Positions 1 through 38,955 of a stretch of 38,955 bases of DNA are shown in pieces. Position numbers and translations under genes: made by a program. The DNA is from Salinisphaera sp. GTDB taxonomy: Bacteria; Pseudomonadota; Gammaproteobacteria; Nevskiales; Salinisphaeraceae. The DNA is taken from positions 1 to 38,955 of the forward strand of contig JAQIBT010000145.1 of the NCBI GenBank assembly GCA_027858915.1, written 5' to 3'. Within the stretch, counting starts at the first letter, position 1; every line of letters starts with the position of its first letter. A model generated the notes under the pieces. It had not been told where the DNA came from, searched no databases, and saw nothing but the letters and a program-made list of their open reading frames with translations.

Positions 1-252
1 GCAGGCGCTTGGCTTTGATCGAGCGGCAAGCGACAAGCGGCTTTTGCAGCAGCGTCGGGCGTAGAGCAGGCAGATCCTGAATAAGCTCCTTTGTCTGGTC
101 GCAGAACGGGCGTGATGAATCGAGCAATGGATGAATACATCGCTTCCCGCTCAGTGTGCGCGAGAGCCAATGCGTGTTGCACAGTCTGTGATTGCGATGA
201 TGACCAATCCCTATCGTGAGTGCTCGAACCAGCGCTTCGCTGCGCTGCCCAC
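1..252. other. Left-edge region without an assignable gene
   Basis: No gene is assigned here. On the minus strand two frames stay open from about 215 to the left edge, so the end of a gene lying outside the window is possible. I recognise no family in either translation. The first supported gene signal is the promoter at 253. Confidence 0.4.
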
Positions 253-280
253 TTGAATAACCCAACTGTTGGCTTATACT
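253..280 (+). promoter_or_regulatory. Putative sigma-70 promoter of the DUF4160/DUF2442 pair
   Basis: TTGAAT (253-258) and TATACT (275-280) are separated by 16 bases and match consensus at 4/6 and 5/6 positions. The ATG at 287 lies 7 bases after the -10 box, so the transcript would be leaderless or nearly so. No Shine-Dalgarno sequence is visible before that ATG, which agrees. Confidence 0.45.
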
Positions 281-286
281 TTCTGG

Positions 287-535
287 ATGGTTGTCATTCA
301 CCGCGCCCACGGTTTCCGGTTCGTCATCTACACAGCAGATCACGAACCGGCACATATCCACATCACCGGAGCGGGTCAGGCGAAGATCAACCTGTCGGGT
401 GCTGATGGCAAACCCGAAGCGGTCTATTTCATCGGCATCACGCGATCTGACCAACGGCGACTCATGGCGGACGTGATCGAGCGCCGCGAAGAGTTTTTAC
501 AGGAATGGGAGCGTATTCATGGACAACTTGACTGA
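287..535 (+). CDS. DUF4160 family protein (probable toxin-antitoxin partner)
   Basis: An 82-residue protein of the DUF4160 family. It has the short N-terminal strand followed by YTADHEPAHIHI, corresponding to the family's conserved E-P-x-H-x-H stretch, and a C-terminal helix rich in Arg and Glu. A TTG at 269 would add six residues, but the ATG at 287 fits the family start and the putative promoter better. Its 3' end overlaps the DUF2442 gene by 17 bases, so the two are translationally coupled. DUF4160 and DUF2442 genes are commonly paired in bacteria and are suspected toxin-antitoxin modules. Which partner is toxic cannot be told from this sequence. Confidence 0.85.
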   Translation: MVVIHRAHGFRFVIYTADHEPAHIHITGAGQAKINLSGADGKPEAVYFIGITRSDQRRLMADVIERREEFLQEWERIHGQLD

Positions 536-932
536 TGCACAGTTTGAAGCGGCAGAAGCCCAAGGGCGTGCCGCGCTGGAAACCGAACCCCGTGCCACAG
601 CGGCCCGCTACAACCGTAAGACAGGCCGTGTCACCGTCGATCTGGTGAACGGCTGCACCTACGTGTTTCCGTCCTATCTCGTGCAGGATTTAAGCGATGC
701 CAGCCCCGACGATCTGGCGAGCGTCGAGGTCGATGGCGTGGGCTTCAACCTGCACTGGCCGAAGCTGGACGCTGACGTTTATGTGCCTGCATTGGTAGCC
801 GGTGTCTTTGGAACCAAGGACTGGATTAGCAAAGCGATGGCACGGCAGGCAGGACAGTCAAAGTCGCCCGCCAAAACCGCCGCCGCTCGCGCGAATGGCG
901 CAAAGGGCGGGCGGCCGAAGAAGCAGGCGTGA
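519..932 (+). CDS. DUF2442 domain protein (partner of DUF4160)
   Basis: A 137-residue protein. Residues about 25-90 are a DUF2442 domain, with the typical RVTVDLVNGCTYVFP strand pair and a GVGFNLHWPKLDADVYVPAL core. The C-terminal tail is basic and Ala-rich and ends in GAKGGRPKK, as in many longer DUF2442 proteins. That tail could bind nucleic acid, but this is a guess. It starts inside the end of the DUF4160 gene. In related pairs the DUF2442 member is presumed to be the antitoxin or regulator. No mobile-element genes flank it. Confidence 0.85.
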   Translation: MDNLTDAQFEAAEAQGRAALETEPRATAARYNRKTGRVTVDLVNGCTYVFPSYLVQDLSDASPDDLASVEVDGVGFNLHWPKLDADVYVPALVAGVFGTKDWISKAMARQAGQSKSPAKTAAARANGAKGGRPKKQA

Positions 933-1287
933 AACGATAGCGCCTGACCGCTCGCACTTGGCGGAAGGGCGCGGGCGAGGCAGGAGGATCGCATCGAGCG
1001 TTAAACATAGCGCTAACCGGCCCAGCCATGTTGTAGCGCGATCCCGATGTTCGGGTGGAAATACGCGTTCACTGAAATCCGGCATGATCCTCGCGCTCTT
1101 CCCAGGCGGCAGGCACGGTGATCTAGTAGCGCCGGTGGAAGCGGCCTGGCACCTTGAGGCTTCGCTTGCCGCTGCCGAGGTCGATCGCAGTTGATCGAAA
1201 CTGCTTGAGTCGGTCAGACGGCTGTATTGAAGACGGAAACTGCGCTCGTCGCCGATCGTTGATCGTTGCTAAAAAAACTTAACTTTA
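933..1287. other. Intergenic region, AT-rich at its right end
   Basis: About 350 bases with no credible gene. All open frames are short and resemble no family. The stretch from about 1262 to 1310 is strongly AT-rich, unlike the GC-rich surroundings, and contains the 12-base palindrome TTTATTAATAAA at 1284-1295, overlapping the nagA stop. A run of seven A at 1271-1277 would read as T on the minus strand and may help terminate the nag operon. Confidence 0.4.
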
Positions 1288-2466
1288 TTAATAAACTAAA
1301 AGTGACAACGGATCGTATGCGGTCTCACCGCGGCAGATCGTCAGCTGCACTTCCAGGTTGGCATCGAGCGCGACGAGGTCTGCGTCATAGGTTTCAACCA
1401 GCCACCCCTTGCGATCGCCCACGCCCAGATCCTCGGCAGCGTTGCTGCTGCTCATGGCGATGGCGTCGGCGATATCGCAGCCCGTGTAGTCGATGAGATT
1501 GCGGAAGGCGGCGTCAAAGGTCAGCACACTGCCGGCGAGCGTGCCGTCGGCTAGTCGCGCCTGGCCGTTCTGTACCTTGACCGGCTGGCCCCCGAGTTCG
1601 TAATCGCCGTCGCCGAGGCCTTTGGCACGCATGGCGTCGGTGATGGCCATCAGGCGGTCGCGGCCGGCTGTGTGATAGGCCAGTTTTACCATTGCCGGGG
1701 TGATATGGAAGCCGTCGGCGATGATTTCCGAGCGCGCGTGTGGGTGGGTGAGTAGCGCACAGGCCGCACCGGGGTCGCGGTGATGCAAGCCGCCCATGGC
1801 GTTGAACAGATGCGTTCCGCGTGTCGCGCCGGCCGTGATGGCGGCTTCGGCCTGGGCAGCGCTACAGCTGGAATGGCCGATGGAGGCGCGTACGCCCAGT
1901 GCGGTGAGATACGCGACCAACGCCTTGCCGCCGGGTTGTTCCGGGGCCAGTGTGACCACACGAATACGCCCGCCAGACACCGCCTGCCAGCGATCGAACA
2001 GATCGATATCCGGCCCCACGATATGCTCGACCGGCTGGGCGCCGGCCTTGTTGCGATCGACAAACGGACCTTCCAGATGCACGCCGAGCATTTCGGCCGA
2101 GCCCGACGCGGATTCAAACCCTGCTACCGTCGCCAGAGCCGCGTCGATGGCAGCCGTCGAGCCAGTCATGGTGGTGGCCAGGAAGGATGTCGTGCCTTCG
2201 GCCGGCAGATAGCGGGCGATACGTGCCAGCCCATCGGCATCGGCGTCCATGACGTCGGCGCCCATCGCGCCGTGGATATGGGCATCAATGAAGCCGGGCA
2301 CGATGTGCCAGCCGGCCGGCAGGTCGAGCACTTGGCCGCCGGCTGCATCGCTGGCGATACATGAGCCGGCAATGGTGATCGCGCGTGGGTCACGGGCGCC
2401 GCCGTGGACCTGGGCGCCGCGTAGTTGCCAGACCTTGTCGGACTGGAATCGCAGGGATTGGCTCAT
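1288..2466 (-). CDS. nagA: N-acetylglucosamine-6-phosphate deacetylase
   Basis: A 392-residue amidohydrolase that removes acetate from GlcNAc-6-phosphate in the cytoplasm. Visible family motifs in order are FIDAHIHGAMGAD (metal site region), HLEGPFVDRNKAGA, ASIGHSS, GTHLFNAMGGLHHRDPG and ITDAMRAKG, followed by the C-terminal beta-sandwich with QLTICRGETAYD. The ATG overlaps the stop of the upstream deaminase gene by one base (TGATG). A longer open frame reaches 2829, but that part only shadows the deaminase gene in another frame. The last seven residues and the stop lie in an AT-rich patch, so the extreme C-terminus may have been altered. Product GlcN-6-phosphate is the substrate of the neighbouring SIS enzyme. 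Confidence 0.93.
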   Translation of the reverse strand: MSQSLRFQSDKVWQLRGAQVHGGARDPRAITIAGSCIASDAAGGQVLDLPAGWHIVPGFIDAHIHGAMGADVMDADADGLARIARYLPAEGTTSFLATTMTGSTAAIDAALATVAGFESASGSAEMLGVHLEGPFVDRNKAGAQPVEHIVGPDIDLFDRWQAVSGGRIRVVTLAPEQPGGKALVAYLTALGVRASIGHSSCSAAQAEAAITAGATRGTHLFNAMGGLHHRDPGAACALLTHPHARSEIIADGFHITPAMVKLAYHTAGRDRLMAITDAMRAKGLGDGDYELGGQPVKVQNGQARLADGTLAGSVLTFDAAFRNLIDYTGCDIADAIAMSSSNAAEDLGVGDRKGWLVETYDADLVALDANLEVQLTICRGETAYDPLSLLVY

Positions 2467-3515
2467 CAGTAGGTGCTCGTGACCTTGTGGACATTGGGCG
2501 GCTGGTCGGGATCGTAGCCAAGCGCTACGGCCCGGGTTTCGAGTGCGCCGTAGAGATCGAAGGCGATGGCAATCGCATCGGTATAGACGTTGCCGGTGGC
2601 CGGCCGGCTGAAAACCCGCAGCTTGGCATCGGTCTCGATACCGTCGAGACAGGGCCCGAGCAGCGTTACCGCTGCCCCAAGATCTGCCAGCTGCCGGGCG
2701 GTATCGAGCAAGCCGTGCCGCGTGGCGTCGTCGAGACAGATCATGAGCACGGGAGTGCCGGGGCCGACCAGAGTCAGCGGACCATGGATGAATTCGGCTG
2801 CACTGAATGACTCGGCTGGCGTAACGCATACTTCCTTGAACTTGAGCGCGATCTCGCGGGCGATGCCCAGCCCGACACCGCGGCCGAGCACGAAGCCCGC
2901 CTGGTCAAAGTCGCCGAGTGCGCCCGCCTCCAGCGGCTCGTGCTGGTCGCGCCGCTCGGCCAGCGTCTGGGGCAAGCGCTCGAGCGCGGCATCCATCTCA
3001 CGATCATCGGCGACCGTCGCGATCAGACGTGCGCCGGCAGCCAGCGTGCCCAAATAGGTCTTGGTCGCAGCCACTGCTTTCTCGGCGCCCATCGACAGAT
3101 CAACGGTGTGCGTCGCGGTGCTGGCCAACGCCGATTCGCGATTATTGGTCAGCGCGACCGTCAGCGCGCCGCTGGCGTTGGCGGCCTCGACTACGGCGTT
3201 GATATCCGAGCCCGCGCCAGACTGCGAGATCGCCAGGACCATCGAGCCCTTCAGGCGTGGCTTGCGGCCATAGACGGTGAACAGGCTGGGCGTGATCTCG
3301 CCGACAACCCGCCCGGCCGCCAGGCCGGCGGCCGCCGCAAAGAACGCGCCGGCGTGCGAGGAGCTGCCCCGCGCGGTGACCCACCAGGGGTCGGCGTCGC
3401 GGGCAATCAGATCGGCGCCGATCACGGCAATTGAATCGAGATTGTTGGCCCATTGATCGGCCAGCCGCTCGGGGGTTTCGAGCAGTTCGGATCGCATGAG
3501 TGTGGTGTGTGTCAT
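2466..3515 (-). CDS. SIS-domain glucosamine-6-phosphate deaminase (NagB-II type)
   Basis: A 349-residue protein with two SIS sugar-isomerase domains and no glutaminase domain, so it is not a full GlmS. The first SIS domain has ARGSSSHAG near residue 50 and ISQSGAGSD near 95. Later conserved pieces are EKAVAATKTYLG, LGRGVGLGIAREIALKFKE and ESFSAAEFIHGP. The family converts glucosamine-6-phosphate to fructose-6-phosphate and ammonia. Its place between nagA and a GlcNAc-type kinase supports that role. The ATG overlaps the kinase stop by four bases (ATGA). It has been annotated elsewhere as a GlmS-like or AgaS-like isomerase, and the exact sugar is inferred. Confidence 0.88.
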   Translation of the reverse strand: MTHTTLMRSELLETPERLADQWANNLDSIAVIGADLIARDADPWWVTARGSSSHAGAFFAAAAGLAAGRVVGEITPSLFTVYGRKPRLKGSMVLAISQSGAGSDINAVVEAANASGALTVALTNNRESALASTATHTVDLSMGAEKAVAATKTYLGTLAAGARLIATVADDREMDAALERLPQTLAERRDQHEPLEAGALGDFDQAGFVLGRGVGLGIAREIALKFKEVCVTPAESFSAAEFIHGPLTLVGPGTPVLMICLDDATRHGLLDTARQLADLGAAVTLLGPCLDGIETDAKLRVFSRPATGNVYTDAIAIAFDLYGALETRAVALGYDPDQPPNVHKVTSTY

Positions 3516-4402
3516 TGGTCAGACTCCGATGACATGAACGTGTGACGGGCCATGAGCGCGGCCCCGGTCGCTGCGTCGTGAACCGATGGACGCAGCCGAT
3601 CGAGCAGGTCGGCATCCAGCCTCGAGGCGATCGTATCGGCCAGGCCACCGGTCAATGCCAGCGGCAGGCCGGCGCGATGCGCCACCAGCGCGCGGGCGAC
3701 CAGCGATACATGGCCGGCGGCCTGGTGCAGCAACGCTTCCGCGCCGGCCTCGCCTCCTGCCGCCAGATCGACCACCAGCCGTGCATAGCAGGCAAAATCC
3801 CCCGCGCGGGCCGTGCAAGCCCAGGCCGACAGATCCTCGACGGTGTCGAAATCCGCCAGCACCCGGTTGGAAAGCACGTCGGAAACGCGCCGGCCATCAG
3901 CAGCGGCAAGCCCGGCGGCCACTGCCTCCATGCCAAGCCAGGCACCGCTGCCGCGATCATCGTGCGGAAAGCCCCAGCCGCCGACCCGCGCGGTCGTTCC
4001 GCCGTCGCGACAGAAACCCACCACGCCCGTACCCACAGCCACGATGGCACCATCGGCCAGTTCGTGTGCGCCGGCACAGGCAATATGCGCATCAGAGACC
4101 ACGTGCAATGCCGCACAGGCCGGCGCCCGCTCGACAAAAGATCGATAAGCGGTAGCAATTTCGGTACCGGCAATACCGACGACCACAGCACAATCGGCGA
4201 GCGCGATGTCGGCCAGCGCCTCGATTTCCGAAATGGTATCGAGAATCGTCGTCCAGGCTGTGGCGGCCGTGCCGTTGAGCGTTGCCGCCGGACCGACCCC
4301 ATAACCCGTCGCAGCACCGACGGCATCAATAACGACCACCCGCGTTTTGCTGGCGCCGCCGTCGACGCCTAGATACATCCGAGGGCTCGGAGTTTCAGTC
4401 AT
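3512..4402 (-). CDS. BadF/BadG-type N-acetylglucosamine (glucosamine) kinase
   Basis: A 296-residue ASKHA-fold kinase, first gene of the amino-sugar operon. The N-terminal phosphate loop reads LGVDGGASKTRVVVID (about residues 11-26). VVVGIAGTE (about 92-100) and VAVGTGVVGF (about 120-130) are the second phosphate-binding and adenosine motifs. GGWGFPHDDRGSGAWLG (about 142-158) is characteristic of GlcNAc kinases in the BadF/BadG/BcrA family. It would phosphorylate amino sugars from cell-wall or chitin turnover and feed NagA and the SIS deaminase. No transporter gene sits beside the operon. The ATG has no strong ribosome-binding site. Confidence 0.88.
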   Translation of the reverse strand: MTETPSPRMYLGVDGGASKTRVVVIDAVGAATGYGVGPAATLNGTAATAWTTILDTISEIEALADIALADCAVVVGIAGTEIATAYRSFVERAPACAALHVVSDAHIACAGAHELADGAIVAVGTGVVGFCRDGGTTARVGGWGFPHDDRGSGAWLGMEAVAAGLAAADGRRVSDVLSNRVLADFDTVEDLSAWACTARAGDFACYARLVVDLAAGGEAGAEALLHQAAGHVSLVARALVAHRAGLPLALTGGLADTIASRLDADLLDRLRPSVHDAATGAALMARHTFMSSESDQ

Positions 4403-4458
4403 ACAATCTGTTTCGCCTGATTTATACGAACAGTCCGTTGCGTGCGCGAGTCGGATAT

Positions 4459-4474
4459 CGCAGAGACGTCTGCG
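4459..4474. promoter_or_regulatory. Palindrome between divergent nag and ast operons
   Basis: CGCAGAGACGTCTGCG has 6-base arms CGCAGA/TCTGCG. It lies in the 239-base gap separating the minus-strand nag operon from plus-strand astC. TATAAA read on the minus strand at 4426-4421, upstream of the kinase, is a possible -10 box. A role as an operator is only suggested by position; no regulator gene is adjacent. Confidence 0.25.
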
Positions 4475-4587
4475 GTACTAGGGCCTGGTCAGACTGTTTG
4501 CGTTCACTGCGTCATCTTGCCTGCTGCGATCGCTTGAGTCCGATAGGCGACTGCGATATTCAACTCGTACGTGACCATCGCCAGTAA

Positions 4588-6907
<2,320 letters not shown>

Positions 6908-6914
<7 letters not shown>

Positions 6915-7966
6915 TTCGCCCGATTGAACACGCCGATCTCGACGCGCTGCACGCGATTGCGATCGAGACCGGCGCCGGCTTCACCTCGCTGCCGGACAAC
7001 CGCGACTTCCTGGCCGAGCGTATCGCCGAGACCCGCGCGGCGTTCGACAAGACAGAGGACGATCCGTCACTGGCCCGTGATCCGGATCTGTATTTCTTCG
7101 TGCTTGAAGACGACAGCCTGGGCGCCGATACGCCGGTGGCCGACCGCATCGCCGGCTGCTGTGCCATCGAGGCCCGCGTGGGCCTGGACGTACCGTTCTA
7201 CAACTATCGCGTCGGCCGGCTGGCCCAAGCCTCGCGACAGCTCGGTCTGAACCGGGTGATCGATACGTTGTTCCTGTCGTCCGACCATACCGGCGACGCC
7301 GAGGTCTGCTCGCTGTATCTGCGCCCCGGCTGGCGCGTGCGTGGCCCGCGCAACGGATCATTACTGTCGAGCGTTCGCTGGCTGTTCATGGCGACTTACC
7401 GCGCGCGTTTTCCCGACCGTGTGCTGGCCGAAATGCGCGGGCGCTTTGACGATGCCGACGTCAATCCGTTCTGGCAGTCATTGGGCCAGCATTTCTTCCC
7501 GATCGATTTCCGCGACGCCGACCGGCTGACCGGGCTCGGCCAGAAGAACTTCATCGGTGAGCTGATGCCGCGCTATCCGATCTGTACGGCGATGCTGCCG
7601 GATGCCGCGCGCGCCTGTATTGGCCAGGTGCATGAACAGACCCGACCGGCGTTGGCCATGCTCAATGCCCAGGGGCTGCGCTTCGAAGGCTATATCGATA
7701 TCTTCGACGCCGGGCCAACGGTCGAGGCGTATCTCGACGACGTCCGCGCCGTACGCCATAGCCGATTAGTCACCGTGCGGACCGACAGTCACGCCGACAA
7801 CAACGGCGCACCGCGCACGCTTGCAGCAACCGTGGGTGCCTGCGCCGACTTTCGTGCCGCCTGGGTCGGGCGCGCTCCTGAAGAAGATCGGCTGGCCCTG
7901 CATCCTGATGAGGCCGCACGGCTGGGTATCGCCGATGGGGCGCAGCTGCGGGCGTTGTGTGATTGA
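6908..7966 (+). CDS. Arginine N-succinyltransferase, second paralogue (AruG-like)
   Basis: A 352-residue AstA-family protein, paralogous to the gene just upstream. It has IRPIEHADLDALHAIA, GCCAIEARVGLDVPFYNYR, EVCSLYLRPGWRVRGPRNGSLLS (acyl-CoA loop region), PFWQSLGQHFF and GQKNFIGELMPRYPIY-like text with C for the last Y. Start is GTG at 6908, overlapping the previous stop. It probably forms the mixed oligomer of arginine/ornithine N2-succinyltransferase with its partner. After it come 330 bases without a gene before astD, so astC-astA1-astA2 probably forms one transcript and astD may have its own promoter. Confidence 0.9.
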
Positions 7967-8095
7967 TCGTGATCCGAGGACACCCTGTCTTGCGTCGATG
8001 CTGCGCATCGATACCCTGCGCTGCTCGGCACTTCGCCCAGAGGATCTAATACAGGCACGGCGCGTCGACATGGGCGTTATCTCGTGACTGCACCG

Positions 8096-8121
8096 ATCAC
8101 TGTCAGCTTTGGCACAGTGAT
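8096..8121. repeat. Inverted repeat upstream of astD
   Basis: Perfect 8-base arms ATCACTGT (8096-8103) and ACAGTGAT (8114-8121) around a 10-base spacer. The symmetry resembles a dimer-bound operator. There is no T tract for a terminator on either strand. Confidence 0.4.
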
Positions 8122-8230
8122 GGCCCGGCTACGATGCGTCTGTATTCCACCCCGTTGCGAGGCGACGGAGACGCGCAGCGTCGACGGGTATCCGATGCAC
8201 AGCAGTGCGAAACCAGGGCACAGATAAACC

Positions 8231-8262
8231 TTGGAATACAAGACTTCGTCGAACCCTACAAT
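8231..8262 (+). promoter_or_regulatory. Possible astD promoter
   Basis: TTGGAA (8231-8236) and TACAAT (8257-8262) precede astD. The 20-base spacer is longer than ideal, so only the -10 box is persuasive. The ATG of astD is 34 bases further on, preceded by CGGAG at 8286-8290. Confidence 0.25.
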
Positions 8263-8296
8263 AATACGAATACGCCATTAGCCGATCGGAGCCACC

Positions 8297-9787
8297 ATGC
8301 CCTTGGATTTGAAACAACAACTATTCATCGACGGCCAGTGGCAGGACGGCGCCGGCCAGACCCTGTCCAAGCATGATCCAGTCGCCGGCGACGAGATCTG
8401 GCGGGGTGCCAGCGCCGACGACCGCCAGGTTGGCGAAGCGGTCACCGCAGCGCGGTCAGCGTTCCCCGCCTGGGCACGCCAGCCTTACCCCGAGCGCGTA
8501 GCGATCGTCGAGGCGTTCCGCGATCAGCTCGACGCACACAAGGAACAACTGGCGATGACCATCGCCCGTGAGACCGGCAAGCCACTGTGGGAAGCCCGTA
8601 CCGAAATAGGGGCGATGATCGGCAAGATCGCGATCTCGCAGACCAGTTTTGTAGAACGCACCGGCGAGCGCGCCAAGGACATACCTGGCGGCCGGGCCGT
8701 GCTGCGACATCGCCCGCACGGCGTGCTGGCCGTGTTCGGTCCGTACAACTTCCCCGGGCATCTGCCCAACGGCCATATCGTACCGGCGTTGCTGGCCGGC
8801 AACTGCGTGGTATTCAAGCCCAGCGAAATCACGCCGGCCACTGCTGATCTCACTCTGCAATGCTGGCAGGCAGCCGGCCTGCCCACGGGAGTCATCAACC
8901 TGGTGCAGGGCGCAGCCCCGATTGGCCAGGCACTGGCCGCTCATCCATATATCGACGGCCTGCTGTTCACCGGCAGTGCCGCCACCGGCAAGCTGTTGCA
9001 TGAGCAATTCGGTGGCCAGCCCGACAAGATCCTGGCGCTGGAGCTGGGCGGCAATAATCCGTTAGTCGTGGCCGACAATTTCGATCTGGCGGCGGCCGTG
9101 CTGCTAATCATCCAATCGGCTTATATCTCGGCCGGCCAGCGCTGTACTTGCGCCCGTCGCCTGCTGGTGCCCGAGGGCGCAGCCGGCGATGCGCTGATCT
9201 ATGCGCTTACGCATGCCTTGAACAACCTGCGCGTCGGCGAGCCACTGACCGAAACCGACCCGCCCTTCTATGGAGGGCTGGCTACCAGCATGGCCGCGCA
9301 GAAACTGGTTGCCGCCCAGGACGCGCTGGAAGAAGCCGGCGCACGAGTACTGACGCGCATGGCGATTCTGGCGCCCAGCACCAGCCTGCTCTCGCCGGCT
9401 CTGATCGACGTCACCGGCGTAGACACCGACGATATCGAGCACTTCGGCCCGTTGCTGACCGTACGCCGTTATCACCACTGGGACGATGCCATCGAGCGTG
9501 CCAACCACACCCGCTACGGGTTGGCAGCCGGCCTGATCGGCGGCGACGCCGCACGCTGGGAGGACTTCCGGCTGCGTATTCGCGCCGGTATCGTCAACTG
9601 GAACCGGCCAACCACGGGTGCCGCCTCGGATGCGCCGTTTGGCGGCATCGGTGATTCGGGCAATCATCGGCCCAGCGCTTATTACGCCGCCGATTACTGT
9701 GCCTGGCCGATGGCTTCCATGGAGTCCGATGTGGCAAGCGTGCCCGACACGCTGCCGCACGGGCTGTCGCTGGACGGGATTGCCTGA
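8297..9787 (+). CDS. astD: Succinylglutamate-semialdehyde dehydrogenase
   Basis: A 496-residue aldehyde dehydrogenase that oxidises N-succinylglutamate semialdehyde to N-succinylglutamate with NAD, the fourth AST step. Seen are the Rossmann and substrate residues FGPYNFPGHLPNGH (147-160, Asn151), FKPSEITP (173-180), FTGSAATG (224-231), the general base Glu249 in LELGGNNP and the nucleophile Cys283 in GQRCTCARR. FGPYNFPGHLPNGH is diagnostic for AstD rather than other ALDHs. A good ribosome-binding site (GGAG) lies before the ATG. A short ABM-domain remnant follows 24 bases after the stop. Confidence 0.94.
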   Translation: MPLDLKQQLFIDGQWQDGAGQTLSKHDPVAGDEIWRGASADDRQVGEAVTAARSAFPAWARQPYPERVAIVEAFRDQLDAHKEQLAMTIARETGKPLWEARTEIGAMIGKIAISQTSFVERTGERAKDIPGGRAVLRHRPHGVLAVFGPYNFPGHLPNGHIVPALLAGNCVVFKPSEITPATADLTLQCWQAAGLPTGVINLVQGAAPIGQALAAHPYIDGLLFTGSAATGKLLHEQFGGQPDKILALELGGNNPLVVADNFDLAAAVLLIIQSAYISAGQRCTCARRLLVPEGAAGDALIYALTHALNNLRVGEPLTETDPPFYGGLATSMAAQKLVAAQDALEEAGARVLTRMAILAPSTSLLSPALIDVTGVDTDDIEHFGPLLTVRRYHHWDDAIERANHTRYGLAAGLIGGDAARWEDFRLRIRAGIVNWNRPTTGAASDAPFGGIGDSGNHRPSAYYAADYCAWPMASMESDVASVPDTLPHGLSLDGIA

Positions 9788-9811
9788 CAATCGGCAGAAC
9801 GAGTGCACACC

Positions 9812-9961
9812 ATGAGCCTGATAGCTGAAACGCCCCGACCGCCCTATTTTGCCGTGATATTCACGTCACATCGCACCGATGGCGATCACGGCTACGGCGA
9901 GATGTCTGACAAGACAAACCCGGCCGCACTCGTTCACCGTATTCACGAGATAAAGTCATGA
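9812..9961 (+). pseudogene. Truncated antibiotic-biosynthesis-monooxygenase (ABM) domain remnant
   Basis: A 49-codon open frame with ATG start. Residues about 9-31 (PRPPYFAVIFTSHRTDGDHG and onward YGEM) match, from memory, the N-terminus of a small ABM/heme-oxygenase-fold family that normally runs on to about 100 residues. After that Met the sequence (SDKTNPAALVHRIHEIKS) no longer fits and the frame stops at TGA overlapping the astB ATG (ATGA). I read it as a 5' fragment left by a deletion. It may still be translated and couple to astB, whose own ribosome-binding site is poor. Too short to be certain of the family. Confidence 0.5.
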
Positions 9962-11337
9962 AAAACTTCGCCGCCGATGTCACTCGCGAAGTCAATTTCG
10001 ATGGCCTGGTCGGGCCGACCCATAACTACAGCGGGTTGGCGCACGGCAATATGGCCTCGGCTCGTCATCAGGGGCTGGTGGCCAATCCGCGTGAGGCTGC
10101 GCTACAGGGCCTGGCGAAGATGAAAACCCTGCACGACGCAGGCTTCGCCCAGGCCGTGCTGCCGCCACATGCACGTCCGGATATCGGTGCGCTGGCCGCA
10201 CTCGGATTCACTGGTACGCCGGCCGAAATGCTCGCGGCGGCGGCCGCCGCCGATCCGTCTCTGGTGCGGGCCGTTTCCTCGGCCGCGGCCATGTGGACCG
10301 CCAACGCTGCGACGGTTACGCCTAGTGCCGATGCACCAGACGGACGCCTGCATTTTACGCCAGCCAATCTGCAATCGAGCTTTCATCGCGCGCTGGAGGC
10401 GCCGACCACGGCTGCCGCACTCCGGGCGATCTTCGCCGACGAACAGCACTTCGTTCATCATCCGGCGCTGCCTTCAACGCCGGCGTTCGGCGACGAAGGC
10501 GCGGCCAACCACACCCGATTGTGCAGCGCCTACGACGCCGCGGGCGTGCATCTGTTCGTCTATGGCCAAGCCGGTTTTCCGTCCGCGGACGACCTTGCAC
10601 CAACCCATTTCCGGGCGCGTCAGACCCGCGAGGCCAGCCAGGCGGTCGCACGCCAGCACGGGCTAGCCGCCGAGCAGTGCGTATTCGCCCAGCAGAACCC
10701 GGCCGCCATCGACGCCGGCGTGTTCCACAACGACGTGATCGCGGTCGGCAACGGACCGGTACTGTTTTATCACGAGGCTGCATTCGCCGATGAAGTCGGC
10801 ACGTTGGGCGCCCTGGCCGAGAAACTGCTGGCCCACTACACCGCGCTGTGCCCGGTTCGTATCGACCACGCCGACGTATCGTTGGAGTCGGCGGTCAACA
10901 GCTATCTGTTCAATTCGCAGCTGTTGTCACGTGCCGACGGCCAGATGGAACTGGTGGTACCCGGCGAATGTGAGATCGATCTCGCCGTTTGTCAGACGCT
11001 GCAGTCCGTCGTCACAGATCCTGACAATCCGATAGCGGCCTATCGCGTGCTCGATGTGAAACAGAGCATGCAGAACGGTGGTGGCCCCGCCTGTCTGCGT
11101 CTGCGGGTGGTTATGAGCGCTGCGCAGCGCGCGGCTATCGGCGCTCGTGTCATGCTGGACGAGAGTCTCTACGACGATCTCTGCGTCTGGGTAAATACGC
11201 ATTACCGCGAACGACTCGCCATCGACGATCTGGCCGATCCGGCGCTGATCTACGAAACGCGCGAGGCACTCGAAGCGCTGACCCGGCTGTTGGAGCTAGG
11301 GCCGATCTATGATTTTCATTACGCGGCAAGAATTTAG
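9958..11337 (+). CDS. astB: N-succinylarginine dihydrolase
   Basis: A 459-residue amidinotransferase-fold enzyme that hydrolyses N2-succinylarginine to succinylornithine, CO2 and two ammonia, the second AST step. The N-terminus REVNFDGLVGPTHNYSGLAHGN is diagnostic. The catalytic triad can be placed at Glu180 (PAFGDEGAANH), His257 (GVFHNDVIAVGNGP) and Cys379 (MQNGGGPACLRLRVV), equivalent to Glu174, His248 and Cys365 of the E. coli enzyme. Length is close to the usual 440-450. The ATG overlaps the stop of the ABM remnant. The stop lies inside a nested inverted repeat (11334-11387). Confidence 0.95.
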   Translation: MKNFAADVTREVNFDGLVGPTHNYSGLAHGNMASARHQGLVANPREAALQGLAKMKTLHDAGFAQAVLPPHARPDIGALAALGFTGTPAEMLAAAAAADPSLVRAVSSAAAMWTANAATVTPSADAPDGRLHFTPANLQSSFHRALEAPTTAAALRAIFADEQHFVHHPALPSTPAFGDEGAANHTRLCSAYDAAGVHLFVYGQAGFPSADDLAPTHFRARQTREASQAVARQHGLAAEQCVFAQQNPAAIDAGVFHNDVIAVGNGPVLFYHEAAFADEVGTLGALAEKLLAHYTALCPVRIDHADVSLESAVNSYLFNSQLLSRADGQMELVVPGECEIDLAVCQTLQSVVTDPDNPIAAYRVLDVKQSMQNGGGPACLRLRVVMSAAQRAAIGARVMLDESLYDDLCVWVNTHYRERLAIDDLADPALIYETREALEALTRLLELGPIYDFHYAARI

Positions 11338-11387
11338 GGCGTATTGCCGCTTCATACGGCACCGTATGAAACAGCAGCACGCCCTAA
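11334..11387. repeat. Nested symmetric inverted repeat after astB
   Basis: Outer arms TTAGGGCGT (11334-11342) and ACGCCCTAA (11379-11387) are perfect. Inside, after 8-base spacers on each side, lies a second perfect pair, TTCATACGG (11351-11359) and CCGTATGAA (11362-11370), around CA. The element is exactly symmetric over 54 bases and includes the astB stop codon. No T tract follows, so it is not a standard terminator. It sits about 55 bases before the BrnT start and could be a processing hairpin, an operator or a small mobile repeat. Confidence 0.75.
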
Positions 11388-11408
11388 TACCGAAGCTACG
11401 ATAGCCTG

Positions 11409-11437
11409 TTCACGAAAGGCACACGTTGTGCTAAATT
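11409..11437 (+). promoter_or_regulatory. Putative promoter of the BrnT/BrnA pair
   Basis: TTCACG (11409-11414) and TAAATT (11432-11437) with a 17-base spacer, each 4/6 to consensus. The GTG start codon at 11444 lies 7 bases after the -10 box, predicting a leaderless mRNA. BrnTA operons are usually autoregulated by the antitoxin. Confidence 0.3.
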
Positions 11438-11443
11438 CGAAAT

Positions 11444-11725
11444 GTGAAAACGTTCGCCTGGAATTCTGAAAAGAACGATCTGCTCGTGAAGGAGCGTGGT
11501 GTTTCGTTCGAGCGGATCGTCTTTCTGGTTGAGCACGGTGGACTGCTTGATATCATCGCCCACCCTGATTCGGCGCGATATCCGAACCAGCAAATTCTGA
11601 TCGTTAACCTGGATCAGTACGCGTGGCTGGTGCCGTTCGTCGAATCAACCCATCGCTATTTTCTCAAGACAATCATTCCCAGCCGCAAAGCAACAAAGAA
11701 ATACCTGGAGGCTCGCGATGACTAG
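11444..11725 (+). CDS. brnT: BrnT family ribonuclease toxin
   Basis: A 93-residue BrnT/DUF497 toxin, a RelE-like fold mRNA endonuclease. Family hallmarks are the opening FAWNSEKNDLLVKERGVSFE, where the W-(D/N)-x-x-K-x-x-x-N element is usual (here WNSEKND), and the C-terminal FLKTIIPSRKATKKYLEA, matching the R-x-x-x-x-x-Y tail. The middle strand (ILIVNLDQYAWLVPFVE) diverges from the consensus with Gly-Arg motifs, so this is a subfamily that pairs with CopG-like antitoxins. It begins with GTG and overlaps the antitoxin gene by eight bases. Confidence 0.82.
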   Translation: MKTFAWNSEKNDLLVKERGVSFERIVFLVEHGGLLDIIAHPDSARYPNQQILIVNLDQYAWLVPFVESTHRYFLKTIIPSRKATKKYLEARDD

Positions 11726-12038
11726 CAACACGAAATTGACTGCCGAGGAACAGGACATCCTCGGCGATTACGACCGCGACGAGTTCGAGTCTGTCCTGAC
11801 GCCAGAGACGAGGCAGGCGCATATCGACGCTGCGCGTCAGACGTTCAGAAAAGACAAGCGCGTCAATATCCGTATGTCAGGACAGGATGTTGAGCTGCTG
11901 CAAGAGCGTGCTCTGCAGGAAGGCATCCCATATCAGACGCTTATGTCGAGCGTTCTGCACAAGTTTGTCAATGGACGCTTCGTGGAGCGGGATGTGCGGA
12001 GAAGCCCAACGAATCATCGGTCACGCGACGAAAGCTAA
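11718..12038 (+). CDS. BrnA/CopG-type antitoxin
   Basis: A 106-residue antitoxin. The N-terminal half (LTAEEQDILGDYDRDEFESV) is the acidic toxin-wrapping segment. Residues 46-90 (FRKDKRVNIRMSGQDVELLQERALQEGIPYQTL followed by MSSVLHKFVNGR) form the ribbon-helix-helix DNA-binding region. A clear GGAGG at 11708-11712 precedes the ATG, which overlaps the toxin stop. It would neutralise BrnT and repress the operon. The pair sits between astB and the NIPSNAP gene with no transposase nearby. Confidence 0.85.
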   Translation: MTSNTKLTAEEQDILGDYDRDEFESVLTPETRQAHIDAARQTFRKDKRVNIRMSGQDVELLQERALQEGIPYQTLMSSVLHKFVNGRFVERDVRRSPTNHRSRDES

Positions 12039-12068
12039 GTCTCGGTTACCGCATTTCAGGAAGCCACC

Positions 12069-12389
12069 ATGATCACTTGTTATCTTCGCTACGTCATCGA
12101 TCCGCACAAGGTTAGCGACTTCGAACACTACGCCCGGCTCTGGATTCCGCTGGTCGAGAAGTTCGGCGGTACGCATCACGGCTATTTTCTGCCGCATGAG
12201 GGCGCTAATGATATCGCCGTGGCGTTGTTTTCGTTCCCGAGTCTGGCGGCGTACGAGACCTATCGGAGCGACGCGGCAGATGACCCTGAATGCCAGGCGG
12301 CGATGCAGCACTATCGGGATACAAAGTGTTATTTGAGCTACGAGCGCTCTTTCATGCGGCCCGTCTTCAACGACGAGTCTCGGTCATGA
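12069..12389 (+). CDS. NIPSNAP family protein
   Basis: A 106-residue ferredoxin-like (dimeric alpha-beta barrel) NIPSNAP protein. It starts CYLRYVIDPHKVSDFEHYARLW and carries LVEKFGGTHHGYFLPHEG and a C-terminal tail FMRPVF. AGGAAG lies just before the ATG. Its stop overlaps the start of the DUF1338 gene (ATGA), so the two are coupled. The biochemical role of bacterial NIPSNAP proteins is unknown. Coupling to a 2-oxoacid decarboxylase suggests a catabolic accessory role, but that is inference. Confidence 0.85.
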   Translation: MITCYLRYVIDPHKVSDFEHYARLWIPLVEKFGGTHHGYFLPHEGANDIAVALFSFPSLAAYETYRSDAADDPECQAAMQHYRDTKCYLSYERSFMRPVFNDESRS

Positions 12390-13786
12390 ATGACTCGGCG
12401 TTCGTTTCCAGCGACGAGATTCGCGACCGCTTCTCGCGGGCCATGTCGGCGATGTACCAGCGCGAGGTACCGCAATATGCTGCGCTGCTGGAACTGGTTG
12501 CCGATATCAACGCCCGGACGTTGGCAGACAGTCCCGATCTTCAGGCACGGCTAGCCGCAAACGGCGAGCTGGACCGGCTGGCGGTCGAACGCCACGGCGC
12601 GATTCGCGTGGGCACCGCAAACGAGCTCGGCATGCTGCGGCGGCTGTTTGCGGTGATGGGCATGGCGCCGGTCGGCTACTACGATCTGTCGGCCGCCGGC
12701 GTGCCGGTGCATTCCACGGCCTTCCGGCCGGTCGACGAGGCCGCGCTTCAGAAGAACCCTTTTCGTCTGTTCACTTCATTGCTGCGTCTCGACCTGATCG
12801 AGGACGCCGAACTGCGTGATCGCGCCATAGCGATTCTCGACAAACGCGATATCTTCACCGCCGGTGTGCGCGAGCTCATCGATACGTTCGAGAGCGAAGG
12901 CGGACTGAGGGAGGAAGAGGCCGAGCGATTCGTCGCCGAAGCGCTGGAGACTTTCCGCTGGCACGAACAAGCGACCGTGGACTATGCGACCTACCTGGCG
13001 CTGGCAGCCGAGCACCGACTGATTGCCGACGTGGTCTGTTTTCGCGGCCCGCATATCAACCATCTCACGCCGCGCACGCTGGATATCGATGCCGCCCAGG
13101 CTGCCATGCCCGACTACGGCATGACGCCCAAGGCCGTCATCGAAGGCCCACCGGCCATGACCCAGCCGATTCTGTTGCGCCAGACCAGCTTCAAGGCGCT
13201 GGAAGAGTCGATTCGGTTCGCCGGCGAGACCGAGGGCCGGCATACCGCTCGCTTTGGCGAGATCGAACAACGTGGCATCGCCCTCACCCCCGAAGGCCGC
13301 GCGCTCTACGACCAGCTACTGGCCGAGGCGCAGTCGTACAAGGCCGATACCAGCAACGAGGAATACCAGACGAAACTCGCGGAAATCTTCGAACGATTTC
13401 CGAGCGATCTCAAGACACTGCGCAACCGCAAACTGGCCTATTTCCGATACGAGGCGGTCGGCGGCGTCCGGCTGACCGCCAACGCGCCTACAGATAACGA
13501 AAGTGCGGTTGCTGCACTGGTATCCTCCGGTGCCATCGTGGCCCACCCGATCACCTACGAGGACTTTCTGCCGGTGAGCGCCGCAGGCATCTTCCAGTCG
13601 AATCTTGATGGTCCAACGAAGAGCCAGAGCGCTGCCGCGAACGCAAACATGGCCGATCTGGAAGCCGCGCTCGGCGTCGATATTATCGACGAATTCGCGC
13701 TTTATGCAGAGATGGAAGTTGACTCCATGCGGCGCGCGCTGATCGCGCTCATGCCGGCTGATCTGGAGCACGACACGCTGCATTGA
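12386..13786 (+). CDS. 2-oxoadipate dioxygenase/decarboxylase (HglS/YdcJ family, DUF1338)
   Basis: A 466-residue protein of the DUF1338 family. Pseudomonas putida HglS converts 2-oxoadipate to D-2-hydroxyglutarate with O2 in lysine catabolism. The metal ligands known there (His70, His226, Glu294) are found here at identical numbers: His70 in ERHGAIRVGT, His226 in GPHINHLTPR and Glu294 in FGEIEQRG. Arg74 is also present. VHSTAFRPV and DFLPVSAAGIFQSN are further family motifs. The start at 12386 is fixed by overlap with the NIPSNAP stop; an earlier in-frame codon at 12290 lies inside that gene. No other lysine-degradation gene is in the window, so the physiological substrate is uncertain. Confidence 0.9.
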   Translation: MNDSAFVSSDEIRDRFSRAMSAMYQREVPQYAALLELVADINARTLADSPDLQARLAANGELDRLAVERHGAIRVGTANELGMLRRLFAVMGMAPVGYYDLSAAGVPVHSTAFRPVDEAALQKNPFRLFTSLLRLDLIEDAELRDRAIAILDKRDIFTAGVRELIDTFESEGGLREEEAERFVAEALETFRWHEQATVDYATYLALAAEHRLIADVVCFRGPHINHLTPRTLDIDAAQAAMPDYGMTPKAVIEGPPAMTQPILLRQTSFKALEESIRFAGETEGRHTARFGEIEQRGIALTPEGRALYDQLLAEAQSYKADTSNEEYQTKLAEIFERFPSDLKTLRNRKLAYFRYEAVGGVRLTANAPTDNESAVAALVSSGAIVAHPITYEDFLPVSAAGIFQSNLDGPTKSQSAAANANMADLEAALGVDIIDEFALYAEMEVDSMRRALIALMPADLEHDTLH

Positions 13787-13804
13787 TCACCGTCATCTGC
13801 GGAT

Positions 13805-13830
13805 AAAAAAGAGACGCCTTGCGGCGCCTC
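13805..13830 (-). terminator. Rho-independent terminator of the amino-acid ABC operon
   Basis: Read on the minus strand, GAGGCGCC, loop GCAA, GGCGTCTC (13830-13811), then six T (13810-13805). All eight pairs form, one as G-U, and the loop is a stable GNRA tetraloop. It lies 30 bases after the binding-protein stop. The plus strand lacks a T-run, so it mainly serves the minus strand. Confidence 0.9.
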
Positions 13831-13860
13831 TTACTCGTTCAGACAAGCCAAACGGTTGAC

Positions 13861-14670
13861 CTATTGGGATTTCATATTGTCGCCGGCATCCATTGTGCCC
13901 TTGCCAAAATACTTGGCGTAGATCTTGTTGTAGGTGCCATTCTGCTTGAGTTGACCCAGCGCCTTGTTGAATTTGGCAGCCAGATCGCCTTCGTTCTTGC
14001 GAAAGGCGATACCAAAGCCGTCACCGAAATACGACTGCGGCTTGCTCAGCGGTTTGCCAACCATCTTGTACGGCGCATTCTTCTTGTCGAGCAGCGTACT
14101 CTGGCCGGTGGGCATGTCCAGGAATGCGATATCTAGACGGCCCGCATCCATGTCAACCGCGACATCGTCGGCGTTGGCATAGCGCTTGATCGTTGCCTCC
14201 TTACCAAATTTGTCAGTGACGTAGTTGTCCTGAACGGTGCCACGCTGCACGCCGATCTTCTTGCCCTTGAGCGTCTTCGCATCCGGCGTGGTCAGATTGC
14301 TGTCGGCCGGCACGAAATACGCTGACGGTACGACGATGTAAGGCTTCGAGAACAACAAGACCTTCTTGCGATCGGCGTTGATCGTCATCGAGGACATGAT
14401 GGCGTCGTACTTGCGCGCCATCAGACCGGGGATGATGCCGTTCCAGGACTGATCCACCCAGCTGCACTTCAACTGGGCCTGCTTGCAGAGCGCGTTGCCC
14501 AGATCGATATCGAAACCGGTGAATTGACCGTTGGGCAGGCTGTACTCCATTGGTTTATAGGGCAGGTTGGTCGCGATCCGTACGCTCTCGGCGGCAATGG
14601 CGCTCGTGGCCATGCTGGCGCTGAGGACGATCGTCGTCGCGATGGCAGAAACGGTAAGCAATCTTTTCAT
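13861..14670 (-). CDS. Polar amino-acid ABC transporter, periplasmic binding protein (Arg/Orn/His type)
   Basis: A 269-residue family-3 solute-binding protein. It has a Sec signal peptide (KRLLTVSAIATTIVLSASMA, cleavage near AIA-AES), then VRIATNLPYKPMEYSLPNG, FTGFDIDLGNALC, WNGIIPGLMARKYDAIMSSM and ITADRKK-like text (here INADRKKVLLFSKPY), which resemble HisJ/ArgT/AotJ. It should capture arginine or ornithine for the permease encoded upstream. An earlier start at 14694 would only add eight residues before the signal peptide; AGGAA precedes 14670. It is the last gene of the operon, after a 224-base gap, and is followed by a strong terminator. Confidence 0.92.
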   Translation of the reverse strand: MKRLLTVSAIATTIVLSASMATSAIAAESVRIATNLPYKPMEYSLPNGQFTGFDIDLGNALCKQAQLKCSWVDQSWNGIIPGLMARKYDAIMSSMTINADRKKVLLFSKPYIVVPSAYFVPADSNLTTPDAKTLKGKKIGVQRGTVQDNYVTDKFGKEATIKRYANADDVAVDMDAGRLDIAFLDMPTGQSTLLDKKNAPYKMVGKPLSKPQSYFGDGFGIAFRKNEGDLAAKFNKALGQLKQNGTYNKIYAKYFGKGTMDAGDNMKSQ

Positions 14671-14894
14671 GTTGGGTATTCCTGTTTGAATCAAAACCGG
14701 CCATGCCGGTCGACCCGCCCCCTGGCTGGATCGATGGGTTTATTGAAGCACGCCCATTACGCCTTGAACATGCACAAAACGTGCAACATCGGCGCTTGGT
14801 CTGAAGAACCCCATGACCGCGATCAGTCCGAGAAGACATTGATCCGCAGATGGCGCATGACGCACATTCAATACGGGAAAGCTTGATGCTCGGA
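14671..14894 (-). other. Gap between permease and binding-protein genes
   Basis: No gene is seen. On the minus strand it contains the small hairpin TGCAC-gtttt-GTGCA near 14769-14783. Such a gap often allows extra or separately stabilised mRNA for the binding protein. No convincing -35/-10 pair was found. Confidence 0.3.
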
Positions 14895-15620
14895 TCAAGC
14901 AGGCTTCAAATGCCGCAGCATGCGTTTTTCGAGCAGGCGGAAGCCGCCCTGGATCGAGAAGCTGAGAATCATGTAGACGAATGCGACGAAGATAAATGCA
15001 GGGAACGGCGAATAAAAACGTGCGTAGACATAATAGGCCGCGCCGGTCAGGTCGGTGATGGTCACCGCACTGGCGATCGCACTGGCATGCAGCATGAAGA
15101 TCACTTCGTTGCCATAGGCCGGCAAGGCACGCCGGAAAGCGCTCGGGAGCACGATGCGACGATAAGTCGTGAAGGTGGACATGCCATAGGCACGGGCCGC
15201 CTCGATCTCCCCCTTCGGCGTCGCCCGGATGGCGCCGTAGAAGATCTCGGTGGTATAGGCGGCGGTGTTGAGGGTGAACGACAACAACGCGGGATACATC
15301 GGGTTGTTGATGAAGAACGCAAACCAGCTCTGTTGCACGCCGGGGACAAAGGCAAAGCCGTAATAAGCGATATACAGCTGGATCAGCAGCGGCGTGCCAC
15401 GAAAGACATAGGTATAGATCCAGATGGGACCGCTGATGAACCAGTTTCTGGAGGCCCGGCCCACGGACAACGGCACCGCCAGCACGACGCCGATCACCAG
15501 CGACAGGAACACCAGTTGTACGGTAGTGACCAGCCCGCTCCAGTACTGGGCGAGCGTAGCCGGCGTGAAGATGGCGTTATGCGTCAGAAACGGCGCGATA
15601 TGAGTGAGCCATTCCTGCAT
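14895..15620 (-). CDS. Polar amino-acid ABC transporter permease (HisM/AotM-like)
   Basis: A 241-residue inner-membrane permease of the HisM/GlnP family. About five membrane helices are visible, for example LVTTVQLVFLSLVIGVVLAV and the C-terminal FIFVAFVYMILSFSI. YVFRGTPLLIQLYIAYYG is typical of HisM-like proteins, and the EAA loop that contacts the ATPase is GEIEAARAYGMSTFTTYRRIVLPSA. The ATG overlaps the stop of the other permease gene by one base (TGATG); a GTG three bases upstream is an alternative. It forms the channel with the next-listed permease. Confidence 0.92.
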   Translation of the reverse strand: MQEWLTHIAPFLTHNAIFTPATLAQYWSGLVTTVQLVFLSLVIGVVLAVPLSVGRASRNWFISGPIWIYTYVFRGTPLLIQLYIAYYGFAFVPGVQQSWFAFFINNPMYPALLSFTLNTAAYTTEIFYGAIRATPKGEIEAARAYGMSTFTTYRRIVLPSAFRRALPAYGNEVIFMLHASAIASAVTITDLTGAAYYVYARFYSPFPAFIFVAFVYMILSFSIQGGFRLLEKRMLRHLKPA

Positions 15621-16330
15621 CACGCACCGTCCGTGTTGAAGCCGGTGTCGTAACGACGACGCAGCCAGGCCACGCCTATCTCGGATACGGTGGTGATCGC
15701 AAGATAACCCAGGCCGACCGGAATCAGGAACAGGAACGGCAGGTGGGTGGCCTTGGTCGCCTGGTCGGCAATCCGCACCATATCTGTCAACCCGATGATT
15801 GACACCAGGGCCGTGGCCTTGAGCAGGACCATCCAGTTGTTATTCAGCCCCGGCAGCGCGTGGCGCATCATCAGCGGGAAACGAACCCGCCGGAACGCCA
15901 GCCATTCACTCATGCCGTAGGCCTTGGCGGCTTCGATCTGGCCGCTGTCGACAGCCAGAAAAGCGCCGCGAAAAGTCTCGCACATATAAGCGCCGTAGAT
16001 GACGCCTAGCGTGATCACGCCGGCGGCGAACGGATTGAGATTGATGAAGTAATCGGTGCCCGCCCAGGCGTTGATACGGTCGGTGAGCATGTTCACGCCG
16101 ATCTGCCCGCCATAGAAAAGCAGCATCATCAGCACCAGTTCCGGCACGCCACGAATCGCGGTGCTGTAGATCGTGGCAAGGACGCGCAGCGGACCAGAGC
16201 GCGACAGCTTGGCGCTGGCCGCCAGCAGGCCAAGCGCCAGCGCGAGGATCAACGACAACACCGCCAGTTCGGCCGTCAGCAACGCGCCTTCAAGCAGACG
16301 CGGCCCGTAGCCGTAGAAATTGATCGGCAT
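15620..16330 (-). CDS. Polar amino-acid ABC transporter permease (HisQ/AotQ-like)
   Basis: A 236-residue permease of the HisQ family. Helices include GALLTAELAVLSLILALALG and FLFLIPVGLGYLAITTVSEI. YSTAIRGVPELVLMMLLFYGG is the usual HisQ motif, and GQIEAAKAYGMSEWLAFRRVRFPLMM is the ATPase-contacting EAA loop. It pairs with the HisM-like permease as the membrane heterodimer. Its ATG shares one base with the stop of the ATPase gene. Confidence 0.92.
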   Translation of the reverse strand: MPINFYGYGPRLLEGALLTAELAVLSLILALALGLLAASAKLSRSGPLRVLATIYSTAIRGVPELVLMMLLFYGGQIGVNMLTDRINAWAGTDYFINLNPFAAGVITLGVIYGAYMCETFRGAFLAVDSGQIEAAKAYGMSEWLAFRRVRFPLMMRHALPGLNNNWMVLLKATALVSIIGLTDMVRIADQATKATHLPFLFLIPVGLGYLAITTVSEIGVAWLRRRYDTGFNTDGA

Positions 16331-17100
16331 CAGAACCGCGGCCCGAGGAACTGCTTGAGCTGCGGAGTCCCTGGCTTTTCCAGAATATCGCCCGGCTTGC
16401 CAGCCTCGGCGATCTGGCCCTTGTGCAGATAGATCACCTGGCTCGAGACGTCGCGCGCGAAATCCATTTCGTGGGTGACCACGACCATGGTGCGGCCTTC
16501 GTCGGCCAGCTCGCGCATGACCTTGAGCACGTCGCCGACCAGTTCCGGGTCAAGCGCCGAAGTCGGCTCGTCGAACAGCATCACCTCGGGCTCCATCGCC
16601 AGCGCGCGGGCGATCGCACCGCGCTGGGCCTGGCCGCCGGACAGCTGGGCAGGAAAATAATCGGCGCGATCAGCCAGACCGACACGCTCCAGCAGCGCCA
16701 TACCGCGCTCACGCGCTTCTTTCTTGGATAGTCCGAGCACGTGCACCGGCGCTTCGATGACGTTGCCGATCAGGGTCATATGCGCCCACAGGTTGAACCC
16801 CTGGAACACCATCGACAGCTTGCCGCGAATACGCTCGACCTGTTTCCAGTCTGCCGGATGCCGCTCGCCACGCTTGACGCAGAACTTCACCGGCTCGCCG
16901 TGGACAATGACATCGCCTTCGTTGGGAATTTCCAGCAGATTCATGCAGCGCAGGAACGTGCTCTTGCCGGAACCAGACGAACCGATCAGCGTGATGACAT
17001 CGCCTACGTGCGCCTCCAGCGACAACCCCTCAAGTACCGGATTACCGTTAAAGCTTTTGTGCAGATCGCGTACGACCAGCGGCGTGTAGGATTCGGTCAT
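16330..17100 (-). CDS. Polar amino-acid ABC transporter ATPase (HisP/AotP-like)
   Basis: A 256-residue cytoplasmic ABC ATPase. It shows Walker [10 protein letters not shown] (40-48), Q-loop [13 protein letters not shown], signature LSGGQAQR, Walker [13 protein letters not shown] and the switch His in [10 protein letters not shown]. The insert [23 protein letters not shown] is usual for HisP-type importers, and the C-terminus ends [13 protein letters not shown]. It is the first transporter gene, 101 bases after astE on the same strand, which points to arginine or succinylated-pathway substrates as cargo. Confidence 0.93.
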
Positions 17101-17201
17101 ACGCGTTACCGGAAGAAAACAGCAGATTGCTCTGGCGCCAAACCATCAGATTATCAGTCGCACCGGCACAGCGACACGGACATCATCCGATCGTCTGACA
17201 A

Positions 17202-18236
17202 TCAGGCGGGCGGCTTGCCGGGTCGCGCCAGCAATGCGGCTCGCGCGCCAAGCTCCACCCGGGCATTGGGAAACACCACGTGGATAGGCGCTTCAGCGAC
17301 GACGGTATCGCCGGCCAATCCATCGCGGGCAATCGTCGTACCCACATCGAAGGCCGTGAAATTCGGCGTGTCATCGGCAAAAAACAGCGCAAAATCGTCG
17401 CTTTCGCGCATCAGCTCCTGGACCACATAGAAGTAGCACAGCGTATCGGCCGACGCCAAACGGCTATCGTGCCCGGCAACCCGCGCGATCAACAGCGCCT
17501 GGACACCGGCCAGCGGGGCCAGATCGTTTGCGCCGAAAGCGGCGACCCTGCCCAGTTCGAGCGTAAACGCCACGACACCGTGGTAATAACGACTGTAATG
17601 CGAGAAGGTCCAGCTGTGTCGGTGCTGGGACAGCACTGCCTGCAGCCCGCTGCCGGCGAGCGCCCGCCAGACGCTGGCCGGTGTTGCGACCTCGGCAAAC
17701 GGCTCGACGGCGAAGCGCGGATATTCGCTGGTACGAATCGCGGTGTGCAGATCCAGATGCAAGGCAACATCTGCCGCAGTGGCCGCGTCCGGAGCCGGCC
17801 GCTGATGCGCGCTCCAGAACGCATCCACCGCGGCCATCAGAACAGCCGCGCGCCGCTGTTCCAGCGTGTCGTCGCACGGCTGCGGCACGCCGCGCCGGAA
17901 CAGCCGGTTGAGATTGGTTTCCAGATAACGCTGGCCGGCAGGAATTGAAGATGGATGGCCAACGATCAGCAACGTGTGCGCGGCCACGCGAAGCTGTCCA
18001 GCATCGAGAGCTTCAGCCAGCGCGAGCAGCAGCTCCAGCGGCGCGGTCTCGTTGCCGTGGACACCGGCCGAGATGATCGTCGGCGCGCCAACGGCCGTCT
18101 CCGGTATCAGTTCGATGATGCCCGGCCCGCGGTCGAGCGCATAGCCGCCGCCAACGGCAATCGGCTCGAAGGGATGGCAACAATTTCTGCAGGCCAAACG
18201 AAGAACCGCCGAAAGCGATGGCTGCGAGCGGTTCAC
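17202..18236 (-). CDS. astE: Succinylglutamate desuccinylase
   Basis: A 344-residue zinc hydrolase of the AstE/aspartoacylase family, which splits N-succinylglutamate to glutamate and succinate, the last AST step. The zinc site is seen in GVHGNETAP (His60, Glu63) and HLDLHTAIR (about 160-168). TNLNRLFRRG binds substrate in the family, and FTLELGRV carries the catalytic Glu. The frame is open to 18374, but a GTG at 18236 preceded by AGGAG with an 8-base spacing gives the right length. It lies away from the other ast genes, on the opposite strand, ahead of the amino-acid transporter. Confidence 0.9.
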   Translation of the reverse strand: MNRSQPSLSAVLRLACRNCCHPFEPIAVGGGYALDRGPGIIELIPETAVGAPTIISAGVHGNETAPLELLLALAEALDAGQLRVAAHTLLIVGHPSSIPAGQRYLETNLNRLFRRGVPQPCDDTLEQRRAAVLMAAVDAFWSAHQRPAPDAATAADVALHLDLHTAIRTSEYPRFAVEPFAEVATPASVWRALAGSGLQAVLSQHRHSWTFSHYSRYYHGVVAFTLELGRVAAFGANDLAPLAGVQALLIARVAGHDSRLASADTLCYFYVVQELMRESDDFALFFADDTPNFTAFDVGTTIARDGLAGDTVVAEAPIHVVFPNARVELGARAALLARPGKPPA

Positions 18237-18345
18237 CTCACGTTCTCCTGAATTCCCGCCATGGCAACGCCGATACCCGGGCCAATCGACATCAGGCCGC
18301 CAGACGCCCGGCACAGGAACAACGAAGACGTCTTTATCCCTGCCA

Positions 18346-18822
18346 TCAGCCAAACACGGCTTGCCACAGGCCAACGCTGACCACGAGGGCCAGAGCGAGC
18401 GAAATCACGATACTCGTCGTACCCGGCCATCTCGTCTGTTTCGGCGTGTTGCCGGTGGCTTCCTGGAGCCATTTCTGGATCAGCTTCTGGTTACGCCGAT
18501 TGGACTTGTAGGCCACATCGAATATATCACCCGCGATCGGCACCAGGCCCACCAAGAAATCTACGCCGACGTTCGCGCCCATGCGCATCCACAGCCGTTT
18601 CGGTGCGCCCAGGCGCAGCGCTTCGCCAATCATCAGGCTCGACAGGCCAACCCCGGCGAAATCGCCGATAAACGGCACAAAGCCAATCACGCCGTCGATA
18701 CCGATACGCTTGTGGATGATCGGAATCTCGAATGCGTCGTCGAGCCAGTAGGCCAGTTTTTCGATCCGTGCCAGGCTCGCGGTGCGTTTGGCGTGCAACT
18801 CGTCGTTTGCGGGGTCCATCAT
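18346..18822 (-). CDS. DUF4112 family membrane protein
   Basis: A protein of about 158 residues with the DUF4112 core: LAYWLDDAFEIPIIHKRIGIDG, VIGFVPFIGDFAGVGLSSLMI, RMGANVGVDFLVGLVPIAGDIFDVAYKSNRRN. One C-terminal hydrophobic helix (IVISLALALVVSVGLW) follows. The conserved IGDF/AGDIFD repeats suggest two re-entrant or membrane helices. Function is unknown for the family. Start is uncertain: ATGs lie at 18822 and 18819 with no clear ribosome-binding site. It is 109 bases ahead of astE on the same strand. Confidence 0.85.
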   Translation of the reverse strand: MMDPANDELHAKRTASLARIEKLAYWLDDAFEIPIIHKRIGIDGVIGFVPFIGDFAGVGLSSLMIGEALRLGAPKRLWMRMGANVGVDFLVGLVPIAGDIFDVAYKSNRRNQKLIQKWLQEATGNTPKQTRWPGTTSIVISLALALVVSVGLWQAVFG

Positions 18823-19139
18823 CGATGTTGAGCGCCACGACGCCAATTGCGAATGAATTTCGAGTATACGAGATCGCCGCCCACACCCACGCTTTACAGA
18901 CCCAGAGATCAGACAAAAAAAGCCATTACTCGTTTCTGTCGCCTCCGCTTGCTGCGAGCCTCCTCGCTACCGGTTGATCGCATCGTCGTTATAACCGCGA
19001 GCGCATTGCCCGTTTCGCAGTCCAGCTATCCGACCGGCTATGCGACGCAGCCCGGATTCACGCAGAATAGCGGCACGCCGCCTCGCGCAAACCTAACGCG
19101 CAACACCATGAATCCACTGTTCTTGTTCGCCGAGAAGCC

Positions 19140-19783
19140 GTGACCGAATCATCCCGTCAACTGATCCATGCGCTGACCGACCTGCGGGCAGCACAGGCAG
19201 ACATCAAGGCACGAACCGACCCGGCCTTTCATCGCCGGCTGATGGAGTTAAGGGCCTGGCAGTCAGCGCATGTGGCAGCTTTCCACGCCGAACGAGCGGT
19301 GGCCTGCAACGGTAGCGATCTTTTGGACTTTCTCACGCGGCGGTTCTATCTCGAAGGCGATTGGTCGGAACTGACCGCACAGCCGGTTCGAATCGCCGCT
19401 GCGGTCGGCCGACTGGTCAATAACGATCGGGCGCTGGTGATCGCAGTCGATTTGCAGGCCGTGGCCGACAGTCTGGATATCGACATGGCGGCGGCACTGC
19501 TGGCCGACCCGCGGCTGCCCGCCGACTGGCCACTGGGCGCAGTCAGCTACGTGCGCGCCACCCGGCGCGTCACGCCGATCGCCGGCGCCAGATTGCCTGG
19601 CTGGATGAACTGATCAATGAAATCGCCGGCTATGCCGACAGCCGTGCCGCGTGGTGGGGTTTCCGGCTCGCTGGACCGCCTGCCCGCGCGGTGGGTATGG
19701 GACAAACCTATGATCTACTGGCCGACGGGTTTGCCGCCCTGCGAAAACCCACGATCTTGAGCGCAGCGCGCTCAGTGTCGTAG
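19140..19783 (+). pseudogene. FFLEELY-type conserved protein, frameshifted
   Basis: The frame from GTG 19140 gives 157 residues ending at 19613. Residues about 58-75 (DLLDFLTRRFYLEGDWSE) fit the motif region of FFLEELY-type hypothetical proteins. The family's C-terminal part is present in another frame: RRRQIAWLDELINEIAGYAD, then GFRLAGPPARAVGMG and LLADGFAALR, stopping at TAG 19781-19783. One lost or gained base around 19560-19585 joins both parts into about 214 residues, near family length. Either a real frameshift or a sequencing error. The function of the family is unknown. Confidence 0.65.
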
Positions 19784-19836
19784 CCGCTCAGCGCGTACGG
19801 CTTGAGCGGCTCATTGGAGACGGACTTTGAATATTG

Positions 19837-20708
19837 TTATTGGCCAGTGAGCGCTGTGCCCTGCTCGTCAAAAAACGGCAGTTGGCGGCAGCAAACGTCA
19901 CCCCAACGGTGTCGCCGGGCTGGGCCTTGGTATAGGCGTCGGTCTGGACGACAAATCGTTCCGAACCGCCGTATCTACAGTATAGATAGGTGACGTTGCC
20001 GAGCCGTTCAGTGACGTTGACCGGCATGTTGAGCACCACATCTCCATCTTCGCCTTCACGCAAATGCTCCGGACGGATACCGAGCGTCACGCCGGTTTCG
20101 TTGCGCAGCGTCTCGCCCGACTTCAGCGGAATCGTGATGCTCGCCGTGCTATCGGACTCCTTATTCGCGAACGCCAGTTTCACGCGCTCCTGGTCGGCGT
20201 CGATCACCATGGCCTCGAGAAAATTCATGCGCGGCGAGCCGATAAAACCCGCAACGAACGCATTGCGTGGCTGCTCGTAAATCTCGAGCGGCGAGCCAAC
20301 CTGCTGGACTTCGCCATCACGCAGCACCACGATCTTGTCGGCCATGGTCATCGCTTCGACCTGATCGTGGGTGACGTAGATTATCGTGGTTTCGAGCTGT
20401 CGATGCAGTTCCTGCAGCTGCACGCGCATCTCGACGCGCAGCTCGGCATCCAGATTCGACAGCGGCTCGTCGAACAGAAACACCTCGTGTTCCCGAACAA
20501 TTGCGCGCCCGATCGCCACACGCTGGCGCTGACCGCCCGACAACTGCTTGGGTTTGCGATCGAGCAGATTCTCCAGCTGCAGGACACGTGCCGCTTTTTC
20601 AACCTGGGCTCGTACCTCTTTCTTGTTCACCCGCGCCATGCGCAAGCCGAAACCCATGTTCTGTGCGACCGTCATGTGCGGATAGAGCGCATATGACTGG
20701 AATACCAT
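19837..20708 (-). pseudogene. CUT1 sugar ABC transporter ATPase (UgpC/MalK/MsmK type), 5'-truncated
   Basis: The remaining frame begins at the Q-loop ([14 protein letters not shown]) and has [35 protein letters not shown] and the C-terminal TOBE part with LGIRPEHL. About 75 N-terminal residues with Walker A are missing, so it cannot bind ATP normally. Near the 3' end a run of six A at 19870-19875 (T on the coding strand) appears one base short: shifting there restores [12 protein letters not shown] and a TAA at 19839-19837. Without the shift the frame runs to 19788. The 5' end abuts the GH42 remnant on the other strand. Confidence 0.85.
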
Positions 20709-20717
20709 GGCAATACG

Positions 20718-22524
20718 ATGCGGGCCATCGGCATACAGCGCGTGCGCATCGCCGAATTCGCCTGGTCGGTCATTGAGCCAGCGCCCGCCGCGTTCGACTG
20801 GGGCTGGCTGGATCGTGCGATCGAGACTTTGGCCGGCGCCGGCCTGGACCTGATCCTCTGTACGCCGACCGGCACTACTGTTTTTCCAGCCCGGCCTATC
20901 GCGCCAAGAGCCGACGCATTACCCGGGCGATTGCCGAACGCTACGGCGCGCATCCGGCGGTCATCGCCTGGCAGACCGATAACGAATATGGCTGTCACGA
21001 TACCGTGGTCAGTTATTCGCAAGCCGCAGCGCAGGCGTTTCGCGAATGGCTCGCCGCGCGCTACGGCACGATCGATACGCTCAATGCGGCCTGGGGCACG
21101 ATTTTCTGGAGCCAGGTATACGACTCGTTTGACGATATCGATCCGCCGATCGCCACCGTAACCGAGCCCAATCCCGCCCAGTGCGTGGATTTCCGGCGCT
21201 TTTCCTCTGACCAGGTCGTGGCCTTCAATCGCGAGCAGGTCGATATCCTGCGCGCCCATTCGCCGGGGCGCACCCTGCTGCACAACGGCATGGGCTTCTA
21301 CACGGGCTACGATCATCACGCGCTCGGCCGCGATCTGGACGCATTTTCCTGGGACAGCTACCCGCTTGGCTTTCTCGACGTCGGCCCGTGGGATGAGGAC
21401 ACCAAGCGCCGCTATATGCGGACCGGCCACCCCGATATGGCCGCTTTTCATCACGAGCTGTATCGCGGCGTGGGCCACGGCCGGTTCTGGGTCATGGAAC
21501 AACAGCCGGGGCCGGTGAACTGGGCCACCCACAACCCGGCGCCATTGGCCGGCATGGTGCGGCTGTGGAACTGGGAAGCTTTTGCCCACGGCGCCGAGAC
21601 GGTGTCGTATTTCCGCTGGCGCCAGGCCGTCTTCGCGCAAGAACAATGGCATACCGGCCTGTATCGGCCCGATGGCACGGACGATGCGGCGCGCGACGAA
21701 GCCGCCCGTGTCGCCGCTGAAATCGAGCACATCGGTGAACTGGCCCACGAACCAGCGCCGGTCGCACTGGTCTTTGATTATGAAGCCTGTTGGATGCTGG
21801 ATACGCAGCCTCAAGGCGCCAACTTTGATTACTGGCAGCTCGCTTTCACCTTTTATTCTGGCCTGCGCCGGCTCGGGCTCGACGTGGATATCGTCGCGGC
21901 TGACACCGATCTGTCGCGCTACGCGCTCGTGGTAATTCTCAGCCTGCCCTACGTCAGTGATGCCGCGCGCCAGGCCATAGAGCGCTATGCCGGGCCGATG
22001 CTCATCGGCCCGCGCAGCGGCTCGCGAACCGAGACTTTTCAGACACCGGACCCACTCGCGCCGGGCGTGCTTCAGGACATGCTGCCGCTGCGCGTTGTGC
22101 GCGCCGAATCGTTTCGTCCGGGCTGGTCGGAGGCCGTCAACGGTCCGGCTTATCGCGGACATATCGAACGCTGGCTCGAGCACATCGAGAGCGATCTGGC
22201 CCCGCCGAGGCGCGTCTGAGCGACGGGCGCGGCGTTGTCTACCGGCACGGCACACGACGTTATCTGGCGGCGTGGCCAGACGAGACGCTCTGCGAGCAAT
22301 TGCTGGCACAGCTGGCGTGTGAGGCCGGGCTGGCCGCACACGCTCTGCCCGAGGGCCTGCGTACCCGGCGCCGAGCCGATCATGCTTTCGCCTTCAATTT
22401 CGGTCCGCATAGCCAGGCCGTACCCGCGCCGCGCGACGCGGAATTTGTCATTGGTCAGCGCCAGATCGCGCCGGCCGAGCTCGCCATCTGGCGATCACCC
22501 CGTGATGGCGGCTCTGCTGCCTGA
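20718..22524 (+). pseudogene. GH42 beta-galactosidase, degraded
   Basis: Three frames are needed. Frame 1 (20718-20870) has [20 protein letters not shown], typical of residues about 25-45, so the true N-terminus is lost. At 20870 the sequence jumps from LILCTPT to [11 protein letters not shown] in frame 2, an in-del removing about 28 residues. Frame 2 (to 22219) keeps WQTDNEYGCHDT with the acid/base Glu and FWVMEQQPGPVNW with the nucleophile Glu. Near 22199-22215 a further one-base shift leads to frame 3 (RLSDGRGVVYRHGTRRYLAA to the stop at 22524). The enzyme would release galactose from beta-galactosides but is surely inactive here. Confidence 0.9.
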
Positions 22525-22578
22525 ATCGTTCTTAAATAGCTCCAGCCGACCAATAATCAGGAGCCAAGGAGGAGAAGC

Positions 22579-23811
22579 ATGAAAAATCTACGCCAATGTA
22601 TTGCAGTGCTCAGCCTGTGCGCCGCAGCCCTGCCTGCTGCCCAGGCCGCTACCCCGCTGATCATCAACTCGGGGCTGAGCAATCCGGCCTCGCAGAAGGC
22701 CTTCTCGGAGATCGTCGCAGATTTCAACAAGAGCCATCCGAACATCCAGACCCAGGTCAACGTCTACGACCACGAGGCCGAAAAAACAGCGATCCGCAAC
22801 TGGCTGGTGGCGAATCCACCGGACTTGGTCTACTGGTATCCGTGCACCCGTATGCAGCTGTTCGTCAAGAATCACCTGTTTTCCAATGTGTCCGATCTAT
22901 GGAAGAAACTCGACTTCCAGAGCAAGGTCTCGCCGGCAGTTACCGAACAGCTGACCTACCAAGGCAAGCAGTGGGGCATGCCATATACCTACTACATGTG
23001 AGGCATCTACTACCGCAAGGATATTTTCAAGAAATACGGTATTCAACCGCCCAAGAACTGGGACGAACTGCTCAAGGCTTCCGCCGAGCTTAAAAAGAAC
23101 GGCGTCAAGCCCTTCGCGCTGGGCGACAAGGAACTCTGGCCGGCTGCCGCCTGGTTTGATTACCTGGATATGCGGATCAACGGCTATGCCTTCCACGAAA
23201 AACTGTGTCACGGCAAGATTCCTTATGCCGATCCACGTGTGAAGCACGTCTTCGAGCACTGGGCCACGCTGATCAAGAAGGGCTACTTAACTGACGATTC
23301 CACGTCGTATCGCTGGCAGGGCGCCATGCGTTTTCTGTTGAACGGCAAGGCCGGCATGTTCCTGATCGGCTATTTCTTCCAGCAGAATATTGCGGAGAAT
23401 CAACGCTCGGAGATCGGCTTCGTGCGGTTCCCGACGATCAACCCGAAAGTCGCAATGGGTGAGGACGCGCCGATCGACATGCTGGCCATTCCGGAGCGCG
23501 CCAAGCACAAGAAGGCTGCAGAGACGTTCCTCGCCTTCCTGGTCAAACCGGACAACCAGACCCGGCTCAATGAAGCGCTGGGCCAGCTGCCGGTGGTGAC
23601 GGCCGCGAAGCCGCCAGAGAATGCGATTCTGAAGCAGCAATTCAATATCATGAAGACGGTTCAGCACACGGCCGAGTTCTATGATCGGGATAACAAGCCC
23701 GAAATGGCCAAGTTCGGCATGAGCCAGTTCCAGCGCTTCCTGGCATACCCGGATCAGCTGAACTCGATCCTCAAGAGCCTTGAGCAGAAGCGCAAAAGCG
23801 TCTACCAGTAG
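22579..23811 (+). pseudogene. CUT1 sugar-binding protein with in-frame TGA
   Basis: A 411-codon frame with a signal peptide (KNLRQCIAVLSLCAAALPA, cleavage near AQA) and family-1 solute-binding features (NVYDHEAEKTAIRNWLVANPPDLVYWYP, RFLLNGKAGMFLIGYFF). It is interrupted once, by TGA at 22999-23001 within PYTYYM-stop-GIYYRKDIF, where the family has Trp (TGG). Everything after the stop remains in frame and well conserved. A strong GGAGG lies before the ATG. It would bind an oligosaccharide for the ATPase pseudogene's transporter. No permease genes for the system remain. Confidence 0.88.
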
Positions 23812-23856
23812 GATGTCGATTGCCCGTTGCTTTTCCAGGCAGCCGGCAACACCCCC

Positions 23857-24408
23857 CTAAAGCATGCCAACCTGCAGCTTGGCGGCATCGCTCATCATTT
23901 CCATGGTCCAGGGCGGATCGAACACGAGATCCACATCAACGCGCGCGATCGTCGGCACCATACGGACCTTGCTCTTGACGTCATCAAGCAGAATGTCGCC
24001 CATGCCGCAGCCGGGCGCAGTGAGCGTCATGTCGATTGACACTACGCGTTTGTCTGGGTCGGAATGATCGAAGTCACAATGATAGATCAGCCCGAGATCT
24101 ACCAGATTGATCGGAATCTCGGGGTCGAACACAGTCTGCATCTGCTCCCAGACCAGCGCTTCGACGTCGTCGCCGGTCGCACCGTCTGGCAGCTTGAGCG
24201 GCTCAGGAGCATCCTTGCCAATAGCATCGGCGTTCTCACCGGCAATACGGATCAAATTACCGGCAATATAGACCGTGAAAGATCCTCCCAGCGCCTGAGT
24301 GACGTTGCCGTGCGTACCGACCGGGATTTCGACGGTATCGCCGGCCGGAATCAGCACCGCTTCGCAGTCGCGAGTAAAGGTGACAGGCTCGTTATTGGGC
24401 ATCTGCAT
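23857..24408 (-). CDS. sufT: SufT-like Fe-S cluster assembly factor (DUF59/MIP18)
   Basis: A 183-residue protein. The N-terminal third (EAVLIPAGDTVEIPVGTHGNVTQALGG) is the SufT-specific extension, and the rest is a DUF59/MIP18 domain: DPEIPINLVDLGLIY, MTLTAPGCGMGDILLDDVK with the conserved Cys, and DVDLVFDPPWTMEMMSDAAK. SufT-type proteins aid maturation of Fe-S enzymes. Candidate ATGs are at 24408 and 24402; the first was used. The frame is open up to 24450. No suf operon is adjacent, which is common for stand-alone SufT. Confidence 0.88.
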   Translation of the reverse strand: MQMPNNEPVTFTRDCEAVLIPAGDTVEIPVGTHGNVTQALGGSFTVYIAGNLIRIAGENADAIGKDAPEPLKLPDGATGDDVEALVWEQMQTVFDPEIPINLVDLGLIYHCDFDHSDPDKRVVSIDMTLTAPGCGMGDILLDDVKSKVRMVPTIARVDVDLVFDPPWTMEMMSDAAKLQVGML

Positions 24409-24610
24409 GATCGAATCCCGCGGGCCGCAGCGCCGCTGTTGGAAAAACACCTATAGTTTAACAAGGAAGCCACCCTTTACGGCGTTCCGACGGCTACCCG
24501 GGATATTCGTCTGATAGCATCAGCTTATGTTTAGCGGCATGGCCGTCGCGGTCGCCAGATGAGCGACCGGTGTATCCGGCCGACCAATTCAACTGAGGAT
24601 GCCTACCGAT

Positions 24611-24997
24611 ATGAAGAAATCCCTGCTGGTCGTGGCGCACGGCAGTCGACGCGATGCGTCCAACGCCGAGGTGCGTGCGCTCACCGAGCGCGTGCGCGCA
24701 GCGGCCGGCGATACGGACTTCGTCGATATCGAATGTGCCTTTCTGGAGCTGTCGCCGCCGACTATCCCCGAAGGTCTTGAGCAGCTGATCGAACGCGGCG
24801 CACAGCACATCACGGTCCTGCCTTATTTTCTGGCAGCAGGCCGACATGTGGCCGAGGACATCCCCGAGGATGTCACCGCAACCCAGGCGCGCTTTCCCGA
24901 TGTCCATATCGAGATTGCACCGTATCTGGGCACTTCGGAAGCCATGCCGCGGCTGTTGCTGACGATGCTGGCCGACAGCGCGACCGCGGCCAGCTGA
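24611..24997 (+). CDS. CbiX/SirB-type sirohydrochlorin chelatase
   Basis: A 128-residue small chelatase (CbiX-S/SirB domain) inserting Fe or Co into sirohydrochlorin for siroheme or cobalamin. LLVVAHGSRRDASNAEV holds the first metal-binding His, and LPYFLAAGRHVAEDIPED the second. VDIECAFLELSPPTIPEGL is the linking segment. Two ATGs are possible (24599, 24611); GAGG at 24595-24598 supports 24611. No other siroheme or cobalamin gene is nearby. Metal specificity cannot be read from the sequence. Confidence 0.88.
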   Translation: MKKSLLVVAHGSRRDASNAEVRALTERVRAAAGDTDFVDIECAFLELSPPTIPEGLEQLIERGAQHITVLPYFLAAGRHVAEDIPEDVTATQARFPDVHIEIAPYLGTSEAMPRLLLTMLADSATAAS

Positions 24998-25070
24998 CAC
25001 GTCGGACAGCCACGAGGATGAGCGTGTTCGACGACCGGCGTGCCGGACTGGCAGCCTGGGAGAAACCATC

Positions 25071-25535
25071 ATGAGCCGTACCCAGTTCAATCCGCTGCTT
25101 GCCGCAGCGGCCTGCGGCATCGCCGTGGCGCTGGTATCGGTCAACGGCGCGCTGTTTCCGCCTGGCGCCTGGTATCAGCAGCTCACGCAGCCGACCGGGA
25201 CGCCGCCCAACATCGCTTTCCCGGTGGTTTGGACGCTGTTGTATATCGCCATGGCAGTGGCTGCCTGGCGGGTATGGCGAGCGCGTGGGGTCGGGCGTGA
25301 ACTCGGCCTGTGGGTCGCACAGCTGGTTCTGAACGCTGTTTGGACACCGATTGCCTTTGGTGCCCATGCGCTGGGCTGGTCACTGCTGGTCATCGCAACA
25401 CTCTGGATTGTGCTCGCCGCCACGCTCACTCTGTTCTGGAGAGCCGACCGTGTAGCCGGCTTGCTGCTGGCCCCGTATCTGCTCTGGGTCAGCTATGCCA
25501 CATATCTCAACGCTGGACTACTCTGGCTCAACTAA
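25071..25535 (+). CDS. tspO: TspO/MBR family tryptophan-rich sensory protein
   Basis: A 154-residue membrane protein with five helices. Typical motifs are WYQQLTQPTGTPPNIAFPVVWTLLYIAMA, QLVLNAVWTPIAFGAH and LLAPYLLWVSYATYLNAGL. TspO binds tetrapyrroles, and its nearness to the CbiX/SirB gene on the same strand fits porphyrin handling. GGGAG precedes the ATG. The stop lies one base before a perfect 17-bp inverted repeat. Confidence 0.93.
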   Translation: MSRTQFNPLLAAAACGIAVALVSVNGALFPPGAWYQQLTQPTGTPPNIAFPVVWTLLYIAMAVAAWRVWRARGVGRELGLWVAQLVLNAVWTPIAFGAHALGWSLLVIATLWIVLAATLTLFWRADRVAGLLLAPYLLWVSYATYLNAGLLWLN

Positions 25536-25536
25536 C

Positions 25537-25590
25537 CCGGATTTTGCATGAATCGTACGCGATCATCACGTATATTCATGCAAAATCCGG
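25537..25590. repeat. Long perfect inverted repeat after tspO
   Basis: Left arm CCGGATTTTGCATGAAT (25537-25553) and right arm ATTCATGCAAAATCCGG (25574-25590) are perfect complements around 20 bases. TACG and CGTA at the inner edge can pair further. No T tract follows, so it is not a classic terminator, though the hairpin could stabilise the tspO mRNA. The form also resembles two facing insertion-sequence ends left after loss of the element. Confidence 0.85.
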
Positions 25591-25608
25591 ACTGATAGGT
25601 AATCGTTC

Positions 25609-25903
25609 ATGGCCTTTGCACACAAGTACGGCCCCTGGGCGTTGCTCACTGGCGCATCATGCGCAGCGATGGCCACGTTGGCATGATGATGTTTCGTCGA
25701 TCACCGGCATCCTGCCTTTCCCGCAATTCGCCAACTACAGCGCGACCAAAGCCCGGAACCGATACATCGGCGAAAGCCTGCATGGGGAACTGCGAGCCGA
25801 CGGCGTCGATGTCGTCTCGCTCTGCGCCGGCCGCATGGCCCCGAGCCGCGTGTCGTCCTGGGCGAACCAGAAGGGGATGCGTTTTGCCCCGCCAAACCGA
25901 TGA
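25609..25903 (+). pseudogene. Short-chain dehydrogenase remnant with internal deletion
   Basis: From ATG 25609 the text MAFAHKYGPWALLTGAS is the NAD-binding N-terminus of a classical SDR (TGxxxGxG region), but after TGAS it turns to CAAMATLA and stops. In another frame, VSSITGILPFPQFANYSATK (active-site Ser region and YxxxK) and IGESLHGELRADGVDVVSLCAGR follow, ending at 25903 short of the usual C-terminus. About 110 residues between are missing, so a deletion joined the two parts. No function is expected. Confidence 0.8.
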
Positions 25904-26012
25904 GTGGTTCTGGCGAGGCGGAAGCTGCCCCGTATGCAAGTAAGCCTTGACGTCGCAGGACTCGACTAGCTGAGCGAGCTGTCTGTTTTCAAAAAAACTG
26001 TGGAGCCGTGGT

Positions 26013-26879
26013 ATGACCGATCTAAAAAACAAGACGCTATTCATTACCGGTGCATCGCGCGGAATCGGCCTGGCGATCGCCGAGCGCGCGGCCGCCGACG
26101 GCGCGAACATCGCGATTGCGGCCAAGACCGACCAACCGCATCCCAAGCTCCCCGGTACGATTCATACCGCCGCCAAAGCGGTCGAGGCAGCAGGCGGAAA
26201 AGCGCTGCCGCTGGTCTGTGATATCCGCGACCAGGAGCAGGTACAACGGGCAGTCGAGCAGACCGCCGAGCACTTCGGCGGCATCGATATCTGTATTAAT
26301 AACGCCAGTGCCATCTCGCTGACCGGCACGCTGGATACGCCGGCCAAACGCTACGATCTGATGCATCAGGTCAATGCCCGCGGCACTTATCTGGTCAGCC
26401 AGGCCTGTATTCCCTATCTGAAGAAAGCCGACAACCCGCATGTGCTGATGCTGTCACCACCGCTGGACCTGCAGCCGAAATGGTTTGGCCCGCATGTGGC
26501 CTACACGATGGCGAAATACGGCATGAGCCTGTGCGTGCTCGGGATGGCCGAGGAGTTCGCCGACGACGGTATTGCCTTCAACGCCCTGTGGCCGCGAACC
26601 GGTATCGCCACTGCCGCAATCGACTTGATTGGTGGCCAGGAACTGCGCGAGCACTGTCGTACTCCAGACATTGTGGCCGATGCCGCCTACGTCATCCTGA
26701 CCCGGCCGGCCGGCGAATTCAGCGGTCATTTCTGCATGGACGATCTGATACTGGCCGAGGCCGGAATCACCGACTTCAGCGGCTATGCGGTCGATCCTGG
26801 CAAGGATCTATGGCCGGATTTCTTCATACCCGACGACATGCCGGCGCCGCCGGGCTCGATGGGCAATGGCCATCAATAA
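26013..26879 (+). CDS. Short-chain dehydrogenase/reductase (HSDL2-like)
   Basis: A 288-residue SDR. The nucleotide-binding motif is [16 protein letters not shown] (11-26), with CINNASAIS and the active-site YTMAKYG near residue 165. [20 protein letters not shown] closely resembles the HSDL2 (hydroxysteroid dehydrogenase-like 2) branch, as does MCVLGMAEE-like text (here [10 protein letters not shown]). There is no SCP2 domain. The substrate is not known; bacterial relatives are often annotated as NAD(P)-dependent oxidoreductases. It overlaps greB by 14 bases. Confidence 0.87.
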
Positions 26880-27381
26880 GGCCGCGGACGACCGGCCAGC
26901 GAAACGCGACTACATCACGCGCGCCGGCTGGCAGATGCTGGTCGACGAGCTGGATTATCTTTGGCGCGACAAGCGTCCGGCCGTGGTGCGGGCGCTGGCG
27001 GATGCCGCGGCGGAGGGCGATCGCTCGGAAAACGCCGAATACATCTATCGCAAGAAAGAACTGCGCGAGATCGACCGGCGCGTGCGCTATCTGGGCAGGC
27101 GCCTTGATGAATTGACCGCGGTCGATACCACCCCTGCCGATTCGAGCCGCGTGTTCTTCGGTGCCTGGATTGATGTTGTCGACGATAGCGATGTCCAGCA
27201 TCGCTACCGTATCGTCGGCTCTGACGAAACAGACGGGGCCAGTGGCGCGATCAGCCTGAATTCGCCGGTCGCACGGGCGCTGCTGGGCAAGCGCGTCGAC
27301 GACGTGGTGTCGGTCGCGCTGCCAGACGGCGTGCGCGAGCTGGAAATCATGGCGATTCGTTATCGCTGCCCAGATACCTGA
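26866..27381 (+). CDS. greB: Transcription elongation factor GreB
   Basis: A 171-residue GreA/GreB-family factor that makes RNA polymerase cleave backtracked transcripts. The N-terminal coiled coil begins [20 protein letters not shown], a GreB-like start. The acidic tip [20 protein letters not shown] carries the Asp and Glu that reach the catalytic centre. The C-terminal FKBP-like domain has [29 protein letters not shown]. The chosen ATG lies in the end of the SDR gene; earlier in-frame codons would be inside it. Confidence 0.92.
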
Positions 27382-27434
27382 GTAGAATCACGGCCACACT
27401 GCCGCCGACCAACGGCTACTCTATACACCTCATC

Positions 27435-28685
27435 ATGCGAGCATTTCTGACGCCAGCTGCCGATAGCGTGCTGCGCGATACCGCATTCGTTCAGCTGCTG
27501 TCCGGGCGTCTGGCCGCGACGCTGGCAACCCAGACCCAGTCGGTGGTCGTTGGCTGGCAGCTGTACGACATGACTCACAGCCCGCTCACGCTCGGTTGGG
27601 TCGGCTTGGCGCAGTTCCTGCCCATGGCGTTGCTGGTACTGCCCGCTGGCGATGCCGCCGATCGGCTGCCACGCAAGCTGATCCTCGCGTTGAGCTGGTT
27701 CACCCAGGCGGTGGCTGGCCTGTTGTTTTTATTACTGACGCTGTCGGGGACTGATTCGCCGGTCGGCTACTTCGGCGTGCTGGTGTTGTTCGGCATGGCG
27801 CGGGCGTTCGCCGGTCCGGGCATGCAATCGCTGATTCCGCAGCTGGTCGGAGAAGCTCGGCTGCCAAAGGCCATCGCCTGGAATTCGTCGACGTTCCAGA
27901 TTGCCGTGATCGGCGGCCCGGCTCTGGGCGGCGCGGTATACCTGCTCGGCCCGGCTGTGGCCTATGCACTGTGCGCCCTGCTTTTCACTACGGCCGCAGT
28001 GGCTGTTCTGACGATCCGGCGCACACTGCCGTCGCGAGCAGACAATAGCCGCCTGGGTGCCTTCGCGCGTTTCACCGCAGGCATCGTCTATGTGCGGACG
28101 CGGCCGATCATCCTCGGTGCGATCTCGCTGGATCTGTTTGCGGTGCTGCTGGGCGGCGCCACCGCGCTGCTGCCGGTGTATGCCCACGAGATCCTGCATA
28201 CCGGACCGGCCGGATTGGGCATTCTGCGCAGCGCGGTGGCGGTTGGCGCCTTCGCCATGGGCATCTATCTGGGCCGATCGTCACTCAATCGCAAGGCCGG
28301 GTCGATCATGTTCGCCGCGGTCGCGATATTCGGGATTGGCACGATTGTATTCGGCGTTTCCACGAACTTTATCTTGTCGCTCGCAGCGCTGGCCGTCATG
28401 GGCGCGGCCGACATGATCAGCGTGTTCGTGCGTTCCGCGCTGGTTCAGCTGGCTACGCCCGATGCCATGCGCGGCCGGGTGAACGCCGTGAATATGCTGT
28501 TCATCGGCGCCTCCAACGAACTCGGCGAGTTCGAATCGGGGGTGACCGCTGCGCTGCTGGGCACTGTACCGGCGGTTGTGCTGGGCGGCGTCGGCACGCT
28601 GGCGGTGGTTGGCCTGTGGATGTGGATGTTCCCGGCGCTGCGCGGGGTCGATCGGCTGGACGAAGTCGGCCAGCGGCCACACTGA
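27435..28685 (+). CDS. MFS exporter, EntS-like
   Basis: A 416-residue 12-helix MFS transporter of the DHA3/EntS type. Features are LSGRLAATLATQTQSVVVGWQLYDMT (helix 1), GWVGLAQFLPMALLVLPAGDAADRLPRK (motif A), FGMARAFAGPGMQSLIPQLVG and ATPDAMRGRVNAVNMLFIGASNELGEFESG, which is well kept in EntS-like proteins. EntS exports enterobactin, but no siderophore gene is nearby, so the substrate is unknown. It is convergent with the HlyD gene of the next operon. No clear ribosome-binding site precedes the ATG. Confidence 0.9.
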   Translation: MRAFLTPAADSVLRDTAFVQLLSGRLAATLATQTQSVVVGWQLYDMTHSPLTLGWVGLAQFLPMALLVLPAGDAADRLPRKLILALSWFTQAVAGLLFLLLTLSGTDSPVGYFGVLVLFGMARAFAGPGMQSLIPQLVGEARLPKAIAWNSSTFQIAVIGGPALGGAVYLLGPAVAYALCALLFTTAAVAVLTIRRTLPSRADNSRLGAFARFTAGIVYVRTRPIILGAISLDLFAVLLGGATALLPVYAHEILHTGPAGLGILRSAVAVGAFAMGIYLGRSSLNRKAGSIMFAAVAIFGIGTIVFGVSTNFILSLAALAVMGAADMISVFVRSALVQLATPDAMRGRVNAVNMLFIGASNELGEFESGVTAALLGTVPAVVLGGVGTLAVVGLWMWMFPALRGVDRLDEVGQRPH

Positions 28686-28731
28686 ATGCGAGTTGGCGAA
28701 CGTCTCTGTCAGCCGGGGCCCGGTCAATCAA

Positions 28732-29757
28732 TCAGTCGGCGGGGGCCTTGTTTCGGGTGGCGTCGACAGCCTCCGTGGTATTCGCCTGCGTCGGCAGCTG
28801 GAAGGTGCCGGGTTCGGCATCGCCCCATTGCAGTCGGAACGTGTCTTGACTGGCCCTGGCCGACTCCTGATGGGTTCTGCTGTCCGGCTGCACATGCACC
28901 GTGGCGCTCAGGCCAACGCTCAAGGGGAGCTTTTCGGGCGAGCGATCAAATGCGATCGTAACCGGCACGCGCTGCGCCAGACGTACCCACTGAAAAGTCG
29001 GATTGACGCTCGGCAGATTGCGCTCGCCTTTTGCGTTGTTGGGCACCGCGATACCGCGTCCAATGCTGGTGACATGTCCGCTCAGATGGGTGTCGCCGGC
29101 CATCAGCGTGATGTTGGCATGGGCGCCGACCTGGATTCTGGCGAGCTTGGTCTCTTCGAAATACGCGGTGATACGGAACGTCTCGGCATCGACCAGCGTC
29201 ATGACTGACGATCCCTGGCGGGCATAGTCGCCCTGGTCGAGCTGGAGATGAGTGATATAACCATTGACCGGCGAACGCACGGTCGCCCAGTCCAGGTTCT
29301 GTCTTGCCTGAGCGAGCTTCGCCTGCGCCTGACCCACCGCTGCCGTAGCCATCAGCGCCTGGGACTGCGCCTGTTGCAGATTCTGGGTCGATACCCCGCC
29401 GGGCGGCAGACGCTCCAGACGATGCGCATTGCGCGCCGTATACGCCTGCTGAGCCTGGGCGGACTTCAGGTTGGCTTGGGCTTCAGCAAGCGCGTTCTTG
29501 AAACGCACCGGCTGAATCTTGAACAGCAGATCACCGACATGGATATAGCTGTCGTCTTTCACCGCGACCTCAGTCACCGTGCCCGAGACCTCGGGTGCAA
29601 TATTGATCACGTCGGCCTGAACGCGCGCATCGCGGGTCCACGGCGAATAGACATAGTGTTGCCATGCAAACCAGCCGAGCACCGCTGCCACGGCGACCAC
29701 GATCAGCGTGGCAAAAGCTCGGAGTACGGTTTTGCCGAATATATTCGAACGCGCCAT
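28732..29757 (-). CDS. HlyD-family membrane-fusion protein (AaeA/EmrA-like)
   Basis: A 341-residue periplasmic adaptor. A single N-terminal helix (LRAFATLIVVAVAAVLGWFAW) anchors it in the inner membrane. YSPWTRDARVQADVINIAPEVSGTVTEV is typical of AaeA/EmrA. A short coiled-coil hairpin (about 90-160), the second lipoyl half (ATVRSPVNGYITHLQLDQGDY) and a beta-barrel follow. With the DUF1656 protein and the FUSC permease it should form an AaeAB-like aromatic-acid efflux system. ATG 29757 was preferred to 29775, whose first six residues lie in the DUF1656 end. Outer-membrane partner not in this operon. Confidence 0.9.
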   Translation of the reverse strand: MARSNIFGKTVLRAFATLIVVAVAAVLGWFAWQHYVYSPWTRDARVQADVINIAPEVSGTVTEVAVKDDSYIHVGDLLFKIQPVRFKNALAEAQANLKSAQAQQAYTARNAHRLERLPPGGVSTQNLQQAQSQALMATAAVGQAQAKLAQARQNLDWATVRSPVNGYITHLQLDQGDYARQGSSVMTLVDAETFRITAYFEETKLARIQVGAHANITLMAGDTHLSGHVTSIGRGIAVPNNAKGERNLPSVNPTFQWVRLAQRVPVTIAFDRSPEKLPLSVGLSATVHVQPDSRTHQESARASQDTFRLQWGDAEPGTFQLPTQANTTEAVDATRNKAPAD

Positions 29758-29764
29758 AGGTCGC

Positions 29765-29968
29765 TCAGGGTCCAAGCATGAGAATCATCACCGATAGCAC
29801 GATGATGAACAGAGCCGCCCCAGCCAGTGCCGGGTGCCAGAAAAAACGATAGGCCTGGAAACGCACGAGCACGAACCGCAGGGCGAGATAGATCAATCCG
29901 GTGCCGGCCAGAAACACCAGGAAGATCGGCAAATAGATACCGCCAAACGAGACCTGTTCAGGAAACAC
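29765..29968 (-). CDS. DUF1656 small membrane protein (AaeX-like)
   Basis: A 67-residue inner-membrane protein with two helices (IYLPIFLVFLAGTGLIYLAL and LAGAALFIIVLSVMILML). It is the DUF1656/AaeX type that accompanies FUSC-HlyD efflux operons. The start is GTG at 29968, preceded by GGGAG with a 9-base spacing and overlapping the permease stop by 11 bases. An ATG-type start further upstream at 30025 would extend into the permease gene. Role is unknown, probably structural. Confidence 0.85.
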   Translation of the reverse strand: MFPEQVSFGGIYLPIFLVFLAGTGLIYLALRFVLVRFQAYRFFWHPALAGAALFIIVLSVMILMLGP

Positions 29969-32072
29969 GGTTGGGTTCTCCCAGCTCGATCCGGCCTGCG
30001 TCGCTATTCTCGCGCGCCAGCGCATAATCGGCCAACGCCGCGGCCACCAGTTCGGCGGCCACCGCGGCCCGAATACCCAGCCGCCGCTGCTGGCGACGAT
30101 TGAACGTCTTGCCTTCCTCGAGCATATTCAGGGCTAGGCGATTCGCCCTGACCTGCCTATCCAGCACCTGCTCTATTTCCGGCAACCCATGTTCAAACAA
30201 GGCTTCCAGCGCTTGCAACTCCTGGCGAACCGCCTCGTTTATTGACGCTGAAAAAGACGCACGGCTGGCCAGAATTCGCAGCGAGCGCGCTTCCAGGCCC
30301 ATATTGACGGCCGAAAATGCGGCTTGACGGGCCGACACATGGGTCTCGCCCTTGTCGGCAGCGACCGGTAACCGCAGCAGGCGATCGTAGACGCGTGTTT
30401 CGAAATGTTCGCGCGCCCCCGTGAAGCCTTTCGACAGCTCGCCGAAGATTCCGGCCAGGCGTTCGCGAAGCAGACGTCGCGGCGATGTTGGCAATACCAG
30501 GGTAAATGCGACAAGCGCCAGAATCACCGCCAGCTCGGCACCCATCAATGTCTCGGCGAACGCTACAAAACTCTGCCGCGTGCTGTTGCCCGGGTGGACG
30601 AGTAGCGCAAAAACGACCAGGCCAACGCGCCCTATCAATGCATAGGCCGGCGTGATCATCGCTAATCCGGCCACGAACACAACCGGTAATAGCACCAACA
30701 TGAGCATGGCAAAGCTGGTGGCGTGCGGCAGAAACACAAAGTTCACGAAGAAGGCGGCCACGCCAGCGCACAGGCCAGCAATACCAAAGCCACGCGCGCC
30801 GCCGACCGGGTCGTCGCCAAGCGCAAACAGGGTCGTCAGCACACTCAGCAACACCATCATACCGGCCAGCGCGGGTTCAGCGTGAGTCGACCAGATTGCC
30901 GCTCCCATACTCATGGCGACGGCTGCGCGCACAGTCGTGCGGATCGATTCGCGCAGCTCGATCGGGGTGCGAAATTCGTTACTGCTGGATACCCCGTGAC
31001 GGCCGGAACCACGTTCAGCTATGAGATTGCCGTGCTTGATCACCGCGGCGCGCATGCGATTGGCCATGTCCATGGCCCGGCTGATGATCACCCAGTCCAC
31101 CAGCGATCGCTTCTGTGCCTCGGGGCTGCCATCGCGCGCCATCGCCAGAATACGACTGTAGGCCTGGCTGAACGCGCGTTTGATTATCGCTGTGTTGTTG
31201 GGATCGTCGCTCAGCAGTTTGGCGGCGTGGTCCAGCTCTCGCAGCGGTGCGCGATCGACTTGGTGCGCGAACTTGGACAGATACACCTGCAACGAAGCCA
31301 TCGCGCTGACCAAGGCTAGCAACTCGTAGTCGAGTCGTCTGGCCAAGCGGTCGTATTCGGCAAAACCCGGCTCGTCGAAGCGGGCATATTGGCGTGTCTT
31401 CTCGAGCTCGAGCGTGGTTTCGACCAGGTCCTGAAGGTCTGAGTGCGGGACGTCGGCTTTGCCTGCGTCTGCGTGCCGCACGTCCGGATCCCGATCCAGG
31501 CGCATGATTTGAGCGCCAATTGCCTTAAAAGCCTTGATGCGGGCCTGAAAATATTTTTTTGCGGTCGTGCTCGGGGCAAGCAGGACGCTGACGAAGGCGG
31601 CTACGACCGCAGCCAGCGCAGTTTCTGCGGTACGCGCGACCGATATCGAGAACACCGCAGTCGGATCGGTCATCGCGCGTACGCCGATGATGGCCGTCAC
31701 ATAGCCGGCCAGCACAAAACCGTAGGACATGTTGTTCCGGAACAGGCTGGCGCAGAACACCATGGCGCCCACCCAGGCAATCAGGCCGACCGAGAACAGC
31801 GTGTAGCTCTGGGCAAACAGCGCAATCAGCACAATGCCCATGATGCCGGCAACAAAAGTACCGAGCAGCCGGGCAAAGCCGCGGACGACCAGAAAACCGG
31901 GCAGCGGCTGGATCAGAATCGCGACGTTGATGAACACCCAGTAGGCGTTGTCGAGCTGTAACCAGAATGCCAGGTACAAAGATAACGCCACCGATACGCA
32001 GCAGCGGATGGCGAACGACAGCTGCTCGGCGCCGGGTGCAAAAAGCCATGAGAACCTCGACATGGCGTGCAT
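29958..32072 (-). CDS. FUSC-family aromatic/fusaric acid efflux permease (AaeB-like)
   Basis: A protein of about 704 residues. Two membrane blocks are visible, residues about 20-170 (LSFAIRCCVSVALSLYLAFWLQLDNAYW; GFARLLGTFVAGIMGIVLIALF) and about 390-540 (LSVLTTLFALGDDP; GNSTRQSFVAFAETLMGAELAV), each followed by a soluble helical domain. The LDNAYWVFINVAILIQP text is typical of FUSC/AaeB. It exports aromatic acids or similar toxins with the HlyD adaptor. Start is ambiguous: GTG 32078, ATG 32072, ATG 32063. It lies 63 or so bases after the TetR gene. Confidence 0.9.
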   Translation of the reverse strand: MHAMSRFSWLFAPGAEQLSFAIRCCVSVALSLYLAFWLQLDNAYWVFINVAILIQPLPGFLVVRGFARLLGTFVAGIMGIVLIALFAQSYTLFSVGLIAWVGAMVFCASLFRNNMSYGFVLAGYVTAIIGVRAMTDPTAVFSISVARTAETALAAVVAAFVSVLLAPSTTAKKYFQARIKAFKAIGAQIMRLDRDPDVRHADAGKADVPHSDLQDLVETTLELEKTRQYARFDEPGFAEYDRLARRLDYELLALVSAMASLQVYLSKFAHQVDRAPLRELDHAAKLLSDDPNNTAIIKRAFSQAYSRILAMARDGSPEAQKRSLVDWVIISRAMDMANRMRAAVIKHGNLIAERGSGRHGVSSSNEFRTPIELRESIRTTVRAAVAMSMGAAIWSTHAEPALAGMMVLLSVLTTLFALGDDPVGGARGFGIAGLCAGVAAFFVNFVFLPHATSFAMLMLVLLPVVFVAGLAMITPAYALIGRVGLVVFALLVHPGNSTRQSFVAFAETLMGAELAVILALVAFTLVLPTSPRRLLRERLAGIFGELSKGFTGAREHFETRVYDRLLRLPVAADKGETHVSARQAAFSAVNMGLEARSLRILASRASFSASINEAVRQELQALEALFEHGLPEIEQVLDRQVRANRLALNMLEEGKTFNRRQQRRLGIRAAVAAELVAAALADYALARENSDAGRIELGEPNRVS

Positions 32073-32140
32073 TATCACGCGATCGACGAAGGCCAGCCAG
32101 CTTTATCGCGCAATCATATGTGGTCTTGGACAGGCGGTGC

Positions 32141-32773
32141 TTATCTGCTGCTTGCCAGTTCCGGATCCAGCAGCGGCGCGAGCGTATCCAGGATACGTTC
32201 GACGTGCACCGGCAAGGCCTCGGTATCCAGTGTCTGGTTGGGCGACAAATCGTTGCACAGCGATACCAGCCCGTGAATTGCCGCCCACAGCAGCAAGACA
32301 CGCCCATAGGTGTCACCCGCCGCCAGCGTGCCGGCTGCCTGCCCTTGCTCGATGCCGCGATAGAGCAGATCGAAAGACATCTTTGCCTGAGCTTCGAGCA
32401 CGGGAAACTTTTCCGCGGGCAGATAATAAGCGAACATCAAACGATAGAGATGCGGATCGGCGTGCCCGATCTCGGCGTACCCGGTCAGCAGCGCGCGAAT
32501 AGTCGCCATGCTCAGTGGCTCACTCGCGGTCAATATGCGGTTGACCTCTGCGGTGAGACTTTCAAATCCCTGCATCGCGCAGGCAGCCAAAAGCGATTGT
32601 TTGTCGGCAAAATGGCGATAGGGGGCGCTGCGCGACACACCGATAGCCGAGGCAACATCGCGCAGCGTAACGCCAGCGATGCCGCGATCGCGCAGCAGAT
32701 CGAGTGCAGCCTCTACGCAGGCACGAGCCAGATCACCGTGATGATATGGTGTTGTCGAAGGTATTGGGTTCAT
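32141..32773 (-). CDS. TetR/AcrR-family repressor
   Basis: A 210-residue regulator. The helix-turn-helix is GIAGVTLRDVASAIGVSRSAPYRHFADKQSLLAAC (about 35-70). The C-terminal ligand domain with LLWAAIHGLVSL is of the WHG (TetR_C) type. It is the first gene of the FUSC operon and is divergent from the RND operon. A perfect 15-base palindrome between them (32800-32814) is the obvious operator, so it may control both efflux systems. The inducer is not known. Confidence 0.92.
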   Translation of the reverse strand: MNPIPSTTPYHHGDLARACVEAALDLLRDRGIAGVTLRDVASAIGVSRSAPYRHFADKQSLLAACAMQGFESLTAEVNRILTASEPLSMATIRALLTGYAEIGHADPHLYRLMFAYYLPAEKFPVLEAQAKMSFDLLYRGIEQGQAAGTLAAGDTYGRVLLLWAAIHGLVSLCNDLSPNQTLDTEALPVHVERILDTLAPLLDPELASSR

Positions 32774-32798
32774 GCTCGCCGATTTAAGACTATCCGAG

Positions 32799-32815
32799 TG
32801 TTGACAGCGTCAACA
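32799..32815. promoter_or_regulatory. TetR operator and divergent promoter region
   Basis: TGTTGACAGCGTCAACA is a perfect palindrome with arms TGTTGAC and GTCAACA around AGC. It contains a consensus -35 TTGACA on the plus strand (32801-32806) and TTGACG on the minus strand (32813-32808). The repressor bound here would block both transcripts. -10 boxes are weak (TATTAG at 32822; TTAAAT on the minus strand at 32787-32782). Confidence 0.7.
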
Positions 32816-32859
32816 TTAAGCTATTAGCTTCAGCCAATTGGGGTTTGGGTAGGGTTCCG

Positions 32860-34041
32860 ATGATACACGGCGCGCAGCGCAGTACGGTCGACCGGCTGAC
32901 GCTCAAGGCTGTTGGGGCCTGCGCGATTGCACTGCTGATCAGCCTTGGCGGCTGCGATCGTCCTGCCAGCGATCAACAATCGTCCCAGGTCCCTGCCAAC
33001 ACTCACACGTCTGACGCCAAGACCGTACAGGTCGCAGCGGTACGCAAGCTCGATCGTGCGCGGACCTATACGCTCGCCGGCACGACGCGCGCCGCCAGCC
33101 GCGCCCAGCTGTCGTTCCAGGTCAACGGCACGCTCACCCAACGCTCAGTAGACCTCGGGACGCGGGTCAAGAAAGGCGAGGTGCTGGCGCGACTGAGCCA
33201 ACCTGAGCTCAAACCCGAAGCGGCGGCAGCGGCAGCCAGCGTGCGACAGATGTCGAGCCAACTGGCCCAGGCCCGACGCAATCTGGCGCGGGTCAAGACG
33301 CTGGTATCGAAAGACGCCGCCACTCAACAGGAGCTGGAGGATGCGCGCTCGCGCCGCGACAGTCTGGTAGCTGGCCTGGCGCGCGCCCGAGCCCAGAGCC
33401 GACGCGCCAGCAACTCGGCGCATGAACTGACGCTCAAGGCACCGATCGACGGCACAGTCGATCGCGTCATGTTCGAGCCCGGCGAGTTTGTTCCGGCCGG
33501 GCAGCCGGTGATTGCACTCAGCGGCGCTCGAAAACTTGAGGTGGAGATTGGCGTGCCGGAACAGCTGATTGGTACGCTGACCTTGGGCGAGGCGGCCAAT
33601 CTCAGCCTGCCTTTCTTCGACAACCGCCCCATCAAGGGCATCGTCACTCGCGTATCGGCCGGCACGGGCGGCGACGGCCGACTCTTTCGAGTAGTGATCA
33701 GTCTGCCCGACCAGACCAATCTGCGCCCCGGTCTTAGCGTCGAATGGCATATCAAGGGGGCTCGTCAAACCGGCTTGCTGGTGCCTGCCAACGCGGTGGC
33801 CAGTCCTGGCTCAAGCCATCATCCTCGTGTCTACGTGGTGCGCGCCGGGGTCGTGCATTCGGTGCCGGTAACGCTTGGCGAACTGTTCGGCGATCAGGTA
33901 AGCGTGCGCGGCGCGCTGCAGCCCGGCGAACAAGTGGTCACCGTCGGGCTCGACAATCTGAGCGATGGCCGAGCGGTCGCGGTGCCGGATAATACCCATC
34001 GCGCTCGCCAGTCGACGGCCGATGGCGAGGCTAGTGAATAG
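32860..34041 (+). CDS. RND efflux adaptor lipoprotein (membrane-fusion protein)
   Basis: A 393-residue periplasmic adaptor. Residues 20-32 give a lipobox (LLISLGGC, Cys32), so it should be anchored as a lipoprotein after signal peptidase II. Lipoyl halves (LSFQVNGTLTQRSVDLGTRVKKGEVLARL; LKAPIDGTVDRVMFEPGEFVPAGQPV) flank a coiled-coil hairpin. A beta-barrel and membrane-proximal domain (VYVVRAGVVHSVPVTLG) follow. ATG 32860 has AGGG six bases before it; a TTG at 32845 would only add five residues. It overlaps the RND gene. Confidence 0.93.
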   Translation: MIHGAQRSTVDRLTLKAVGACAIALLISLGGCDRPASDQQSSQVPANTHTSDAKTVQVAAVRKLDRARTYTLAGTTRAASRAQLSFQVNGTLTQRSVDLGTRVKKGEVLARLSQPELKPEAAAAAASVRQMSSQLAQARRNLARVKTLVSKDAATQQELEDARSRRDSLVAGLARARAQSRRASNSAHELTLKAPIDGTVDRVMFEPGEFVPAGQPVIALSGARKLEVEIGVPEQLIGTLTLGEAANLSLPFFDNRPIKGIVTRVSAGTGGDGRLFRVVISLPDQTNLRPGLSVEWHIKGARQTGLLVPANAVASPGSSHHPRVYVVRAGVVHSVPVTLGELFGDQVSVRGALQPGEQVVTVGLDNLSDGRAVAVPDNTHRARQSTADGEASE

Positions 34042-37000
34042 CCCGCCCAATCTTTTCGGGCGATGTATCATCGGGCAGGGTCGGCTGGTTCTGGCCCTGG
34101 CGACCATATTTGCGCTGGCCGGCGTAGCGGCTTATTTTCAGATGAGTCGTCAGGAAGATCCCTCGTTTCCCTATCGCGTCGGCATCATCACTGTGACGCT
34201 GCCCGGCGCCTCGCCCGGACGCATGGAACGGCTGATCGCGCGGCCGCTCGAGCGTCAACTGGCCGAAGTCTCACAGGTGCACCACATTGATACGACGCTG
34301 CGCCGTGGTGTGGGCATCTTCATTGTTCAGCTGGGCGAGAAAATCTACGACACGGACACCGCCTGGGATCGCGTCAGGGTGGCGATGGGTCGCGCAGCGC
34401 GCGATTATCCCGATGGCGTACAGACCGCCAAGCTGGACGACCGCATCATCGATGCCAGTCTGATGGTGCTGGCAGTCACCGGCGACGACAATCTGCGCGC
34501 CCTGGCCGGCAAGACCAAGGCGCTGAGACGTCGCCTGCTCGGCGTTGACGGCGTGGCGTCGACCCATCTGTTCGGTGATCCCGGTCGCCAGATTACGATC
34601 GCCATCGACGACGCCGCCATGAGCCGCAACGACCTGTCACCCGCCATGATCGCCCGTGACATGCATGCCAGCAATCAGGTCACCGCCGGCGGCACCATCC
34701 AGCTGGCTGGCGCATCGATGAATCTGGAGCCGGCAACCGACTTCACGAGTATTCGTCAGATTGGGAGTACCGCGATTGGCCTGCCAAACGGGGGCTCGCT
34801 GCCGTTGTCGGCACTCGCTGATATCCATGAAGACAACGCCAGCCCCGGCGCAGCACAGCTGTGGTACGACGGCGATCGAGGCATCGGTCTGGAAATTGTG
34901 GCGCAGCGCGGCGTCAACACCGTGGCACTGGGCGAACGTCTGCGCCACGTCGTCGCGCGATATGCGAGCACGATGGCGCCGGCGCACGTGCACGAGATGT
35001 TCTATCAGCCAGATCAGACCCAGGCACGGCTGCACAACCTGTCGTTCAATCTGCTGGGTTCAATTGCGATCATTCTGGCGGTGCTGTTCGTCTTCATGGG
35101 GCTGCGAATGGGCTTGGTGGTCGCCGTATTATTGCCGCTGGTCACGCTGTCGACGCTGATGCTGTATGCCTTGGGCGGCGGCATTCTGCAGCAGATCGCG
35201 GTGATCGGGCTGGTCGTGTCGCTGGGTATTCTCGTGGACAACGCGATTGTCATGAGCGAGAACGTGCAGTGGCGACTTAACGCCGGCCAGTCGCCCGATA
35301 CAGCGGCAGCCGGCTCCATCAGCGAGCTCGCCGGGCCGCTGTTTGCCGCCACGGGCACCACGCTGGCCGCGTTTGTGCCGATGCTGCTGTCGACCGGCAA
35401 CACCGCTGACTTCACTCGCGCGCTGCCGATCATGATCATGATCAGCCTCAGCGTCAGCTATCTGTTTGCGATCACGGTCACGCCGATTGTCTGCCGTTAT
35501 TATCTTCGTCCCCGGCCGCGCGCCAGCCGCGGCGTGCTTGACCATCTGGGCGACGGCCTGTCGCGATGGACCGTCGGCGCTCCCAAGCGGCTGATTGCTG
35601 GCGGTGCGCTTGCCATTGCCCTGTCTCTTGCCTGTGGACCACTCCTCGATCAATCCTTCTTTCCGGCGGCCGATCGCGATGTCGTCGTGGTTGATCTATC
35701 GATGCCCGAGGGCACTGCCATTGATCACACCTCGACTACCGCGCGTCAACTGGCGCAGGCACTGCGCTCACACGCCGAGGTGCGATCGGTCGATGCTTTC
35801 ATTGGTAACGGCGGCCCGACCTTCTACTACAATCTTCGTCGGGCGTCGTCCGCGCCGCAGTTTGGGCGCGTCGTCGTCAACACCACCGATAAGACACATA
35901 ATGCAGACGTCATTGATTTCGTCGAACGCTATAGCCATCGCCATCTGCCCGGCGCCGAGGTCGTCGCGCGCTCCCTTGGCCAGGGTCCGATCGTGAATGC
36001 GCCTATCGAGGTGCGTGTGTTCAACCCTGACGCCGAGGCTCGCGTCGCTGCTACCGACGCTGTATCTGCCGCTGCCCGCAAGGTGGCCGGCACGCGTGAG
36101 GTACGCAACGATCTGGGTCGCGGTGTCCCCGGTATTCATTATAAAATCCATCCGGCCATTGCCCGCTCGTTCGGCGTCACCCCGAAAGATGTCGCTGATA
36201 CGCTTGCCGGGCGCAGCGAAGGCCTGGTCGTCGGCCAATACCGCGGCGACAAAGACCCCATGCCGATTCGACTGCGAAGCCCAGCCGGCATACACTTCTC
36301 GCCGGTCGCCCTGAGTACCGCCAACGTCTACGGCGAGAACGGCCGCTCGGTGCCCTTGATGCAGGTGGCCACACCCCGGCTGGTCATGCAGCCGGGGTCA
36401 ATTCGACACTACGACCAGCGCCGCGTCGCCCGCGTTTATAGTGAACTGCAGCCCGGTGCCGTCTACAGTCAAGTGCTGAATCCATTACGGCAGAAGATCG
36501 CTGCGTTGTCATTGCCGCCGGGCACGCAGATCGAATACGGCGGCAACAGCGAAGAGTCCGGCAAGGCGAACTCGGCCCTGTTCCGTCTCGCACCGCTAGG
36601 CCTGGCGCTGCTGCTGTTCTTCCTGCTGATCCAGTTCAACTCTTTTGTTCGCGTGGGCCTTGTACTGCTGACGGCACCGTTCGCGTTGGTTGGCGTGATC
36701 CCGGGTCTGCTGCTGCTGCATATTCCGTTTGGCTTCATGCCGCTGCTAGGGGTTATCGCGCTCACGGGTATTGTGGTTAATAACGCCATCGTATTGATCG
36801 ATGTCGTGGACCAGTGTCTGAAGGAAGGACTGCCCATCACCGATGCGGTCGCAGAAGCTGTCAGGCGACGGACACGGCCTATTATTCTGACGACGGCCAC
36901 GACCATTGCTGGCCTGCTGCCGCTGGCGCTCTCGGGAGCCACGCTCTGGCCGCCAATGGCATGGCCAATCATCACAGGACTGCTCGCCTCCACGGTCCTC

Positions 37001-38461
37001 ACGTTGCTGGTCCTGCCAGCCATCTGTTGTCTGACGCTCGGGCGAACCCGCCACCGCTCAGGCCCCAACACCGCTCGACGTCACGGCTCGACGAAAGCAA
37101 TTTTCATACTCACGTTGGTTGCCACCGCGTCGTTTTTTGCGATCGCACCGCCTGCGAGAGCTGCCTCCTCGACTTCGCTCGGAACCGTCAGTTTTGCCCA
37201 GGCGCTGAAGCTTGCAGCGCATCGGGCAGAAGTCCAACGCGGCCGGCACCAACTGGATGCCGCCACCGCCAATGCCGATCGTATCCGCCGGGCCGGCCGT
37301 TATCCAACGCTTTCGGTAAGCGGCTTTGTTTCGCACAGCGGCAATGTTGCGCAGCTAAACACGCGAAATTTCACGAACGACGTGCCTGGGCTGGCGGGCA
37401 CACCGAACCAGACATTCAACCTGAACAATCAGAATCAGCGGGGCGCTGACGTCGAGCTTCGACAGCCGATCGTGGATATAGCGCAACAATTCTACGGCGC
37501 TCCTGCCGCATCACAGAATGCAAGCGCAGCGGCATCCACCTTGGCACATTTACGTCTGACGGCGATGGTGTCAGCCGCCAATGCGTATGTTGCGGCGATG
37601 TCAGAACGGGCGCGTTTGGCGGCCAATGCCGCACTGATAACCGATTTGAAAGCCCGCACAAAACGATTCAAATCGCTGCAGAATACGGGCCGGGCGCTGA
37701 CGAGTGACGTTCTGGAAATCCAATATTCGCTGGCAGAAGCCAAACAGAATCAGGCCGACTATCAGCGTAATTACCAGATCGCCAGCGCGCGGCTTGGGCA
37801 GGCAGTTGGGCGCGATACCGCCGTCGCTCCATCCTCACTCGCGTTCGCGCCGCCGGGCGTGGACATCAATATCGACAACCTGGTCGCCCGGGCGCTGTCG
37901 CAGCGTCGCGATATCGTGGCACTTGATCACCAGATACACGCTGCCAAATTACAGACCCAGGCGATTGCGGCCGAACGCCTGCCAACGGTCGACGCAGTCG
38001 CCAGCCTGAGCTACAACAACGGCAGCGTGTTCCTGCCACATCACGACAAACGCATCATGGCCGAATTGACCTGGCGCCCCTTTGCCGGCGGCCAGATTAG
38101 TGCTCGACATCGCGCGGCGGCAGCCAGCCTGGCCGCGTTAAAGGCCAGTCGGGTCGAGCTGACTCGGAGCATTGCTGTAGCTGTGCGAAAGGCAGCCGCC
38201 GACCTTGCCAGTATGCGCGAGCGTAAAAATCTCATGCAACTCGGTGTCGAAAGCGCCGAGGCCACTCGCCGCACGCGTTCGGCGCGGCTCGAAGCCGGGC
38301 GCGCCAACCTCAGCGATGTGCTGGAATCTGATACGCAACTCGCGAAGCGCAGAGCTGCGGCAAAGACGAGCGACTACAATCTGGTTGCCGCCTGGGTGCG
38401 TCTGCAGGGCGCCATGGGCGACGACAGGGCATTAGGCCGGCTGATACTTAAAGCTAAATAG
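34022..38461 (+). CDS. RND inner-membrane pump fused to TolC-like outer-membrane factor
   Basis: A single frame of 1479 codons. Residues 1 to about 1005 are a full RND (HAE-like) permease: TM1 near 20-40, two large periplasmic loops, ILVDNAIVMSENV with Asp406 at the proton-relay site (the second Asp of the usual pair is Asn407) and VVNNAIVLIDV in the second half. After an Arg-rich linker (GRTRHRSGPNTARRHGSTK) comes a hydrophobic stretch ending APPARA-ASS (about 1025-1048), which has the form of a Sec signal peptide. Residues about 1048-1479 form a TolC/OprM-like outer-membrane factor with two helical repeats. No stop separates the parts. Start could also be GTG 34034. Confidence 0.9.
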   Translation: MARLVNSPPNLFGRCIIGQGRLVLALATIFALAGVAAYFQMSRQEDPSFPYRVGIITVTLPGASPGRMERLIARPLERQLAEVSQVHHIDTTLRRGVGIFIVQLGEKIYDTDTAWDRVRVAMGRAARDYPDGVQTAKLDDRIIDASLMVLAVTGDDNLRALAGKTKALRRRLLGVDGVASTHLFGDPGRQITIAIDDAAMSRNDLSPAMIARDMHASNQVTAGGTIQLAGASMNLEPATDFTSIRQIGSTAIGLPNGGSLPLSALADIHEDNASPGAAQLWYDGDRGIGLEIVAQRGVNTVALGERLRHVVARYASTMAPAHVHEMFYQPDQTQARLHNLSFNLLGSIAIILAVLFVFMGLRMGLVVAVLLPLVTLSTLMLYALGGGILQQIAVIGLVVSLGILVDNAIVMSENVQWRLNAGQSPDTAAAGSISELAGPLFAATGTTLAAFVPMLLSTGNTADFTRALPIMIMISLSVSYLFAITVTPIVCRYYLRPRPRASRGVLDHLGDGLSRWTVGAPKRLIAGGALAIALSLACGPLLDQSFFPAADRDVVVVDLSMPEGTAIDHTSTTARQLAQALRSHAEVRSVDAFIGNGGPTFYYNLRRASSAPQFGRVVVNTTDKTHNADVIDFVERYSHRHLPGAEVVARSLGQGPIVNAPIEVRVFNPDAEARVAATDAVSAAARKVAGTREVRNDLGRGVPGIHYKIHPAIARSFGVTPKDVADTLAGRSEGLVVGQYRGDKDPMPIRLRSPAGIHFSPVALSTANVYGENGRSVPLMQVATPRLVMQPGSIRHYDQRRVARVYSELQPGAVYSQVLNPLRQKIAALSLPPGTQIEYGGNSEESGKANSALFRLAPLGLALLLFFLLIQFNSFVRVGLVLLTAPFALVGVIPGLLLLHIPFGFMPLLGVIALTGIVVNNAIVLIDVVDQCLKEGLPITDAVAEAVRRRTRPIILTTATTIAGLLPLALSGATLWPPMAWPIITGLLASTVLTLLVLPAICCLTLGRTRHRSGPNTARRHGSTKAIFILTLVATASFFAIAPPARAASSTSLGTVSFAQALKLAAHRAEVQRGRHQLDAATANADRIRRAGRYPTLSVSGFVSHSGNVAQLNTRNFTNDVPGLAGTPNQTFNLNNQNQRGADVELRQPIVDIAQQFYGAPAASQNASAAASTLAHLRLTAMVSAANAYVAAMSERARLAANAALITDLKARTKRFKSLQNTGRALTSDVLEIQYSLAEAKQNQADYQRNYQIASARLGQAVGRDTAVAPSSLAFAPPGVDINIDNLVARALSQRRDIVALDHQIHAAKLQTQAIAAERLPTVDAVASLSYNNGSVFLPHHDKRIMAELTWRPFAGGQISARHRAAAASLAALKASRVELTRSIAVAVRKAAADLASMRERKNLMQLGVESAEATRRTRSARLEAGRANLSDVLESDTQLAKRRAAAKTSDYNLVAAWVRLQGAMGDDRALGRLILKAK

Positions 38462-38811
38462 CTCTGATTGATGTATCGCTACGGTAGCGCACGAGTGCAT
38501 TGCACCTGGCTGGCATCAACAAGCAACCGCTGAGTTTCCGATTGCCTATTGATTGGTCAATATCCTGAGCAACCGCATCGCGGCGCATCGGCATACAACA
38601 CAGCCTGGACATGCCGGCCGCCCGAAGAACGCTATGCGATATGGACACCGACCATCGTCTGTGCGCAGCCTGGTTCCGGAAGTGCAACGCGTGAAACTAC
38701 CCCGAGTGCGGTACCACACCAGACACCGCAGTGATTGATTCGCCAATCGTAGCGACGCGAATGCCCGACCAGCACTTATTTTGAGGGCCGGTCCGATGAC
38801 CCGGATCCACC
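38462..38811. other. Intergenic region between efflux operon and rRNA operon
   Basis: No gene found in about 350 bases. Just after the efflux stop are two small hairpins: CGCTA-cgg-TAGCG (38477-38489) and GTGCA-t-TGCAC (38495-38505). Neither has a T-run. The rest shows no clear structure. Confidence 0.4.
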
Positions 38812-38845
38812 AAAAAAAACCCCCGCCAGGTCTGGCGGGGGTTTT
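38812..38845. terminator. Bidirectional rho-independent terminator after the 5S gene
   Basis: CCCCCGCCAG (38820-38829) and CTGGCGGGGG (38832-38841) form a strong stem, extended by AAAA/TTTT. On the minus strand the stem is followed by eight T (38819-38812), placing it directly after the 5S rRNA 3' end. On the plus strand it ends with TTTT, so it may also stop readthrough from the efflux operon. Confidence 0.92.
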
Positions 38846-38853
38846 CAGATAAA

Positions 38854-38955
38854 GCCTGGCGATGACCTACTCTCGCACGGGGAAGCCCCGCACTACCATC
38901 GGCGCTGAGCGGTTTCACTTCCGAGTTCGGAATGGAGATCGGGTGGTTCCCGCTC
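38854..38955 (-). rRNA. rrf: 5S rRNA, 3' part (gene runs off the right edge)
   Basis: Read on the minus strand the sequence contains CCGAACTCGGAAGTGAAAC, the conserved 5S loop region, then CGCCGATGGTAGTGCGGGGC, GAGAGTAGGTCATCGCCAGGC at the 3' end. About 102 of the usual 115-120 bases are inside the window. The remaining rRNA operon (23S, 16S) should lie to the right. The 3' boundary is estimated from the closing stem GCCTGGC. Confidence 0.95.

Follow-up and report, generated by a model that had tools for sequence, protein, structure and literature searches.

In the window, by which we mean the whole 38,955-nucleotide stretch of Salinisphaera sp. DNA that was analysed, a single open frame on the forward strand (34022..38461) encodes a 1479-residue protein that combines, by its sequence and Pfam matches, an RND permease and an outer-membrane factor (OMF). 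The frame is stop-free from 33965 to 38461 and yields 1479 residues when translated from the ATG at 34022; the true start could instead be the GTG at 34034, and in an alignment the relatives start ~8 residues downstream. From N- to C-terminus, the product comprises an RND permease and a TolC-family OMF, both complete, with a basic linker and then a hydrophobic stretch ending in PPARA-ASS between them. Pump and duct are thus not encoded by separate genes, as in a tripartite RND efflux operon, but by one frame.

Immediately upstream, on the same strand, a 398-residue frame (32845..34041) encodes a periplasmic adaptor (membrane fusion protein) that matches HlyD_3 and HlyD_D23 in Pfam as well as RND_mfp in NCBIfam (E 4.9e-68, above the cut-off), and that overlaps the start of the fused gene by 20 nt. 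An adaptor occupies this position at all fused (10/10) and all RND-only (65/65) loci having 1.3 kb of upstream sequence. A divergent gene on the reverse strand (32141..32773), encoding a 210-residue TetR-family protein (Pfam TetR_N, E 3.8e-13; TetR_C_33, E 9.3e-10), is the probable local regulator of the operon; a TetR homologue lies at most 3.5 kb away at four of ten fused loci, the window included, versus 6 of 65 RND-only loci. The genome also contains a signal peptidase I gene.

The RND half (residues 1 to about 1005; 34022..37036) is full-length: ACR_tran covers residues 21–1001 and profile positions 10–1016 of 1021 (E 4e-143; 478.8 bits against a cut-off of 28). Its nearest solved structures are 6vej (E 1.4e-105), listed as a probable RND efflux transporter, which we take to be TriC, and MexK (9xwg, E 1.7e-99). 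No NCBIfam RND subfamily cut-off was reached, the best being RND_permease_2 with 380.5 bits against 1250, so that this half falls outside the named NCBIfam subfamilies. The mature OMF part (residues 1048–1479, 432 residues; 37163..38458) contains two OEP repeats (37196–37810 and 37874–38419) that score above the Pfam cut-off (E 7.6e-36, the best at residues 1285–1466), and a profile built from nine OMF halves of the fused type matches TolC-family structures (best E 2.5e-18); the OMF half alone missed the TIGR01844 (type_I_sec_TolC) cut-off (115.1 bits against 225.15). The statement in the preliminary description that both partners are complete and share one 1479-residue frame is therefore borne out by the open frame and by the ACR_tran and OEP matches. 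A phage or defence link was rejected, since PHROGs gave no match for the duct half and PADLOC none for the fused protein.

The OMF half has no N-terminal signal peptide of its own; the signal-like segment is internal. The junction reads GRTRHRSGPNTARRHGSTKAIFILTLVATASFFAIAPPARA, followed by ASSTS. Its first part is a basic, predicted cytoplasmic linker that would form the n-region of the signal (about residues 1006–1025; 37037..37096) and brings a net charge of +6 ahead of the core, and its second is a hydrophobic core and c-region ending in APPARA (37097..37162); signal peptidase I is predicted to cleave directly after Ala1047 (nt 37162). About 11 residues separate this site from the first OEP match (37196), and about 20 separate the core from it. 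By a scoring rule of our own, the window junction has the signal peptidase I layout, with a basic n-region (net +6), a hydrophobic core and small residues at -3 and -1 that satisfy the cleavage-site term (shuffle p 0.0045).

Under this rule, which is not a trained predictor and was written once all junctions had been viewed, a signal-peptide-like junction is present in 17 of the 17 fused proteins first examined (window included), versus 11 of 195 other hydrophobic segments of these proteins; because the fused proteins are related, these counts are not independent tests. In a further set of 11 fused proteins, of which one belongs to the same subfamily and ten to another, nine pass with Ala at -1 and all 11 with Ala, Gly or Ser, as against 7 and 12, respectively, of 135 segments; two Bacteroidota members fail when Ala is demanded. 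In the shuffle test, three of the 17 junctions (L033, L035, L009) gave p values of 0.043–0.087, and that of L044 fails the stricter -3 rule applied there. In a ten-sequence alignment of fused relatives, which includes two near-duplicate pairs, Ala1047 (the expected -1 residue) is the sole invariant column between Cys1002 and Val1071; this column is not invariant in nine- and eight-member alignments that take in distant relatives. Three close pairs of fused genes gave dN/dS values of 0.04–0.14 for the RND half and 0.14–0.23 for the OMF half, while dS was saturated in a fourth, and in three of the four pairs the junction evolves fast compared with these constrained halves. The junction is conserved as a pattern, not as a sequence. 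That the duct is a lipoprotein was rejected (Cys at the predicted +1 position in 0/17 junctions), as was a special RNA structure at the junction (z -0.52).

At a presence threshold of E <= 1e-150, the gene was detected in 14 of 85 genomes of the order: ten carry it fused, three as separate, adjacent rnd and omf genes, and one (G011) broken at a contig end. Besides the window, six other genomes of the genus have the fused frame, as do three more of the order (41–59% protein identity; 1440–1701 codons without a stop); beyond these, such fusions are found in other phyla and also in a second RND subfamily. In the split relatives (G019, G020 and G023), the genes form adaptor-pump-duct clusters in which the duct gene directly follows the pump gene, its ATG overlapping the pump stop; the two genes lie in different frames, each with its own start. 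Each of these split ducts begins with an ordinary signal peptide of 23–24 residues (cut site read by eye), at the place corresponding to the fused junction: the predicted cut lies 40–41 residues ahead of a conserved proline in the split ducts and 41–70 residues ahead (median 48; window 47) in the 17 fused members, with the value of 41 for L035 and L009 read by eye. The earlier reading of the junction as a signal-peptide layout therefore holds, given the maintained pattern, the invariance of Ala1047 in the ten-member alignment and this shared position.

In a quick tree, computed without the truncated L108, the 17 fused and three split ducts group together in a single clade (SH-aLRT 100) that excludes 14 stand-alone ducts. 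On the rnd tree, computed without L150 and the partial L143, the fused rows are scattered and a single clade of all of them was rejected (p-AU 3e-63), a distribution that losses plus a fission fit as well as repeated fusion. Since the duct profile had missed L155, L159, L160 and L162, ducts of the window genome, the surroundings of non-fused pumps were searched again with 64 single queries; one of these, L153, is not a duct frame, and its match in L047 was discounted. It had also been suggested that the codon at 37091 may be the lost start of a stand-alone OMF. The codon is indeed ACG, but as the fusion is common to seven genomes of the genus and the fused rows are scattered on the rnd tree, there is no single codon that could be identified as a lost start, and the fossil-start reading was rejected. 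Moreover, because the split genes overlap in different frames, it would take more than the loss of a start and a stop to join them.

We consider it highly probable, from the sequence evidence, that 34022..38461 encodes a polyprotein which signal peptidase I separates into a pump and a duct made 1:1, and a 13th helix cut after residue 1047 is the best model for the junction. The ribosome would first make a MexK-like, 12-helix, proton-driven RND permease whose C-terminus is cytoplasmic. The basic linker would hold the orientation of the following segment, and the hydrophobic stretch, acting as a 13th helix, would engage the Sec translocon and draw the TolC-type chain behind it into the periplasm. 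A cut by signal peptidase I at PPARA-ASSTS would then leave the old signal peptide on the pump C-terminus, and the freed duct would fold, trimerise and insert in the outer membrane. Together with the adaptor from the gene upstream, this would give a self-contained tripartite pump. Export, cleavage, stoichiometry and assembly are in this sense what we infer from the gene and its relatives.

Were the chain left uncut, the 13th helix would persist as a signal anchor and keep the duct attached to its own pump. The uncharged runs, 11–21 residues long across the 17 junctions, could anchor in some cases. However, the window linker looks too short: a fully stretched chain spans 0.35 nm per residue, and the 20 or so residues between core and OEP would thus reach some 7 nm. 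Published descriptions place the membranes 21–23 nm apart, with a pump of 7 nm and a duct of 10 nm separated by a gap of about 6 nm and making no direct contact, and locate the first OMF helix at the equatorial domain, midway along the periplasmic part of the duct. This geometric argument is weaker for L142 and L143, whose linkers are about 23 residues longer. The -1 Ala, unlike its surroundings, is also kept in the ten-member alignment. The tethered pump raised in the preliminary description is therefore disfavoured, and we regard it as improbable.

We give still less credence to the idea that translation starts internally near the junction and supplies the duct in addition, or in the main. 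A duct translated on its own does exist in the split relatives, and an in-frame ATG, GTG or TTG stands just ahead of the basic linker in 10 of 17 fused genes (ATG in L031 and L040). These codons, however, fall where the last pump helix ends and specify Leu, Val or Met; in a simple test of our own none has a Shine-Dalgarno-like match. The window linker contains no in-frame ATG, GTG or TTG, the first candidate being a TTG inside the core. A pattern scan for Shine-Dalgarno-ATG combinations returned 49 matches in the window, fewer than in shuffles (mean 92.6), and none on the forward strand between 34022 and 38461; an internal start was rejected.

That the frame arose through faulty assembly or sequencing, or is a recent fusion in decay, is scarcely credible: the frame of G011 is broken, though its match stops 67 bases from a contig end, but 10 of 14 genomes with the gene have it fused, nine other genomes of the order share the frame, both halves are constrained, and a complete plasmid record annotates a fused protein of 1467 residues from the second subfamily.

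The annotation of that plasmid protein says no more than RND permease subunit, and ducts of this kind may therefore be counted as missing. A search of open papers, limited in extent, found no description of RND-OMF fusions. Returning to the polyprotein, we raise the tentative and rather doubtful possibility that RND-OMF polyproteins are an overlooked class of tripartite pump, evolved at least twice and present in several phyla, that was selected because fusion fixes the 1:1 ratio and because slow signal-peptidase cleavage keeps each newly made duct next to its own pump until it is passed to the adaptor, coupling assembly to synthesis. To our knowledge, it is not well understood how pump and duct come together in the proper numbers across a periplasm ~20 nm wide; a natural polyprotein would set their ratio at one to one and offer a direct way of testing whether the duct has to leave the pump before assembly.

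Among known systems, the HAE-1 RND pumps TriABC-OpmH and MexJK-OpmH/OprM of Pseudomonas aeruginosa are similar in that the RND half has 6vej and MexK as its nearest solved structures and the adaptor is encoded beside the pump. PMC8277102 gives OpmH or OprM as the outer-membrane partners of these pumps. Here, by contrast, the pump's polypeptide itself includes a dedicated duct. The Pseudomonas operons, as far as we know, include no OMF gene. With Escherichia coli TolC and its OMF family the duct shares two OEP repeats and the profile match to TolC structures, whereas its signal peptide lies within the chain, at the C-terminal end of a different membrane protein, and not at the N-terminus. The G019, G020 and G023 clusters have orthologous pumps and ducts in the same succession, but as two separate overlapping frames. 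We know of few bacterial cases in which a multi-pass membrane protein and then an exported outer-membrane protein form one chain with an internal cleavable signal, and an RND-OMF polyprotein would, if true, be one of these. The cytochrome b/c1 precursor (FbcH) of Bradyrhizobium japonicum is likewise a bacterial membrane-protein polyprotein, which signal peptidase reportedly cuts at a signal within the chain; it differs in belonging to a respiratory complex and in comprising unrelated proteins, none of them in the outer membrane.

The open frame at 33965-38461 (+) encodes, from the ATG at 34022, a protein of 1479 residues in which an RND permease match spanning nearly the whole family length (residues 21-1001; the pump half) is followed by two OEP repeats of the outer-membrane factor (OMF) family (the duct half). 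The best solved relatives of the pump half are 6vej and MexK, and those of a profile of the duct half are TolC-family proteins; since both halves score under the NCBIfam subfamily cut-offs, we name only the broad families. The adaptor gene at 32845-34041 runs 20 nt into the fused gene, and a divergently oriented TetR-type regulator lies at 32141-32773. A complete tripartite pump is thus encoded here by two genes, the adaptor gene and the pump-duct fusion. A FUSC-family transporter gene (29958-32078, - strand) and an HlyD-type adaptor gene (28732-29775, - strand) adjoin this operon, so that two export systems lie side by side. Elsewhere in the window, the gene at 12290-13786 is a strong match to 2-oxoadipate dioxygenase/decarboxylase (HGLS; E 9.3e-161).

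The preliminary description called for a search for the same architecture in related genomes, and the fusion is indeed found there. Among 85 genomes searched in the order, 14 matched at E <= 1e-150: 10 carry the fusion in one stop-free frame, three (G019, G020, and G023) have split pump and duct genes, and in G011 the frame breaks near a contig end. The gene is present in eight of the 14 genomes of the genus, seven of them fused, including the window's own, and the eighth being the truncated G011 copy. The nine other fused genes of the order are 41-59% identical to that of the window; the fusion is real and old. When the duct half was used to query 369 genomes of the class, 34 had a match at E <= 1e-10. 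Frames of at least 1320 codons were present in five of these (G000, G013, G002, G097, and G171), the match in G287 sits in a frame truncated where its contig stops, and the remaining duct matches, among the matches listed, lie in frames of 422-575 codons. The fusion is uncommon in the phylum, since only one of five matching genomes (E <= 1e-150) in a 398-genome sample, the window's own, is fused.

A scan of named loci, covering the best 80 of a longer list, identified 10 fused loci: Salinisphaera (3), one labelled Endozoicomonas, Oceanococcus, a gammaproteobacterial MAG (start cut by its contig), Arenicella (end cut), and MAGs labelled Desulfobulbus, Acidobacteriota, and Deltaproteobacteria. 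The label of L031, titled Endozoicomonas sp. G2_2, looks wrong, and the sequence probably belongs to the window's genus; that of L094 (Deltaproteobacteria) looks doubtful, because the phylum sample drawn around it comprised largely the same genomes as that of the Acidobacteriota MAG. In L007 (= L033) and L008, both from the window's genus, the chain extends some 130-160 residues beyond the duct half (frames of 1701 and 1652 codons). Of the other 70 loci, 68 are pump-sized frames lacking the duct half and L109 is the truncated G011 gene; in L086 (6001-8999, Marinobacter salarius R9SW1) the orthologue's frame is broken near its start. Neither a profile nor 63 single duct queries (E <= 1e-4) detected a duct gene within up to 6 kb on each side of these 70 loci, eight of which offered less than 13 kb of DNA.

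In the three split relatives, the duct gene directly follows the pump gene in another frame, its ATG overlapping the pump stop (ATGcgTAG twice, ATGATG once), and the duct begins with 23-24 residues that read as an ordinary signal peptide. Over 420 aligned positions, the G020 duct shares 28% identity with the duct half of the window. The end of the signal is separated from a conserved proline near the duct start by 40-41 residues in the three split relatives and by 41-70 in 17 fused proteins (47 in the window; the distances for L035 and L009 were set by eye). In a quick duct tree, a single clade (SH-aLRT 100) unites the 17 fused ducts with the three split ones and excludes 14 stand-alone ducts. 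Given the N-terminal signal of the split ducts, the similar proline distance, and the shared clade, the junction between the halves is best interpreted as the signal peptide of the duct itself, which would now be internal.

The pump tree places 41 rows of the window's RND subfamily in one clade, comprising 17 fused, three split with a duct, and 21 lacking a duct (20 of these were selected from those found). The fused rows do not form one clade, and four changes between fused and not fused are needed. Taken with the single duct clade, this is most simply explained if the fusion arose early, several lineages later lost the duct, and a single fission took place; repeated fusion within this subfamily is a less simple but still tenable course. 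Since the fusion occurs so widely among relatives, the ACG at 37091, previously proposed as a possible lost Met start of a stand-alone duct, is not readable as the remnant of a start codon.

The signal-peptide layout attributed to the junction recurs across relatives. Along the fused chain, the last RND helix gives way to a linker that is basic and variable, then to a hydrophobic core and a short c-region whose final residue is alanine. Ala1047, after which cleavage by signal peptidase I is predicted, is the sole invariant column between Cys1002 and Val1071 in an alignment of ten fused proteins that includes two near-duplicate pairs; the column is not invariant in nine- and eight-member alignments with distant relatives. 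A rule requiring a core, a net positive flank, the -3/-1 rule, and a polar exit was passed by 17/17 junctions versus 11/195 other hydrophobic segments of the same proteins (17/17 versus 43/195 without the polar-exit condition). Further fused proteins passed the unchanged rule in 9/11 cases versus 7/135 control segments, and in 11/11 versus 12/135 when Gly/Ser was also allowed at -1. As the rule was written after all junctions were known and the proteins are related, these counts are descriptions rather than clean tests. Shuffling of junctions gave p <= 0.0135 in 14 of 17 (0.0045 for the window) and 0.043-0.087 in three. Among four close pairs, the junction protein sequence diverges far more than both halves in three and is identical in the fourth. 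No start codon was found before the hydrophobic core in the window; 10 of the 17 fused genes have an ATG, GTG, or TTG where the last helix ends, in no case with a Shine-Dalgarno-like match.

Because RND C-termini are cytoplasmic, a cleavable internal signal would be the simplest route for bringing the duct to the periplasm, and assembly of pump and duct would come after cleavage. The window's genome contains a signal peptidase I gene. An uncut chain, in which the duct stays tethered to its own pump, could hardly form the canonical assembly, since in the window the roughly 20 residues from the hydrophobic core to the first OEP match span at most some 7 nm, which looks too short for the dimensions given in excerpts of published work (intermembrane distance 21-23 nm, pump 7 nm, duct 10 nm, and a gap of about 6 nm from pump to duct without direct contact, PMC4754349; first duct helix at the equatorial domain, PMC8277102), although the longer linkers of two compared sequences, L142 and L143, weaken this geometric argument.

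Two further phylum samples were queried with a fused relative. In the phylum of the Acidobacteriota MAG (199 genomes), 21 genomes matched at E <= 1e-120, six of them with both halves (G804, G822, G892, G940, G957, and G978); in that of the Desulfobulbus MAG (198 genomes), nine matched, and G805, G1035, and G1072 have frames of 1464-1516 codons that include a duct half. The non-fused pump L192 (G1200) shares 54% identity with the fused Desulfobulbus relative, and no same-strand frame of at least 200 codons occurs within 2.4 kb after it. Fused proteins with a duct clade of their own also occur in a second RND subfamily, and are best read as a separate fusion event of the same design. Persicobacter (Bacteroidota) and Gemmatirosa (Gemmatimonadota) carry similar fusions in complete plasmid records, placed in this second subfamily only because they were found with its members as queries; with the window's own query, no plasmid record was found at 80% coverage. 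The annotation of one plasmid-borne fusion says no more than RND permease subunit, and in Parabacteroides and Phocaeicola records pump and duct are separate frames.

No description of an RND-OMF fusion was found in the open-licence literature, preprints excluded, among the titles and abstract starts of the matches listed, an absence that proves little. A precedent for a bacterial membrane-protein polyprotein is FbcH, the cytochrome b/c1 precursor of Bradyrhizobium japonicum, which is reported to be cut by signal peptidase at an internal signal.
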